Shown here: positions 1 through 64,000 of the stretch, piece by piece | Position numbering within the stretch: position 1 is the stretch's first letter | Layout of the letters: every line of letters begins with the position of its first letter | Assembly (NCBI RefSeq): GCF_016925675.1 | Contig: NZ_CP070506.1 | Location: 4,276,501 to 4,340,500, forward strand | From: Pseudomonas hygromyciniae | GTDB taxonomy: Bacteria; Pseudomonadota; Gammaproteobacteria; Pseudomonadales; Pseudomonadaceae | Direction of reading: 5' to 3' | DNA: 64,000 bases | Notes under the pieces: model-generated | The model's database searches: none | Told to the model about the DNA's origin: nothing | What the model saw: only the letters and a program-made list of their open reading frames with translations | Made by a program: the position numbers and the translations under genes

Positions 1-93
1 TGACCTAGCACCGTTCGTCGTGATCCAGGCACCAACAATAAGAGTGGGCTGACCAACCTAAGGTAAGGACTTTATTCCTATGGAGGCTCCACC

Positions 94-432
94 ATGAATA
101 CTTCCAAAGTGACTGCCCTCGCCTTCGCGGGCTTGCTGTCTGCGGTTTCCCTGGCCAGCGTCGCCGCATCCGACCCGTCCACCGGCAAGACCGACCCGAT
201 TGGCAGCCCGCCCAACCCCGCCACCCAAGAAACCGAAAACTCCATGGGCACCGGCCTGGATACCAATGGCGGCGCCATCATCCAGGACGGCGCCGACCCG
301 CGCACCAAGGGTAACGACGGTAACCGTCAGGGCCTGGGCACCGATGTGGAGAACGGCAAGATCGGCCCCGGCAAGAATGCCACCCCAAGCGGCCACGATG
401 ACAACCTGCCCGGCGCGCCGAAACAGCCCTGA
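94..432 (+). CDS. Small secreted hypothetical protein
   Basis: The 112-residue product is not assigned to a family. It starts with a clear Sec signal peptide: a basic N-terminus (MNTSK), a hydrophobic core, and an Ala-rich cleavage zone near residues 24-27. The mature part is rich in Gly, Asn, Asp and Pro (SPPNPATQ, DTNGGA, GNDGNRQGLG, GPGKNATPSGHDDN). This suggests an extended, poorly folded periplasmic or surface protein. The start is supported by GGAGG at 82-86. It is followed after 53 bp by another small gene on the same strand. Similar short Gly/Asn-rich exported proteins occur in fluorescent pseudomonads, but I cannot name a function. Confidence 0.75.
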   Translation: MNTSKVTALAFAGLLSAVSLASVAASDPSTGKTDPIGSPPNPATQETENSMGTGLDTNGGAIIQDGADPRTKGNDGNRQGLGTDVENGKIGPGKNATPSGHDDNLPGAPKQP

Positions 433-485
433 GCCCGTGGCCGACAGACGAACACTACCCCACCACTGATCCTGAAGAGGTATGC

Positions 486-743
486 ATGAACGTCGATAAA
501 AACCTTGAGAAAGAAGTCCTCACCCGCTTGCTGCACGCGCACCCGAATGGTTTGGGTAAGGAGGTGCTGGATAACTACCGGGGCGAAAAAGTCGTGGCCA
601 GTACCCTGGCGATCCTTCAGGACCGTGGGCTGATCAAGGAAGGCCATGTGACTTGCAACGATGCCGGCGAACACGCATTGCACCTGCCGATCAAGCTGAC
701 AGCATCCGGCGTGGACGCGGCGCGCAAGCTCGAAGACGCGTAA
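486..743 (+). CDS. Small hypothetical protein, winged-helix-like
   Basis: This 85-residue protein has no signal peptide or membrane segment. Its order of short helices followed by a strand-like segment (EVLTRLLHAHPNG, EVLDNYRGEKVVASTLAILQ, then DRGLIKEG) resembles a winged-helix domain of the kind that counts and pairs helices before a beta wing. That is a pattern judgement only, and DNA binding is inference. A purine-rich stretch (GAAGAGG) precedes the ATG. The gene sits between the secreted small protein and a degenerate REP pair, so it is probably the last gene of a two-gene unit. Confidence 0.7.
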   Translation: MNVDKNLEKEVLTRLLHAHPNGLGKEVLDNYRGEKVVASTLAILQDRGLIKEGHVTCNDAGEHALHLPIKLTASGVDAARKLEDA

Positions 744-802
744 TAGACGGTTTGCCGGCGATCGCAGTGTGCCTGGTGATGATCTAGCGCTAGGCAGGCC
801 GT

Positions 803-866
803 CATCGCTGGAAAGCCAGCTCCTACAAACATTCCAAACCTATGTAGGAGCCGGCTTGCCGGTATC
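803..866. repeat. Degenerate REP pair
   Basis: Two inverted REP-like units (803-827 and 843-866) with cores AGCTCCTACA and TGTAGGAGC face each other between the convergent 85-aa gene and the DUF1285 gene. The right unit overlaps the DUF1285 stop codon by about two bases. Confidence 0.75.
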
Positions 867-1431
867 AGTCCCTGGGCTCCAGGCCTATCGGGAAGAACAC
901 CCCGCCACTCCAGACGCCCAGCCAACTCTCGCCGTCGATCCGGCGTGTTACTGCCAGTTCCACCATCTGGTAGAACACGTTGCGGTGGACCAGCGCCTCA
1001 AGGTTGTTGCGCACCAGCACGTAGGGCGAAGGCTCCTGGGTGTGTGGATCAATCACCACCCGCAACGGATGCGCCGGGCCGGCTTCGATCAGGTCTTCGA
1101 CATTGGAGGTAAACCGCAGGAGCTGGTTCTCGCCATCGCCTTCGACCTCCAGCGACACGGCCACAAAGGGCGCGTCGTCCACCTTGATCCCGACCTTTTC
1201 CACCGGCGTGATCAAGAAGTAATCATCGCCATCGCGGCGGATGATATTGGAGAACAGCTTGACCATCGGCTTACGCCCGATAGGCGTGCCCAGGTAATAC
1301 CAGGTGCCATCACGGGCGATGCGCATGTCGATATCGCCACAGAAATCCGGGTTCCACAGGTGAACCGGAGCCGGTCCCTTGCCCTTGGGCAACTGTGCCA
1401 ACAAATCATTGGCTTTGGCCGAATCCGTCAT
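865..1431 (-). CDS. DUF1285 domain-containing protein
   Basis: The 188-residue protein matches the DUF1285 family found widely in proteobacteria, usually near 180-190 residues, whose function is not established. Recognisable parts are VHLWNPDFCGDIDMRI near residue 25, the DGTWYYLGTPIGRKPMVKLF segment, and the GDDYFLITPVEKVGIKVDDA segment. It is predicted cytosolic and mostly beta. It lies 16 bp downstream of the DUF4823 lipoprotein gene on the same strand, so the two are probably co-transcribed. The C-terminal stop overlaps a REP unit. The family call is firm; no biochemical role can be stated. Confidence 0.85.
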   Translation of the reverse strand: MTDSAKANDLLAQLPKGKGPAPVHLWNPDFCGDIDMRIARDGTWYYLGTPIGRKPMVKLFSNIIRRDGDDYFLITPVEKVGIKVDDAPFVAVSLEVEGDGENQLLRFTSNVEDLIEAGPAHPLRVVIDPHTQEPSPYVLVRNNLEALVHRNVFYQMVELAVTRRIDGESWLGVWSGGVFFPIGLEPRD

Positions 1432-1447
1432 GCTGTTCTCCTTTGAA

Positions 1448-2053
1448 TTACTGGTCGCTCATGCCCAGCAGGCTGCGGGCATACTGGCGCAGCGGTGGGC
1501 CAAGCAGATCTTCGGGTTTGTTGTCGTGGAACGTCAGTAAACCGCCACGACTGCGAATCCGTGCAGTATCGATCAAATACTGGGTGCTGGTCTCGATCAA
1601 CATAATCTGGATCACCCCGCTGTCGACACCCAGCCGATCCAGGGCTTCCTGATCGGCCCACTCATCTGCATTGCCGATGCGATCATCCGCCTTGGCGAAG
1701 CGCGTATACAACAGGTAATGGGCCCCCACCTCGCGGGCTTCGGCCATGGCCTGCTCCAGTCCTTGCGGGGCGCGGGCGCGGCGGACCATGGGGAAGTATT
1801 CGATAAAACCATTGAAGGCTTCTTCGGCCACCACATTGGGACGCGGATAGGCGCTGCCCGGCGGCGTGAACGCGCCCTGGGCGATAAATACAAACGAATC
1901 GGGCTGTATGCGAACCGAGTTGGAGCGACGGGTATCGCTGTGATCCAGCAAACCGGCATCGCTCATCTGATAGCGAGTGCCTTCGGCCATATCGCTGACT
2001 GTCATGCAGCCACCCAGCGCGAACGACGCCAGCAACAAAACCAGACTACGCAT
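1448..2053 (-). CDS. DUF4823 family lipoprotein
   Basis: The product is a 201-residue predicted lipoprotein. I chose the start at 2053 because the protein then begins MRSLVLLLASFALGGCM, a lipoprotein signal peptide with a lipobox ending at Cys16, and because GGAGG lies just upstream. A longer in-frame start exists upstream but would run into the moaA end and lacks a signal. The body carries segments typical of DUF4823 proteins (SVRIQPDSFVFIAQ, GAHYLLYTRFAKADDRIGN, VIQIMLIETSTQYLIDTARI), a pattern also seen in proteins related to TolB-like lipoprotein domains. It is expected to be membrane-anchored in the periplasm. Function unknown. Confidence 0.8.
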   Translation of the reverse strand: MRSLVLLLASFALGGCMTVSDMAEGTRYQMSDAGLLDHSDTRRSNSVRIQPDSFVFIAQGAFTPPGSAYPRPNVVAEEAFNGFIEYFPMVRRARAPQGLEQAMAEAREVGAHYLLYTRFAKADDRIGNADEWADQEALDRLGVDSGVIQIMLIETSTQYLIDTARIRSRGGLLTFHDNKPEDLLGPPLRQYARSLLGMSDQ

Positions 2054-2127
2054 CCTATCCTCCAGAGGCCGGTGACGGAAAACCGGCGAATAGGCACCAG
2101 ATGCAGATTTTGCGCCAGCTTGCCTGG

Positions 2128-3096
2128 CTACCCGCCAATGATCTTCATCACGGTAGCCCCGCCGGAAAACGCCACTTCCTGCTTGTCGCCCAAGGCCTTG
2201 ACCAGCAGGCCCTGTAACGCCGGCAGGGCCTGGTGGCGCGGCTTGTCCAACAGGTCGCCGACATAGTGGCGGTTGCTCGACGACAGGCAGCCGTGCAACC
2301 AGCCGGTCGAAGAAAGGCGCAGGCGCGAACAGGTCCGGCAAAACGGCACGCTTTCATTGGCGATCACGCCGAAGAAGCCGTGACCGGGGATTTCATAGCG
2401 CACGGCCGTGGCATCGACCGGGGCGTCAGCCTGCAGGTATTCGTGATGTTCGCCAATCAGGCTCAACAGTTGTTGCAGGCTGACGAACTGTTGCAGGAAC
2501 GCGTTGGAGTCGCTCGCAAGGTGGCCCATGCGCATCAACTCGATAAAACGCAGTTCATAGCCACGCTCCAGGCAATACTCCAGCAGCGGCATGACCTGGT
2601 CGAGGTTCTGCCCACGCAATGGCACCATATTGACCTTGATCTTGATTCCCGCCGCACGCGCCTGGTCCATGCCATCGAGGACCGTGGCCAGGTCACCTCC
2701 CCTGGCGATCCCGCGAAAGGCAGCGGCATCGAGGGTGTCGAGGGAAACATTGATCCGGCGAATGCCGGCATCGACCAGCAATGGCAACTTGCGCGCCAGT
2801 AACTGGCCATTGGTGGTCAGGCTGATATCGCTCAAGCCCATCTGCCCGACGGCCTGCATAAAGGTTTCGAGCTTGGGGCTGACCAGCGGCTCGCCACCGG
2901 TAATACGCAGACGATCAATGCCTGCCGCCTCGATCAGGTACGCAACGCCACGGGCCATGGCTTCGGCCGAGAGTTCGTCCTGCGCAGCCACCAACCGCTT
3001 GCCGTTGGGCACGCAGTAGGTACAGGCGTAATTGCAGGCTGAGGTCAGGCTGATCCGCAAATTGCGAAAACGCCTGCCTTGACGATCAACGATCAT
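2128..3096 (-). CDS. moaA: GTP 3',8-cyclase MoaA
   Basis: This radical-SAM enzyme makes the first intermediate of molybdenum cofactor synthesis: it rearranges GTP to 3',8-cyclo-GTP, which MoaC then converts. The N-terminal 4Fe-4S motif is C21-x3-C25-x2-C28 within SACNYACTYC. The radical SAM GGEP motif follows (RITGGEPLVSP). The second, C-terminal cluster ligands appear as C-x2-C-x13-C (FCRTC through HGC). The protein ends in GG as MoaA proteins do. Length 322 residues is normal. A large molybdenum hydroxylase operon lies in the same window at 21.7-26.1 kb and would need this cofactor. The gene is not next to other moa genes here. Pseudomonas often carries two moaA copies, so this may be one paralog. 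Confidence 0.95.
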   Translation of the reverse strand: MIVDRQGRRFRNLRISLTSACNYACTYCVPNGKRLVAAQDELSAEAMARGVAYLIEAAGIDRLRITGGEPLVSPKLETFMQAVGQMGLSDISLTTNGQLLARKLPLLVDAGIRRINVSLDTLDAAAFRGIARGGDLATVLDGMDQARAAGIKIKVNMVPLRGQNLDQVMPLLEYCLERGYELRFIELMRMGHLASDSNAFLQQFVSLQQLLSLIGEHHEYLQADAPVDATAVRYEIPGHGFFGVIANESVPFCRTCSRLRLSSTGWLHGCLSSSNRHYVGDLLDKPRHQALPALQGLLVKALGDKQEVAFSGGATVMKIIGG

Positions 3097-3127
3097 GGAT
3101 CACTCCGGCAGCGGATAATTCGGGCGC

Positions 3128-3159
3128 GCTAAAACCTGACTCATAAATCAGATTTTAGC
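3128..3159. terminator. 12-bp inverted repeat between the TetR gene and moaA
   Basis: Arms 3128-3139 and 3148-3159 (GCTAAAACCTGA / TCAGATTTTAGC) pair with one mismatch that becomes a G-U pair in minus-strand RNA. It lies 32-63 bp upstream of the moaA start and about 77 bp after the TetR stop. No U-run follows, so it could be a weak terminator or an operator for moaA. Confidence 0.45.
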
Positions 3160-3235
3160 AAGGTCCTTGCCTGAGTATATTCCTGGGTTATCACATACGG
3201 CAGTAAATCAACCGGCCATTTCCCGGGTGAATGCC

Positions 3236-3889
3236 TTACGTGGCAGGCGTCTCGGGGTTCGGCAGCTCGGTACTGTGCTTGCGCTTGTTGCCCATGCGCA
3301 CGCCGATGTCCATCAGGAACTGGAAGAAGCCTTCCTGATCTTCCAGCACGTTGCTCCAGAATGGCGAGTGGTACAGCGCCACGGCACCGTGCACCAACGC
3401 CCAGGCGGCGCAGTAGTGGAAATAAGGCGGCACGTCTTCGAGCTTGCCTTCACTGATCCGGCCCTTGATCAGCAAGGTCAGGCGCTCGAAGTTCGAAGCA
3501 CGGATCTTGTGCAACTCCTCGACCATTTCCGGCACCTGGTGACCCTTGACCACTTTTTCTTCGAGGCGATCGAACAGTCGGTAGCGCTGCGGGTCGCGCA
3601 TGCGGAACTCAAAGTAAGCCCGGGACAGCGCTTCCTTGTCTTTGTCGACATCGGCCGAGTGCAGCAGCTCGTTCAAATCGCGCTCGTAATCGAGCATCAG
3701 GCGCAAGTAGATCTCGGCCTTGGACTTGAAGTGCTTATAGATCGTGCCTTTGCCGATACCCACGGCATCCGCAATCATCTCGACGGTGACGCTGTCTTCA
3801 CCCTGTTCGAGGAACAATTTGAGCGCGGTGTCGAGAATTTCCTGCTCACGGCGGCGAAACTCACGGACCTTACGGGGTTCTTTGTGCAT
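3236..3889 (-). CDS. TetR/AcrR family transcriptional regulator
   Basis: The 217-residue protein has a TetR-type helix-turn-helix at about residues 15-60: ILDTALKLFLEQGEDSVTVE, then IADAVGIGKGTIYKHFKSKA. The rest is the helical ligand-binding and dimer domain, with many charged residues. I chose the start at 3889 (MHKEPRKVREF) because an AGAAAGA-type purine-rich segment lies upstream and the upstream in-frame extension is not TetR-like. In P. aeruginosa a regulator of this type (PA2957) lies near tatD and the fab cluster, so this is a likely ortholog; the ligand and targets are not known from sequence. Its C-terminus (NKRKHSTELPNPETPAT) is short and disordered. Confidence 0.88.
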   Translation of the reverse strand: MHKEPRKVREFRRREQEILDTALKLFLEQGEDSVTVEMIADAVGIGKGTIYKHFKSKAEIYLRLMLDYERDLNELLHSADVDKDKEALSRAYFEFRMRDPQRYRLFDRLEEKVVKGHQVPEMVEELHKIRASNFERLTLLIKGRISEGKLEDVPPYFHYCAAWALVHGAVALYHSPFWSNVLEDQEGFFQFLMDIGVRMGNKRKHSTELPNPETPAT

Positions 3890-4315
3890 AGAAAGAGGTC
3901 TGCAGAGGTCAGTATTGGAAGGGTTCAGTGCTCCGATGACGGAACGTTTTACCCGGTGCGAGGGATTATCCCGACTGGGCGGTCGTTGGGCAACGTCTAT
4001 ATGAACAACCCACACACTAAACTTACAGCCCGCCAACGAATCAGGCGATATGGGTCAGAAATAAAACACCGACTCGCGCAGTGTGTTGCCGCTCAATGAG
4101 AACTCAAGCGAAGCGCACGTATTCCAAATCTGTTTAAAAAACGATCAGATGCGGCTGGACTGCACGGGATACTGATCAATACTTCATCTGTCGGTGTGAC
4201 ATCTCCCCCAAGTGAAACACCGATAGGGGTACCAATGGACCGCGTACCTTTATTTACTCCTAATGGTCTTAACCCGGATTCCCCCCCCAGAACCCGGGGT
4301 TTTTTTGCCTGGGAT
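3890..4315. other. 426-bp intergenic region of lowered GC with a hairpin
   Basis: No convincing gene was found. The right two thirds are about 45-50 percent GC, below neighbours. A hairpin with 10-bp arms and one mismatch lies at 4188-4197 and 4217-4226 (CTGTCGGTGT / ACACCGATAG). A run of eight C followed by GGGG and seven T at about 4281-4307 resembles a weak plus-strand terminator, with nothing obvious upstream to terminate. The TetR promoter is expected at the left side; a TATAGA hexamer is present on the minus strand near 3997. Confidence 0.5.
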
Positions 4316-5098
4316 TCAGCGAACGTGCGCCAGCGGGAACAGGCGCTTGAAGTTCTCGGTGGTCTGCTCGGCAAAACGCTCGACTGACTCGCCGCGCAAC
4401 ATCGCCAGGTAATCCGCCACATCCCGCACATATTCCGGCAGGTTCGGCTTGCCGCGATGGGGGATCGGTGCGAGGTAAGGCGAATCGGTTTCCACCAGCA
4501 GACGATCCGCCGGCACCTGGCGCGCCACATCCCGCAGGGCATCGGCGTTGCGGAAGGTGACAATACCCGACAGGGAAATATAGAACCCCAGGTCGAGGGC
4601 CGCCTTGGCCATCTCCCAGTCTTCGGTGAAACAGTGCAACACGCCCGCCTGGGGCAACGCCGCCTCGCGCAGCAACGCCAGGGTGTCGGCACGGGCGCCA
4701 CGGGTATGTACGATCACTGGTTTACCGGTCTGCTGCGCCGCTTGCAGGTGCAGTCGGAACGAGGCCTGCTGCAAATCGGCGGCTTCGGGCTCGTAGTGGT
4801 AATCCAGGCCGGTCTCGCCAATAGCCACCACTCGCGGGTGATTGAGTTCGCCCAGCAGCCAGTCAAGGGCCGGGGCTTCGCCAGGCTTGAGGTCCAGAGG
4901 ATGGATACCTACCGAGCAATCCACGTCGGCATAGCGCTCGGCCAGAGCCTTGACGTCGGCGGCGTTCTCGGCGCTGACGCCGATGCACAGAAAATGCCCA
5001 ACGCCGCGCTGGCGTGCGGCGTCGAGGGCGGCATCCAGGGAGCCACCGTGGGCGGCGAGGTCGAGGCGATCAAGGTGGCAATGGGAATCTACGAGCAT
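4316..5098 (-). CDS. tatD: TatD family metal-dependent deoxyribonuclease
   Basis: This 260-residue TIM-barrel hydrolase belongs to the TatD family (YcfH type). Metal-binding and active-site motifs are in order: DSHCHLDRLDL at the N-terminus, VGIHPLDL, GETGLDYHYEPE, IVHTRGA, LHCFTEDWE and VETDSPYLAPIPHRGKPN. Family members cleave DNA with divalent metals and have been linked to repair. The gene is the last of the fab-tmk-holB block; in P. aeruginosa the gene before it is pilZ (PA2960), which is absent here. The intergenic distance to holB is only 65 bp. The ATG at 5098 begins at the standard family start (MLVDSHCH). Confidence 0.93.
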   Translation of the reverse strand: MLVDSHCHLDRLDLAAHGGSLDAALDAARQRGVGHFLCIGVSAENAADVKALAERYADVDCSVGIHPLDLKPGEAPALDWLLGELNHPRVVAIGETGLDYHYEPEAADLQQASFRLHLQAAQQTGKPVIVHTRGARADTLALLREAALPQAGVLHCFTEDWEMAKAALDLGFYISLSGIVTFRNADALRDVARQVPADRLLVETDSPYLAPIPHRGKPNLPEYVRDVADYLAMLRGESVERFAEQTTENFKRLFPLAHVR

Positions 5099-5163
5099 AA
5101 GAAGTTACAACTTGCGTCACAGGAAGTGTCTGGCCAACGAGACATCCGTCGGCCCCAAGAATA
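5099..5163 (-). other. 65-bp holB-tatD junction where pilZ is expected
   Basis: In P. aeruginosa PAO1 the order is tmk-holB-pilZ-tatD (PA2962 to PA2959). Here holB ends at 5164 and tatD starts at 5098, with no room for the roughly 118-codon pilZ. The minus strand of this junction has an ATG at 5145 followed by an 18-residue reading frame (MSRWPDTSC...) that ends inside tatD. It could be a scar or a chance open frame. Confidence 0.55.
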
Positions 5164-6784
<1,621 letters not shown>

Positions 6785-6794
6785 TTAGTCAGAG

Positions 6795-7916
6795 TCATTG
6801 CGGGCTTTGCGCGGGCGCAGCTTCAGGCGCGACAGGCTCAACCGTCGCCGGTGCAGCCGGTGCAGGGCTGGAGCGATAATCGGCGCGACGCTTGAGTTGG
6901 TACTCGCGCACCGCCGCATTATGGGCATCCAGGCTATCGGAAAAAATATGGCTGCCATCGCCCCGCGCCACGAAATACAGGCTGCTGCCCGACACCGGAT
7001 TCAACGCGGCATGGATCGCTTCGCGGCCGACCATGGCAATCGGCGTCGGTGGCAAACCGCTGATCATGTAGGTGTTATAGGGCGTGGCTTCTTTCAGGTG
7101 CGCGCGCGTCAACTTGCCGTTGTAGCGCTCGCCCATGCCGTAGATCACGGTGGGGTCGGTTTGCAGCAGCATGCCGATCTTCAGGCGCCGCACAAACACC
7201 CCGGCAATCTGCCCACGTTCTTCCGGCACGCCGGTTTCCTTCTCGACCAGCGACGCCATGATCAGCGCCTGGTAGGGGTCGGTATAGGGCGCATCCGGGG
7301 CACGTCGGCTCCATTCCTGCTCAAGTACATCGTCCAGGCGGTTGTAGGCTTTTTTCAGGAATTCGACATCGGTCATGCCGCGCACGAAACGGTAGGTATC
7401 AGGGAAGAACCGCCCTTCCGGGAACACGTCGGGATGGCCGATTTTCGCCATCACCTCGCGGTCACTCAAGCCAGACAAGGTCTGCTCGATTTTTTCGTGC
7501 TTGGCCAGCGCACTGCGCACCTGGCGGAAGTTCCAGCCTTCCACCAAGGTCAGGCTGTACTGCACCACTTCGCCGCGCTGCCACAGGCCGATCAGCCCTT
7601 GGGCCGTCAGGCCTGGCGTCATTCGGTATTCACCACTGTGCAGCGGCTGACCATCCAGATTGAAACGCCAGTACAGGCGCAGCCAAAAGGCATCCTCAAG
7701 CACGCCGTCAGCTTCCAGGCGATTGAAGGTACCGGTCGGGGTCGCACCGGCCGCCACATCCAGCAATTGCTCCTGGGACAGATTCAGCGGCTGCTTCAAG
7801 GCCGAGTCCAGCTTCCAGGCCGAAAAGCCCAGCAGCAAACCCGCCAGGACCAGACCGATCTCCAGCAGCAATACAATTTTACGTCTCAAATCAAACACCC
7901 AATAGCGCGCGAACAA
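6795..7916 (-). CDS. mltG: Endolytic murein transglycosylase MltG
   Basis: MltG cuts nascent glycan strands and is a terminator of peptidoglycan chain growth. The protein has one N-terminal membrane helix (about KIVLLLEIGLVLAGLLLGFSA) followed by a LysM-like and YceG catalytic domain. Conserved parts include VEGWNFRQVRSAL, GRFFPDTYRF, ASLVEKETGVPEERGQIAGV with the catalytic Glu, LQTDPTVIYGMG, and YNTYMISGLPPTPI. Length is 373 residues. The C-terminal tail is rich in Ala and Pro. The ATG at 7916 overlaps pabC by 26 bp; a GTG six codons downstream (7898) would reduce this to 8 bp and may be the true start. Confidence 0.92.
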   Translation of the reverse strand: MFARYWVFDLRRKIVLLLEIGLVLAGLLLGFSAWKLDSALKQPLNLSQEQLLDVAAGATPTGTFNRLEADGVLEDAFWLRLYWRFNLDGQPLHSGEYRMTPGLTAQGLIGLWQRGEVVQYSLTLVEGWNFRQVRSALAKHEKIEQTLSGLSDREVMAKIGHPDVFPEGRFFPDTYRFVRGMTDVEFLKKAYNRLDDVLEQEWSRRAPDAPYTDPYQALIMASLVEKETGVPEERGQIAGVFVRRLKIGMLLQTDPTVIYGMGERYNGKLTRAHLKEATPYNTYMISGLPPTPIAMVGREAIHAALNPVSGSSLYFVARGDGSHIFSDSLDAHNAAVREYQLKRRADYRSSPAPAAPATVEPVAPEAAPAQSPQ

Positions 7917-8709
7917 TGCCTTGCAGTTTACGGGTGAGCGGCCCAGCCGACCAGCTCATTGGCCCACATCCAAGCACCGGCCAAATGCCATATACGCTGT
8001 TGCAGACGAACACTTCATCAGCCTGTTGCAACTGCGCAAGGCTGATATCGGCAACCCTGGTGACAATGCCTAACGCCTCGGCCCTGGCCAACAGCTCGGC
8101 ACGCATGACGCCGGCCACGCCACAGCGGCTCAGGTCGGCTGTCAGCAACTGGCCGTCATGTACCAAGAACAGGTTGCTGAACACGCCTTCGATGACGCGC
8201 CCAGACATATCCAGCATCAATCCTTCCGCGTGATCGGCATCTTGCCACTCGGCGCGTGCCAGGACCTGTTCGAGGCGATTTAGATGCTTGAGACCTGCGA
8301 GCAAGGGTTGCTCGGACAAACGGGTGACGCATGGGAAAAGGCGAACGCCTGATGAACCATGAGCCTCGGGATAGGTGGCAGGCGGGCTGCCTTGCAGAAT
8401 ACGACGTGCTGGGGCGCCTGCGTTGATGCCATAACCGCGCAGGCTATCGCCACGGGTGAGGATCAACTTGAGAACACCGTCACCGAAGGCTGCCGCATAG
8501 GCCAGCAACTCGCTGCGGACCAGGCCCTGGTCCACAGTAAGCGCCAGGCGCCTGCAACCTTCGTCGAGGCGTTGCAGATGACGATCAAGCAGCACGGGCT
8601 GCCCGGCCTTGACCGCGATGGTTTCAAACAAACCATCGCCGTAGGCCAGGCCGCGATCTTTCAGCGGCACTGCGTCCGCCGGCTGACCGTCGACCCAGCT
8701 GTGCATCAC
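7891..8709 (-). CDS. pabC: Aminodeoxychorismate lyase
   Basis: PabC is a pyridoxal-phosphate enzyme of fold type IV that converts 4-amino-4-deoxychorismate to 4-aminobenzoate and pyruvate for folate synthesis. The 272-residue protein shows the family N-terminal segment [14 protein letters not shown], the region with the PLP lysine ([24 protein letters not shown], cut by me into parts in reading), [20 protein letters not shown], and the [12 protein letters not shown] segment. It starts by a 4-bp overlap with fabF and precedes mltG, tmk and holB, the same order as in P. aeruginosa. Confidence 0.94.
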
Positions 8710-9950
8710 TCGGCGAACCGGCGGAACACCAGGGAACCGTTGGTACCGCCAAAGCCGAACGAGTTGGACAACACCACGTCGATCGGCATTTGCTGCGGCT
8801 CGTGAGGGACGAAGTTCAGGTCGCAGCCTTCATCCGGCTCATCAAGGTTGATGGTCGGTGGTGCAACTTGGTCCTTGATCGCCAGCACGCTGAAAATCGC
8901 TTCGACCGCACCAGCCGCGCCCAGCAGGTGACCGGTCATCGACTTGGTCGAACTGACCGCCAGCTTGTAGGCGTGCTCGCCGAATACCGACCTGATGGCC
9001 TGGGCTTCTGCCAGGTCGCCAGTCGGCGTCGAAGTGCCGTGGGCGTTGATGTACTGCACTTGATCGACGTTGATCTTCGCGTCGCGCAAGGCATTGCTGA
9101 TGCAACGCGCAGCGCCCGCACCGTCGGCGGGTGGCGAGGTCATGTGGTACGCATCGCCACTCATGCCAAAACCGATCAGTTCGGCATAGATCGTCGCGCC
9201 ACGGGCCTTGGCGTGCTCCAGTTCTTCGAGGACCAGGGCACCGGCGCCGTCGGACAGTACAAAGCCATCACGGCCCTTGTCCCACGGACGACTGGCGCGG
9301 GTCGGCTCGTCATTGCGCGTCGACAGCGCACGGGACGCGCCGAAGCCGCCCATCCCCAGGCCGCAGGCAGCCATTTCGGCGCCACCGGCGATCATCACGT
9401 CAGCCTCGTCATAGGCGATATTGCGCGCCGCCATGCCGATGCAGTGAGTGCCCGTGGTGCACGCCGTGGAAATGGCGTAGTTAGGCCCCTGGGCACCCAG
9501 ATGGATGGACAGGAAACCGGAAATCATATTGATGATCGAGCCCGGGACGAAGAACGGTGAAATTCGACGAGGGCCGGATTCGTGCAAGGTACGGCTGGTT
9601 TCTTCGATATTGGTCAAACCGCCAATACCCGAGCCCATGGCCACGCCGATGCGCTCACGGTTGGCATCGGTCACTTCCAGGCCGGCATTACGCACCGCCT
9701 GAAAACCGGCTGCCAGGCCGTATTGAATGAACAGGTCGAGTTTGCGGGATTCCTTGATCGAGAGATATTCCTCGACATTGAAGCCCTTTACCGAGCCGCC
9801 AAAACGGGTGGAATAGGCAGAAAGGTCCGTATGTTCAATCAGACCAATACCACTGTGGCCAGCCAGAATGCCCTGCCAACTGCTCGGCACATCCGTACCC
9901 AGTGGCGACAACATACCCATACCGGTGACTACGACGCGTCTACGCGACAC
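8706..9950 (-). CDS. fabF: Beta-ketoacyl-ACP synthase II
   Basis: FabF elongates acyl-ACP chains by condensing with malonyl-ACP. The 414-residue protein begins [18 protein letters not shown] as family members do. The catalytic Cys is in [15 protein letters not shown], and the two active-site His are in [13 protein letters not shown] and [13 protein letters not shown]. The C-terminal Gly-rich loop is [16 protein letters not shown]. It follows acpP after a hairpin terminator, so it is probably fed by partial read-through of the acpP transcript, and overlaps pabC by 4 bp. The family also contains FabB and related enzymes, but context and sequence support FabF. Confidence 0.96.
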
Positions 9951-10008
9951 AGCACTCTCCTTTTTCTTGATGACGACACTTGAGCTGACTTTTCATCAGA
10001 GCTAATGA

Positions 10009-10042
10009 AAAAACCGCACGCCGTTACAGCAGTGCGGTTTTT
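10009..10042 (-). terminator. Attenuating terminator between acpP and fabF
   Basis: An 11-bp perfect stem (arms 10009-10019 and 10032-10042, AAAAACCGCAC / GTGCGGTTTTT) with a 12-nt loop is followed on the minus strand by a run of six T. It lies between acpP and fabF, which are co-directional. A partial terminator here would let acpP be made in excess over the enzymes, as seen for other bacterial acpP genes. Confidence 0.8.
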
Positions 10043-10071
10043 CCATAACAGCAAGCGACGATTACAAACTA

Positions 10072-10308
10072 TTACGCCTGGTGGCTAGTAACGTAGTCGA
10101 TAGCAGCTTGAACAGTAGTGATTTTTTCAGCTTCTTCGTCCGGGATTTCGGTCTCGAATTCCTCTTCCAGAGCCATCACCAGCTCAACGGTGTCAAGGGA
10201 ATCGGCACCCAGGTCTTCTACGAAGGAAGCAGTGTTGGTCACTTCTTCTTCTTTAACGCCCAGTTGCTCGGCGACGATTTTCTTGACGCGCTCTTCGATG
10301 GTGCTCAT
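10072..10308 (-). CDS. acpP: Acyl carrier protein
   Basis: The 78-residue acidic protein is the carrier that holds growing acyl chains in fatty acid synthesis. The phosphopantetheine attachment site is Ser37 in [18 protein letters not shown]. Sequence and length are near-invariant relative to other Pseudomonas AcpP proteins. The modification would need a phosphopantetheinyl transferase; the broad-type PcpS is at 50795-51511 in this window. It is preceded by a 190-bp region with a promoter candidate. Confidence 0.98.
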
Positions 10309-10359
10309 ACCTTGTTTAACTCCTAATGGACAAATTCAGGCAGCTGGCCAGTGGGTAAG

Positions 10360-10387
10360 TGTATAGAAAGGCTTTTCAGCTTTTCAA
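10360..10387 (-). promoter_or_regulatory. Candidate sigma-70 promoter of acpP
   Basis: On the minus strand TTGAAA (10387-10382) and TATACA (10365-10360) are separated by 16 bp, about 50 bp upstream of the acpP ATG. The ACP gene usually has its own strong promoter within the fab cluster. Confidence 0.55.
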
Positions 10388-10499
10388 CTGAAAGCTTCAC
10401 CCTCGTACCCTACCGGCCACCTGTCTATAAATAGATTGCAGCTTTATAACGGATTTTAGACAGCTCGTATGACATTTTTTTGAAGCGATCCGTCACAAT

Positions 10500-11243
10500 T
10501 TAACTCATGTACATCCCGCCGTTCACCGGGATTGTAGCCCCAGTCACGTATGCCGCACCGTCAGATGCCAGGAAAGAGACCACATTGGCGATCTCTTGGG
10601 CCTGGCCCAGACGGCCCAGCGGAATTTGCGTCAGCAACGCTTCACGCTGCGCTTCAGGCAATTCGCGGGTCATATCGGTATCGATAAACCCTGGAGCCAC
10701 CGAGTTGACCGTAATCGACCGCGAGCCGACTTCACGCGCCAGGGCTCGGCTGAAACCTTCCAGGCCGGCCTTGGCAGACGCGTAGTTTACTTGGCCTGCG
10801 TTGCCCATGGCACCCACTACGGAGCCAATATTGATAATTCGCCCCCAACGCGCCTTGGTCATGCCGCGCAAAACACCCTTGGACAGGCGAAACAGACTGT
10901 TCAAGTTGGTATCGACCACGTCGTACCACTCGTCGTCTTTCATGCGCATCATCAGGTTGTCGCGGGTAATACCGGCATTGTTCACCAGAATTGCCGGCGT
11001 ACCGAATTGTGCAGTGATCTGGGCCAGTACGGCAGCCACGGATTCGTCGCTGGTCACGTTGAGCTCCAGGCCCGTGCCCTGCACGCCATTTTCCTTGAGG
11101 GTCGCGGCGATACGCTCGGCGCCGGAGGCGGAGGTGGCAGTACCGATCACTACCGCGCCCTGACGGCCCAGTTCCAGGGCAATCGCCTGGCCAATGCCAC
11201 GGCTTGCGCCGGTAACCAGTGCAACTTTACCTTGCAGACTCAT
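10500..11243 (-). CDS. fabG: 3-oxoacyl-ACP reductase
   Basis: FabG is a short-chain dehydrogenase that reduces beta-ketoacyl-ACP using NADPH. The 247-residue protein shows the Rossmann TGASRGIG motif near residue 11, NNAG in LVNNAGITRDNLM, and the catalytic S-Y-x3-K set (INIGSVVGAMGN, then YASAKAGLEGFS). It lies 17 bp after fabD and about 190 bp before acpP, the conserved order fabD-fabG-acpP. The C-terminus ends in GGMYMS as in most FabG proteins. Confidence 0.97.
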   Translation of the reverse strand: MSLQGKVALVTGASRGIGQAIALELGRQGAVVIGTATSASGAERIAATLKENGVQGTGLELNVTSDESVAAVLAQITAQFGTPAILVNNAGITRDNLMMRMKDDEWYDVVDTNLNSLFRLSKGVLRGMTKARWGRIINIGSVVGAMGNAGQVNYASAKAGLEGFSRALAREVGSRSITVNSVAPGFIDTDMTRELPEAQREALLTQIPLGRLGQAQEIANVVSFLASDGAAYVTGATIPVNGGMYMS

Positions 11244-11260
11244 GCAGGCTTCTCCTTAGT

Positions 11261-12199
11261 TCAGGCCAGTGCGGCGCGGGCGGCTGCGAAGCCATCCGGG
11301 GTATTGAGGTTGGAAGTCGACACGCCTTCGGCGCAGCGCTTGTTGAGACCAGCCAGGACTTTACCCGGACCACACTCAACCAGTTGAGTAGCGCCCTTGG
11401 CAGCCAGGGTCTGGACCGATTCAACCCAGCGAACCGGCTTGTACAGTTGCTCCAGCAGGTCACGCTTGAGGGTTTCCAGGTCAGGCGCCACGTCGGCGCT
11501 GACGTTTTGCACCAACGGGATCTGCGGCGCCTGCCAGTTGATGGCTGCGATGGACTCGGCGAAACGCTCGGCCGCCGGGCGCATCAACTCGCAATGGGAT
11601 GGCACGCTGACCGGCAGTGGCAATGCACGTTTGGCACCGCGGGCCTTGCAACCTTCGATGGCACGCTCAACCGCGGCCTTGGCACCGGCGATCACCACCT
11701 GGCCAGGAGAGTTGAAGTTCACGGCGCTGACCACTTCGCCCTGGGCCGCTTCGGCACAGGCTTCGATCACCACGGCGTCGTCCAGGCCCAGGATGGCAGC
11801 CATGCCGCCCTGCCCGGCCGGAACAGCCTCTTGCATCAGTTGACCACGGCGCTCTACCAGCTTGACCGCCTCAGCGAGGGTCAGGCTGCCTGCCGCGACC
11901 AAGGCGCTGTACTCGCCCAGGCTGTGACCGGCGACGAAAGCCGGGCGTGCGCCGCCTTCAGCCAGCCAGACGCGCCACAGCGCGACGGAAGCCGTCAGGA
12001 TTGCAGGTTGGGTTTTATCGGTTTGATTGAGCAGTTCTTCCGGCCCGTCCTGGGTCAATGCCCAAAGGTCGTAGCCCAAGGCAGCAGAAGCTTCCTTGAA
12101 GGTTTCCAGGACCAGCGGGTATTGCGCGCCCAGCTCGGCCAACATGCCGAGGGACTGCGAACCCTGCCCTGGAAAGACGAATGCGAGGGATGTAGACAT
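11261..12199 (-). CDS. fabD: Malonyl-CoA-ACP transacylase
   Basis: FabD loads malonyl groups from CoA onto ACP. I chose the ATG at 12199 because the protein then begins MSTSLAFVFPGQGSQSLGML, the standard FabD start, and has 312 residues, close to the 309 of E. coli; the longer upstream frame extends into untranslated sequence. The active-site nucleophile is in FVAGHSLGEYSALVAAG (GHSLG), and the conserved His is in VSVPSHCELM. FabG follows after 17 bp. plsX lies 127 bp upstream of the chosen start. Confidence 0.96.
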   Translation of the reverse strand: MSTSLAFVFPGQGSQSLGMLAELGAQYPLVLETFKEASAALGYDLWALTQDGPEELLNQTDKTQPAILTASVALWRVWLAEGGARPAFVAGHSLGEYSALVAAGSLTLAEAVKLVERRGQLMQEAVPAGQGGMAAILGLDDAVVIEACAEAAQGEVVSAVNFNSPGQVVIAGAKAAVERAIEGCKARGAKRALPLPVSVPSHCELMRPAAERFAESIAAINWQAPQIPLVQNVSADVAPDLETLKRDLLEQLYKPVRWVESVQTLAAKGATQLVECGPGKVLAGLNKRCAEGVSTSNLNTPDGFAAARAALA

Positions 12200-12326
12200 G
12201 TAACAAGCCCCTAATGATCTGGTCGTCGGTGAATTGACGCCCCACAGCTGGGAGCGCAAGAAACTGACAGATTGGATGGTCAATTGAACTGGCCGGTCAC
12301 ATTTAAGCATTCCCGGCCCGATTCGC

Positions 12327-13337
12327 CTAAGGCAACAGATCCTCAAGACGGCCATGCAAGCGCTGCGGCAGGTTCTCCTGGATCTCGATCACTGCGCGCG
12401 CAATGGCACTCTGAAAGCCCTGGACCCCCGCCGAACCGTGGCTTTTTACCACAATACCCTGCAAACCGAGGAAGCTTGCGCCATTATGCCGCGCCGGGGC
12501 GAGGTCCGCCTGCAAGCGCCGCATCAACGGCAGCGCCAGCGCACCCACCAACCGGGAAGCCAGGTTGCGCTTGAACAACGCCTCGATCCGCGCGGCAATC
12601 ATCGTTGCCAGGCCTTCGCTGGATTTGAGCAGAATATTTCCGACAAAACCGTCACAAACCACCACATCGGCCTCGCCGCGATACAACCCATCGCCCTCGA
12701 CAAAGCCGATGTAGTTCAAGCCCCGCGCCTGTTGCAACAGACTGGCGGCCAACTTGACCTGTTGATTGCCCTTGATGTCCTCGGTGCCGATGTTCAGCAA
12801 AGCCACTCGCGGGCGCACCACCCCCAGCGCTTCGGCAGCGACCGAGCCCATCAAGGCAAAGTGCAGCAGGTGCTCAGCGCTGCAATCGACATTCGCCCCC
12901 AGGTCCAGCAACTGACAGTAGCCACGCTGCGTCGGGATCGCCGCGACCATCGCTGGCCGATCAATGCCTGGCAGGGTTTTGAGCACATGACGGGACAAGG
13001 CCATCAACGCCCCGGTATTGCCGGCACTGACACACGCCTGGACCTTGCCATCGCGCAGCAGCTCAAGGGCCACGCGCATGGAGGAATCGGGCTTGCCACG
13101 CAGGGCCTGGGCGGGCTTTTCATCCATGCCGATGGTTTCGCTGGCTGGCGTTATCGTCAGGCGCGCGCGATCCACCGCCGGATGGCTGGCAATCAGTTCT
13201 TCAAGTAGGGATGGTTGACCGACGAGGGTCAGGTGCAGCGAGGGCGTAGCAGACAGGCTGGCAATGCATGCCTGGACAATGCTGCGGGGACCGAAGTCCC
13301 CGCCCATTGCGTCAATCGCGATGACTTGAGCAGACAA
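12327..13337 (-). CDS. plsX: Phosphate acyltransferase PlsX
   Basis: PlsX makes acyl-phosphate from acyl-ACP for phospholipid synthesis by PlsY. The 336-residue protein begins with a typical [12 protein letters not shown] motif. Other conserved parts are [47 protein letters not shown] and GVVKSHGSA (seen here as [10 protein letters not shown]). It lies 4 bp after rpmF and starts the lipid half of the cluster. It may be partly co-regulated with ribosomal protein L32 and the fab genes, an arrangement conserved across gamma-proteobacteria. Confidence 0.96.
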
Positions 13338-13341
13338 GTGA

Positions 13342-13524
13342 TTACTCGTCAGCGCCCTTGTCGATCACTTTACGGCCACGGTATACGCCTTCTGGCGATA
13401 CGTGGTGACGCAGGTGAATTTCACCGGTGGTTTTTTCTACAGACAGAGTGCTTGCCGTCAGGGCATCGTGGGAACGACGCATGTCACGGGCAGAGCGGGA
13501 TTTTTTGTTCTGCTGAACAGCCAT
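13342..13524 (-). CDS. rpmF: Ribosomal protein L32
   Basis: The 60-residue basic protein is a 50S subunit component. It begins [20 protein letters not shown], the typical bacterial L32 start. The usual zinc-binding Cys pairs of some L32 proteins are absent (none is seen), which matches Pseudomonas. It lies directly after yceD, 13 bp away, and before plsX, 4 bp away, an order found in many gamma-proteobacteria. Confidence 0.97.
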
Positions 13525-13537
13525 AATTGATTAACTC

Positions 13538-14068
13538 CTAAACGTTTGGGTCACGCTTTAACTGCGCCAATACACTGAACGGGTTGGACCGCGTTACCTC
13601 GTCCTCGCTCGGTTCGGACTCGTCATCGAGCCCCGCCGGCTGCTGGCATTCTTCCGGATGATGAGCAGGCACAATGGGCAAGGCGAGCAGAAGCTCCTCC
13701 TCGATCAGTGCATGCAGATCCAAAGGATCTTCGCCCAGTTCCAGCACGTCATAACCTTTCGGCAACGACTGGGTATTCGCACCCTCTTTCACCACAGCAT
13801 AACTGCATTCGCTGTGGATCGGCAGGGTGACCAGCTCAAGACAACGCTGGCAAACCATTTTGACCTCGGTGTCGATAAAGCTGTGAATTACCACAGATTT
13901 ACGTTCATCTCGTTCAAAAACGAATTTAGCCTGCACCGTACCGACATTGTCGGAAAGCGGGTCGCAGAGTCTCTCCAAATCGGCCAGCAACACTTCACCT
14001 TGGAGGGTGGTGCCACGATCAGCCAATTTGCGCGGGTCAACGTGAGGTGGAATCGGGTCATTCAACAT
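13538..14068 (-). CDS. yceD: YceD/DUF177 family protein
   Basis: This 176-residue protein belongs to DUF177 (YceD), linked by genetics in E. coli to 23S rRNA accumulation; its exact role is unclear. I chose the start at 14068 (MLNDPIPPHVDPRKLADRG), the usual family N-terminus, rather than eight codons upstream. The Cys pair in VCQRCLE and the acidic DVLELGEDPLDLHALIEEELLLALP segment are hallmarks. It precedes rpmF, as is typical. The C-terminus (SNPFSVLAQLKRD) is also characteristic. Confidence 0.93.
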   Translation of the reverse strand: MLNDPIPPHVDPRKLADRGTTLQGEVLLADLERLCDPLSDNVGTVQAKFVFERDERKSVVIHSFIDTEVKMVCQRCLELVTLPIHSECSYAVVKEGANTQSLPKGYDVLELGEDPLDLHALIEEELLLALPIVPAHHPEECQQPAGLDDESEPSEDEVTRSNPFSVLAQLKRDPNV

Positions 14069-14173
14069 AGGCGCAGCATTATAGGGATGCACCCGCCCAT
14101 GTCAAAGGAAATTCAGCCCTGTGCGCCAGACTGTCCACTCGCTAGAATCCGCGACTGCCTTGAGGAGAGCCAC

Positions 14174-14752
14174 ATGTTGCCTTTATTACTCGCTTCCAGC
14201 TCGGTTTATCGCCGGGAACTGCTGAATCGCCTGCAGCTACCGTTCATCTGCAGCTCTCCGGATATCGACGAAAGCCATCGCGCAAATGAGTCTGCGGCCG
14301 AGTTGGTCAAGCGCCTGGCCGAAGAGAAAGCCCGCGCCCTTGCCGACAGCCACCCAAGGCACCTGATCATCGGCTCGGACCAGGTCGCGGCGCTGGACGG
14401 CCGAATCATCGGCAAGCCCCACACCTTCGAAATAGCTCGTGAACAGTTGCTGGCAGCCAGTGGCCGACAGGTCAGCTTCCTGACCGGCCTGGCGCTACTC
14501 AATAGCGACACCGGGCAATGTCAGGTGGACTGCATCCCCTTCACCGTCACCATGCGCCAGCTGGACATAGCGCGAATCGAGCGCTACCTGCGAGCCGAGC
14601 AGCCCTACGACTGCGCTGGCAGCTTCAAGGCTGAAGGGCTGGGGGTGAGCCTGTTTCAAAGCACCGAAGGCCCGGACGCCACCAGCCTCATCGGCCTACC
14701 GCTGATTCGCCTGGTAGATATGCTGCTGGCCGAAGGCGTGCAAATCCCCTGA
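14174..14752 (+). CDS. maf: Maf/YceF-type nucleotide pyrophosphatase
   Basis: This 192-residue protein belongs to the Maf family, in the YceF subgroup that hydrolyses modified nucleoside triphosphates such as 7-methyl-GTP. I chose the start at 14174 (MLPLLLASSSVYRRELLNRL), with GGAG upstream; a much longer upstream frame does not match the family. Signature motifs are LLASSS near residue 5, SDQVAALDG and the C-terminal TEGPDATSLIGLPLIRLVDML. It is divergent from yceD with about 105 bp between starts. Confidence 0.92.
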   Translation: MLPLLLASSSVYRRELLNRLQLPFICSSPDIDESHRANESAAELVKRLAEEKARALADSHPRHLIIGSDQVAALDGRIIGKPHTFEIAREQLLAASGRQVSFLTGLALLNSDTGQCQVDCIPFTVTMRQLDIARIERYLRAEQPYDCAGSFKAEGLGVSLFQSTEGPDATSLIGLPLIRLVDMLLAEGVQIP

Positions 14753-14770
14753 GAGCCCCACAAAAAACAA

Positions 14771-14860
14771 TGTGGGAGCCGGGCTTGCCCGCGATGACGG
14801 CCTGTCAGCAACCCATTGGCTGGCTGACCCACCGCAATCGCGGGCAAGCCCGCTCCCACA
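14771..14860. repeat. REP doublet
   Basis: Two inverted REP units with cores TGTGGGAGCCGGGCTTGCC and GGCAAGCCCGCTCCCACA face each other in the maf-sppA gap. Confidence 0.85.
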
Positions 14861-14884
14861 TTTTGAGCTATGCCAATCGCGAGA

Positions 14885-15874
14885 TCAGCGCAAGGCCGGC
14901 CCCTGGAAGCCCATGTACAGCGCCAGTTTCTCCGCGACACTAGCCCCCAGCTTCTTGGAGAACCGGTCGAACGGCGACTCTTGGACGGTAAAGTCCACCA
15001 ACTCCTTCTCGCCAATCACATCCCGCGCCACCGAACTGGCACTGCCCAGGCCATCGATCAAGCCCAACGGCAAGGCCTGTTCGCCAGACCAGATCAGCCC
15101 GGAGAACAACTCCGGATGTTCTTTATCCTTGAGCCGCTCACCGCGCCCCTGCTTGACGCTCGCAATGAACTGGCGATGGGTGGTGTCGAGTACGCTCTGC
15201 CAGAACTGGGTTTCGTCAGCCTTTTGCGGCTGGAACGGATCGAGAAACGACTTGTGCTCACCCGAGGTGTAGGTACGCCGCTCAACCCCCAGCTTCTCCA
15301 TGGTCCCGACAAACCCGTAGCCGGCCGCCGTCACGCCAATGGAACCCACAAGGCTGGCCTTGTCGGCGTAAATCTGGTCGGCGGCGCTGGCAATGTAATA
15401 GGCGCCCGAGGCACCCAGATCAGAGATCACCGCGTACAGCTTGGTCTCTGGATGCAACGCGCGCAGACGGCGGATCTCGTCATAGACATAGCCCGACTGC
15501 ACCGGGCTGCCACCCGGGCTGTTGATGCGCAGCACCACACCCTTGACCTTGGGATCCTCGAAGGCGGTACGCAGGCTGCTGACGATATTGTCGGCGCTGG
15601 CAGACTCCTTGTCGGCAATCACCCCGCGCACTTCGATCAGCGCGGTGTAGCTGCCGCTGCGGGCGGCGCTTTTTTCCATATCCACCAAAGGACTGAACAA
15701 CACCAGCATGCCAATCAGATAGGTAAAGGTCAGGAGCTTGAAGAAGATCCCCCAGCGCCGGGCGCGGCGCTGTTCCTGGACGCCCGCCAGCAGGGTTTTT
15801 TCTAGCAGTTTCCAGCTTTTATCATCGCCACTGTCGGCACCGGCCTTGGTCGGCGCTTTCCATTCATCGGTCAT
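14885..15874 (-). CDS. sppA: Signal peptide peptidase, SppA 36K type
   Basis: This membrane-bound serine protease of family S49 degrades leftover signal peptides. The 329-residue length matches the short, single-domain type. One membrane helix lies at about residues 47-66 (LLTFTYLIGMLVLFSPLVDM). The conserved segment VVLRINSPGGSPVQSG and the catalytic LGASGAYYIASAADQIYADK motif with Ser are present, as is LVGSIGVTAAGY. It is followed 21 bp later by the HAD gene on the same strand, so the two are likely co-transcribed with rluC (rluC-HAD-sppA). Confidence 0.93.
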   Translation of the reverse strand: MTDEWKAPTKAGADSGDDKSWKLLEKTLLAGVQEQRRARRWGIFFKLLTFTYLIGMLVLFSPLVDMEKSAARSGSYTALIEVRGVIADKESASADNIVSSLRTAFEDPKVKGVVLRINSPGGSPVQSGYVYDEIRRLRALHPETKLYAVISDLGASGAYYIASAADQIYADKASLVGSIGVTAAGYGFVGTMEKLGVERRTYTSGEHKSFLDPFQPQKADETQFWQSVLDTTHRQFIASVKQGRGERLKDKEHPELFSGLIWSGEQALPLGLIDGLGSASSVARDVIGEKELVDFTVQESPFDRFSKKLGASVAEKLALYMGFQGPALR

Positions 15875-15895
15875 GCCATCTACCCCAGCAAAAAC

Positions 15896-16558
15896 TTAAC
15901 GGGCCTGGTTGAGCCAGGCGTGCAATTGAGAAAACCTGTCAATCGTCAGTCGCGGCTCGTAAGCCTGCAAGGCTTCCGGGGACTGGGCGCCATAACTGAC
16001 GGCAACGCTGTCCATACCGGCGTTGCGCGCCATTAGCAGATCAAACGAGGCATCACCGACCATCAACGACTCACGGGCACAAACCCCGCATTGGGCCATG
16101 ATCTGCTCCAGCATCAACGGATGAGGCTTGCTCGCGGTCTCATCGGCGGCGCGAGTGGCGTCAAAATAATCTTCCCAGCCATTGGCCTTGAGCACCCGAT
16201 CCAGCCCGCGCCGGGCCTTGCCGGTCGCGACCGCCAGGTGATAGCCCTGCTCGCGCAATGCCTCCAGGGACTGCACGACCCCTTCAAACAAAGGCGAAGG
16301 CTCGGATTCCAGGGCAATGTAGTGATCGGCGTAGTGCTCGCGAAACGCTACCAGCTCGCCGTCGGATATCTGCGGGTACAAGGTACGAATGGCCTCGGGC
16401 AGCCCCAGGCCAATGATGCCCTTGACCGCCAGGTCACTGCACAACTCAAAGCCGGAACGGGTCGAGGCCATATGCATGGACTCGACAATCCGGCCAATGG
16501 AATCGCACAGGGTGCCATCCCAATCAAAAATCAGCAGTTTATAGTCAGGGCGCGACAC
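15896..16558 (-). CDS. HAD family hydrolase, phosphoglycolate-phosphatase-like
   Basis: The 220-residue protein is a HAD-superfamily phosphatase with the DxDGT motif in [13 protein letters not shown] (residues about 8-20). The lysine motif is in [14 protein letters not shown] and the last acidic motif in [17 protein letters not shown]. It is close in length to Gph-type phosphoglycolate phosphatases, and in P. aeruginosa a homolog (PA2974) sits between rluC and sppA. Substrate cannot be set from sequence. It overlaps rluC by 14 bp. Confidence 0.88.
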
Positions 16559-17504
16559 TCAGGCGCTCCACGGTCTTGGCCCACATCTCATCGACGGGCG
16601 CCTGCAACTTCAATTCGCCACCATCTGGCAACGGCACCGTCAACATATAGGCATGCAAGAACAGACGCTTGCCGCCGAGATCTCGAATCTCCTTGGAGAA
16701 TCCCTCGTCGCCATACTTGGTATCGCCAGCAATACAGTGCCCGGCGTGTAGGGTATGCACGCGAATCTGGTGGGTACGCCCGGTCACCGGCTTGGCCTCG
16801 ACCATGGTCGCAAAATCACCGAAACGTCGGAGCACCTTGAACAGGGTCAGCGCTTCCTTGCCCTCCTCGTCCACCTCGACCATACGCTCGCCGGAGCGCA
16901 GGTTGCTCTTCTGCAGCGGTGCCCGCACGCTCTTGATAGAGGACGCCCAATTGCCACGCACCAGCGCCATATAGCGCTTGTCCACGCCATCGCCACGCAA
17001 GGCGGTATGCAGGTGGCGCAACATGCTGCGTTTCTTGGCGATCATCAACAGGCCGGAGGTGTCGCGATCCAGGCGATGGACCAGTTCCAGCTCCTTGGCA
17101 TCCGGACGCAACTGACGAAAGGCTTCGATCACCCCGAAATTCAGGCCGCTGCCACCATGAACCGCGATGCCGCACGGCTTGTTGATCACAATCAGCTTGT
17201 TGTCTTCGAAGACAATCGACGCCTCAAGACGCTGCAGCAGGCCCTGGGCCAGTGGCACGGGCTCGTCACGCTCAGGCACGCGAACAGGCGGCACGCGGAC
17301 GATATCGCCCGCCTGCAGCTTGTACTCAGGCTTGATCCGGCCTTTGTTCACCCGCACTTCGCCTTTACGCAAAATGCGATAAATCAAGGTCTTGGGCACG
17401 CCCTTGAGCCTGGCCAGAAGAAAGTTGTCGATGCGTTGGCCGGCATATTCCGGCGAGACCTCAAGCAGCTGGACGCTGGGGGTCGGGGGGGTGGTAGTCG
17501 TCAT
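16545..17504 (-). CDS. rluC: 23S rRNA pseudouridine synthase RluC
   Basis: RluC makes pseudouridines in 23S rRNA (positions 955, 2504 and 2580 in E. coli numbering). The 319-residue protein has an S4-like N-terminal domain ([20 protein letters not shown]) and the catalytic motif [18 protein letters not shown] with the active-site Asp. KRYMALVRG and the [10 protein letters not shown] segment follow. rluC is divergent from rne, whose starts are about 700 bp apart, an arrangement conserved in Pseudomonas and E. coli. Confidence 0.94.
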
Positions 17505-18205
17505 GGCGGGAATGATAACAATTTTTTATGGAATTGAAGCACTTAATCATTGCTGCTATAGTCGCGAACGCCGCCAAAAGCGGCCTGGGCAGAGGACTCG
17601 CGGCAAACAGCCGCCCCTGACCATCGCAATTCATCAGGACGCGAGGCCGTCCTACGGAGCTTTCGCCACACTGGAAGGCTCAAGATTGTAACAAGCGCAG
17701 GTGACATGAGGCCTGAAGCGAGTGCAAAAAGCAGAGTGATTACTCGCCTATTGCGCCGATATTTACGGCCAGTTCACAAAGTGCAGTCAGTCTTGTACCA
17801 GACCACGGCGAATGCTTCGGAAACAACGCCTGTTATTAGCCATGAGCGTGAACTCCCCATTGGAGAACACGGTAAATGCCAACCCGCTGCGGATTCTGCG
17901 CGCGGCAGCACCCGAATTATCAGGGATACGTGTAGGGTGGAGATGCACAACCGTCGGACTGTGTAGCACTAGGCTTATATTTAGACGCTTCATCTCGTCC
18001 ACAGTCGCCGGTTGATTCCTCCTCCTGACTGAGTGCTTATTAAGTCACCACAGCAAGCAGGACGCGTAAGTCGCGATACCAGCCCAATTGGCCAGTATTG
18101 CTGGACACTGGAGTGGCCAACCACTCTTGACGCACCTGACACCGACCGTGAGAAGTCGTGTGTGCCGAACGCCGTTTCCGGCAGCCCGGAAACCGACGGT
18201 ACAAC
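17505..18205. other. 701-bp rluC-rne intergenic region with rne leader
   Basis: No convincing open frame was seen. It begins with an extended -10 promoter for rne (17534-17562) and then about 640 nt of untranslated sequence before the rne ATG. E. coli rne also has a long 5' leader through which RNase E limits its own synthesis; the same is inferred here. A short hairpin-forming GCCGCC...GGCGGC-type segment near the promoter may be part of it. Confidence 0.65.
17534..17562 (+). promoter_or_regulatory. Sigma-70 promoter of rne with extended -10
   Basis: TTGAAG (17534-17539) and TATAGT (17557-17562) are 17 bp apart, with TGC directly before the -10. It points toward rne, 640 bp away. Confidence 0.75.
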
Positions 18206-21200
18206 ATGAAAAGAATGCTGATTAACGCAACTCAACCCGAAGAGTTGCGTGTTGCACTGGTAGATGGCCAACGCCTCTACGACCTGGACATCGAGTCCGG
18301 TGCACGCGAGCAGAAGAAGGCCAACATCTATAAAGGCCGGATTACTCGCATCGAGCCAAGCCTTGAGGCTGCCTTTGTCGATTTTGGCTCTGAGCGCCAT
18401 GGCTTCCTGCCCCTCAAGGAAATCTCCCGCGAATACTTCAAGAAAGCCCCTGAAGGCCGCGTGAACATCAAGGACGTCCTGAGCGAAGGCCAGGAAGTCA
18501 TCGTCCAGGTTGAAAAAGAAGAACGTGGCAACAAGGGCGCAGCCCTGACCACCTTCATCAGCCTGGCTGGCCGTTACCTGGTCCTGATGCCGAACAACCC
18601 GCGTGCTGGCGGCATCTCCCGTCGCATCGAAGGCGAAGAGCGCAACGAACTGCGTGAAGCGCTGAACGGCCTGATCGCCCCGGCTGACATGGGCCTGATC
18701 GTGCGCACTGCCGGCCTTGGCCGCAGCAGCGAAGAAATGCAGTGGGACCTCGACTACCTGCTGCAACTGTGGACTGCTATTAAAGAAGCATCCCTGGACC
18801 GCTCCGCGCCATTCCTGATCTATCAGGAAAGCAACGTGATCATCCGCGCCATCCGCGACTACCTGCGCCAGGACATCGGCGAAGTGCTGATCGACAGCGT
18901 CGAAGCCCAGGACGAAGCCCTGACCTTCATCCGCCAGGTGATGCCGCAGTACGCCAGCAAGATCAAGCTGTACGAAGACAGCGTACCGCTGTTCAACCGT
19001 TTCCAGATCGAAAGCCAGATCGAAACCGCCTTCCAGCGCGTAGTCGAACTGCCTTCCGGTGGCTCCATCGTCATCGATCCGACCGAAGCCCTGGTGTCCA
19101 TCGACATCAACTCGGCGCGCGCCACCAAAGGCAGCGACATCGAAGAAACCGCGCTGCAGACCAACCTGGAAGCAGCCGAAGAGATCGCTCGCCAACTGCG
19201 CCTGCGTGATATCGGCGGCCTGATCGTGATCGACTTCATCGACATGACCCCAGCCAAGAACCAGCGCGCCGTGGAAGAAAAAGTCCGCGAGTGCCTGGAA
19301 GCCGATCGTGCCCGCGTACAAGTTGGCCGCATCTCGCGCTTCGGCCTGCTGGAAATGTCCCGCCAGCGCCTGCGTCCATCCCTGGGCGAGAGCAGCGGCA
19401 TCGTCTGCCCGCGTTGCAACGGCACCGGCATCATCCGTGACGTTGAATCGCTGTCCCTGGCGATCCTGCGCCTGATCGAAGAAGAAGCCCTGAAGGACCG
19501 CACCGCCGAAGTCCGCGCGCAAGTGCCGATCCCGGTCGCCGCCTTCCTACTCAACGAAAAACGCAACTCGATCACCAAGATCGAACTGCGCACCCGTGCC
19601 CGCATCGTGATCCTGCCGAACGATCACCTCGAGACGCCGCACTTCGAAGTCCAGCGCCTGCGTGACGACAGCCCGGAAGCCCACAGCGGCCAGTCCAGCT
19701 ACGAAATCGCCGCTGCTGCTGCCGAAGTCGAAGAAGTCCAGCCAGCCGCCGCGACCCGCACCCTGGTTCGCCAGGAAGCCGCCGTCAAGACCGCGCCGGC
19801 CCGTGCCAATGCACCCGTGCCGGCTGAAGCCGCTGCCCCGGTTGCCGCACCTGCTTCCCTGCCGGAACCAAGCCTGTTCAAGGGCCTGGTGAAGTCGCTG
19901 GTCAGCCTGTTCGCCACCAAGGAAGAGCCTGCTGCTCCAGCCGTGGTCGAGAAGCCTGCCGCTGAACGCCCTGCACGCAACGAAGAGCGTCGCAACGGTC
20001 GCCAGCAGAGCCGTAACCGCAACGGTCGCCGTGACGAAGAACGCAAGCCTCGCGAAGAGCGTGCACCGCGTGAAGAACGCGCACCACGTGAAGAGCGCCA
20101 ACCGCGCGAAGCCCGTGAAGAAACCCCGGCCGTAGCCCGCGAAGAACGTGCTCCCCGTGAAGAGCGTGCGCCACGTGAAGAACGCGCACCGCGCGCGCCT
20201 CGCGCCCCACGTGAAGATCGCAAGCCGCGTGGCGAGCGTGAAGAACGTGTACGTGAACTGCGCGAGCCACTGGACGCCGCTCCAGCCGTGGCCGCCGCTG
20301 GCGCTGTTGCAGTGGATACCGCGACGGAAGAGCGCCCGGCCCGCCAGCCCCGTGAAGAACGCGCCCCACGCCCACCGCGTGAAGAGCGCCAACCACGTGC
20401 CGAGCAAACTGCCGCCGCCAGTGAAGAAGAACTGCTGACCAATGACGAACAGCCACAGGAAGATGGCCAGGACAACGCCGAAGGCGATCGTCCACGCCGC
20501 CGCTCCCGTGGCCAGCGTCGTCGCAGCAACCGTCGCGAGCGTCAACGTGACGCCAGCGGCAACGTGATCGAAGGCTCGGAAGAGACCGGCGAAGCCACTG
20601 AAGAAGCTGCCAACAACGAGCCGACCAGCACCGAACTGGCTGCTGGCCTGGCCGTTACCGCAGCGGTTGCCAGCTCGGTCATCAGCGCTCCAGCCGAAGC
20701 CGAAGCCAACCAGCAGGCCGAACGTGCCACCGCTGCCGTGCAGGAAACTGCCGTGGTCGAAGCGCCAGTTGTCGAAGCCACCACCGTGGTCGAAGCACCT
20801 GCCGCTCCAGAAGTGGAAGTTGCTCCGGTTCACGAAGCCCAGCCTGAAGCCGAAGTAGTGGCTGCACCTGCGGTCGTGGTTGAGCCACAGCCTGTGGTTG
20901 AAGCGGTTGTCGAAGCGCCAGTTGCCGAACCAACCCCAGAAGTGCGTGAAGTTCGCGAAGAACAGACCGCCTTCCAGTGGACTGCCGAGCCAGCCGTCGT
21001 CGCCGAAGCACCAGCCCCGGCAGAGGAAGCGCCAACACCTGTCGCCGAACCTGCGGTGGTTGCAGAACCGGTCGTGGTTGCCGAGCCAGCTCCGGTGGTG
21101 GTGGAAACCCCAGTGGTAGCCGAAGTGGCCGCCCCAGTGGTCGAAGCCCCTGCCAGCGCCCTCACCGAAAACGGCCGTGCGCCTAACGACCCGCGTGAAG

Positions 21201-21424
21201 TGCGTCGTCGCAAGCGTGAAGCCGAGCGTCTGCAGAAAGAAGCCGAAGCAGCAGCGGCGGCGGCCCCGGCCGTAGTCGAGGCCGTTGCGCAAGCACCGGC
21301 CATCGAAGCTGAAGTTGAGCACACTGCCCCGGTCATCGACGAGAACCTGCGTTCCGTTGAAGAAGTGGTAGAGCACAACCCAAAAGCCCTGGAAGAAGAG
21401 CACGAGCCTAAACCCCTCGCCTGA
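18206..21424 (+). CDS. rne: Ribonuclease E
   Basis: RNase E is the main endonuclease for mRNA decay and rRNA/tRNA processing and scaffolds the degradosome. The protein has 1072 residues. The ATG at 18206 gives the family start [19 protein letters not shown]; the frame continues upstream without support. An S1 domain lies near residues 35-120 and the catalytic Asp residues are in [15 protein letters not shown] and IDFIDM. The zinc-link Cys pair is in CPRCNGTG, near residue 404. The C-terminal half is low-complexity: an Arg/Glu/Pro block ([12 protein letters not shown] repeats) about residues 612-735, and an Ala/Val/Glu/Pro block about residues 820-1050. Such tails bind RNA and partner proteins. 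It has a strong terminator right after it. Confidence 0.96.
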
Positions 21425-21440
21425 TTCCAACGGCAACTAA

Positions 21441-21478
21441 AAAGCCCCGCCTGAGCAATCAGGCGGGGCTTTTTTTAT
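21441..21478. terminator. Terminator after rne
   Basis: A 14-bp perfect stem (21441-21454 with 21459-21472, AAAGCCCCGCCTGA / TCAGGCGGGGCTTT) with loop GCAA and a T-run. It ends rne and could also stop minus-strand transcripts. Confidence 0.92.
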
Positions 21479-21499
21479 TCATTCAACGACAGAGATCAT

Positions 21500-21525
21500 G
21501 TGGGAGCGGGCTTGCCCGCGATGGC
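21500..21525. repeat. REP unit interrupted by a MITE-like element
   Basis: TGTGGGAGCGGGCTTGCCCG begins at 21500. The same REP resumes at 21660 (CCGCGATGGC) after the inserted element, giving a direct repeat of 10 bp. Confidence 0.8.
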
Positions 21526-21659
21526 CATCGGTATCTACACAACTTTGCCGCAACACCTAAATCCAGGCAGATAGCTCAGTTGTGGCGATGCGGCGTTCCG
21601 ACAAGCCCGCTCGCCACAGGAGAGTTCGTCAGTTTCTGAAAGTTGTGTAGATACCTATG
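21526..21659. mobile_element. MITE-like element, copy 1 (134 bp)
   Basis: The element ends in inverted repeats: GGTATCTACACAACTTT at the left (21530-21546) and its exact complement at the right (21639-21655), extended to CAT[C/A]GG at both tips, 21 bp with one mismatch. It is flanked by a perfect 10-bp direct duplication CCGCGATGGC (21516-21525 and 21660-21669) and splits a REP unit. A second copy at 48367-48595 in inverse orientation shares about 60 bp of the left end with three mismatches and the right end, but has a different core. It carries no gene, so a transposase in trans is inferred. Confidence 0.85.
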
Positions 21660-21721
21660 CCGCGATGGCGGTAGAGAGAGGCGCGGTGAGCTTGAGGCCG
21701 CCATCGCCGCCAAACCAGCCC

Positions 21722-22300
21722 CTACCTGAATTCCAATGCTTGCGGCACATCCACATCCCACAACACCCCGGGATCACCCACCGGCACCTCCCGAACATCA
21801 GCCTGGGCAAACAGAGCCTTGGCGCCACGATCCCCCGTCAGTTCCATCAAGGCAGGCCCCAATGCCTGGCCAAATGCAACGGGATGGCCCTGCTGGCCGG
21901 CATGCACCGGCACACTGATCCCATCCACGCGCTCTATCACCCGCTCAATGCTCGACGCCTGAATAAACGGCATATCCCCCAACACCACCAGCCAACCCGC
22001 TGCCGGGCCACTGGCCGCCACCGCTGCCGCGATGCTGTCACCCATGCCCGCCGACTCCAGCAGCAGCACTTCGCACCCATGCTCCGTGGCCAGGCGAATA
22101 ACCCCGCTGCACGCAGGGGATGTGACGACCCAACGCCGAGTGATGCTGGCAGGCAGATTGAGCAACACATGCTCGACGACCGGCCGTGTCACCCCATCAC
22201 GCCCCACACAATGAGCCAGCAATTTGTCCTGGCCGCTTTGCGCACGGAACCGGCTGCCCTGCCCCGCCGCCAGGACGATTGCGGTAATCGCACTCGTCAA
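21722..22300 (-). CDS. MocA/CoxI-like molybdenum cofactor nucleotidyltransferase
   Basis: The 192-residue protein is a MobA-like NTP-transferase. Its N-terminus is AIVLAAGQGSRF, the nucleotide-binding loop, followed by a short insertion and DKLLA. Further motifs are VVLGDMPFI and GHPVAFG. Such proteins (MocA type) attach CMP to the molybdenum cofactor for hydroxylases of the xanthine oxidase family. It overlaps the XdhC gene by 4 bp, as last gene of the four-gene molybdenum hydroxylase operon. The role is family-based inference, well supported by context. Confidence 0.85.
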   Translation of the reverse strand: MTSAITAIVLAAGQGSRFRAQSGQDKLLAHCVGRDGVTRPVVEHVLLNLPASITRRWVVTSPACSGVIRLATEHGCEVLLLESAGMGDSIAAAVAASGPAAGWLVVLGDMPFIQASSIERVIERVDGISVPVHAGQQGHPVAFGQALGPALMELTGDRGAKALFAQADVREVPVGDPGVLWDVDVPQALEFR

Positions 22301-23283
22301 CTGACCGCCTCCCGTACGGGTTTGGCTTGCAACACTTCCACACCGTTCTTGATCGCGACGATGTGCGCCATCAGCGACAAGGCAATCTCTGCCGGCGTAT
22401 GACTGCCAATATGAAGACCGATCGGCCCATGCAGCCGCGCAATCGCCTCGGCCCCCAACCCCAACACCGCCAGGTTTTCCCGACGTTTGCGGCTATTGAC
22501 CTGTGAACCCAGGGCACCGATGTAGAAGGCGCGGGAATTCAACGCGGTCAACAGCGCCATATCGTCCAGCCGCGGATCGTGGGTCAGGGCAACAATAGCC
22601 GTGCGCTCGTCCGTCTGGATATTGAGCACCGCCTCATCGGGCATTCCCGGCACAAAGCGCCCGTGCTGTTCTTCCCAGCCATGCACAAACTCCGTGCGGG
22701 GATCGCAGATCAGTACTTCAAAATCCAACAGGCGTGCCATTTCTGCCACATAGCGCGACAGCTGGCCCGCACCGATCAGCAACAAGCGCCAGCGCGGACC
22801 GTAGATGGTCCGCAAACGCTCACCGTCAAAACTGACGATGTCGGACTTGCTCGCCACGCTCAAGCGCACACTGCCCGTCGCCAAGTCCAGTTCCCGCGCC
22901 ACAATTTCATGGGCCTCACAACGCGCCAGCAACTGCGCCACCCAGGCATATTCCTCCACACGCTCCTCCGTCAGGCGCAAGGTACCGCCGCATGGCAGAC
23001 CAAAACGCGCCGCTTCGTCGCGGGTGACGCCATAGGTCACCAACTGCACCGGCGGCCCATTGTCTGGCAGGCGGCCATCGTGCAGACGAGCGATCAGGTC
23101 ATCTTCGATGCAGCCACCGGACACCGAGCCGATCACCACCCCGTCGCCGCGCAGGGCCAGCATCGCCCCCGGCGGCCGTGGTGCGCTGCCCCAGGTCTGA
23201 ACCACGCTGTACAGCACCACCCGCTGCCCTGCGCGGCGCCACTCCAGCACGCTGCGCAGGACATTCAGATCCACGCTGTCCAT
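22297..23283 (-). CDS. XdhC family molybdenum cofactor insertion protein
   Basis: XdhC-type chaperones bind molybdenum cofactor and help its sulfuration and insertion into hydroxylases. The 328-residue protein has the N-terminal XdhC segment with GSAPRPPGAMLAL and the GSVSGGCIEDDL motif near residue 50, and a C-terminal NAD-binding-like domain (LLLIGAGQLSRYVAEMA, HDPRLDDMALLTAL, ALGSQVNSRKRRENL). It starts at the end of the large-subunit gene (one-base overlap at 23283) and overlaps the next gene by 4 bp. The cofactor-handling role is from the family. Confidence 0.9.
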   Translation of the reverse strand: MDSVDLNVLRSVLEWRRAGQRVVLYSVVQTWGSAPRPPGAMLALRGDGVVIGSVSGGCIEDDLIARLHDGRLPDNGPPVQLVTYGVTRDEAARFGLPCGGTLRLTEERVEEYAWVAQLLARCEAHEIVARELDLATGSVRLSVASKSDIVSFDGERLRTIYGPRWRLLLIGAGQLSRYVAEMARLLDFEVLICDPRTEFVHGWEEQHGRFVPGMPDEAVLNIQTDERTAIVALTHDPRLDDMALLTALNSRAFYIGALGSQVNSRKRRENLAVLGLGAEAIARLHGPIGLHIGSHTPAEIALSLMAHIVAIKNGVEVLQAKPVREAVS

Positions 23284-25604
23284 CAGGCCTGCGCCTCCTG
23301 CTGCCAGCCCTGCAACTGATAACGCACCGGCAGGTTACGGATGCGCTTGCCGGTGGCGGCAAATATCGCATTGCACAGCGCCGGCGCAATCGGAGGCACG
23401 CCCGGCTCACCCACACCGCCGAGGGGGACCTCGCCTGTCGGCGTGACCAAATGTATGGCAATTTCCCGGGGCGCCAGGGACATGCGCGCCACTTCGTACA
23501 TATGGAAGTTGTCCTGCTGGACCTTGCCATCCTTGAAGCTGATTTCTCCCAGGACCGCATTCCCCAAGCCCATGACGCAAGCGCCCTCGAACTGCGAGCG
23601 GATGCGCTCCGGGTTGATCTGCGGGCCGCAATCCACGGCGATATCCGCCTTGTGCACGATCAACGTGCCATCACCCTTGACCTCCACCTCGATCACCGCC
23701 GCCACATACGTCACAAAGCTGTAGTGCACCGCCAGCCCCAGGCCGCGTCCCTTGGGCAGCGTGCGACCCCAGCCCGCAGCCTTGGCCGCGGTCTCAAGCA
23801 CCCCACGCATGCGCGCCGTATCAATCGGGTAACGCTCGGGGGACTCGCCGTAATTCCACTCTTCACTCAAGGTGCGTGGATCGATCTGACGATCCGGGCC
23901 CAGCAGCTTGAGCTGATATTTCAGCGGATCCTGGCCAGCCTTGTGCGCCAGTTCATCGACAAAGCTCTGGATGGCAAAACCATGGGGGATGTTCGACACC
24001 GAACGATACCAACCCACCCGGGTGTGGGCAGCAGCCTCGGGGTTTTCCAGGCGCACATTGGGAATGGCGTAGGCCATGTTGGTAAAGCCCATGCCCAATT
24101 CAAACGCTGCCTCATGGTTCATGCCCGGCGCAAACAGCGCGGTAATGCTCGGCGCCACTGTGCGGTGCAGCCAGCCGGAGGGCATGCCGTCCTTGTTGAG
24201 GCCAGCCTTGAGGTACTCGGCGGAGACGGTATGGAAATAGGAGTTATGGATATCGTCTTCGCGGGTCCACTGCACGCGTACGGCCTTGCCAGGAAACTCC
24301 TTGGCCAGCACCGCGGCTTCAATGATGAAGTCCGGCTTGGACTTGCGCCCAAAGCCGCCGCCCAACAGGGTGACGTGAATTGTGACGTTATCGAATGGCA
24401 AGCCAAGGCGCTCGGCGACCCGCTCCCGCGTGACCTGCGGCGCCTGGCTTGGCGCCCAGGCCTCGCATTGCCCATCTTGATAACGGGCCACGGCAACCAT
24501 CGGCTCCATGGGTGACTGCGCCAGGTGTGGCAAGTAATACGCGGCCTCCAGGGTGCTGTCGGCATCGCTCAGGGCCTGGTCGATGCTGCCGGTATTGCGC
24601 ACCACTTTGCCGGGCGCAAGGGCCGCGGATTCCAGGGTCTTGCGATAGTCGATGGAGTTGTAGCTGGCATTCGCGCCGTCGTCCCAAACAATCTGCAACG
24701 CCTCGCGCCCCTTGATCGCCGCCCAGGTGTTGCTGGCGACCACCGCCACGCCACCCAATGGCTGGAATTCCGAGGGTATGGGTCGACTTTCGATTTGCAG
24801 GACCTTGATCACCCCGGGGACTTTCAACGCCGCGCTGGCATCGAACGACTTGACCTTGCCGCCATACACCTTGGGCCGCGCAATGGTCGCAAACAGCATG
24901 CCGTCAAAATGCACATCGGCGCCGTACACCGCCCGGCCGTTGACGATATCGGCACCGTCGATGGCCTTGGTAGCCTCCTTGCCGATATAGCGAAACTCCG
25001 ACGGCTGCTTGAGCCGCAGGCTGTCCCGCGCCGGCACCGCCAGCGCACCGGCGGCGGCAGCCAAGGCGCCATAGCCCAGTTCGCGACCGCTGGGCTGGTG
25101 AATCACTTTATGCAACTGCGCACGGCACTCGCCCAGCGGCACTTTCCATTGCTCGGCGGCGGCCTGTTCCAGCATGCTGCGCACGGCTGCGCCGCAACGG
25201 CGCATCGGCTCATACCAATGGCGCATGCTGCGCGAACCGTCGGTATCCTGGTTGCCAAAACGCACTTCGTCGCCCGGGGCCTGCGCAACCTTCACCAGCG
25301 CCCAATCGGCCTCCAACTCGTCGGCCACCACCATGGTCAGGCTGGTGCGCACGCCTTGGCCCATTTCCGAGCGGTTGCAGATCACGGTGACAGTGCCATC
25401 GGTGGCGATGCTGACATAAACCTTGGGGTCATCAATCACGCCGTTGGGCATGGCTGCCCCGCCGTATTGCTTCACCTCCTCGGCAAAGGCCTGGGGCAAG
25501 CCCCAACTGGCGGCCACCACCAGCGCACCGGTCGCACCAACGCCTTTGAGGAAACCACGGCGGCTCAGGTTGTTCAGGGCGAAATTGCTCGGCAACTGGC
25601 TCAT
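23283..25604 (-). CDS. Molybdenum hydroxylase large subunit with Tat signal (IorB-like)
   Basis: The 773-residue protein is the molybdopterin-binding subunit of a xanthine oxidase-family enzyme of the isoquinoline 1-oxidoreductase beta type. The N-terminus has a twin-arginine signal: SRRGFLKG at residues 14-21, then a hydrophobic stretch ending in QAFA. This suggests export to the periplasm with the small Fe-S subunit as a hitchhiker. Characteristic segments are VICNRSEMGQGVRTSL, TLLGGGFGRKSKPDF, RVGWYRSVSNIPHGFA and GVGEPGVPPIAPALCNAI near the C-terminus with the catalytic Glu. Substrate (an aldehyde or N-heterocycle) is not fixed by sequence. It overlaps the Fe-S subunit gene by 4 bp. Confidence 0.93.
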   Translation of the reverse strand: MSQLPSNFALNNLSRRGFLKGVGATGALVVAASWGLPQAFAEEVKQYGGAAMPNGVIDDPKVYVSIATDGTVTVICNRSEMGQGVRTSLTMVVADELEADWALVKVAQAPGDEVRFGNQDTDGSRSMRHWYEPMRRCGAAVRSMLEQAAAEQWKVPLGECRAQLHKVIHQPSGRELGYGALAAAAGALAVPARDSLRLKQPSEFRYIGKEATKAIDGADIVNGRAVYGADVHFDGMLFATIARPKVYGGKVKSFDASAALKVPGVIKVLQIESRPIPSEFQPLGGVAVVASNTWAAIKGREALQIVWDDGANASYNSIDYRKTLESAALAPGKVVRNTGSIDQALSDADSTLEAAYYLPHLAQSPMEPMVAVARYQDGQCEAWAPSQAPQVTRERVAERLGLPFDNVTIHVTLLGGGFGRKSKPDFIIEAAVLAKEFPGKAVRVQWTREDDIHNSYFHTVSAEYLKAGLNKDGMPSGWLHRTVAPSITALFAPGMNHEAAFELGMGFTNMAYAIPNVRLENPEAAAHTRVGWYRSVSNIPHGFAIQSFVDELAHKAGQDPLKYQLKLLGPDRQIDPRTLSEEWNYGESPERYPIDTARMRGVLETAAKAAGWGRTLPKGRGLGLAVHYSFVTYVAAVIEVEVKGDGTLIVHKADIAVDCGPQINPERIRSQFEGACVMGLGNAVLGEISFKDGKVQQDNFHMYEVARMSLAPREIAIHLVTPTGEVPLGGVGEPGVPPIAPALCNAIFAATGKRIRNLPVRYQLQGWQQEAQA

Positions 25605-26077
25605 GCCTTGGCCCCCTGCAGATGGGTCGCGGCCTGGCGGATCGCTGTCTTGATACGGTTGTAAGTGCCGCAGCGGCAGATGTTGCCGACCATGGCCTCT
25701 TCAATCTGCGCATCGCTGGGGTTGGGGTTGGTTTTCAGCAGTGCCGTAGCCGACATAATCTGCCCACCCTGGCAGTAACCGCACTGGGCCACCGCCGTGT
25801 CCAGCCACGCTTGCTGCACAATCTGGCCAACCGGGTCATTGTGCAGGTTATCGATGGTGCTGACGTTCTGCCCCTTGACCGAGCCAATAGGCGTGATGCA
25901 ACTGCGGGCCGGCGAGCCATCGATATGGATGGTGCAGGCGCCGCACAGGCCCATGCCGCAACCGAACTTGGTGCCGTTGTAACCCGCCACGTCGCGGATC
26001 GCCCACAACAGGGGCATGTCCTCGGTGACATCCAGCGGATGATCTTGACCGTTGAGTTTGAGAGTAATCATGGGCAC
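25601..26077 (-). CDS. (2Fe-2S) subunit of the molybdenum hydroxylase
   Basis: The 158-residue protein has the two-domain fold of the small subunit (IorA, CoxS type). The plant-ferredoxin cluster ligands are in CGMGLCGACTIHIDG with a further Cys in ARSC, and the second cluster ligands are in QCGYCQGGQIM and NICRCGTYNRI. It would pass electrons from the large subunit to an external acceptor. No cytochrome c subunit, common in such periplasmic enzymes, is next to it. It is the first gene of the operon, translationally coupled to the large subunit. Confidence 0.95.
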   Translation of the reverse strand: MPMITLKLNGQDHPLDVTEDMPLLWAIRDVAGYNGTKFGCGMGLCGACTIHIDGSPARSCITPIGSVKGQNVSTIDNLHNDPVGQIVQQAWLDTAVAQCGYCQGGQIMSATALLKTNPNPSDAQIEEAMVGNICRCGTYNRIKTAIRQAATHLQGAKA

Positions 26078-26210
26078 GCCCGCATAGTGATTGGATTATG
26101 GGGTCGAGCTATCTGCCGCTTTCAGGGGAGCGGAGTCGGTTCACGCAGATGGCTCAGGCTAATCGGGCTCTCTTGTGAAGACAGGTGTTGCGTCGGGGAA
26201 TATGCATCAC

Positions 26211-26310
26211 TGTAGGAGCGAGCTTGCTCGCGAAAAACGCCAGGACACCACGTTCATTCAGAGCGCCCACGTCATCGTTGATGATCTTCGCGAGCAAGCT
26301 CGCTCCTACA
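26211..26310. repeat. REP doublet
   Basis: Inverted REP pair, TGTAGGAGCGAGCTTGCTCG and CGAGCAAGCTCGCTCCTACA, in the gap before the molybdenum operon. The remaining gap 26078-26464 shows no gene. Confidence 0.9.
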
Positions 26311-26418
26311 ATTCCCTGCACGAACAACACCAATCTTTCACCGGGCCTTTGATAAACAATATCTATAGAACGATAAACAGGCATCGTTAGCCTGCTAAGT
26401 TAACCCAGCATTAACAAA

Positions 26419-26441
26419 AAAGCCCTGCAATGCAGGGCTTT
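26419..26441 (-). terminator. Terminator of the murB operon
   Basis: Arms AAAGCCCTGCA / TGCAGGGCTTT flank a minimal loop, followed by six T in the minus direction, 24 bp after the murB stop. Confidence 0.88.
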
Positions 26442-26464
26442 GTTCAACACGCTAGAAGCGTAGC

Positions 26465-27484
26465 TCAATAACGATTGGGCTCCATTTCCAGATCAACCTG
26501 GAAGCGCTCGGCGATATCGCGCTGGATACGTTGGGCCAGGCCAGAAATCTCCAGGCCCGTGGCCGCGCCGTAATTGACTAGCACCAGCGCCTGCAAGCGA
26601 TGCACGCCGGCATCACCGTCGCGAAAGCCTTTCCAGCCGGCCTTTTCAATCAACCAGCCGGCCGCCAGTTTCACTTGGCCATCGGCCTGGGGGTACGCCA
26701 CCAGATCGGGATATTGCAGTTTTAATTGCGCCGCCAGCACCTGGGACACCAGCGGGTTCTTGAAGAAACTGCCGGCGTTGCCCAAGACCGCAGGGTCGGG
26801 CAGTTTTTCACTGCGGATGCTGCAAATGGCCCGGCTGACATCGCTCGGTGTCGCCTGGGTAATGCCCTGCTCAGCCAGGCGTTGTTGCACCGGGCCATAG
26901 CCGAGTTGCAGGTGCGCCACACGGTTCAAGGCAAAGCGCACGCGCAGGATCAGCCAGCGCCCCACTTCGTGCTTGAACAGGCTGTCGCGGTAGGCGAAGT
27001 TGCATTCTGCCAGGCTGAAATCCCGCAACTCGCCGGTCTGGCGGTCGAGGGCGGTCAGGCCAGCGAACACATCCTTGATCTCGACCCCGTAGGCGCCAAT
27101 GTTCTGCATCGGTGCCGCACCGACCGTACCGGGAATAAGGCTGAGGTTTTCCAGGCCAGAGAACCCTTGCGCAAGGGTCCACAGCACAAAGGGATGCCAG
27201 GCCTCCCCCGCCTCGGCTTCCACCACAACCTGCTGGCCGTCGTCGTGCAGCACCCGGATACCCTGGGTCGCCATGCGCAACACCAACGCCGGGATGTCCT
27301 GGGTCAGCAGCAGGTTGCTGCCGCCTCCGATCACCAGCAACGGCAGGTGTTGCGCCGCCGCATAGGCCAGGGCCTCGCGCACATCGGCGTCGCTATGGGC
27401 CTGGGCGAACAACTGCGCACGCACATCAATGCCAAAACTGTTGAAGGCCTTCAGGGAAACCTGGGGCTGTAGATCCAGACTCAT
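26465..27484 (-). CDS. murB: UDP-N-acetylenolpyruvoylglucosamine reductase
   Basis: MurB reduces UDP-GlcNAc-enolpyruvate to UDP-MurNAc for cell wall synthesis, using FAD and NADPH. The 339-residue protein has the FAD-binding segments LLVIGGGSNLL and SLIPGTVGAAPMQNIGAYG, the active-site Ser region near GNAGSFFKNP, and AGWLIEKAGWKG. It is the E. coli (type I) form. It is the last gene of a seven-gene minus-strand operon and overlaps ptpA by 4 bp. Confidence 0.96.
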   Translation of the reverse strand: MSLDLQPQVSLKAFNSFGIDVRAQLFAQAHSDADVREALAYAAAQHLPLLVIGGGSNLLLTQDIPALVLRMATQGIRVLHDDGQQVVVEAEAGEAWHPFVLWTLAQGFSGLENLSLIPGTVGAAPMQNIGAYGVEIKDVFAGLTALDRQTGELRDFSLAECNFAYRDSLFKHEVGRWLILRVRFALNRVAHLQLGYGPVQQRLAEQGITQATPSDVSRAICSIRSEKLPDPAVLGNAGSFFKNPLVSQVLAAQLKLQYPDLVAYPQADGQVKLAAGWLIEKAGWKGFRDGDAGVHRLQALVLVNYGAATGLEISGLAQRIQRDIAERFQVDLEMEPNRY

Positions 27485-27948
27485 AACCGCCCCTTCAATT
27501 CAATCACCAGCAAATCACAGGCGGCCTCGATCAGGTCCAGGACCTGCTCGAAACCTTGCTCGCCGTCGTAATACGGATCCGGCACTTCATCCACCGCCGA
27601 GTCGTAGCGGCGCAGGAACAGGTCCAACTCTGCCTTGCCCTGGGCCGGTTGCAGGGCCTTGAGGTTACGCAGGTTGCTCTGGTCCATGGCCAGGATCAGG
27701 TCGTAGCGCGCAAAGTCGGCGCGCGACACCTGCTGGGCACGCTGGGCCGACAAGTCGTAGCCACGGCGCAGCGCCGCTTGCTGGCTGCGCTTGTCCGGCG
27801 CCTTGCCGATATGCCATTCGCCAGTGCCGGCGGAGGCCACCTCGACCTGGTCGGCCAGCCCGGCAGCCCGCAATTTATGGCGCAGGACGCCTTCGGCGGT
27901 GGGCGAGCGGCAGATATTGCCCAGGCAAACAAACAGGACTTCCATCAA
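27481..27948 (-). CDS. ptpA: Low-molecular-weight protein tyrosine phosphatase
   Basis: The 155-residue protein has the phosphatase loop C8-x5-R14 (VCLGNICRS) at its N-terminus and the general acid Asp in VPDPYYDG. Such enzymes dephosphorylate tyrosine on proteins and often affect polysaccharide systems. In P. aeruginosa PA2978 (ptpA) occupies the same site between murB and kdsB. It overlaps both neighbours by 4 bp, so it is translationally coupled. Confidence 0.94.
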
Positions 27949-28709
27949 GCCCCCAGCAACCGACGCACGCGCTCAAGGTCTTCCGGCGTATCGACGCCGG
28001 CCGGCGGGGCCTCCATGGCATCGTCGACATGAATGCGCACGCCGTGCCACAGGGCCCGCAGTTGCTCCAGGGCCTCGGTGTTTTCCAACCAGCATGGGCC
28101 CCAGCTGACGAAGTCATGCAGGAAACCGGCGCGGTAGGCGTAGATGCCGATATGGCGGCGGTACGGCACGCCGGCTGGCAAGACGTCACGTTGCCTGGCG
28201 AATTCATCGCGCGCCCAGGGCAGGGTCGAACGGCTGAAGGTCAAGGCCAGGCCATTGATGTCACTGACGACCTTGACCACATTGGGGTTGAACAAGGTCT
28301 CAATGTCTTCGATCGGTTCGGCCAGGGTCGCCATGCGCGCTTCGGCATGGGCGGCCAGGTTGGCGGCCACCTGGTCGATGACACACGGTGGGATCAGCGG
28401 CTCGTCGCCTTGCACATTGACCACGATGGCGTCCGGCGCCAGGCCCAGGTGCGTGGCGACTTCCGCCAGGCGGTCGGTACCGGAGTTATGGTCTTCACGG
28501 GTCAGCACCGCTTCGGCGCCAAAACCCTTGCAGGCCTCGATGATCCGCAGGTCATCAGTGGCCACCACGACGCGCTGGGCGCTGCTTTTGCAGGCCTGTT
28601 CCCAGACCAGTTGGATCATCGGCTTGCCGCCGATCATCTGCAGCGGCTTGCCGGGCAGACGGGTGGAGGCGTAACGCGATGGGATGACAACAGTGAAGGC
28701 AGTGGTCAT
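27945..28709 (-). CDS. kdsB: 3-deoxy-manno-octulosonate cytidylyltransferase
   Basis: KdsB activates Kdo as CMP-Kdo for lipopolysaccharide core. The 254-residue protein begins [22 protein letters not shown], the classical KdsB start. The segments GDEPLIPP and [14 protein letters not shown] are typical. It lies between the Trm112-like gene and ptpA in a lipid A / cell wall operon. Confidence 0.96.
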
Positions 28710-28891
28710 TTATCCAGGCGCTCGTCGGTCGTCAGGGTACGGGCTTCGCTTTCCAGCATCACCGGGATGCCGTCGCGGATCGGGTACGCAAGGCCTGCGC
28801 CTTTGCTGATCAGCTCGGTCTTGTCGGCGCTGAGCTTGAGCGGGCCTTTGCAGATCGGGCAAGCGAGGATATCGAGCAGTTTGGTGTCCAT
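28706..28891 (-). CDS. Trm112-like (UPF0434) protein
   Basis: The 61-residue protein begins [18 protein letters not shown], with one C-x2-C pair (C10, C13), the UPF0434/Trm112 pattern. I chose the start at 28891 because it matches the usual length; the longer upstream frame overlaps lpxK. Family members often sit between lpxK and kdsB, as here. It probably binds zinc, but no activity is known. Confidence 0.94.
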
Positions 28892-28914
28892 GGGAATTCC
28901 TGGATAAAAGCGTT

Positions 28915-29925
28915 TTAAGGCAAAAGTCGAGCCGGCAGCAGCCGCATCAGTTGCGTGTCGAACCAGGCGATAAACGCCGGTGACGGTGCTGCATCGACTG
29001 CAAGGTACCACCAGTGTGCCTGGGCAAAGGCGCGGCACTTCACCGCGTCCTTTTCGGTCATGACCAACGGCAGTGACGGCGTAAAATTCAGGACCTCGGC
29101 GCTGTAGGGCGCATGGTCGGCAAACGCATGGGGTATCGGCAGCCAGTGTAGCGTTTCAAGGGTATTGAAGAAACGTTGCGGGTTGCCGATGCCGGCGACC
29201 GCATGCACTCGCTGGCCCAGCGGAAAATGGTCCAGTGGCTGGCGCTCGCCGGTCAGCAGGTTGACCAGGGTGGTGGGGAGTAGGCGCAAGGCAAAGCCAT
29301 CCTCGCGATCAGCCCCGGCGCCGTTGTAGAGCAGCGCATCGACGCTGCGCAGGCGCTCGACCGGCTCGCGCAGCGGCCCGGCGGGCAGGCAGCGGCGATT
29401 GCCCAGGCCACGGGCGTTGTCGATCAGCACCAGTTCAAGGTCACGGGCCAGGCGGTAATGTTGCAGGCCATCGTCGGACAGGATCAGGTCGAGGGTGTCG
29501 CTGGCCAACAGGGCCTGCACCGCACGGCTGCGATCAGGGTCGATCACCAGGGGGACGCCACTGCGCTGCACGATCAACAAGGGTTCGTCACCTGCCACTT
29601 GCGCGCTATCGCTGGCTTGCACCCGCCAGGGCAACTGCGGCGGCTTGGCCCCATAGCCACGGCTGACCACGCCGACCCGCAGGCCACTGCGCTGGCAATG
29701 GTCGATCAACCACAGGATCAACGGCGTCTTGCCCGTGCCGCCCACGGTGATATTGCCGACCACGACGATGGGCACCGGTGATTGGTAGATCGTCCCCTCG
29801 CCCGCCAGGAACCGGTCGCGCTTGCGCTTGACCACGCGGCGATAGAGCGCCTCCAGCGGTTGCAGGAGCTTGAGCGCCGGATGGCCATCGTACCAGGCCT
29901 TGAGCAAACGATCGGACAAGGCCAT
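28915..29925 (-). CDS. lpxK: Tetraacyldisaccharide 4'-kinase
   Basis: LpxK phosphorylates the lipid A disaccharide precursor at the 4' position, at the inner membrane. The 336-residue protein has the P-loop [20 protein letters not shown] and the later VSRGYG motif, [19 protein letters not shown] and the C-terminal [13 protein letters not shown] region. It overlaps exbD by one base. Association with ExbB/ExbD is the standard Pseudomonas order (PA2981-PA2983). Confidence 0.96.
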
Positions 29926-30353
29926 CAGGGTTGCCCCGCCGCCTCGACGGTGGTCATGCGCAAATGGCTGAAACCGAGCTTGCCGGCAGCATCCATTGCG
30001 GTGATCACGGCCTGGTGCGGGGTCTTGCCATCGGCGCTGATGGACAGCGGCATTTGTGTATCACCGCCGGACTCCTTCTGCAGCGCGTCCATCACGCTGG
30101 CTACGTCATTCTTCTCAAGCAACTGGTTGTTCACCGAAAACACCCCTTCGGCGCTGATGGTGATCTCCAGCTGTTTGAGCTGCTGGTCTTCGGCCGGCGA
30201 GCCGCTGACGGCTTCCGGCAGTTCTACCCGCAGTTGGGTTTCCCGGGTAAAGGTGGTGGTGACGACAAAAAACAACAACAGGATAAACACCACATCGATC
30301 AACGACGCCAGGTTGATATCGACGGTTTCCCGAGGCTTGCGGCGAAATTTCAC
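29925..30353 (-). CDS. exbD: Biopolymer transport protein ExbD
   Basis: The 142-residue protein has a short cytosolic start ([12 protein letters not shown]), one transmembrane helix with a conserved Asp ([19 protein letters not shown]), and a periplasmic domain. It belongs to ExbD/TolR and would pair with ExbB for energy transfer to the outer membrane. In P. aeruginosa it is called exbD2 (PA2982) and may serve lipid A export or another function. It overlaps exbB by 4 bp. Confidence 0.93.
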
Positions 30354-30985
30354 GCTTTGCCCTCGACCAGGTCGACGTCACGGTCGCCCTGGACCACTTC
30401 CACCAGCTTGATCGCCTCCTGCTCCATGCCCACCACCAGCTCATCGATGCGGCGCTGCAGGAAGCGGTGGAAGAATACCGCCGGGATACCCACCATCAGG
30501 CCCGCAGCCGTGGTGATCAAGGCCTTGGAAATCCCCCCGGCCAATACCGAGGCGTTGGTGGTCATGCCCGAGCCGGTAAAGGCGCTGAAGATATCGATCA
30601 TGCCCAGCACCGTGCCGAGCAAGCCGAGCAACGGCGCCATCGCGGCGATGGTGCCCAGGGCATTGATATAGCGCTCCAGCTCGTGGATAACCCGGGCGGC
30701 GGCCTCCTCAATACACTCCTTCATGATCTCGCGACCGTGCTTGGAGTTGGCCAGGCCGGCGGCGAGGATCTCGCCCAGGGGGGAATTGGCCCGCAGTTCC
30801 TTGAGTTTTTCCTTGTCCAGTTGCTTGTCCTTGATCCAGCGCCAGACCTGCCCCAGCAGATGATCAGGGGTCACGCGGCTGGCGCGCAGGGTCCACAGGC
30901 GTTCGGCAACGATGCCGAGTGCGGCGATGGAGCTCAGAATGATCGGCAACATCATCCAGCCGCCGGATTTGACCAATTCCCACAC
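30350..30985 (-). CDS. exbB: ExbB/TolQ/MotA family proton channel protein
   Basis: The 211-residue protein has three predicted membrane helices: one at the N-terminus (about residues 10-30) and two more after AARVIHELERYINALGTIAA (about 120-190). The ILSSIAALGIVAERLW and LLGLLGTVLGMIDIF motifs match TolQ/ExbB. I prefer the GTG at 30985 with a GAGGGGAC ribosome site; an upstream GTG (31015) would add 10 residues. P. aeruginosa PA2983 has this same 211-residue form. Confidence 0.92.
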   Translation of the reverse strand: MWELVKSGGWMMLPIILSSIAALGIVAERLWTLRASRVTPDHLLGQVWRWIKDKQLDKEKLKELRANSPLGEILAAGLANSKHGREIMKECIEEAAARVIHELERYINALGTIAAMAPLLGLLGTVLGMIDIFSAFTGSGMTTNASVLAGGISKALITTAAGLMVGIPAVFFHRFLQRRIDELVVGMEQEAIKLVEVVQGDRDVDLVEGKA

Positions 30986-31060
30986 AGTGAATGTCCCCTC
31001 GAAAAAGTGCGCCACTTTAGCATATAGGCTGGCGAGGAAGGGCCTGCCCGCCGACAGCCA

Positions 31061-33316
31061 TCATGTCGCAGGCACCGGCCTTTGGTAACTGCCAATGACA
31101 GGCGCGCGCCAGAAACGACGCTGGCTGCGTGCCATGATCGGCGCCTGGAAAGCCCCCAGGCGCAGGCGGATGGCGCCCTGTTCGGCGCTGTCATAAATGG
31201 CGCTGTGAAAATGCCGATAACGCGCCAGCACTTGCGGGTGCGGATGGCCAAAGGAGTTGCCACGCCCGCGAGAGATCAACACTGCCTTGGGGGCGACTCG
31301 CTGGACGAACGGCCATGACGAGGAACTGCGACTGCCATGATGGGGCGCTTGCAGCCAATCCGTGGCGACCGCCAGGGGCGTGGCGAGCAAGGCCCGCTCG
31401 GCCTCGCGGTCTATATCGCCGGTCAGCAACAACCGTTCACCATTGGCCTGGACTTGCAGCACGCACGACTTCGCGTTGCCGTTGCTGGCATCCGCCCATT
31501 GCCACAGTCGGAACTGCACACCGTCCCACTCCCATTGCTCACCGCTGACACAGGCCTGGGTATGAAGGAACGCCGGCAGCCCCTGGGTTTCCCCGCCCAC
31601 CACCCGTTTGACCGGCAACCCGCGCGCAACCGCCGCAGCGCCCCCGGCATGATCGGCATCAGCGTGACTGAGCAGCATCAAGTCCACTTGGCTAACCCCC
31701 AGCTTGCGCAGCGCCGGGAGTACCACGCGCTCACCGAGGTCGAAATCCCCCACCCGAGGGCCGGCGTCATACAACAGCACGTGGTTGCGGGTGCGCAGCA
31801 CTATCGACAGGCCCTGGCCGACATCCAGTTGCTCCACCGCCACCTGCCCCAACGGGATCGATTCACGGGGCGGGAACACTGCCAACAGCAACATGGGCCA
31901 ACCCAGCAGGCGAAAAGGAATGCCCTTGGGCATCAATAACAGCAGTGCTCCCAGCAGGCTGAGCAACCAGTAGCCGACAGGCACCTCGGCAGGCATCCAG
32001 GCCGGCAAGCGCACGGCCAGCATGGCCAGGGCCGTAAACAGCCAATCCAGTGCGCCACCCGCTAGCCACAGCAGGCCGCCGCCCAGCCACGGCAGCGCCA
32101 GCAACAGCGTGCCCGCCAGCGCCAACGGCAGCACCAGCAGACTGATCCACGGCACGGCAAACAGATTGGCCAGCGGCGCACTCAAGCTGATGGGCAGGCC
32201 GAGAATCAGCAGCAGCGGAAACAGGCCAATAGCGATCAGCCATTGGGCACGGGTCCAGGCCTGCCAGGCACGCCAGGGCCCCAAGCGGCCACTGAAGGCC
32301 AGCACCAACACGCCCACGGCAGCAAACGACAGCCAGAAACCCGGTTGCAGGCTGGCCAGCGGTTCGATGATCAATACCGCATTCAGGGCCAGCAGTAGTG
32401 GCCACCAGATCCCCAGATGGCGAAACCGCAAGCGCCACAGCAGCACCAGCCCCACCATCACACAGGCCCGTTGCACCGGCACTTCAAAACCGGCCAGCAA
32501 GCCATAGGCCAGCGCAGCGGCAAATGCCAGGCCGCATGCCCAAGGCAGCCAGGGCAAGCGCCTGGGCCAGCAGCCGTAGCGGGCCAGCCCGGCCACCAGT
32601 GCATAGATCAACCCCGACAACAGGCCAATGTGTTGACCAGAGATCACCAATAGATGCACGGTGCCGGTGGCCTGCAAAATGCGCCAATCCTCGGCGGCCA
32701 GGCCAGAGCCGTCACCCAGCACCAGTGCAGCCAGCCCGGCTTCGCGGCCCCGAGCATCGACTGCCAATAATCGCTGGCGTACGGCATCGCGCCAGGCATG
32801 CCGGGCCGGCGCCAGGCGCTGGCCATCCTTGACCGACCCGGTCGCCCCCACACGCTGGGCCAATAGCCAGGCCTCCTGGTCGAAGCCATGGAAATTCAGT
32901 AGTCCGGAAGGACGCTTGAGGGTCACGGCCAAACGCCAGCGCTCACCGCTGCGCACTGGGGGGCCGCCCTGCCAGCTCACGCGGATGCGCTGGGGCAGCC
33001 GGTCCTGACGTGACCGGCTATCGCTCAGCTCGAAACGCACCACCCCATTGGCCTGCTGTGGTAGCCCGCTGACGCGCCCTTCCAGCCAGCGGGTCTGGCC
33101 GTCCAGCCCGGGGACGAGCCGGTCGTCGAGGGCCCGTTGCGCGCTGAAACAGGCCCATGCCAGGCCCAACAGGAAAAATGCCAGCGGATAAGTACGAAAC
33201 GGCAGCAGCATCAACGCCACCACCGGTAACACCAGCAACCAACCGACCGGCGGCAAGACAGGCAGCAGGCGCAACGCCAGCAGCCCCAACGCCAGCGCAA
33301 ACATCCCTGTACGCAT
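31061..33316 (-). CDS. comEC: DNA internalization competence protein ComEC/Rec2
   Basis: ComEC forms the inner-membrane channel for DNA uptake. The 751-residue protein has an N-terminal membrane region, a central Competence domain of many helices (about residues 200-470: LLVISGQHIGLLSGL), and a C-terminal metallo-beta-lactamase domain with the LLSHADADHAGG motif (about residues 535-546) and LAPHHGSRSSS-like segment (QAPHHGSRSSS). It ends in the minus-direction after exbB. Natural competence is not commonly expressed in P. fluorescens, so the role is not sure. Confidence 0.93.
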   Translation of the reverse strand: MRTGMFALALGLLALRLLPVLPPVGWLLVLPVVALMLLPFRTYPLAFFLLGLAWACFSAQRALDDRLVPGLDGQTRWLEGRVSGLPQQANGVVRFELSDSRSRQDRLPQRIRVSWQGGPPVRSGERWRLAVTLKRPSGLLNFHGFDQEAWLLAQRVGATGSVKDGQRLAPARHAWRDAVRQRLLAVDARGREAGLAALVLGDGSGLAAEDWRILQATGTVHLLVISGQHIGLLSGLIYALVAGLARYGCWPRRLPWLPWACGLAFAAALAYGLLAGFEVPVQRACVMVGLVLLWRLRFRHLGIWWPLLLALNAVLIIEPLASLQPGFWLSFAAVGVLVLAFSGRLGPWRAWQAWTRAQWLIAIGLFPLLLILGLPISLSAPLANLFAVPWISLLVLPLALAGTLLLALPWLGGGLLWLAGGALDWLFTALAMLAVRLPAWMPAEVPVGYWLLSLLGALLLLMPKGIPFRLLGWPMLLLAVFPPRESIPLGQVAVEQLDVGQGLSIVLRTRNHVLLYDAGPRVGDFDLGERVVLPALRKLGVSQVDLMLLSHADADHAGGAAAVARGLPVKRVVGGETQGLPAFLHTQACVSGEQWEWDGVQFRLWQWADASNGNAKSCVLQVQANGERLLLTGDIDREAERALLATPLAVATDWLQAPHHGSRSSSSWPFVQRVAPKAVLISRGRGNSFGHPHPQVLARYRHFHSAIYDSAEQGAIRLRLGAFQAPIMARSQRRFWRAPVIGSYQRPVPAT

Positions 33317-33452
33317 GGATCATTCCTTGAAAGTGACCCATTGAGTGTTAGCCGAGGGGTTCAGGGCGAACTATTATTTTTTGTCACAAAGTCTGAATTT
33401 CCCGTTCGTAGAATACGGGCATACTTGCCCCTCGAACTGACCTGGACCCCTT

Positions 33453-33962
33453 ATGCCACGGCGCTTATTCAAACGGTACATGCCCGATCCGACCAGCATT
33501 CGGGAACACAAGTCCTTACGCTTTCTCGGCACGCTGCTCCATGACCCCAACCTCTGGCACCTCAATCGGCACTCGGTTGCCCGGGCCATGGCTGTCGGCC
33601 TGTTTGCCGCCTTCATTCCCATCCCCTTGCAGATGCTGCTGGCAGCCGTCCTCGCCATCTCTGTGCGCGGCAATATGCCCATCGCCGTGAGCCTGGTGTG
33701 GCTGACCAATCCAATTACCATGCCGGTGGTGTTCTTCTGCACCTACATGACCGGCACCTGGCTGATGAACATCCCGCCGCGCACCCTGCCCGATGAACTG
33801 ACCTGGGAGTGGATCAGCGGGCAACTGTCGACCATGTGGCAGCCGTTCCTGCTGGGCTCGGTGGTGATGGGGGTTGGTATTGGGCGCGTTGGCGTATTGC
33901 CTGACGATGATGTATTGGCGGTGGTGGGTTGGGCATCAGTGGAAAAAACGTCAGCAGCGTAA
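33453..33962 (+). CDS. DUF2062 domain-containing protein
   Basis: The 169-residue protein has the DUF2062 fold: a short basic start (MPRRLFKRYMPDP), then two or three membrane helices (ARAMAVGLFAAFIPIPLQML, PIAVSLVWLTNPITMPVVFF, and a third near residue 140). These proteins are small inner-membrane proteins of unknown role. The gene is divergent from comEC. Gap to gacS is 280 bp. Confidence 0.88.
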   Translation: MPRRLFKRYMPDPTSIREHKSLRFLGTLLHDPNLWHLNRHSVARAMAVGLFAAFIPIPLQMLLAAVLAISVRGNMPIAVSLVWLTNPITMPVVFFCTYMTGTWLMNIPPRTLPDELTWEWISGQLSTMWQPFLLGSVVMGVGIGRVGVLPDDDVLAVVGWASVEKTSAA

Positions 33963-34013
33963 TCGGTAGTGGCCATGTTCTCTTGCTAGGCGCCGGGGTG
34001 CTCTTACTGACGC

Positions 34014-34038
34014 CATCGCAGGCAAGCCTGCTCCCACA
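34014..34038. repeat. Single REP unit
   Basis: CATCGCAGGCAAGCCTGCTCCCACA follows the DUF2062 gene; no second arm nearby. Given here as 25 bp by position; core GGCAAGCCTGCTCCCACA. Confidence 0.7.
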
Positions 34039-34242
34039 CGCGTCAACGGTTAGGCCGCCTTGCTTTTTGTTTTGAGCTTGGCGCCCCTTTAAACCACGCT
34101 GGGCGCAATCCGATATTCATTCGGGGGCCCCTCAATCATCTTTTGCAAGATTCCAAGCCCCTCATATGGCTACACTGCGCAGGTGGCGCGGGCCGGATGC
34201 CTGCGAAGAATGTCGACATCAGTGTGGTAGCGGGAGAGTGGC

Positions 34243-36996
34243 GTGCTAAGAAGAATGGGGATAAAAGGCCGCGTACTGTTGCTGACCTTGTTGCCTACCA
34301 GCCTGATGGCATTGCTGTTGGGCGGTTATTTCACCTGGATGCAGCTTTCGGACCTGCAAACCCAACTGCTCAATCGCGGCGAGATGATCGCCGAACAGCT
34401 GGCGCCGCTGGTGGCACCGGCACTGGGCAGCAAGAACACCGATCTGCTGGAGCGCATCGCGACCCAGTCCCTGGAACAAGTCGATGTGCGAGCCGTCTCC
34501 TTCCTGGCGCCCGACCGCTCGTCCCTGGCCCATGCCGGCCCGACCATGCTCAACCCGCCGCCCATCGGCAACAGTTCACACCTGTTGCAACGCACAGGCA
34601 ATGACGCCACCCGCTACCTGCTGCCCGTGTTCGGCCGCCATCGCAACCTCGCCGGTGAACTGATTCCCGACGAAGCCGACCGTCTGCTGGGCTGGGTCGA
34701 GCTGGAGCTGTCCCACAACGGCATGCTGCTACGCGGCTATCGCAGCCTGTTCGCCAGCCTCCTGTTGATCGCCATCGGCCTGATTTGCACCGCGGCCCTG
34801 GCCTTGCGCATCAGCCGCACGATCAACTCACCCATCGGGCAGATCAAGCAAGCGGTGGCGCAGCTCAAGGATGGCAACCTGGAAACCCGTTTGCCGCCGT
34901 TGGGCAGCCAGGAGCTGGATCAATTGGCGTCCGGTATCAACCGTATGGCCGAAACCCTGCAAAACGCCCAGGAAGAACTGCAGCACAGCATCGACCAGGC
35001 CACCGAAGATGTGCGCCAGAACCTGGAAACCATCGAGATCCAGAACATCGAGCTGGACCTGGCCCGCAAGGAAGCCCTGGAAGCCAGCCGCATCAAGTCG
35101 GAGTTCCTGGCCAATATGAGCCATGAAATCCGCACGCCACTCAACGGCATCCTCGGTTTCACCCACCTGCTGCAGAAAAGCGAGCTCTCGCCCCGTCAGT
35201 TGGATTACCTGGGCACCATCGAAAAATCCGCCGATAACCTGCTGGGTATCATCAACGAAATTCTCGACTTCTCGAAAATCGAAGCCGGCAAGCTGGTGCT
35301 CGATAACATTCCGTTCAACCTGCGTGACCTGTTGCAAGACACCTTGACCATCCTCGCCCCAGCCGCCCACGCCAAACAGCTGGAGCTGGTCAGCCTGGTC
35401 TACCGCGATACCCCCCTGGCCCTGGTGGGCGACCCGTTGCGTCTCAAGCAGATCCTCACCAACCTGGTCAGCAATGCCATCAAGTTCACCCGCGAGGGCA
35501 CTATCGTGGCTCGGGCCATGCTCGAAGACGAGCAGGAAGACAGCGTGCAACTGCGCATCAGCGTGCAGGACACCGGCATCGGCCTGTCCAACCAGGATGT
35601 ACGCGCCCTGTTCCAGGCCTTCAGCCAGGCCGATAACTCGCTGTCGCGCCAACCCGGTGGCACGGGGTTGGGCCTGGTGATCTCCAAGCGCCTGATCGAA
35701 CAGATGGGCGGCGAAATCGGCGTCGACAGCACCCCAGGCGAAGGTTCGGAGTTCTGGATCAGCCTCAATCTGCCCAAGACCCGCGACGATATCGAAGACC
35801 TGCCCGCCCCGCCGCTGTTGGGCCGGCGCGTGGCGGTGCTGGAGAATCACGAACTGGCACGCCAGGCCCTGCAACACCAGTTGGAAGACTGTGGCCTGGA
35901 GGTCACGCCGTTCAACAGCCTGGAGAACCTCACCAACGGCATCACCAGCGCGCACCAGACCGAACATGCCATCGACCTGGCGGTTTTGGGCATCACCGCC
36001 AACGATATTCCGCCGGAACGCCTCAACCAACACCTGTGGGACCTCGAACACCTGGGCTGCAAAGTCCTGGTGCTGTGCCCGACCACCGAGCAGATGCTGT
36101 TCAACCTATCGGTGCCCAACCCCAACAGCCAGTTGCAGGCCAAGCCGGCCTGCACCCGCAAATTGCGCCGGGCACTGTCCGACCTGATCAGCCCGCGGCC
36201 GTTGCGCAGCGAGCCGGGGGAGCCGTTGTCCAGCCGCGCGCCACGGGTGCTGTGTGTCGACGACAATCCGGCCAACCTGTTGCTGGTACAAACCCTGCTC
36301 GAAGACATGGGCGCCAAGGTCCAGGCCGTGGAAAGTGGCTATAGCGCCATCGAAGCGGTGAAAAAAGAAGCCTTCGACCTGGTGCTGATGGATGTACAGA
36401 TGCCCGGCATGGACGGGCGCCAGAGCACCGAGGCGATTCGCCAGTGGGAAAGCGAGCGCCACGGCACGCCACTGCCTATCGTCGCGCTGACGGCCCATGC
36501 CATGGCCAATGAAAAGCGCGCCCTCCTGCAAAGCGGCATGGATGACTACCTGACCAAGCCCATCAGCGAGCGGCAACTGGCCCAAGTGGTGCTGAAATGG
36601 ACCGGCCTGGCCTTGCGCAATCAAGGCCCGGAACGCGTAGTCGAAGGCCACGGCCCCGCCGCCCAACTGCCAGTGCTGGACCATGACGAAGGCTTGCGCC
36701 TGGCGGCAGGCAAGGCAGACTTGGCCGCCGACATGCTGGCCATGCTGCTGGCATCCCTGGAAGCCGACCGCGAGGCGGTCTGTATCGCCCGCGAAGCCAA
36801 CGACAATAACGCGCTGATCGAACGGGTCCACCGCCTGCACGGCGCCACTCGCTACTGCGGCGTACCGCAATTACGCGCCGCCTGCCAGCGCGCCGAAACC
36901 TTGCTCAAGCAAGATGACGCCAAGGCCATGGCCGCCCTCGATGAGCTGGACATGGCCATTACCCGCCTTGCCAGCGAAGCCCGGGTCAACGCCTGA
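34243..36996 (+). CDS. gacS: Sensor histidine kinase GacS
   Basis: GacS is the hybrid sensor of the Gac/Rsm cascade that activates GacA and thereby small RNAs controlling secondary metabolism, exoenzymes and biofilm in fluorescent pseudomonads. The 917-residue protein has membrane helices at about residues 11-32 and 168-188, a periplasmic loop, HAMP (about 189-241), kinase domain with His294 in NMSHEIRTPLNG, an ATPase region with GGTGLGLVISKRLIEQMGG, a receiver with Asp717 in LMDVQMPGMDG, and an HPt domain with His863 in VHRLHGA. These match known GacS phosphorelay sites. The start is GTG at 34243 with GGGAGAG upstream. ldhA lies 102 bp downstream, as in other Pseudomonas. Confidence 0.97.
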   Translation: MLRRMGIKGRVLLLTLLPTSLMALLLGGYFTWMQLSDLQTQLLNRGEMIAEQLAPLVAPALGSKNTDLLERIATQSLEQVDVRAVSFLAPDRSSLAHAGPTMLNPPPIGNSSHLLQRTGNDATRYLLPVFGRHRNLAGELIPDEADRLLGWVELELSHNGMLLRGYRSLFASLLLIAIGLICTAALALRISRTINSPIGQIKQAVAQLKDGNLETRLPPLGSQELDQLASGINRMAETLQNAQEELQHSIDQATEDVRQNLETIEIQNIELDLARKEALEASRIKSEFLANMSHEIRTPLNGILGFTHLLQKSELSPRQLDYLGTIEKSADNLLGIINEILDFSKIEAGKLVLDNIPFNLRDLLQDTLTILAPAAHAKQLELVSLVYRDTPLALVGDPLRLKQILTNLVSNAIKFTREGTIVARAMLEDEQEDSVQLRISVQDTGIGLSNQDVRALFQAFSQADNSLSRQPGGTGLGLVISKRLIEQMGGEIGVDSTPGEGSEFWISLNLPKTRDDIEDLPAPPLLGRRVAVLENHELARQALQHQLEDCGLEVTPFNSLENLTNGITSAHQTEHAIDLAVLGITANDIPPERLNQHLWDLEHLGCKVLVLCPTTEQMLFNLSVPNPNSQLQAKPACTRKLRRALSDLISPRPLRSEPGEPLSSRAPRVLCVDDNPANLLLVQTLLEDMGAKVQAVESGYSAIEAVKKEAFDLVLMDVQMPGMDGRQSTEAIRQWESERHGTPLPIVALTAHAMANEKRALLQSGMDDYLTKPISERQLAQVVLKWTGLALRNQGPERVVEGHGPAAQLPVLDHDEGLRLAAGKADLAADMLAMLLASLEADREAVCIAREANDNNALIERVHRLHGATRYCGVPQLRAACQRAETLLKQDDAKAMAALDELDMAITRLASEARVNA

Positions 36997-37098
36997 CACA
37001 GGACAACACGCCAACCACCCAAGACGGGCAACATACCTGCAGGCCACGGTTTGCCAGCGCCTACAGGTACCACACGCTATCTTGCAGGAAGCCCTTTG

Positions 37099-38088
37099 AT
37101 GCGCATCATCCTCTTCAGCAGCCAGACCTATGACCGCGACAGCTTTCTCGCCGAACCGTTGCCCCAAGGCATGGCGCTGCAATTCCAACCGGCACGCCTG
37201 AACCTCGACACCGTGGCCCTGGCCGACCAGCACGAAGTGGTCTGTGCCTTTATCAACGACGACCTCAGCGCGCCGGTGCTCGAACACCTGGCCGCCGGAG
37301 GCACGCAATTGATTGCCCTGCGTTCGGCCGGCTACAACCATGTGGACCTGGCCGCCGCCAAACGCCTGGGCCTGACCATCGTGCGGGTGCCGGCGTACTC
37401 GCCCCATGCGGTGGCCGAACATGCGGTGGCCCTGGTGCTGGCCCTCAACCGCCGCCTGCATCGCGCCTACAACCGCACCCGCGACGGCGACTTCAGCCTG
37501 CACGGCCTGACCGGCTTCGACCTGGTGGGCAAGACCGTTGGCGTGGTGGGCACCGGGCAGATCGGCGCGACTTTCGCCAAGATCATGGCCGGATTTGGCT
37601 GCTCATTGCTGGCCTACGACCCCTATCCCAATCCGCAGGTCGAAGCCCTCGGCGCGCGCTATGTCGACCTGCCCCAGTTGTTGGCCGAAGCGCAGATCAT
37701 CAGCCTGCACTGCCCACTGACCGCCGACAGCAAGCACCTGATCAATGCGCAATCCCTGGCCCATATGCAGCCGGGAGCGATGCTGATCAATACCGGGCGC
37801 GGCGGCCTGGTGGATACCCCGGCGCTGATCGAAGCACTCAAGGACGGGCAATTGGGCTACCTGGGCCTGGATGTGTACGAGGAAGAAGCCCAGCTGTTTT
37901 TTGAGGACCGCTCGGACCTGCCCTTGCAGGACGACGTGCTGGCGCGCCTGCTGACCTTCCCCAATGTGATCATCACCGCGCACCAGGCATTCCTCACGCG
38001 CGAAGCGCTGGCAGCGATTGCCAGCACCACCCTGGCCAACATCCAGGCCTGGGCCAACGGTCAACCGCAGAACCTGGTGCACGGATGA
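37099..38088 (+). CDS. ldhA: D-lactate dehydrogenase (2-hydroxyacid dehydrogenase)
   Basis: The 329-residue protein is an NAD-dependent D-2-hydroxyacid dehydrogenase, converting pyruvate to D-lactate. The NAD-binding site GVVGTGQIGATFAK, active-site Arg in LINTGRGGLVDT, Glu in DVYEEE, and His in TAHQAFLT are present. I chose the start at 37099 (MRIILFSSQTYDRDSF), which matches the family, over an upstream start. In P. aeruginosa ldhA (PA0927) also lies by gacS. The GGAAGC upstream is a fair ribosome site. Confidence 0.94.
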   Translation: MRIILFSSQTYDRDSFLAEPLPQGMALQFQPARLNLDTVALADQHEVVCAFINDDLSAPVLEHLAAGGTQLIALRSAGYNHVDLAAAKRLGLTIVRVPAYSPHAVAEHAVALVLALNRRLHRAYNRTRDGDFSLHGLTGFDLVGKTVGVVGTGQIGATFAKIMAGFGCSLLAYDPYPNPQVEALGARYVDLPQLLAEAQIISLHCPLTADSKHLINAQSLAHMQPGAMLINTGRGGLVDTPALIEALKDGQLGYLGLDVYEEEAQLFFEDRSDLPLQDDVLARLLTFPNVIITAHQAFLTREALAAIASTTLANIQAWANGQPQNLVHG

Positions 38089-38159
38089 TCAACGGTCACA
38101 TACCGCGCGCATGGTGAACAGGCGAGCGTGATAGGATGCCGCGCCTATTTGGAGGATCC

Positions 38160-38600
38160 ATGGCCGAACACGATTTCCGCTTCAGTTTGCTGAGCCCACA
38201 ACACACCCTGATCGAATGCCGCGCCCTGGTGCCGGGTCGTTACCAAGTCACCGGCAATGGTGGCTCGATCAAGCATGGCGACGTGCTGATCGTCACCTTG
38301 CGCGGCAGCAAGACCCTGTCGATGCGCCTGACCGTCGAAGGCGATGCGCGCTACTCCATCCGCCCGGCCGGGCAATGGGTCGCCATGGCGCAAGGGCCGA
38401 AGTTCGGCGAGCTGGAAATTCACACCTGGAAGGTCAACTGCGACAGCTGCGACGCGGTGCTGGAGTTTGAGTTCTCGGTGGAGACCAAGCTGACCAAGGA
38501 GCCACTGCAACCGGCGGCCACCGCGCGCATCGCCGAGCTGGGCTGGGCCACGGTCGGTGATAAACACCGTTGCCCGAAATGCCAGAAGGCTGCGCAATGA
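38160..38600 (+). CDS. Conserved hypothetical protein with two Cys pairs
   Basis: The 146-residue protein (start MAEHDFRFSLLSPQH, with GGAGG at 38151-38155) has no signal peptide or membrane helix. The sequence is mostly beta, with segments such as TVEGDARYSIRPAGQWVAMA. It has CDSC near residues 97-100 and HRCPKCQK at the C-terminus, a pattern of two C-x2-C pairs that could bind zinc. It overlaps the META lipoprotein gene by 4 bp (ATGA), so the two are probably translated together. Function unknown. Confidence 0.82.
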   Translation: MAEHDFRFSLLSPQHTLIECRALVPGRYQVTGNGGSIKHGDVLIVTLRGSKTLSMRLTVEGDARYSIRPAGQWVAMAQGPKFGELEIHTWKVNCDSCDAVLEFEFSVETKLTKEPLQPAATARIAELGWATVGDKHRCPKCQKAAQ

Positions 38601-39001
38601 AGCGCCTGCTGGTGCTCGCCGCGCTGGGCGTCGGCCTCGCCGGCTGCGCCAGCGATGAGGTCAAGCTCAAGCAGGATCACAGCTACATCGTCGAATGGAT
38701 CGGCGAACGGCCGCTGATGGATTACGCCCACCTGACCGTGACCCTCGGCGCCGATGGCCGGGCCTATGGCAATGGCGGCTGCAACCACTGGTTCGCGCCG
38801 TACAGCCTGGACGGTAACAAACTCAGCTTCGGCAAGATCGGCAGTACCCGCAAGCTGTGTGCTGAAGCCTTGATGGAGCAGGAGCACCGCTTCTTCAAGG
38901 CCCTGGAGACGGTGCAGCGCTGGGATATTTCACCCATCGAGCAAACCCGTTTCTGGCCTGCCGAGGGCAAGCCACTGCGCTTGTGGCTGGAAGAAGGCTG
39001 A
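38597..39001 (+). CDS. META domain lipoprotein
   Basis: The 134-residue protein begins MKRLLVLAALGVGLAGCAS, a lipoprotein signal with the lipobox Cys near residue 17. It has the META (HslJ-like) fold, with YGNGGCNHWFAPYSLDGNKLSF and ICAEALMEQEHRFFKALE-like segments (here LCAEALMEQEHRFFKAL). META proteins are secreted or outer membrane lipoproteins, in E. coli linked to heat and novobiocin resistance. It is coupled to the 146-aa gene. The start is chosen from the overlapping ATGA and the signal. Confidence 0.9.
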   Translation: MKRLLVLAALGVGLAGCASDEVKLKQDHSYIVEWIGERPLMDYAHLTVTLGADGRAYGNGGCNHWFAPYSLDGNKLSFGKIGSTRKLCAEALMEQEHRFFKALETVQRWDISPIEQTRFWPAEGKPLRLWLEEG

Positions 39002-39010
39002 CCCAACTCC

Positions 39011-39110
39011 TGTAGGAGCGAGCTTGCTCGCGAAGAACGTCAACGAAAACGCGTGCATCCAGGATGAACGCGGTGCCTGTGAATTCTTCGCGAGCGAGCT
39101 CGCTCCTACA
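39011..39110. repeat. REP doublet
   Basis: Inverted pair TGTAGGAGCGAGCTTGCTCG and CGAGCGAGCTCGCTCCTACA between the convergent META and thioredoxin genes. Confidence 0.9.
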
Positions 39111-39124
39111 GAGATCGCGAGGGT

Positions 39125-39586
39125 TCAGCCGCGCAACTCTTTGAGTTTGGCCATTACACCTTCCGCCGTCTGCTCACCCAACATCTGCGCCCGCACCTTG
39201 CCCTTGTCATCGATGATGTAGGTCACCGGCAACGCTTCGCTGCGCGGGATATCAAAAATCGCCTCGGGGTTCTGTGCCAATACGGTGAACTTGATGCCCA
39301 GCTTCTCGCTGGCGCTCTTGAGCTCTTCACCCTGTACATTGTCGAAGTTGACGCCAAACACGCTCACCGGCTGGCCTTTGAGTTGCTCGGCCAGGGCGTT
39401 GAGCTCGGGGATTTCGATGCGGCACGGGCCACACCACTCGGCCCAGTAATTGACCACCAGCCATTGCTTGTCGACGCGTTCGGACGCGACTTTCTGGCCG
39501 TATTGGTCGACGCCATAATCATTGCCGCAGCCGCTGAGCAGGAGTGTGGTGATAACTGCCAGTGCGCCTATCAGTCGCCGTGTCAT
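39125..39586 (-). CDS. TlpA-like thioredoxin-domain lipoprotein
   Basis: The 153-residue protein has a lipoprotein signal (MTRRLIGALAVITTLLLSGCG, lipobox Cys20) and a thioredoxin fold with WCGPC in NYWAEWCGPCRIEIPELNAL. It fits the TlpA/ResA type of periplasmic thiol-disulfide protein, with a cis-Pro in ALPVTYIIDDKG. Target proteins are unknown. It is convergent with the META gene and divergent from arsC. Confidence 0.93.
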   Translation of the reverse strand: MTRRLIGALAVITTLLLSGCGNDYGVDQYGQKVASERVDKQWLVVNYWAEWCGPCRIEIPELNALAEQLKGQPVSVFGVNFDNVQGEELKSASEKLGIKFTVLAQNPEAIFDIPRSEALPVTYIIDDKGKVRAQMLGEQTAEGVMAKLKELRG

Positions 39587-39701
39587 GGGGTAATCCTTAG
39601 CAAAAATGAACGTGGGCTGCGGCCGATCGCCTCTTACGGTTTAAGGACAAGCCGCAGCGCAGGTAGAATACCCGCCACCTTACGCAAGATGCGACCCGCA
39701 C

Positions 39702-41050
<1,349 letters not shown>

Positions 41051-41054
<4 letters not shown>

Positions 41055-41150
41055 GAGCGAGCTTGCTCGCGAAAAACGTTAACGATGACGCGGGCATTCA
41101 GAATGCACGCGGCGCCCTCAGGTTTTTCGCGAGCAAGCTCGCTCCTACAG
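41051..41150. repeat. REP doublet
   Basis: Inverted pair TGTAGGAGCGAGCTTGCTCG and CGAGCAAGCTCGCTCCTACA, ends meeting the stop codons of the flanking convergent genes. Confidence 0.9.
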
Positions 41151-41151
41151 G

Positions 41152-41823
41152 TCAATGGTTGACGGTATAGGCCAGCATCATCGACAACTGGCACATCGGC
41201 CGCCCACTTTCGGCGTGCCACTGGTTGAACGCCGCCTGCACCGTCGCCAGGTCCCGCAGGCTGGTAGGGGCCTTGTCGACAATCTTCTGCGCATTGAGCG
41301 CCGCGACCACGTCATAGCTCGGCACAAACGTGTCCTTGCCCACCATGCGCAAGAAGCGCGGCGCTGACAGCCCGCCCAACTGGTGGCCGTGTTTGCTCAG
41401 GTACTTCCACAAGCCGACGATATCGGTCACCGGCCAATCGGCGATCAGCGCGCCGAAGCTGCCTTTTTCCTGCGCCACGTCGAGAATCATCTGCGCATTG
41501 CGCGGCACGCTCTTGAGCTTGCCCAGGTGGCGGATGATCCGCGTGTCCTGCATCAGGCGCTCAAGGTGCTCGGCGCCCATCAAAACGACCTTTTCTGGAT
41601 CGAAACCAAAGAACACCTGCTCGAACGCCGGCCACTTGGCGTCCACCACACTGTGCTTGAGCCCGGCGCGGAATACCCGCAGCGACAGGGTCGACAAGTA
41701 GCGGTCATCGCTGATCTGGCGCAATTGCGCCGGCGTCTTGGGCACAGGCAGGTGGGCTTCCAGCTCGGCCGCCGAACCAAAGCGGTTCAGACAGTATTCG
41801 TGCAGCCATTTGTAATCGCGCAT
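41152..41823 (-). CDS. DNA-3-methyladenine glycosylase I family protein
   Basis: The 223-residue protein matches the TagI glycosylase family, which removes 3-methyladenine from DNA. The segment FDPEKVVLMGAEHLERLMQD followed by TRIIRHLGKLKSVPRNAQMI is close to TAG I. The usual zinc ligands of E. coli Tag (C4, H17, H175, C179 region) are not seen, so this is a divergent group; family assignment is better than function. It is convergent with the DUF2069 gene. Confidence 0.85.
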   Translation of the reverse strand: MRDYKWLHEYCLNRFGSAAELEAHLPVPKTPAQLRQISDDRYLSTLSLRVFRAGLKHSVVDAKWPAFEQVFFGFDPEKVVLMGAEHLERLMQDTRIIRHLGKLKSVPRNAQMILDVAQEKGSFGALIADWPVTDIVGLWKYLSKHGHQLGGLSAPRFLRMVGKDTFVPSYDVVAALNAQKIVDKAPTSLRDLATVQAAFNQWHAESGRPMCQLSMMLAYTVNH

Positions 41824-41890
41824 GCCCTCTCCTACGGAATGAAATGAAAACGGCGCCCATGAGCGCCGTCTGTCAGAGCCTGGAAAAGGC

Positions 41891-42715
41891 TCAGAGGTTC
41901 ACAATGTTGACGAAGCGCGAAGCGGCGGTTTCATCGATACGCAGGCTGGTGAAGTCGAACAGGTTACGGTCGGCCAACTGCGATGGGATCACATTCTGCA
42001 GGCTGCGAAAGATGCTTTCGGTGCGCCCCGGCGTCTTGCGCTCCCACTCCTGGAGCATGTCCTTGACCACCTGGCGCTGCAGGTTCTCCTGGGAGCCGCA
42101 GAGGTTGCAGGGGATGATCGGGAATTGCTTGAAGTCGGAGTAGGCCTGGATGTCCTTCTCGTTGCAATACGCCAGCGGGCGGATCACGACGTTGCGCCCA
42201 TCATCGGCGCGCAGCTTGGGCGGCATGGCCTTGAGGGAGCCGTTGAAGAACATGTTGAGGAAGAAGGTCTCGACGATGTCATCGCGATGATGCCCCAGGG
42301 CCATCTTGGTTGCGCCAATTTCATCGGCGAAGGTGTACAGGGTGCCACGGCGCAGGCGCGAGCACAGCGAGCAGGTAGTCTTGCCCTCCGGGATCAGTTC
42401 CTTGACCACCGAATAGGTGTCTTTCTCGACAATGTGGTACTCGACGCCCAGGGTCTTGAGGTAAGCGGGCAGCACGTCCTCGGGGAACCCGGGCTGCTTC
42501 TGGTCCATATTGACCGCGACTATGTCGAACTTGATCGGCGCGACCTTCTGCAAGTGCATCAGCACGTCCAGCATGGTGTAGCTGTCCTTGCCGCCGGACA
42601 GGCAGACCATGACCTTGTCGCCCTCCTCGATCATGTTGAAGTCAGCGACAGCCTCACCGGCCAGGCGTCGCAGGCGTTTTTGCAGTTTATTCTGATTGAC
42701 GGTAAGGGTGCCCAT
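41891..42715 (-). CDS. ttcA: tRNA 2-thiocytidine biosynthesis protein TtcA
   Basis: TtcA thiolates cytidine 32 in some tRNAs. The 274-residue protein has the PP-loop [16 protein letters not shown] (about residues 38-53) and the Cys pair [12 protein letters not shown] that binds the 4Fe-4S cluster, plus [13 protein letters not shown] chose the start at 42715 ([17 protein letters not shown]), with a better length than the upstream start at 42814. It is divergent from the Yip1 gene. Confidence 0.95.
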
Positions 42716-42996
42716 GGCGCTTGGATCCGCGAAAAAGGTGTGTGACGAAAAGCCGGGTATTTTAGCGGTATGGAGCAGCGAGTTCCAATGTGGGGGGCCT
42801 GCATTCCACGCCACAGACCCAGGCGCGATTAAGCCCAGTGTTTACAGCGCAATTTGCTCTAAAGCCCCACACTTTTTCCGGTCATCACTTCCTATACTGC
42901 GACATAAGGTCGCACACATATCCAGACCTTTCAGGCCACTTGGCCGGCGGGCGCTCCGCTTGGGGGGCGATGGTAATAACGACAGGAGTGACTGGC

Positions 42997-43599
42997 ATGA
43001 TCCATCACGTCGTGGGGCTTTTCACCCATCCCGACCAGGAATGGCGGGAAATTCGTGGCGATAAAGAAGAAAGCATCGGCCACATGTACCTCACTCACAC
43101 GCTGATTCTCGCGGCGATTCCCGCCGTATCAGCTTTTATCGGCACCACCCAGGTCGGCTGGGTCATCGGCAATCGCTCCCCGGTCATGCTGACCCAGGAA
43201 AGTGCGTTGTGGATGACCATCATGTCGTACCTGGCGATGCTCGGCGGCGTTGCGGTGATGGGCGCCTTCATTCACTGGATGGCGCGCACCTATGACGCCA
43301 ATCCGAGCATGGCGCGCTGCGTCGCGTTCGCCACCTACACCGCCACGCCGCTGTTTATCGGCGGGCTGGCGGCGCTGTATCCGCATATGTGGCTGGGCAT
43401 GGTCGTGGGCACGGCGGCGATTTGCTACACCGTCTACCTGCTATATGTGGGGTTACCGACCTTCATGAGCATCGACCCGGACGAAGGCTTCCTGTTTTCC
43501 AGCTCGGTGCTGGCGGTAGGCCTGGTGGTACTGGTGGCGATCATGGCCTTTACCGTGATTGTCTGGGGCCTGGGCGTAGGACCGATCTATACCAACTGA
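42997..43599 (+). CDS. Yip1 family membrane protein
   Basis: The 200-residue protein has several predicted membrane helices (MYLTHTLILAAIPAVSAFIG, IMSYLAMLGGVAVMGAFI, MVVGTAAICYTVYLLYVG, and a C-terminal VGLVVLVAIMAFTVIVWGL). Together with the N-terminal HHVVGLFTHPDQEWREIR segment it fits the Yip1 domain family of unknown role. I chose the ATG at 42997 with CAGGAGTGA upstream. A candidate -10 TATACT lies at 42893-42898. A hairpin terminator follows the gene. Confidence 0.88.
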   Translation: MIHHVVGLFTHPDQEWREIRGDKEESIGHMYLTHTLILAAIPAVSAFIGTTQVGWVIGNRSPVMLTQESALWMTIMSYLAMLGGVAVMGAFIHWMARTYDANPSMARCVAFATYTATPLFIGGLAALYPHMWLGMVVGTAAICYTVYLLYVGLPTFMSIDPDEGFLFSSSVLAVGLVVLVAIMAFTVIVWGLGVGPIYTN

Positions 43600-43618
43600 C
43601 CAGCGTTCAATCGCAGGA

Positions 43619-43640
43619 AAAGCCACCGCAAGGTGGCTTT
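43619..43640 (+). terminator. Terminator after the Yip1 gene
   Basis: Stem AAAGCCACC / GGTGGCTTT with loop GCAA, but only a short T-run (TTTGTG). Confidence 0.7.
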
Positions 43641-43728
43641 GTGCGTTATGCATGACCATTCGGCGCCTGACAGATTCGGAAACACCCTTAGATGCGGCAT
43701 ACTGGACATCTCTGGAGAGATGTACAGC

Positions 43729-44223
43729 ATGCCCGAGCAACTCAATACCCGCGTCGAAGATTGTTTCCTGCAAGCCGAATCCTTTTTCAAACGAAGTTTC
43801 AAACGCCCCCAGGTCAGCCTCAAGCTACGTGGGCAGAAAGCCGGTGTCGCGCATTTGCACGAGAACCTGCTGCGCTTCAACCCCCAGTTGTACCGAGAAA
43901 ACAGCCAGCACTTCCTCAAACAGACGGTGGCCCACGAAGTGGCACACCTGATCGCCCACCAATTGTTCGGCGAGCGCATCCAGCCCCATGGCGAGGAATG
44001 GCAACTGATCATGCGCGGGGTCTACGAATTGCCGCCTGATCGTTGCCATACCTATGAGATTCAGCGCCGGCGGGTGACCCGCTATATCTACCGGTGTCCG
44101 TGTGCCGACAGTGACTTTGCGTTCTCGGCCCAGCGCCATGGGTTGGTGAAACAGGGGCGGCGGTATTTGTGCCGCAGGTGTCGGGAGACGTTGGTATTTA
44201 CCGGGGAAACGCGGGTGGAGTGA
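43729..44223 (+). CDS. sprT: SprT family zinc metalloprotease
   Basis: The 164-residue protein matches SprT, with HEVAHLIAHQ near residues 69-78 as the HExxH zinc site, and four Cys in the C-terminal zinc region (CPCAD near residue 123, RYLCRRCRE near 145). I chose the start at 43729 (MPEQLNTRVEDCF), which gives nearly the 165 residues of E. coli SprT. SprT-like proteins in higher organisms cleave DNA-protein crosslinks; the bacterial role is less clear. Confidence 0.93.
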   Translation: MPEQLNTRVEDCFLQAESFFKRSFKRPQVSLKLRGQKAGVAHLHENLLRFNPQLYRENSQHFLKQTVAHEVAHLIAHQLFGERIQPHGEEWQLIMRGVYELPPDRCHTYEIQRRRVTRYIYRCPCADSDFAFSAQRHGLVKQGRRYLCRRCRETLVFTGETRVE

Positions 44224-44246
44224 GGTTTTTGGGTGCCTGTTCCGGC

Positions 44247-44326
44247 CCCTTCGCGAGCAAGCCCGCTCCCACATTCTGAATGTATTCACAAATCAAAATG
44301 TGGGAACGGGCTTGCTCGCGAAGGGG
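44247..44326. repeat. REP doublet
   Basis: Inverted pair CGCGAGCAAGCCCGCTCCCA and TGGGAACGGGCTTGCTCGCG between convergent sprT and CoA transferase genes. Confidence 0.9.
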
Positions 44327-44370
44327 CCCAAACAGCCACTATCCTACGACCTTGGCACCCCGCAGTTCGG

Positions 44371-45522
44371 CTATCCGCTGAAGACTGAAACCCAACTCCC
44401 CCAACACCTCATCACTGTGCGCCCCCCACCGCAGCCCCCAATATGCCTCGGCGCCGGCAACCCCTCGGAAAACTTCAACGGGCACGCCATCTGCGCCTGG
44501 AACGAACCATCCCCACGGGGTACCTGGCTCACCAGCTCCCGGGCCTGTAACTGCGGGTGCTCAAGGGCTTCGCCCAAACTGAGCACCGGTTCCACGCAAG
44601 CGTCCAAGCCAGCGAACAACGCACACAGCTCCTCAAAACTGTGCCGTTCAAACTCAACCTGCAATGCCTGCTTGAGTGCCTTTTGCTGCTCGAGCTTGGG
44701 CGACAACCCCAGGGCCGCCAGCTCCGGGAGTCCCAGCGCGCCACACAGCTGCTGCATGAATCCAGGTTCCAGGCTGCCCACCGACAGCCAACGCCCGTCC
44801 CGCGAGCGGTAGTAATCGTAGAAACTGCCGCCGTTGAGTACCTGGTCTTCGCGCCCCGGCTCCACGCCACAGGCCAGGTAGGCGGCGCCGGCCATGGCGT
44901 TGAGGCTGAAGGCGCAGTCGGTCATGCTCACATCCAGGTACTGGCCCACCCCGCTGTGCTGGCGTGCAATCACCGCCGCGAGCAGGCCGACCACGGCGTG
45001 CAACGAGCCACCGCCCACATCCGCCAATTGCACGCCGAGGGGCAACGGGCCGCTGTCCTCGCGGCCGGTGTAGCTGGCGACGCCGCAGAGCGCCAGGTAG
45101 TTGATGTCATGCCCGGCGCGATCCCGGTAGGGCCCGGTTTGGCCATAGCCGGTGATGGACACGTAGATCAGCTTCGGATTGATCGCCTTCAGCGCTTCAT
45201 ACCCCAACCCAAGGCGTTCCATGACCCCGGGGCGGAACTGCTCCAGCACAATGTCGTAGTCGACCACCAATTGCCGCACGATCTCCAGCGCCTCGGGCTG
45301 CTTGAGATCCAGGGCCAGGCTGCGCTTGTTGCGGTTGAGGTAGGCATGGCTGGCCGACACACCACGGTCGTGGGGCGGCAACACCCGCAGCAGGTCCATG
45401 CGCGTGGGGGATTCGATGCGCAGTACCTCGGCGCCCATGTCCGCCAACAGCAGCGAGGCGAAAGGCCCCGGCAACAAGGTTGAGAAATCCAGCACTTTGA
45501 GGGACGCCAAGGGGCCTGACAT
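44371..45522 (-). CDS. CaiB/BaiF class III CoA transferase with C-terminal frameshift
   Basis: The protein is a class III CoA transferase, which moves CoA between carboxylic acids. The start at 45522 gives MSGPLASLKVLDFSTLLPGPFASLLLADMGAEVLRIE, the family N-terminus (quoted in pieces: VLDFSTLLPGPFAS, MGAEVLRIESP). The catalytic Asp is in the GYGQTGPYRDRAGHDINYLA region. The frame ends early after a run of six C (44422-44427): the last about 20 residues are non-family (CGGGRTVMRCWGSW). Shifting by one base after this run restores GAHSDEVLGELGFSLQR and IAELRGAKVVG with a stop at 44339. So it is either a true frameshift, probably mild as only the C-terminus changes, or a sequence error. Confidence 0.88.
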   Translation of the reverse strand: MSGPLASLKVLDFSTLLPGPFASLLLADMGAEVLRIESPTRMDLLRVLPPHDRGVSASHAYLNRNKRSLALDLKQPEALEIVRQLVVDYDIVLEQFRPGVMERLGLGYEALKAINPKLIYVSITGYGQTGPYRDRAGHDINYLALCGVASYTGREDSGPLPLGVQLADVGGGSLHAVVGLLAAVIARQHSGVGQYLDVSMTDCAFSLNAMAGAAYLACGVEPGREDQVLNGGSFYDYYRSRDGRWLSVGSLEPGFMQQLCGALGLPELAALGLSPKLEQQKALKQALQVEFERHSFEELCALFAGLDACVEPVLSLGEALEHPQLQARELVSQVPRGDGSFQAQMACPLKFSEGLPAPRHIGGCGGGRTVMRCWGSWVSVFSG

Positions 45523-45628
45523 GGGAGCTCCGATTCCAGTTCGATGGGGCACAGAGTAGTCAGCCTTGGGCGCCAGCGGCAATTACCGTAACCATCATCG
45601 ACAATGACCGTTGTGCTCGCCCGCCCAT

Positions 45629-45658
45629 AAAAAAACCCATCCGAAGATGGGTTTTTTT
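45629..45658. terminator. Terminator of dctA
   Basis: Perfect stem AAAAAAACCCATC / GATGGGTTTTTTT with CGAA loop, bidirectional, 16 bp after the dctA stop. Confidence 0.92.
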
Positions 45659-45673
45659 AGTGTGTTTGAGCGT

Positions 45674-47005
45674 TTACTTGATCGCTGGAGCCGGGCCTTC
45701 GGCTACGCCCAGGTCATCCAGTTCGCGGGTTTCGGAGATACCGGTACCGCCGGAAGCCAGCTCGCTTTGCAGCTTGTCGGTGTCCAGTTCCTTGACCCAC
45801 TTGGCGACGACGATGGTCGCTACAGCGTTACCGACCAGGTTGGTCAGAGCACGAGCTTCGGACATGAAGCGGTCGATACCGAGGATCAGCGCCAGGCCGG
45901 CAACCGGCAGGTGGCCAACAGCCGACAGGGTCGCGGCCAGTACGATGAAACCACTGCCCGTCACGCCAGCAGCGCCTTTGGAGGACAGCAACAGCACCAG
46001 CAACAGGGTGATCTGGTGGGTGATGTCCATGTGGGTGTCAGTCGCCTGGGCGATGAACACGGCAGCCATGGTCAGGTAGATCGAAGTACCGTCGAGGTTG
46101 AAGGAGTAGCCCGTCGGGATAACCAGGCCAACCACCGACTTCTTCGCGCCCAGGCGTTCCATCTTGATCAGCATGCGCGGCAGTGCGGATTCGGAAGAGG
46201 AAGTACCCAGTACGATCAGCAGTTCTTCACGGATGTAGCGCACCAGTTTCAGGACGCTAAAGCCGTGGGCGCGGCAGATGCCACCCAGCACTACCAGCAC
46301 GAACAGGATGCAGGTGATGTAGAAGCAGATCATCAACTGGCCCAGTTGCACCAGCGAGCCAACACCGTAGGCACCGATGGTGAACGCCATGGCGCCCAGG
46401 GCCCCGATTGGCGCGAGCTTCATGATCATGTTGATGATGTTGAACATCACGTGGGCGAAGCGATCGATGAAGTCCAGCACCGGCTTGCCGTAGGCACCCA
46501 GGCGATGCAGGGCGAAACCGAAGATCACCGAGAACATCAGCACTTGCAGGATATCGCCGTTGGCGAAGGCGCCGACGATGGTGTTCGGGATCACGTTGAG
46601 GATAAAGCCGACGATGCTCTGGTCTTTACCGGCAGTGACGTAGGCTGCGACTTTCGAAGCGTCCAGGGTCGCAACGTCGATGTGCATGCCAGCGCCTGGC
46701 TGCACCACGTTGACCACTACCAGGCCGATCAGCAGGGCGATGGTGGAGACGATTTCAAAGTACAGCAGCGCGTAGCCGCCGGTCTTGCCCACCGACTTCA
46801 TGCTCTGCATGCCAGCGATGCCGCTGACCACGGTACAGAAGATGATCGGGGCGATGACCATTTTGATCAGCTTGATAAAGCCGTCACCCAGCGGCTTGAG
46901 GGCCACACCGGTCTGCGGGTAGAAGTGACCGAGCAGGATACCGATAACGATGGCAACGATTACCTGGAAGTACAGGGTTTTGTAGAACGGCTGACGAGTC
47001 GTCAT
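45674..47005 (-). CDS. dctA: C4-dicarboxylate transporter DctA
   Basis: DctA is the aerobic proton- or sodium-coupled importer of succinate, fumarate and malate. The 443-residue protein has many membrane helices and the family's Ser-rich loop [16 protein letters not shown], the [12 protein letters not shown] segment and the [20 protein letters not shown] region. The upstream control region has a sigma-54 promoter and palindromes that look like DctD enhancers. The AraC regulator is divergent. It ends in a strong terminator. Confidence 0.95.
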
Positions 47006-47135
47006 TGCAAAGTTTCCTCAAGAGTCCCGTGGGGCAAATATCCGCCATTGCCCACGACACTTGAATTGCGAACCCTCCTGCACTGGAGGGATTTGTTTTG
47101 GCGAACTGCTGGCTGGCAGGTCTGTACTCCTTATC

Positions 47136-47150
47136 GCAAACGGCGTGCCA
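47136..47150 (-). promoter_or_regulatory. Sigma-54 promoter of dctA
   Basis: On the minus strand TGGCACG (47150-47144), four bases CCGT, then TTGC (47139-47136). This is a full match to the -24/-12 consensus. The dctA ATG is 131 bp downstream. Rhizobium and Pseudomonas dctA genes are known sigma-54/DctD targets. Confidence 0.85.
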
Positions 47151-47228
47151 CTTTCCTGAAAAACCCTGTAACCCTTGGCTCATGGGGGCTGACGGCAATC
47201 CAAGGCTGTTTCAGGGGTTGCTAGAGGT

Positions 47229-47283
47229 GGCGGATATCCGCCCTGCATCCCAATCTCGTCCTACAATTTGGCGGATATCCGCC
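47229..47283. promoter_or_regulatory. Two perfect 14-bp palindromes, candidate DctD enhancers
   Basis: GGCGGATATCCGCC occurs at 47229-47242 and 47270-47283, 41 bp apart centre to centre, about four DNA turns. They are 80-135 bp upstream of the sigma-54 promoter, the usual position for an enhancer. The sequence resembles rhizobial DctD sites with a GCGGAAATCCGC core. A half-site ATATCCGCC is at 47038-47046. They could instead serve the divergent AraC gene. Confidence 0.65.
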
Positions 47284-47339
47284 TTGTCCACCCCAGACAT
47301 GATGGCTACCATCGGCCACTCAATGGACGAGGCCCCTGC

Positions 47340-48338
47340 ATGCGCGAACGCACCATCGCCAGTCATTACGCCCGCGCGGCCTTGGGCGGTGCGCACCGGG
47401 CCGGCTACGACTGCTCGACTCTGTTGCAGCAACTGGGCATTACCCCGCAATTGCTGGCAGAGCCCCGCGCGCGCATCGCGCCGGAGCAGTTCACGCAACT
47501 ATTGCAGAGTCTGTGGCTGGCCCTGGATGACGAATACCTGGGCTTCGCCGATGGACCGAGCAAGCGTGGAACCTTCGCCATGATGTGCCACGCGCTGATT
47601 CACTGCCGCACCCTGGAGAAGGCGCTGGAGCGCGGCCTGTTGTTCTACGGCCTGTTCCCCCACGGGCCGCGTTGGCGCCTGAGCCGTGAAGGCGATATGG
47701 CACGCTTGAGCCTGGATGACTCACAACTGTGGGACCCGGATCACTTCTTGAGCGAGTCCCTGCTGGTGATCTGGCATCGCCTCGGCAGTTGGTTGATTGG
47801 CCAGCGTATCCGCCTGGAGCAAGCGACTTTCAGCTACCCGGCGCCGGCCCATGCCAGCGAATACGACCTGCTGTTCCCTTGCCCCCTGGTGTTCAGCGCA
47901 GCCAGCAGCAGCTTGGTGTTCCATAGCCGCTACCTGAGCCTGGCGCTGCTGCAGGACGAGCGCACCCTCAAGCATTTCCTCGAACGCTCCCCCGCCGACC
48001 TGCTGTCGCGGCCAGACGAAGGCGACAGCCTGAGCAGCCAGTTGCGTCGCCTGTTAAGCCGCGACCGCACGCCCTGGCCAGACCTGGAAGCCGTGGCGCA
48101 GCACCTGCATATCAGCCCACAGACCCTGCGCCGGCATTTGCGTGAGGAAGGCACCAGCTTCCAGGCACTCAAGGATGAGCTGCGGCGGGATATTGCGATT
48201 TTTCATCTGGGGCGGGCGGATTTGTCGTTGCAGGAAATTGCCGAGCAGTTGGGGTTTTCCGAGCCGTCGGCGTTTCACCGAGCGTTCAAGAAGTGGACGG
48301 GGGTGACCCCGGGGGCTTACCGAGCGCAGGAGAGTTGA
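47340..48338 (+). CDS. AraC family transcriptional regulator
   Basis: The 332-residue protein has an N-terminal Arabinose_bd-type domain (PF12625 type) and a C-terminal AraC helix-turn-helix (LEAVAQHLHISPQTLRRHLR, then LSLQEIAEQLGFSEPSAFHRAFKKW). I chose the start at 47340 (MRERTIASHYARAALGG), which is the usual form for OruR/OphR-type regulators. It is divergent from dctA with two palindromes between the genes, so it could also regulate dctA or be autoregulated. Ligand unknown. Confidence 0.92.
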   Translation: MRERTIASHYARAALGGAHRAGYDCSTLLQQLGITPQLLAEPRARIAPEQFTQLLQSLWLALDDEYLGFADGPSKRGTFAMMCHALIHCRTLEKALERGLLFYGLFPHGPRWRLSREGDMARLSLDDSQLWDPDHFLSESLLVIWHRLGSWLIGQRIRLEQATFSYPAPAHASEYDLLFPCPLVFSAASSSLVFHSRYLSLALLQDERTLKHFLERSPADLLSRPDEGDSLSSQLRRLLSRDRTPWPDLEAVAQHLHISPQTLRRHLREEGTSFQALKDELRRDIAIFHLGRADLSLQEIAEQLGFSEPSAFHRAFKKWTGVTPGAYRAQES

Positions 48339-48366
48339 GGATGTATTGTTTGGACGGGCGCCATCG

Positions 48367-48595
48367 CATAGGTATCTACACAACTTTCAGAAACTGACGC
48401 CCCCCCCGTGGCGAGCGGGCTTGCCCCGCGCTGGGCTGCGAAGCAGCCCTAAAAAGCCCGCCGCGTTTCTTCAGATAAACCGCGATGGCAGGGTTTAGGG
48501 CTGCTTCGCAGCCCAGCGCGGGGCAAGCCCGCTCGCCACAACTGCGCTATCTGCCTGGATTTAGGCGTTGCGGCAAAGTTGTGTAGATACCGATG
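48367..48595. mobile_element. MITE-like element, copy 2 (229 bp) with 46-bp inverted repeat
   Basis: Ends are the same 17-bp repeat GGTATCTACACAACTTT (48371-48387) and its complement (48575-48591), extended by CATA/GATG tips. It lies in the inverse orientation to copy 1 and shares the end regions (CAGAAACTGAC, and GCCTAAATCCAGGCAGATAGC on the other strand). The core holds a perfect 46-bp inverted repeat, arms 48408-48453 and 48494-48539, which includes REP-like GGCGAGCGGGCTTGCC and a hairpin GGGCTGCGAAGCAGCCC. No clear target duplication was found here. Confidence 0.85.
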
Positions 48596-48625
48596 CTGTG
48601 ATGCGGCCGGCCAATCCAATAAAGA

Positions 48626-49972
48626 TCAAACAGCCGGAAAATGAATCCTGAACGCCGCGCCCCCTAAAGGCGAATCCCCCAGGGTCAACCGCGCGCCATA
48701 GCTTTCAATAATGTCCTTGACGACCGCCAACCCGATCCCCTGCCCTGGATGCTGGCGATCGAGGCGTTCGCCGCGCTGCAGGATCCGCGCACGTTGGTCG
48801 GCAGGCACACCGGGACCATCGTCTTCGATACACAAGCGTACGCCATCGGCACTTTCATCCAGGGTCACGCGCACTTCGCCCAGGCACAGGCGGTAGGCGT
48901 TTTCCAGCAGGTTGCCGAGCAGCTCCAGCAAGGCGCCCTGCTCGATGGGCACGTCGCACTGCTCCGGCAGCGCGAAAGACACGCGCACGCGCTTGTCGCG
49001 GTAGACCTTGTCGAGGGTATCGCACAGGCTTTGCAACACCGGGCGCAGGCGCACCTGGTGGCGCACCAGGCCGCTTTTACGCAGGCTGGCGCGCTGCAAT
49101 TGATAGCTGATCTGCTGGCTCATGCGCTCGATCTGCGACTGCAGGACCCGGGCTTGTTCAAGGTCCTGAGGGCGCTGAGCCATGTCTTCACTCACTCCCT
49201 GCAATACCGCCAGCGGGGTTTTCAGGCTGTGGGCCAGGTCGTCCAGGGAGTCACGGTAACGGGTGCGTTGCTCGCGCTCGCTGTGCAGCAGGCGGTTAAG
49301 GGAACCGGTCAGGCGCAGCAGCTCCCGCGGGTGTTGCTCGCTGAGGCTTTCACGGGTGCCGCCTTCGATTTCATCCAGCTCCTGGCTCAGCCGGCGCAAG
49401 GCCTGCAAACCCCAAGTCAGACCGATCCATAGCAGGCTCAACAACACCAGCAAGGCGGCGCCGAAGCCCAGGTAGAGGTTTTCCCGCAGGCCTTCGAGGG
49501 TCACCTGGTATTCGCGCACCGGTTGCAGGGCGACAATACTGAACGCCGCGCTCTTGCCCCCCAGCAGCTTGACCTCGACGTCATACACGAAGAATTCCTG
49601 GCCGTTGGCCTCGCGAATCTTCGCAAACTCGTTACCGCGCCCGTCGTAGCGCGGCCGGTAGTTGATGTTTTCTTCCCTGGTCGCCCGCGAACGCCAGACC
49701 AGATGGCCTTCACGGTCATAGATGTAGCCCAGCAGGCGGCTATCGGTCAGGTTGAAACGCTCGTCCGGCAGTTGCGCCGGCATCAGCAAGCGATTGTTAT
49801 CGACCCGTGCGGCAGAGATCAGCGTGGTCACATCCGACGCCAGGCGCTGCTCGATGGAATCCTGCAACGCCAGGCTGAAGGCGCCCTGCATCGCCGGCAA
49901 CAGCGCCAGCATGAACAACACGGCCAGGGTGGTGGCCGCCAGCATCAGGCGCACACGCAGCGAACGAATCAA
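48626..49972 (-). CDS. phoQ: Sensor histidine kinase PhoQ
   Basis: PhoQ senses low Mg2+ and cationic peptides and controls PhoP. The 448-residue protein, the length of P. aeruginosa PhoQ, has membrane helices near residues 8-28 and 167-187, a periplasmic sensor of about 140 residues, a HisKA with His248 in DLAHSLKTPLAVLQ, and an ATPase with GNLLENAYRLC and GQGIGLAVVKDI. It overlaps phoP by 4 bp. Unlike P. aeruginosa, no oprH is seen upstream of phoP here. Confidence 0.95.
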   Translation of the reverse strand: MIRSLRVRLMLAATTLAVLFMLALLPAMQGAFSLALQDSIEQRLASDVTTLISAARVDNNRLLMPAQLPDERFNLTDSRLLGYIYDREGHLVWRSRATREENINYRPRYDGRGNEFAKIREANGQEFFVYDVEVKLLGGKSAAFSIVALQPVREYQVTLEGLRENLYLGFGAALLVLLSLLWIGLTWGLQALRRLSQELDEIEGGTRESLSEQHPRELLRLTGSLNRLLHSEREQRTRYRDSLDDLAHSLKTPLAVLQGVSEDMAQRPQDLEQARVLQSQIERMSQQISYQLQRASLRKSGLVRHQVRLRPVLQSLCDTLDKVYRDKRVRVSFALPEQCDVPIEQGALLELLGNLLENAYRLCLGEVRVTLDESADGVRLCIEDDGPGVPADQRARILQRGERLDRQHPGQGIGLAVVKDIIESYGARLTLGDSPLGGAAFRIHFPAV

Positions 49973-50646
49973 CGGCAGCGCTCGTTAAACAGGTAGCCCA
50001 GGCCGCGTACAGTGTCGATGGGCTTGAACCCCGCCGGGGCCTCGAGCTTGCGACGCAGGCGGCCGACCAGCACTTCGATCACGTTCGGATCGCGCTCGTC
50101 GTCATCGGGATAGAGTTGTTCCATCAACCGGTCCTTGGCCACCACTTGCTGGTGGTGGCGCATCAAGTATTCGAGGATCCGATACTCATAGGCCGTCAGC
50201 GCCAGGGGCTGTTCGTCCAGGGACGCCTGCTTGCGGTTGAGGTCCAGCAGCAACGGGCCGGCGACGATGGTCGATTGGGTAAAACCGCTGGAGCGGCGCA
50301 ACAGGGCGTTCATCCGCGCCTCCAGCTCTTCGAACTGGAAGGGCTTGACCACATAGTCATCGGCGCCGGCCGCCAGGCCTTCGACCTTGTCCTGCCAGTT
50401 GCCGCGCGCGGTCAGGATCAGGATCGGGAAGGTCTTGGCCTGGGCCCGCAGTTGGCGGATCAGGTCCAGGCCGCCCATGCCCGGCAGGCCCAGGTCGATG
50501 ATCGCCAGGTCATGATTGAATTGCCCGGTCTGGTACAGCGCCTCTTCGGCGTTGGCCACGGCTTCGACCACGTGGCCGCTGTCGCCAAGACGGGTCAACA
50601 GGTGATGGCGCAACAACGCCTCATCTTCGACAACCAGCAATTTCAT
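49969..50646 (-). CDS. phoP: Response regulator PhoP
   Basis: The 225-residue OmpR-type regulator begins MKLLVVEDEALLRHHLLTRL and has the phospho-acceptor Asp in LAIIDLGLPGMGGLDLIRQL, and a C-terminal winged helix (RILEYLMRHHQQVVAKDRLM, then DPNVIEVLVGRLRRKL). It is nearly identical in form to P. aeruginosa PhoP. The start at 50646 gives the usual length. A direct-repeat site (50733-50749) upstream fits a PhoP autoregulatory box. Confidence 0.96.
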   Translation of the reverse strand: MKLLVVEDEALLRHHLLTRLGDSGHVVEAVANAEEALYQTGQFNHDLAIIDLGLPGMGGLDLIRQLRAQAKTFPILILTARGNWQDKVEGLAAGADDYVVKPFQFEELEARMNALLRRSSGFTQSTIVAGPLLLDLNRKQASLDEQPLALTAYEYRILEYLMRHHQQVVAKDRLMEQLYPDDDERDPNVIEVLVGRLRRKLEAPAGFKPIDTVRGLGYLFNERCR

Positions 50647-50732
50647 AATGCTCTCCAAGGCCAATCCACCGTCCCGCAGGGAACCATCATAGCGGCCCTG
50701 AAGGTATGCCTGGGCAGTTTACGGCCGTTGAA

Positions 50733-50749
50733 CTGAACACAGTCTGAAC
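50733..50749 (-). promoter_or_regulatory. Candidate PhoP box upstream of phoP
   Basis: Two GTTCAG hexamers on the minus strand (50749-50744 and 50738-50733) are spaced by 5 bp, the 6-5-6 tandem layout typical of OmpR-family sites. A -10-like TATGAT lies at 50691-50686. Confidence 0.55.
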
Positions 50750-50794
50750 CGGCGGGCTACCCAGGCAGGTCCCGCCCCGTGCAGAATAGCCGGC

Positions 50795-51511
50795 ATGAAC
50801 CCGATACCCGCCTGCTGCACCCCACTTGACGACCATTGGCCGCTGCCCGCCACCTTGCCCGGCACGGTGTTCCTGAGCACCCGCTTCGAGCCAAAATTGC
50901 TCGAACCCGGCGACTTCCTTCGCTGCGCCGTACCGCCGCCGGCCAGTATCCAACGTTCGGTGGCCAAGCGGCAGGCGGAATTTCTTGCCGGCCGGTTGTG
51001 TGCCCGCAGCGCCTTGCAACAGCTCGAAGGCCTGGACTTTATCCCCGCCATCGGCGAGGACCGCGCGCCGGTGTGGCCCACCCATATCAGTGGCTCGATC
51101 ACCCACAGCACCGGGCATGCCGCGGCCATCGTCGGTCACAAGACCCAGTGGCGCGGGCTGGGCATGGACCTGGAAAACCTGCTGCCCCTTGAACGGGCCG
51201 AACGCCTGGCCGGGGAAATCCTCACCCAGGATGAGATGCAACGCATGGCCGCCCGGCCACGGGAGCAGATTGCGCATCTGGTGACCCTGACGTTTTCGGC
51301 CAAGGAAAGCCTGTTCAAGGCGCTCTACCCGATTGTGCACAAGCGTTTCTATTTTGAGCATGCCGAGGTGGTGGAGTGGTCCGATTCAGGATTTTTGCGC
51401 TTGCGATTGCTGACGGATTTGTCCAGTGAGTGGTGTTATGGCAAGGAGCTGGAGGGGCAGTTTGCGGTAAATGACGGGCAGTTGTTGAGCCTCGTGGCCA
51501 TCGGTGCCTGA
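50795..51511 (+). CDS. pcpS: 4'-phosphopantetheinyl transferase PcpS
   Basis: The 238-residue protein is an EntD/Sfp-like transferase that loads the phosphopantetheine arm onto carrier proteins. Motifs are RGLGMDLE with Mg2+-binding Asp and Glu, and FSAKESLFKAL. P. aeruginosa has a single broad enzyme, PcpS (PA1165), that serves both AcpP and siderophore peptide synthetases; this is the likely ortholog. It is divergent from phoP. Confidence 0.93.
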   Translation: MNPIPACCTPLDDHWPLPATLPGTVFLSTRFEPKLLEPGDFLRCAVPPPASIQRSVAKRQAEFLAGRLCARSALQQLEGLDFIPAIGEDRAPVWPTHISGSITHSTGHAAAIVGHKTQWRGLGMDLENLLPLERAERLAGEILTQDEMQRMAARPREQIAHLVTLTFSAKESLFKALYPIVHKRFYFEHAEVVEWSDSGFLRLRLLTDLSSEWCYGKELEGQFAVNDGQLLSLVAIGA

Positions 51512-51520
51512 TATAGCGCT

Positions 51521-51602
51521 ATCGCAGGCAAGCCAGCTCCCACAGTTGACCGAGTACATCCCTTGGAATGCAGTCAACTGTGGGAGCTGGCTTGCCTGCG
51601 AT
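51521..51602. repeat. Long inverted repeat (REP doublet) with 30-bp perfect arms
   Basis: Arms 51521-51550 and 51573-51602 (ATCGCAGGCAAGCCAGCTCC... and its complement) are perfectly complementary for 30 bp. It lies between convergent pcpS and the sensor kinase. Confidence 0.9.
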
Positions 51603-51609
51603 GACCACC

Positions 51610-53220
51610 TCAAGTCTTGTCCTGATCCCGCGGCCAGCTCAGGCTGAAACACGCACCGCCCAGGTTGTTGCTCTTGCTGATCAATGCCCGCCCGCCATGC
51701 CAGTAGATAATCCGTCGCACGATCGACAAGCCCAGGCCATGCCCACCCGAGGCACGGGTGCGGCTGTCATCCAGGCGCAGGAACGGGGTAAAGATCCGCT
51801 CCCAGGCGTTTTCCGGCACGCCAGGGCCATCGTCTTCGACGTCGATACGGCACCGCACCTGGCCCACCTGATAACTGATCAACACCCGCGAGTGCGCATG
51901 GCGCATGGCATTGCTCACCAGGTTTTGCAGGGCGCGGTGCAGGTAGCGCGGTTCGGCATCGACCCAGGCCGCGTCCAGGTGCGCCGATGACAGGCACACA
52001 CCCCGCGCCACCTCGATCCCCGGCCGCAAGGGCGCCAGCTCGCCGATCACCTGGTCGAGCAAGGCACTGAGGTCGACCCGCTGGAAACTCAGGGCCGGCG
52101 AGCCCTGTTCCAGGCGCGCATAGGTGAGCATCTCATCCACCAGGCCGTCGAGGTCCTGGATATCACTGTCCATGCCTTCCATATATTTACGCCGGGCTTC
52201 GGGCGTGGCGGCGTCGCCGATCATCTCCAGGCCAAAACGCAGGCGCGCCACGGGGGTTCGTAATTCATGGGACACCGCGCGCACCAGTTCACGCTGAATC
52301 GCCAGCAGGCGCTGCAAGTGTTCGGCCATGCCGTTGAACGCCGCCGCCAGGCGCCCTACCGAGTCGGCACCGCGCGCCGGCACCCGCGCTTCCAGGTTGC
52401 CTTTGGCGATGCGCGTGGCAGCCGCCTCGAGCCCGCGTAGGCGGCGCTCTAGCTGGCGCACCAGCAAATACACGATCAGGCCGATCAGGGTCAGGCCAAT
52501 CAAGGCAATCAGCACCAGCCATTGCGCCGGGTAAGGATTCATCTGGTACAGCGGGCCGATTTCCAGGACCCACGGCGTGCCGACCATACCGGCAAACACA
52601 CGGATCGAGTCGCCGCCCTTGCCCAGGGCCATCACCGTGTCGCCTTCGGCCACGCGACGCCGCTGGTCCTCGTCCATGTCCGCTTCGTCGAGCTTGAGCA
52701 GGTGCATGTCAAAGCCAAACCCCTTGGCCTCTTTCAGGTCGGCCAAGCGTTGCGGCTGCTCGGACACTGGAAAACGCACCAGTTCGTCAGCCAGCAAATA
52801 AATGGTGGCCCGGGCAAGTTGCTCACTGATCTGCTGCACTTCGCCGGTGAGCAGCAGTTGCTCTTTCTCACTGACCAGGCGCAACACCCGGGCCGCATGG
52901 GGCCCGGTCTGCTCCACCAGGACCTGGCCGCGCTGCAGTCGATTGCGCTGGCCCAGGTCCAGGCGGGCATCCGCCACCGCCTCCAATTGCAAGGGAATCC
53001 CCAGCAATCGCCCCCACACCGCCAGGGCGCGCCGGCGCTCGATGCTGCTCATCGGCTGCAGGTTGTCGCCCATCAGGGCAAAAGTGCCGTGGGCCAGACG
53101 CTCGCGATACTGGCCGCTGCGCGCCTCATTGAGCAGGTGCAGCGCCAGTACGCCAAGCAGGGCCACGAGGATCAGCGCCGCGCACATGCCGCCATAGATA
53201 CGCAGGAAGATCGAGTTCAC
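51610..53220 (-). CDS. Two-component sensor histidine kinase (RstB-like)
   Basis: The 536-residue kinase has membrane helices at about residues 11-30 and 233-254, a periplasmic domain of about 200 residues, HAMP (about 255-307), a HisKA with His318 in RAVSHELRTPVARLRFG, and an ATPase ending SGGHGLGLSIVRRI. It is the partner of the next gene (4-bp overlap). The homologous pair in P. aeruginosa is PA1158/PA1157, next to nrdA. It resembles E. coli RstB but has a longer sensor. Signal unknown. Confidence 0.9.
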   Translation of the reverse strand: MNSIFLRIYGGMCAALILVALLGVLALHLLNEARSGQYRERLAHGTFALMGDNLQPMSSIERRRALAVWGRLLGIPLQLEAVADARLDLGQRNRLQRGQVLVEQTGPHAARVLRLVSEKEQLLLTGEVQQISEQLARATIYLLADELVRFPVSEQPQRLADLKEAKGFGFDMHLLKLDEADMDEDQRRRVAEGDTVMALGKGGDSIRVFAGMVGTPWVLEIGPLYQMNPYPAQWLVLIALIGLTLIGLIVYLLVRQLERRLRGLEAAATRIAKGNLEARVPARGADSVGRLAAAFNGMAEHLQRLLAIQRELVRAVSHELRTPVARLRFGLEMIGDAATPEARRKYMEGMDSDIQDLDGLVDEMLTYARLEQGSPALSFQRVDLSALLDQVIGELAPLRPGIEVARGVCLSSAHLDAAWVDAEPRYLHRALQNLVSNAMRHAHSRVLISYQVGQVRCRIDVEDDGPGVPENAWERIFTPFLRLDDSRTRASGGHGLGLSIVRRIIYWHGGRALISKSNNLGGACFSLSWPRDQDKT

Positions 53221-53942
53221 GACAGCATATCGGCAGCGGCTTCGGGGACGAACAGGTAGCCTTTGCTGCGAATGGTCTTGATCAGGCGCGGGTGGATGGG
53301 ATCGTCGCCGATTTTCGGGCGGATTCGCGAGATGCGCACGTCAATGGAGCGGTCCTGGCCGTCGTAGCCGATGCCGCGCAGGGCGGTAAAGATCTCTTCC
53401 CGGGACAGGATGCGCCCGGCATTGGCCACCAATAACCACAACAGATCGAATTCGGCGCTGGTCAGTTCGATGCCGCCATCGTGCAGCCAGGCTTCGCGCA
53501 AGGCGTTGTCCACCACCAGTGGGCCGAATTGCAGGCGCCGCTGTTTTTCCGGGGCGGCAGGCTCGGCGCTTTCGCTGCGCCGCAGCAACGCCTGGATCCG
53601 CGCCAGCAGGAGGCGTGGGCGCACCGGCTTGCACACATAGTCATCGGCCCCCATGTCCAGGCCCAGGACCTGGTCCATGTCGTCGGTACGCGCGGTGAGC
53701 ATCAGAATCACCCCGTCGTAGCGCTCGCGCACCTTGCGGCAGATGCTCAAGCCGTCTTCGCCGGGCAGCATCAGGTCGAGGATCACCAGGTCCGGCTGCT
53801 CGGCAATGATCCGCGCCACCGCCAGGGCGCCGTTGCCCTCGATGGAGACCCGCAGGCCGTTGCTTTCCAGGTAGTCACGGGTCAACTCAGCCAGGCGCTG
53901 GTCATCCTCGACAATCAATACCTGCCAGGCTTCTTGCTCCAT
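53217..53942 (-). CDS. Two-component response regulator (RstA-like, OmpR family)
   Basis: The 241-residue protein has a receiver domain (VLIVEDDQRLAELTRDYLES, Asp in LVILDLMLPGEDGLSICRKV) and an OmpR-type winged helix (LTSAEFDLLWLLVANAGRIL, DVRISRIRPKIGD). It overlaps its kinase by 4 bp. P. aeruginosa PA1157 is the likely ortholog. Targets unknown. Confidence 0.92.
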   Translation of the reverse strand: MEQEAWQVLIVEDDQRLAELTRDYLESNGLRVSIEGNGALAVARIIAEQPDLVILDLMLPGEDGLSICRKVRERYDGVILMLTARTDDMDQVLGLDMGADDYVCKPVRPRLLLARIQALLRRSESAEPAAPEKQRRLQFGPLVVDNALREAWLHDGGIELTSAEFDLLWLLVANAGRILSREEIFTALRGIGYDGQDRSIDVRISRIRPKIGDDPIHPRLIKTIRSKGYLFVPEAAADMLS

Positions 53943-53964
53943 GCGCTACCTCAACTCTAATTAT

Positions 53965-54064
53965 TGTAGGAGCGGGCTTGCCCGCGAAGAAACCAAGGGC
54001 GCCGCGTTCATTGCGCAACTCAGCGTTATCGTTGACGCCCTTCGCGAGCAAGCTCGCTCCTACA
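53965..54064. repeat. REP doublet
   Basis: Inverted pair TGTAGGAGCGGGCTTGCCCG and CGAGCAAGCTCGCTCCTACA at the start of the 0.8-kb gap before nrdA. Confidence 0.9.
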
Positions 54065-54304
54065 GTTGTCATGTGGAGTGAGCAAGATATCGCACGAATG
54101 AAGGCCGATTGTAGCCATGGCCCAGCCCTTGAACACAAGCCAGGAAATGCATTCGGTGATCGCGTTTTTTTGTGATAGGGTTCGCGCCCGCAAAAATCCA
54201 ACCGGGTGTTTTCAGCTTGGAATATTCGGTGACAAACGGTGCGATGCAGCAGTACTGCGGCCTACACGGCGGTTCCACCTTTCATACACATTTTACCCAC
54301 AGCG

Positions 54305-54351
54305 TTATCCACAGGTAGTGCGTTGCTAAGCCCCCCAAAACGCATTATCTT
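54305..54351 (+). promoter_or_regulatory. nrdA promoter region with DnaA box
   Basis: TTATCCACA at 54305-54313 matches the DnaA box. TTGCTA (54323-54328) and TATCTT (54346-54351) are 17 bp apart. E. coli nrdAB is regulated by DnaA. The nrdA ATG is about 395 bp further on. Confidence 0.65.
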
Positions 54352-54746
54352 GTACCTCGCTGCAAAAAAAACCCTACATGTAGGGTTTCAAGCAAAAAGA
54401 CCAAACACAAATCAGACAAGAAACTCAAGTGCTTTCTTGCTCCTGTTTGGTGGAACTTAAACCTTTTTCGAAAGCCCAAACCGCGCACGCGGATGGCGAC
54501 TGTTTTCAAGCCCGAATGGGAGAAAGCGGTACGGGTGTTGCAATACAAGCGACACCCACACAGGAATACGGTAAAGAGCCCAGGGCTTGGAACCGAAGAC
54601 TTCGGCATGGAAGCGGCGCGAACAGCTCCCTTCCTCCTGTCCCGAGGTTGTTATGCCAGGCGAAGGCCTGTTGTAAGTGCTTCAGGACGGAACGGTGGGC
54701 ACCGTGATGGTGCCCAAATAAATATAGAATGTGGAGACAACCCCCC
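54352..54746 (+). other. Untranslated nrdA leader (about 390 nt) with hairpin
   Basis: No convincing gene. A perfect 7-bp hairpin GGGCACC/GGTGCCC (54697-54703 and 54709-54715) lies 16 bp before the GGAG at 54732-54735. The length suggests post-transcriptional control, but I do not recognise a named riboswitch. Confidence 0.5.
54369..54388 (-). terminator. 20-bp palindrome, minus-strand terminator
   Basis: AAACCCTACATGTAGGGTTT is a perfect palindrome; minus-strand transcripts would form a hairpin followed by a run of eight T. It stands inside the nrdA leader and opposes nrdA transcription. Confidence 0.6.
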
Positions 54747-57638
54747 ATGCAAACCGACACAACTCGCGAGAACCCGCAAGGCTCCGTGCCGCAGGGCGCT
54801 GATTCGAATATGGATCTGTCCGCCACCGCGCCCGGCCAATTGCGCGTGATCAAGCGTAACGGCACTGTCGTTCCTTACACCGATGACAAAATCACCGTCG
54901 CCATCACCAAAGCGTTTCTTGCAGTTGAAGGCGGCACCGCTGCCGCTTCGTCGCGTATCCACGACACCGTTGCCCGCTTGACCGAACAAGTCACCGCGAC
55001 CTTCAAGCGTCGCATGCCGTCGGGCGGCACCATCCACATCGAAGAAATCCAGGACCAGGTCGAACTGGCCCTGATGCGCGCCGGCGAGCAGAAAGTCGCC
55101 CGCGACTACGTGATCTACCGCGACTCGCGCGCCAAGGAACGTGCCGTACACGCGCCGTCCGCCGAAGCCGTGCAAGCCCACCCGTCGATCCGCATCACCC
55201 TGGCTGATGGTTCGTTCGCGCCGCTGGACCTGGGCCGCCTGAACACCATCATCACCGAAGCCTGCGAAGGCCTGGAAGAAGTCGATGGCGACCTGATCCA
55301 GCGTGAAACCCTGAAGAACCTGTACGACGGCGTGGCCCTGACCGACGTCAACACCGCTCTGGTGATGACCGCCCGTACCCTGGTTGAACGCGAGCCGAAC
55401 TATTCGTTCGTGACCGCGCGCCTGCTGATGGACACCCTGCGTGCCGAAGGCCTGGGGTTCCTGGGCGTTGCCGATAGCGCCACCCACCACGAAATGGCCG
55501 ACCTGTATGCCAAGGCCCTGCCTGCCTACATCGCCAAGGGTATCGAATTCGAATTGCTGAACCCGATCCTGGCCACCTTCGACCTGGAAAAACTCGGCAA
55601 GGCGATCAACCACGAGCGTGACCAGCAGTTCACCTACCTGGGCCTGCAAACCCTGTACGACCGTTACTTCATCCACAAGGACGGGATCCGTTTCGAACTG
55701 CCGCAGGTGTTCTTCATGCGCGTGGCCATGGGCCTGGCGATCGAAGAGAAGAACAAAGAAGACCGTGCCATCGAGTTCTACAACCTGCTGTCGTCCTTCG
55801 ACTACATGTCGTCGACCCCGACCCTGTTCAACGCCGGCACCCTGCGTCCACAGCTGTCGAGCTGCTACCTGACCACTGTGCCGGATGACCTGTCGGGCAT
55901 CTATCACGCGATCCATGACAACGCCATGCTGTCCAAATTCGCTGGCGGCCTGGGCAACGACTGGACTCCGGTCCGTGCACTGGGTTCGTACATCAAGGGC
56001 ACCAACGGCAAGTCCCAGGGCGTCGTGCCGTTCCTCAAGGTAGTGAACGACACCGCCGTCGCGGTAAACCAGGGCGGCAAGCGCAAAGGCGCTGTGTGTG
56101 CGTACCTGGAAACCTGGCACATGGACATTGAAGAGTTCATCGAGCTGCGCAAGAACACCGGTGATGACCGTCGTCGTACCCACGACATGAACACCGCCAA
56201 CTGGATCCCTGACCTGTTCATGAAGCGCGTCTTCGATGACGGCCAGTGGACCCTGTTCTCGCCCTCCGAAGTGCCAGACCTGCACGACCTGACCGGCAAG
56301 GCCTTCGAAGAGCGCTACGAGTACTACGAAGCCCTGTCCCAGTACCCAGGCAAGATCAAGCTGTTCAAGACCATCCAGGCCAAAGACCTGTGGCGCAAGA
56401 TGCTGTCGATGCTGTTCGAAACCGGCCACCCATGGCTGACCTTCAAGGACCCCTGCAACCTGCGCAGCCCGCAGCAGCACGTGGGCGTGGTCCACAGCTC
56501 GAACCTGTGCACCGAGATCACCTTGAACACCAACAAAGACGAGATCGCCGTTTGCAACCTGGGCTCGATCAACCTGCCGAACCACATCGTCAACGGCAAG
56601 CTGGACACCGCCAAGCTGGAACGCACTGTCAACACCGCCGTACGCATGCTCGATAACGTTATCGACATCAACTACTACTCGGTGCCACAGGCGCAGAACT
56701 CCAACTTCAAGCACCGTCCGGTGGGCCTGGGCATCATGGGCTTCCAGGATGCGCTGTACCTGCAGCACATTCCTTACGGTTCGGATGCAGCGGTCGAGTT
56801 CGCCGACAAGTCCATGGAAGCGGTCAGCTACTACGCGATCCAGGCTTCCTGCGACCTGGCCGACGAGCGCGGCGCCTACGAGACGTTCCAGGGTTCGCTG
56901 TGGTCCAAGGGCATCCTGCCGCTGGACTCGCAACAGATCCTGATCGAGCAGCGTGGCCAGAAGTACATCGACGTTGACCTCAACGAAACCCTGGACTGGG
57001 CGCCAGTACGTGCCCGTGTGCAGAAAGGTATTCGTAACTCCAACATCATGGCCATCGCACCGACCGCGACCATCGCCAACATCACTGGCGTGTCGCAGTC
57101 GATCGAACCGACCTACCAGAACCTGTATGTGAAATCGAACCTGTCGGGCGAATTCACCGTGATCAACCCGTACCTGGTCCGCGACCTGAAAGCCCGCGGC
57201 CTGTGGGACTCGGTGATGATCAACGACCTGAAGTACTACGACGGTTCGGTACAGCAGATCGAGCGCATCCCCCAAGAACTCAAAGAGCTCTACGCGACCG
57301 CCTTCGAAGTGGACACCAAGTGGATCGTTGACGCCGCCAGCCGTCGTCAGAAGTGGATCGACCAGGCCCAGTCCCTGAACCTGTACATCGCCGGCGCTTC
57401 GGGCAAGAAGCTGGACGTGACCTACCGCATGGCTTGGTACCGTGGCCTGAAAACCACTTACTACCTCCGCGCCCTGGCCGCGACCAGCACCGAGAAGTCG
57501 ACCATCAACACCGGCAAGCTGAACGCTGTATCCAGCGGTAACCACGGTGATGATTCGGTTCTCGCAGCACCGGCCGGCCCAGCGCCAGTGCCTAAGGCCT
57601 GTGCGATTGACGAGCCGGATTGCGAAGCCTGCCAGTAA
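54747..57638 (+). CDS. nrdA: Ribonucleoside-diphosphate reductase alpha subunit, class Ia
   Basis: NrdA reduces ribonucleotides to deoxyribonucleotides with the radical subunit NrdB. The 963-residue protein begins MQTDTTRENPQGSVPQG, has an ATP-cone (VIKRNGTVVPYTDDKITVAI), the active-site Cys pair and substrate region (LSSCYLTTVPDDLSGIY, NLCTEITLNTNKDE), the barrel, and C-terminal CEACQ with the thiol-exchange Cys. A second ATP-cone-like region follows residues 150-240, as in Pseudomonas NrdA. nrdB does not follow here; a terminator is next. I chose the start at 54747 since the N-terminus then matches P. aeruginosa NrdA. Confidence 0.97.
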   Translation: MQTDTTRENPQGSVPQGADSNMDLSATAPGQLRVIKRNGTVVPYTDDKITVAITKAFLAVEGGTAAASSRIHDTVARLTEQVTATFKRRMPSGGTIHIEEIQDQVELALMRAGEQKVARDYVIYRDSRAKERAVHAPSAEAVQAHPSIRITLADGSFAPLDLGRLNTIITEACEGLEEVDGDLIQRETLKNLYDGVALTDVNTALVMTARTLVEREPNYSFVTARLLMDTLRAEGLGFLGVADSATHHEMADLYAKALPAYIAKGIEFELLNPILATFDLEKLGKAINHERDQQFTYLGLQTLYDRYFIHKDGIRFELPQVFFMRVAMGLAIEEKNKEDRAIEFYNLLSSFDYMSSTPTLFNAGTLRPQLSSCYLTTVPDDLSGIYHAIHDNAMLSKFAGGLGNDWTPVRALGSYIKGTNGKSQGVVPFLKVVNDTAVAVNQGGKRKGAVCAYLETWHMDIEEFIELRKNTGDDRRRTHDMNTANWIPDLFMKRVFDDGQWTLFSPSEVPDLHDLTGKAFEERYEYYEALSQYPGKIKLFKTIQAKDLWRKMLSMLFETGHPWLTFKDPCNLRSPQQHVGVVHSSNLCTEITLNTNKDEIAVCNLGSINLPNHIVNGKLDTAKLERTVNTAVRMLDNVIDINYYSVPQAQNSNFKHRPVGLGIMGFQDALYLQHIPYGSDAAVEFADKSMEAVSYYAIQASCDLADERGAYETFQGSLWSKGILPLDSQQILIEQRGQKYIDVDLNETLDWAPVRARVQKGIRNSNIMAIAPTATIANITGVSQSIEPTYQNLYVKSNLSGEFTVINPYLVRDLKARGLWDSVMINDLKYYDGSVQQIERIPQELKELYATAFEVDTKWIVDAASRRQKWIDQAQSLNLYIAGASGKKLDVTYRMAWYRGLKTTYYLRALAATSTEKSTINTGKLNAVSSGNHGDDSVLAAPAGPAPVPKACAIDEPDCEACQ

Positions 57639-57676
57639 GCTGACAGCACCTTGGGTTTAACCCCCCAAGGATAAAA

Positions 57677-57716
57677 AGCCCCCGATAGGCCTATGGTGTA
57701 TCGGGGGTTTTCTTTT
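57677..57716 (+). terminator. Terminator after nrdA
   Basis: Stem CCCCCGATA / TATCGGGGG (57679-57687, 57699-57707) with 11-nt loop and TTTTCTTTT tail. Confidence 0.9.
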
Positions 57717-57740
57717 GCCTGGCAAAAACTGCCGTGCACT

Positions 57741-58772
57741 CTAAAACAATACGGTTGCTATACCCGACTCAGGCTGAATGCCTCGCTCCCCCCACAATTC
57801 AATACGGCCGTTGATCACGGCCATTGAATGACCTTTGTATTCCACGGTCCCCACCTTGCTGTTTCGCAAGTCGGCATCCGTGGCCGGCCGGTAATGCCCT
57901 TTCAGGCCCAGGCGGTCCAGACCTTCACGCGCGTACTCACCATCATTGAGACTGCTCATCGCCGCCATGAAACTGCGTCCAGCCCTGCCATCATTGTTTT
58001 CCATTTGTGCACGCTTGGCACTGGCGGCAAACAAGAAGTTGGCATCGGTCATCATCGCCGGATCATCCCCATTGAAACGCGCGTGGGTAGCCGCCTGACG
58101 CACCTCATCCCTGGACAAGGACAGCTTGAAGCCATCGCGCATGGTCACGTCATAGCCTGTGCTCGTCTCCTTCACATCCTTGAAAATGTCCGTAGGCTTC
58201 TGGCCGAAATGCATCATTGCGGCCTTTATGGCAGAAACCGTTACGCAATTGCCATCAGACCCCTGGCTGAAGCCACTCCAGATATTGTCCGGTTTCTTCC
58301 CGGGGTTGCTCTTGTCGGGCTTGTAGTTGAAATGGTTAACACCGCTGGTGATCGGCTTATTGCTCATGCGCTCGGTAGGACCGAAATCAGCAGGATTCAC
58401 CCTACCGCCACCGCCTCTACCTCCGCCGCCACCTTTGGGCGACGGAGGGGCTACATCATCGCTGGGAAACCACTCGTCCAGCATCCGCTTGAGAAACTGC
58501 AGAAACTTGTCATCCCCTTCCTGGAGCAGCTTGTTAAGCGCCTCCTTGAACTTCTCATCACCCAACTTCTGGCGCAGCTCATTCAACTTGTCGCGCAAGT
58601 CCCGAGCCGTCTGGGTCTTGGAGGTTTGCTCGGCCTCGAACAACTGGTTGAACAACGTCTTGACCGCCGACACGTCACTGACGGGTTCGATGGGAGCAGG
58701 CTCCCGACGCGCAACAGTCTGCACAAAAGCCATGCGCCCATTACCTGGCGCGGACACCCCGGAGTTCCACAT
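57741..58772 (-). CDS. Unrecognised protein with papain-like C-terminal features
   Basis: The 343-residue protein is not assigned to a family by me. It has a helical N-terminal part (about residues 34-103, charged, coiled-coil-like: FNQLFEAEQTSKTQTARDL), a Gly-rich linker (residues 114-123, GGGGGRGGGG) and a C-terminal domain. In it, SQGSDGNCVTVSAIKAAMM with Cys176 resembles the catalytic start of papain or calpain proteins (compare QGSLGDCWF), and KGHSMAVINGRIELW with His315 and Asn321 could supply the rest. Such layouts occur in secreted effectors and toxins, but this is inference. The start could also be Met14 (58733). It stands alone between nrdA and flgE on the minus strand. Confidence 0.72.
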   Translation of the reverse strand: MWNSGVSAPGNGRMAFVQTVARREPAPIEPVSDVSAVKTLFNQLFEAEQTSKTQTARDLRDKLNELRQKLGDEKFKEALNKLLQEGDDKFLQFLKRMLDEWFPSDDVAPPSPKGGGGGRGGGGRVNPADFGPTERMSNKPITSGVNHFNYKPDKSNPGKKPDNIWSGFSQGSDGNCVTVSAIKAAMMHFGQKPTDIFKDVKETSTGYDVTMRDGFKLSLSRDEVRQAATHARFNGDDPAMMTDANFLFAASAKRAQMENNDGRAGRSFMAAMSSLNDGEYAREGLDRLGLKGHYRPATDADLRNSKVGTVEYKGHSMAVINGRIELWGERGIQPESGIATVLF

Positions 58773-58904
58773 TTTCAGCCCCCATTGATCGATGAGCCCC
58801 CTGGGCTCTTGCCCCGATCAGTGGTTCAGCCGGATTGAAGCGTTCCTTTCCCAAGCATTTCAGTGCGTAACCCAATGCGGCACCGGTGCTTTTCCTACAG
58901 GCAT

Positions 58905-58927
58905 AAAAAAACCCCTCTGGAGAGGGG
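58905..58927 (-). terminator. Terminator of the flg genes
   Basis: Stem CCCCTCT / AGAGGGG (58912-58918, 58921-58927) followed on the minus strand by seven T, after the flgE stop. Confidence 0.85.
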
Positions 58928-58949
58928 CTTCTTGTGCAGCGTTAGCGCA

Positions 58950-60269
58950 TCAGGTCATCTGAATGATGGTCTGCATGATGGTGCTCTGGGTGGAGATGGT
59001 CTTGGCGTTCGCCTGATAGTTGCTCTGGGCCTTGATCAGGTCCACCAGCTCATTGGTCAGGTTGACGTTGGAGTTCTCCAGGGAGTTGGCCACGATCGAA
59101 CCCAGGGTCCCGGCTTCTGGTGCATCGTAGCCAGGCTGGCCCGAAGCGAAGGTTTCTTTCCAGGTCGTGCCACCTGCCGGCTGCAGGCCTTGCTCATTGT
59201 TGAAGCTGGCCAGGGAGATCTGGCCGATGGCCTTGCTCTGCTGGTTGCTGAAGGTGGCGAACAGTACACCGCTGCCGTCGATTTTCAGCCCGGTGATTTC
59301 GCCGGTGGCGTAGCCATCGGTGATCGGCGGGTTGCGGTAGCTGGCCGAGTTGTACTGAGTGATATCGGACATGTTGATCGCGATCCCACCCGGGTTGGCA
59401 GCAGCCCCGTTGTCGGGGTTCCACACGCCGTCCTGCATGACGCCCGGCTTCCAGTTGCTGATGGTCAGGGTGGTGTTGGATACAGTGCTTGGCGGGGTGA
59501 CGATCCCCTTCAGGGTGCCTGATGTATCGAATGTTACCGTGGAGGCCACCGGGGCAACCGCTCCGGTTCCCTTGACCGGCGTACCGTCAGGGTTACGCCC
59601 ATCGATCAGGGTGTAGGATTTCCAGGTATTGGAGCCGGTTTTCACCATGTACTGCACCATCTCATGGGCATTGCCTTGAGTGTCATACAAGGTGGTGCCG
59701 TACTGCTCGGTAAACGAGCTGGCTACCGTCGGATCAAACGGGCTGGTCGTCTGGTCGATCACCGGCTTGGAGGAGTTCAGGTTGCTGCTGGAGTCAACCT
59801 TGGTCGACGCTTTAGGCGGCAAGTTGGACAGGTTGATCCGCAGGTCGGTCAGGCCGCTCTTGGAGATTTTGCCGTCTTCATCGGCCGCATAACCCTGCAG
59901 ACGCGAGGTGCCGGTGTTGTTGGTGATGTAGCCGTCCTTGTTCGCCTGGAACGAACCATTACGGGTGTACTCCAGCGAACCGTCGCTGCCCTTCTGTACG
60001 AAGAAGCCGCCGCCCTGGATGCCCATGTCCAACACGCCACCGCTACCGTTGACTTCACCCTGGGTGAATTGCTGGGAAACCGCCGCCAGGTTCACGCCGG
60101 TACCGATGGTTTTGTTGCCAGTGCCCAGGCGGGACGCCGCGTAAATGTCGCCGAACTCTGCACGGGACGACTTGAAACCGGTGGTCGCGACGTTGGCGAT
60201 GTTGTTGCCGGTCACGTCCAGTTGTTTGTTGGCCGCATAGAGGCCGCTAAGGCCGATATTAAAAGACAT
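58950..60269 (-). CDS. flgE: Flagellar hook protein FlgE
   Basis: FlgE forms the hook joining rod and filament. The 439-residue protein begins MSFNIGLSGLYAANKQLDVT with the rod/hook N-terminal motif (NNIANVATTGFK), and ends with the matching C-terminal helix (NSLENSNVNLTNELVDLIKAQSNYQANAKTI...). It is the last of flgB-flgC-flgD-flgE in this window; flgF would normally follow but a terminator is next. Confidence 0.96.
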   Translation of the reverse strand: MSFNIGLSGLYAANKQLDVTGNNIANVATTGFKSSRAEFGDIYAASRLGTGNKTIGTGVNLAAVSQQFTQGEVNGSGGVLDMGIQGGGFFVQKGSDGSLEYTRNGSFQANKDGYITNNTGTSRLQGYAADEDGKISKSGLTDLRINLSNLPPKASTKVDSSSNLNSSKPVIDQTTSPFDPTVASSFTEQYGTTLYDTQGNAHEMVQYMVKTGSNTWKSYTLIDGRNPDGTPVKGTGAVAPVASTVTFDTSGTLKGIVTPPSTVSNTTLTISNWKPGVMQDGVWNPDNGAAANPGGIAINMSDITQYNSASYRNPPITDGYATGEITGLKIDGSGVLFATFSNQQSKAIGQISLASFNNEQGLQPAGGTTWKETFASGQPGYDAPEAGTLGSIVANSLENSNVNLTNELVDLIKAQSNYQANAKTISTQSTIMQTIIQMT

Positions 60270-60300
60270 GTTTCTCTCCTCTTGCCGTATTTAGCCGGCT

Positions 60301-61032
60301 CTATGTACCGATAGTCTGAATTTGCGACAGCTTGATGCTGCCCATGCCGCCAGAAAGATTGAGCAGCATTTCGCCGCCGGTCTGGCTCAAAGTCACGCTG
60401 GTGACCGTGGCCGGCAGCGAGGTTTTCAAGGCAACCGGATCACCGGCGTCATTCTTGGTGCTGGCCGCGAAGGTGTAGGTGCCAGAGTCAAGCTGCTCGC
60501 CTGCTTCGTTCTTGCCGTCCCAGATAAAGTCCGACTTGCCGGCGCTCTGGGCACCCAGTTCGATGGTCTTGACCAGATTGCCGTCCTTGTCGGTGACCTT
60601 GACAGTGACGTTGCCCACCGACGAACCCACGGCGACCGAGCCGGTAAAGCTCTTGCTGGTGTCGACCATGGCCTTGTTGGTTTCGATAATCACCGAGCGC
60701 CCCACCAGCGACGAGGCTTGCAGCGCCTGCGACGACTTGTAGTTGCCGGTGATGGTGTTCACCGAGTCGTTCAAGGTGTTGATGCCTTCCAGGCTGCTGA
60801 ACTGCGCCAGTTGCGCCACGAACGCGCCGTTGTCCTGGGGCGACAGCGGGTTCTGGTTCTTCAACTGAGTGACCAGTAGTTGCAGGAATGCATCCTTGCC
60901 CAGGGACTGGTTGCCCGAGGCCGCCTTGGCGGTATCGGCCAGGTTGCCCTGGCTGGACTTGGCATCCTTGACCTTGGAGTCGAACAGACTCTGGATCGTC
61001 GATTGACTCGACACATCGTTAGTGACGGACAT
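60301..61032 (-). CDS. flgD: Flagellar hook cap protein FlgD
   Basis: FlgD forms the cap on which FlgE polymerises. The 243-residue protein has the N-terminal FlgD motif KDAFLQLLVTQLKNQNPLSP and the FLN/Ig-like C-terminal region (FIWDGKNEAGEQLDSGTYTF). It starts 16 bp after flgC and ends 31 bp before flgE. Confidence 0.96.
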   Translation of the reverse strand: MSVTNDVSSQSTIQSLFDSKVKDAKSSQGNLADTAKAASGNQSLGKDAFLQLLVTQLKNQNPLSPQDNGAFVAQLAQFSSLEGINTLNDSVNTITGNYKSSQALQASSLVGRSVIIETNKAMVDTSKSFTGSVAVGSSVGNVTVKVTDKDGNLVKTIELGAQSAGKSDFIWDGKNEAGEQLDSGTYTFAASTKNDAGDPVALKTSLPATVTSVTLSQTGGEMLLNLSGGMGSIKLSQIQTIGT

Positions 61033-61048
61033 TCTTTAGCGCCCCTTA

Positions 61049-61492
61049 TCACTGACCGAGGGTCAGGACCTTCTGCATCATGGCTTTGGCGGTGTTCATC
61101 ATTTCCGCGTTGGTCTGGAACGAACGACTGGCGGAAATCATGTCGGCCATTTCCTCGACCACGTTGACGTTGGGGTAGTACACGTAGCCCTTTTCGTTCG
61201 CGGCAGGATGATTGGGTTCGTAGCGCGCATCGAGGTTGCTCTGGTCTTCGACCACACCCAACACCTGGACGCCCTGGCCGGCAGCATCCTGGCTCTGGAA
61301 CAACGAGTCGCTGCCGCCGTTCTGACCAGCCTGGAACATGGTGGCAAACACCGGGTGCCGTGCGCGGTAGGTCTGGTCGATACTCGACGAGACCGTCTCG
61401 GCGTTGGCAATGTTACTGGCGACCGTGTTCAGACGCGTGGTCTGGGCGCTCATGCCACTACCGGCAATATTGAAAACACTGGATAGAGACAT
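61049..61492 (-). CDS. flgC: Flagellar basal-body rod protein FlgC
   Basis: The 147-residue protein begins MSLSSVFNIAGSGMSAQTTRLN with the rod motif ASNIANAETV, and ends with the C-terminal helix (ADMISASRSFQTNAEMMNTA). FlgC is a proximal rod component. It lies 3 bp after flgB. Confidence 0.97.
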   Translation of the reverse strand: MSLSSVFNIAGSGMSAQTTRLNTVASNIANAETVSSSIDQTYRARHPVFATMFQAGQNGGSDSLFQSQDAAGQGVQVLGVVEDQSNLDARYEPNHPAANEKGYVYYPNVNVVEEMADMISASRSFQTNAEMMNTAKAMMQKVLTLGQ

Positions 61493-61495
61493 GGC

Positions 61496-61903
61496 TTACT
61501 CTCCGCGCAGGGCTGACATCAGCCCTTTGAATTTGCTGTTGAGCAGGGTGAAGCTGGCCTGGAAGTTCACCGAGTTCTCGGCGTAGTTCGATTGTTCCAA
61601 CTGCGCGTCGACGGTGTTCTGGTCGATCGACGGCTGCATCGGCGTGCGATACATCAGCGACTCATCGCCACTGCTCAGGCCCTGCGCTTCGATATGACGG
61701 TTATTGGTCATGTTCAAAGCGAAGGAGCCGTTCTTGGTCTTGTCGCTCTGTGCGGCGAGCACGGCGGCAAAGTCCAGGTCCCGAGCCTTGTAGTTCGGGG
61801 TGTCGGCGTTGGCGATGTTGTTAGCCAGGACTTCGGCACGCTGGGCGCGGAAGCCCAGGGCTTGTTCGTGGATACCGAGCGCTTTATCGAAGCTGATGCT
61901 CAT
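61496..61903 (-). CDS. flgB: Flagellar basal-body rod protein FlgB
   Basis: The 135-residue protein begins MSISFDKALGIHEQALGFRA and has the rod motif ANNIANADTPNYKARDLDF. I chose the start at 61903 because it gives the length of other Pseudomonas FlgB proteins; a longer frame runs into the promoter. It is the first gene of the operon, 46 bp after a sigma-54 promoter. Confidence 0.96.
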   Translation of the reverse strand: MSISFDKALGIHEQALGFRAQRAEVLANNIANADTPNYKARDLDFAAVLAAQSDKTKNGSFALNMTNNRHIEAQGLSSGDESLMYRTPMQPSIDQNTVDAQLEQSNYAENSVNFQASFTLLNSKFKGLMSALRGE

Positions 61904-61949
61904 GGCGGAAACCTTTAGGGGCTGACCTGCTTTTCGTAACAGGGATATA

Positions 61950-61964
61950 GCAAGCGCCATGCCA
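61950..61964 (-). promoter_or_regulatory. Sigma-54 promoter of flgBCDE
   Basis: On the minus strand TGGCATG (61964-61958), GCGC, TTGC (61953-61950) fits the -24/-12 consensus with one change. Class III flagellar genes in Pseudomonas need RpoN and FleR, which fits. Confidence 0.85.
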
Positions 61965-62003
61965 GGTTTTTCAGGTCCAATAAATCAAGGGGTTAGGGAG
62001 ATA

Positions 62004-62080
62004 TTGCCGGTGGCAATGCCGGAAAAGCGGCAAGCGCTTTCCGCGAAACGTCAGGAAAGCGGCAATGGGCAGTTGCCGCT
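62004..62080. promoter_or_regulatory. Clustered AAAGCGGCAA and TTGCC repeats, candidate FleR sites
   Basis: AAAGCGGCAA occurs at 62024-62033 and 62056-62065, with inverse TTGCCGCT at 62073-62080 and TTGCCGGTGGCAA at 62004-62016. They are 40-130 bp upstream of the sigma-54 promoter, the place for an enhancer-binding protein such as FleR. Confidence 0.5.
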
Positions 62081-62116
62081 ATCCAAGGTGTGACATAAAC
62101 AAATGTGGGAGGGGGG

Positions 62117-62944
62117 TTATTTAGCCTGGTAGATAATGCCCGGGCTGCACTGCACCATCTGGTAATGATCCGGCAGGCCATTCAGCGCCTCGGATGCACC
62201 GAGAAACAGATAGCCACCGCGCTTGAGCGTGCCGTGGATGCGCAACAGGATGTCCTTCTTCACTTCAGCCGAGAAGTAGATCAGTACGTTGCGGCAAAAC
62301 ACGATATCGAACTTGCCGAGGCTGGCGTAGCTGTCCAGCAGGTTGAACGAGCGGAACTCCACCCGGCTCTTGATCGGCGCCTTGACCGCCCAGCGCCCGG
62401 CACCCTTGGGGTCGAAGTAGCGCTGCAAGCGCTCCTGGGACAGACCGCGCCCCAGGGCCAGGCTGTCGTACTCGCCGGTCTTGCAGTTGGTCAGCATGGT
62501 GCCGGACAAGTCAGTGGCAACAATTTGCACCCCTGCCTTCAACTGGCCCATGTTGGTCCGCTCGAACTCATCGATGGACATCGACAGCGAATAGGGTTCC
62601 TGCCCCGATGAACACGCCGCCGACCAGATGCGCAAGCGCTGGCCTGGACTGGCCTTGATGGCCTCAGGCAGTACCTTGTTCTTGAGCACCTCAAAGGGGT
62701 AGGTATCACGAAACCACAGGGTTTCGTTGGTGGTCATGGCATCGACCACCATCTCCTTGAGCCCGCTGCGCGGTTGGCCCTGGATGCGCTGCACCAACTC
62801 GCCCAGGGACTTGATGCCCTGCTGTTCCATCAATTTGTTGAGGCGGCTTGATACCAGGTATTGCTTGTTTTCACCGAGCAATATGCCACAGGCTTTTTCC
62901 AGGAATACCCGGAACTGTTCGAAATCCAAATTACCCGTAGACAA
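62117..62944 (-). CDS. cheR: Chemotaxis protein methyltransferase CheR
   Basis: CheR methylates glutamates of chemoreceptors with SAM. The 275-residue protein has the N-terminal helical domain and the SAM-binding segment RIWSAACSSGQEPYSLSMSI, and VFCRNVLIYFSAEVKKDIL. P. aeruginosa CheR1 (PA3348) also stands beside cheV and the flg genes. It follows cheV by 43 bp. Confidence 0.95.
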   Translation of the reverse strand: MSTGNLDFEQFRVFLEKACGILLGENKQYLVSSRLNKLMEQQGIKSLGELVQRIQGQPRSGLKEMVVDAMTTNETLWFRDTYPFEVLKNKVLPEAIKASPGQRLRIWSAACSSGQEPYSLSMSIDEFERTNMGQLKAGVQIVATDLSGTMLTNCKTGEYDSLALGRGLSQERLQRYFDPKGAGRWAVKAPIKSRVEFRSFNLLDSYASLGKFDIVFCRNVLIYFSAEVKKDILLRIHGTLKRGGYLFLGASEALNGLPDHYQMVQCSPGIIYQAK

Positions 62945-62987
62945 TGAAACCGCCTCTTAACTCGTGTGACCGCCAGGGAGAAAGCCC

Positions 62988-63920
62988 CTAGCCGTGATCT
63001 GCAGATTTGATCCGTTCGACGACCCGGGAAGCCAGGTCATCAGGACGGAATTTGGCCAGGAAGTCATCGGCACCGACCTTCTTGACCATTGCCTGGTTGA
63101 ATACACCGGACAATGAAGTATGCAGGATGATATGCAATTTTTGCATGCGTGGGTCGTTGCGTATCTCGGCCGTGAGGGTGTAGCCGTCCATTTCCGGCAT
63201 CTCGATGTCGGAAATCATCATCAAGAACTCTTCTTCCGGCTTCTTGCCTTCGTCCACCAGCTTGCGCAGATAGTCCAGGGCCTGGCGGCCGTCATTGAGA
63301 GCCACCACTTCGACACCAACGGTCTGCAGACAACGGGACACCTGCTTGCGTGCCACAGAGGAGTCATCCACCGTCAACACCCGAAGGGACACGGCCTTCT
63401 GCTGGGTCTGTTCATCCACCACACCCACCGAAATATGCTCCGAAGTCGGCGCCACCTCCGCGAGGATCTTCTCAACGTCGATGATTTCCACCAACTGGTT
63501 ATCGACCCGCGTCACTGCCGTGAGGTAGTGATCACGCCCGGTGCCCTTGGGTGGTGGATGGATCTCTTCCCAGTTCATGTTGACGATACGTTCCACCGAG
63601 CGCACCAGGAAACCCTGGGTCTTGGTGTTGTACTCGGTGATGATCACAAACGGGCTCTCGCGATCCTGCAAACCAGCAGAACCGGTGGCCATCGCCAGGT
63701 CAAGAATCGGAATCGTCGAGCCACGGATGTTGGCCACGCCACACACCACCGGGTTGGACTTGGGCATTATGGTGAGCTTGGGACATTGCAGCACCTCCCG
63801 CACCTTGAAGACGTTGATGCCATATAGCTGCTTGCCATCGAGTCGAAACAGCAACAACTCCAGGCGATTCTGCCCTACCAGCTGTGTGCGCTGGTTCACT
63901 GAATCCATTACACCCGCCAT
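62988..63920 (-). CDS. cheV: Chemotaxis coupling protein CheV
   Basis: The 310-residue protein has a CheW-like domain (about residues 15-165: LELLLFRLDGKQLYGINVFK, GSTIPILDLA) and a C-terminal receiver (about 177-305) with the phospho-Asp in MMISDIEMPEMDGYTL. It links receptors to CheA and may be tuned by phosphorylation. P. aeruginosa PA3349 is the likely ortholog. The gene upstream, expected to be flgA, lies beyond the window. Confidence 0.94.
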   Translation of the reverse strand: MAGVMDSVNQRTQLVGQNRLELLLFRLDGKQLYGINVFKVREVLQCPKLTIMPKSNPVVCGVANIRGSTIPILDLAMATGSAGLQDRESPFVIITEYNTKTQGFLVRSVERIVNMNWEEIHPPPKGTGRDHYLTAVTRVDNQLVEIIDVEKILAEVAPTSEHISVGVVDEQTQQKAVSLRVLTVDDSSVARKQVSRCLQTVGVEVVALNDGRQALDYLRKLVDEGKKPEEEFLMMISDIEMPEMDGYTLTAEIRNDPRMQKLHIILHTSLSGVFNQAMVKKVGADDFLAKFRPDDLASRVVERIKSADHG

Positions 63921-63948
63921 GCCCAGACTCCTACGCTACAAAACTTAC

Positions 63949-63965
63949 GGGTACGACGCGTACCC
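63949..63965. promoter_or_regulatory. Palindrome GGGTACG-N3-CGTACCC upstream of cheV
   Basis: Two 7-bp perfect arms (63949-63955 and 63959-63965) 29 bp upstream of the cheV ATG. A possible operator; no known regulator assigned. Confidence 0.45.
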
Positions 63966-63974
63966 AACACGAAA

Positions 63975-63990
63975 CGGCACGCGCTTTGCT
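63975..63990 (+). promoter_or_regulatory. Candidate sigma-54 promoter pointing out of the window
   Basis: CGGCACG (63975-63981), CGCT, TTGCT (63986-63990) fits the -24/-12 consensus except the first T. It faces away from cheV, toward a gene beyond 64000, plausibly flgA. Confidence 0.5.
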
Positions 63991-64000
63991 TTTTATTGGC

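Follow-up and report, generated by a model that had tools for sequence, protein, structure and literature searches.

A probable IS4-type MITE family that targets REPs in Pseudomonas and whose helper transposase is apparently missing

A 134-bp element of Pseudomonas hygromyciniae (positions 21526-21659, forward strand, of the 64,000-nucleotide stretch analysed here, hereafter the window) is very probably an IS4-type MITE that is moved in trans, takes the tail of REPs as its target and has a helper that is apparently missing from this genome. We observed its ends, its target duplication, an empty site, its copy number and its targeting of REPs, as well as IS4-like IS elements elsewhere whose ends are almost identical to its own and which are flanked by 9-bp duplications. 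REPs are already known as targets of IS elements, ISRm22 included, according to the accessible part of its description (PMC1525189). The family described here adds to the IS4-type MITEs, a known kind of element, a member whose choice of target is unusual and whose helper appears to be absent.

Results

Structure of the element and its empty site

The left terminal inverted repeat, CATCGGTATCTACACAACTTT (21526-21546, forward strand), and the right one, CATAGGTATCTACACAACTTT (21639-21659, reverse strand), are 21 nt each and 95% complementary with one mismatch, exactly as the initial annotation had described them. The direct repeats CCGCGATGGC that flank the element (left copy at 21516-21525, read from the sequence; right copy at 21660-21669; both on the forward strand) are identical at 10 of 10 positions, and the left one closes a REP that is complete to the insertion point (21500-21525, forward strand; core GGCTTGCCCGCGAT at 21509-21522), which bears out the annotated perfect 10-bp target duplication within a REP. 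No gene had been seen inside the element, and its longest stop-free run is indeed 39 codons; an Rfam search of positions 21300-21900 gave no match. The interior contains a REP-like hairpin (GTGGCG...CGCCAC; 21582-21617, no strand assigned), recognized from sequence and fold. A second, inverted and degenerate REP lies at the same site (21700-21725, reverse strand) in a REPIN-like arrangement; it was identified by eye and is unmatched in the motif search. Pairs of inverted REP motifs also occur in the window without any MITE, at 14782-14850 and 51521-51602.

The second copy that had been noted at position 48367 does exist: 17-mer search, flank comparison and fold delimit an element of 229 bp with both ends in the opposite orientation (48367-48595), whose interior is a long palindrome with REP-like arms. 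It has, however, no target duplication, the flanking 10-mers differing at 8 of 10 positions. By eye, duplication tails face each other in its flanks, as after an inversion between two MITEs. Two other copies, at 1368267 and 5562464, likewise show by eye a tail resembling a duplication on either side, the pattern expected from an inversion between copies.

We used 1101 bp around the 134-bp element as a query against 398 Pseudomonas genomes, 393 of which gave some match; six loci were compared and four relatives aligned. In one relative (G188), both flanks align with hits that overlap by 10 bases, and the alignment contains one intact CCGCGATGGC, so that the right copy of the duplication corresponds to the single copy there. 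Another (G032) has the same empty site, with one substitution in the 10-mer. Relatives lacking a single copy of the 10-mer had been named beforehand as evidence against the insertion, and both of these genomes possess it. Three further genomes (G236, G341 and G407) are less informative because their right flanks begin further on or far away. In Pseudomonas proteolytica (DSM 15321; G436), this insertion is also present, as a longer element, and the window copy is internally shortened compared with the commonest, 229-231-bp form. Because the longer insertion is shared, the insertion at 21526 predates the split from P. proteolytica and the copy is old; it was probably shortened internally after that split. 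The initial annotation mentioned neither this shortening nor the interior hairpin.

The element thus has the characters of a bacterial MITE: it is short and gene-less, with inverted ends, a target duplication, an empty site and several copies per genome. It differs from a REPIN in that the mobile unit is bounded by 21-bp repeats instead of REP arms.

Copy number and target choice

Allowing up to three mismatches, the 17-mer of the end occurs four times in the window (two ends of two copies), compared with 0.01 expected. Genome-wide, we found 44 exact matches (21 forward, 23 reverse; none for a reversed-pattern control) and 114 with up to three mismatches (control, 15). From 100 of these 114 places, three of which fall outside resolved copies, at least 43 two-ended and at least 18 one-ended copies were resolved. 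The two-ended copies range from 117 to 260 bp, with lengths of 230 bp (12 copies), 229 bp (4) and 231 bp (4) being the commonest. Exact 10-bp duplications flank 22 of the 43, a proportion to be set against an exact agreement of 3.3% when left and right partners were swapped, and a further nine have duplications with one or two mismatches. Five have inverse-identical flanks and seven have neither, although one of these seven has an exact 9-bp duplication. These values supply the copy count and the duplication length that the initial annotation had proposed to determine. One-ended copies at 2116057, 3154728 and 3723729, and also at locus L052, continue internally as CTATCTTCTTGGTRTGTGTACAT; their interior is of a different type, and no second end was found nearby.

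With one exception, the 22 exact duplications correspond to a REP tail, C(T/C/A)GCGAT(A/G)NN, in either orientation, and a REP motif is present on at least one side of 35 of the 43 resolved copies. At up to one mismatch, the REP core is matched at 662 places in the genome, compared with four for the control.

The sequence CATNGGTATCTACACAACTTT is present in 29 of the 398 Pseudomonas genomes, including that of P. hygromyciniae (control, 0). A search for the ends across genome contigs yielded at least 120 loci, in Pseudomonas species, in Gallionella and Methylococcales MAGs and, as a few single matches, elsewhere. Single 17-mer matches in OM182, Tissierellia, Lachnospiraceae and Ignavibacteriales (2-4 mismatches in 21) were set aside as probable chance matches, by our estimate. 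In one Planctomycetota (L084) and one Humisphaera (L091) contig, a lone end that matches at 20 of 21 bases lies close to the contig end and may be a further member of the family or a chance match. Among the matches listed, 32 of 48 Pseudomonas and other pairs have exact 10-bp duplications, 30 of which contain CGAT or ATCG, and 16 have no exact duplication of at least 8 bp; of the 10 Gallionella pairs, 8 have exact duplications of 8-9 bp, and of the 4 Methylococcales pairs, 2 have exact duplications of 9 bp; the chance of agreement over at least 8 bp with swapped partners is 1.8%.

Other Pseudomonas carry the same ends around different interiors, many of them 430-890 bp long. The ends are therefore the constant part of the family, as expected if an enzyme reads them. 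Larger elements, of up to 898 bp, were considered as autonomous candidates and rejected: the longest stop-free run in the 19 measured is 186 codons, no similarity to a transposase was seen in these loci, and they have nested repeats inside. Long end pairs at locus L096 proved to be an artefact of a match at a contig edge. A nested repeat with GTACATATCCGTT ends occurs in several of the larger elements, with two inverted copies in L056, L228 and L233. Copies with matching ends in other genomes, whose absence from relatives would have spoken against the annotation, thus join the empty sites in two relatives and the exact duplications of 22 of 43 copies in support of its claim of transposition.

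IS4-like IS elements with nearly the same ends

The initial annotation had also suggested looking for an IS with the same terminal repeats, and such elements, IS4-like, 1.36-1.43 kb long and sharing 18-20 of the 21 end bases, exist outside Pseudomonas. A plasmid search with the 21-base end returned three records, one of which is an Acinetobacter plasmid with the ends placed around a 409-aa transposase; an Acinetobacter pseudolwoffii plasmid hit was set aside because the adjacent gene is annotated as IS3 and no second end lies within 5 mismatches. Seven IS elements were measured, and four are flanked by exact 9-bp duplications: that of the Acinetobacter plasmid (1370 bp; 20 and 19 of 21 end bases), two copies in the Gallionella genome G069 (1362 bp; 18 and 18) and one on a Citrobacter plasmid (1434 bp; 18 and 18). 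The copies from Arsenophonus and a Methylococcaceae genome (G073) have both ends, broken genes and no duplication, and the left end of the Serratia copy is degraded.

The one transposase that was scanned, that of Acinetobacter, matches PF01609 (DDE_Tnp_1) above the cut-off and stays below it for the NCBIfam IS4 models (best score 88.5 bits, compared with 160). The YREK residues Y317, R320, E324 and K331 are invariant in all six aligned transposases. Both G069 transposases are 40% identical to the Acinetobacter enzyme. Plasmid-borne relatives were found in Acinetobacter, Arsenophonus, Serratia, Citrobacter, Aeromonas and Methylotuvimicrobium among 76 records, with most of the matches listed below 30% identity; a PDB sequence search with query A1 returned nothing.

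In Gallionella G069, the IS adjoins MITE ends. A palindrome, CCCCTT(G/C)AAGGGG, flanks both the IS and several Gallionella MITEs (L195, L197, L061, L133 and L144); it looks like a counterpart of the REP in another bacterial class. Ends and target are thus largely common to the IS and these MITEs. We detected no interior similarity between the IS and 43 MITEs of P. hygromyciniae or three of Gallionella, which means that the MITEs did not arise from the IS elements found by simple deletion.

The MITE thus shares its ends with IS4-like IS elements (18-20 of 21 bases) and has a duplication of about 10 bp (10 bp here, 9 bp in the IS elements), as an IS4-like MITE should. A relative of the IS elements found presumably moved the Pseudomonas copies. 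Exact duplications are nevertheless 10 bp long in Pseudomonas versus 8-9 bp elsewhere, which means that the Pseudomonas helper may be an enzyme different from the IS4-like one found.

Search for a helper in Pseudomonas

A transposase acting in trans, which the initial annotation had called for, is supported by these findings; the IS elements with nearly the same ends are IS4-like, and none was found in this genome. With the Acinetobacter transposase as query (E ≤ 1e-5), there was no match in the 19 Pseudomonas among 26 genomes, and two of the seven others matched. A six-row transposase profile (E ≤ 1e-20) matched none of the 398 Pseudomonas genomes, that of P. hygromyciniae included, with four candidates scored per genome among the matches listed and no positive genome in the set; in the order Pseudomonadales, it matched 1 of 293 genomes, as fragments. 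Such genome searches miss any plasmid that disappeared during culture and anything that falls into an assembly gap. The two PF01609 matches in the P. hygromyciniae genome (E ≤ 1e-10) are copies of one IS, and this IS4-type element (487 aa, two copies) was rejected as the helper because its ends differ from those of the MITE. PF01609 marked at least 55 places in the 26 genomes at E ≤ 1e-10; in the 30 loci examined, the best single end had 6 mismatches in 21 and no good pair was present, a search that excludes little because it overlooked both G069 transposases. In the Pseudomonas loci examined, no pair of MITE ends that is flanked by an exact duplication encloses more than 900 bp. A co-resident autonomous element with the same ends, which is usual for MITEs although not strictly defining, is present in Gallionella G069, and none was found in the P. 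hygromyciniae genome. Because no helper was found there, an element that has since been lost, or one that visits on a plasmid, most likely spread the family. We infer loss of the helper and not a failure to detect it, and the MITE may have outlived it.

Alternatively, the helper could be a transposase resident in Pseudomonas that belongs to a different family, or to one that has diverged strongly, and still recognises these ends. The 10-bp rather than 8-9-bp duplications would suit such an enzyme, as would the absence of the known group from 398 Pseudomonas genomes. Against it stand the lack of end pairs more than 900 bp apart with an exact duplication in the loci examined and, as a weak argument given the overlooked G069 transposases, the fact that the genome's own PF01609 matches are one IS with different ends. 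On balance, we consider a resident helper unlikely and prefer an IS4-type MITE whose helper is apparently missing.

MITEs within REPINs

Five of the 43 copies sit between a complete REP and its inverse and have no duplication. The adjoining 10-mers are exact inverse complements in all five, whereas random pairs of REP sides agree in 8.4%, and for this reason random inversion between copies was rejected as the general cause of the REP-MITE-REP' arrangement. At 4529452-4529711 (L301), four relatives (G281, G236, G188 and G341) have no MITE but a REP and an inverted REP separated by a few dozen bases of spacer; G032 and G407 have other REP-like pairs at this site, and P. proteolytica has the insertion. 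Because relatives have a plain REPIN there, the MITE at 4529452 occupies the former position of the spacer. Two of the five sites were examined for such a replacement: it was clear at this one, and the relatives were uninformative at 2401276. Most simply, each of the two REPs of a REPIN would have received a MITE, and the two MITEs would then have recombined. That the resulting REP-MITE-REP' unit, in which the MITE replaces the spacer without a duplication, could move again via the host RAYT, so that a MITE with a lost transposase persists on the REP system, is an idea to which we give little credence.

Even less probable is that the element as a whole is of the REP or REPIN type, with the interior REPs, not the ends, as the signal by which the host RAYT (TnpA-REP) moves it. 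REP-like hairpins inside both window copies and the location of most P. hygromyciniae copies in REPs would fit such movement; the boundaries, however, are 21-bp ends with exact 10-bp duplications, and the same ends are common to elements with different interiors. RAYT-type movement is not known to leave a duplication. Spread of the copies through gene conversion or homologous recombination among REPs, in place of transposition, is hardly credible: five copies between inverted REPs without a duplication and three with tails on both sides (by eye) do look rearranged, but the clean empty sites contradict it for the window copy, 22 of 43 copies have exact duplications, and one of these 22 lies away from any REP motif.

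Discussion

The observations are best accommodated by a MITE that consists of two putative transposase-binding ends around a non-coding interior with REP-like hairpins. A DDE transposase of the IS4-like group, supplied in trans, would cut at CAT(A/C/G)GGTATCTACACAACTTT, and the cut ends would join a target site staggered by 10 bp. The target preferred in Pseudomonas is the REP tail, C(T/C/A)GCGAT(A/G)NN, and copies for that reason gather in REPs.

According to the accessible text of a survey of the IS4 family, its members have target duplications of about 10 bp, inverted ends and a transposase with DDE and YREK residues, and some members of the IS4 subgroup, as well as ISRm22, have strong target specificity (PMC2266710). 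The MITE resembles these elements in the size of its duplication and in its inverted ends but has no transposase, and its IS relatives resemble them in DDE and YREK; we assign the relatives to an IS4-like group rather than to a named subgroup. ISRm22, an IS4-family element of S. meliloti, was found within REPs, and copies with unmatched repeats were ascribed to recombination, as far as the accessible text of its description goes (PMC1525189). That element is autonomous, with 6-bp repeats and insertion at the axis of the palindrome, whereas the MITE is non-autonomous, with 10 bp and insertion in the REP tail (PMC1525189, same text).

MITEPsy1 and MITEPsy2 (PMC3189936) and MITEAba12 (PMC6382973) are likewise short and gene-less, with IS-like ends, in the parts of their descriptions that were available. 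Their ends differ from those reported here, being GGAAGGTCTGAAAAAGCC for MITEPsy1 and GGGGGTGTAAGCC... for MITEPsy2 (PMC3189936) and those of ISAba12 for MITEAba12 (PMC6382973). The same excerpts give duplications of 4 bp for MITEPsy1, unknown for MITEPsy2 (PMC3189936), and 9 bp for MITEAba12 (PMC6382973), and contain no mention of the REP targeting that we describe. REPINs (PMC3116915) and the R-family repeats of P. fluorescens (PMC2718517) are also gene-less and intergenic, many with inverted arms, in the available portions of these papers, the former of which credits REPIN movement to RAYTs. The R178 and R200 repeats have published sizes of 101 and 320 bp (PMC2718517, in part), which differ from that of the MITE. 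Open-access literature retrieved, in part as excerpts, for the end sequence or for MITE, REP and IS4 jointly contained no description of this MITE family.

A REP-targeting MITE family is thus patchily distributed in Pseudomonas, occurs also in Gallionella and Methylococcales MAGs and is tied to an IS4-like enzyme group by its ends. With about 60 insertion sites in one genome, it offers material on how non-autonomous elements persist without a found helper. REPs receive its insertions, and at some sites the outcome is a REPIN rebuilt around the insert.
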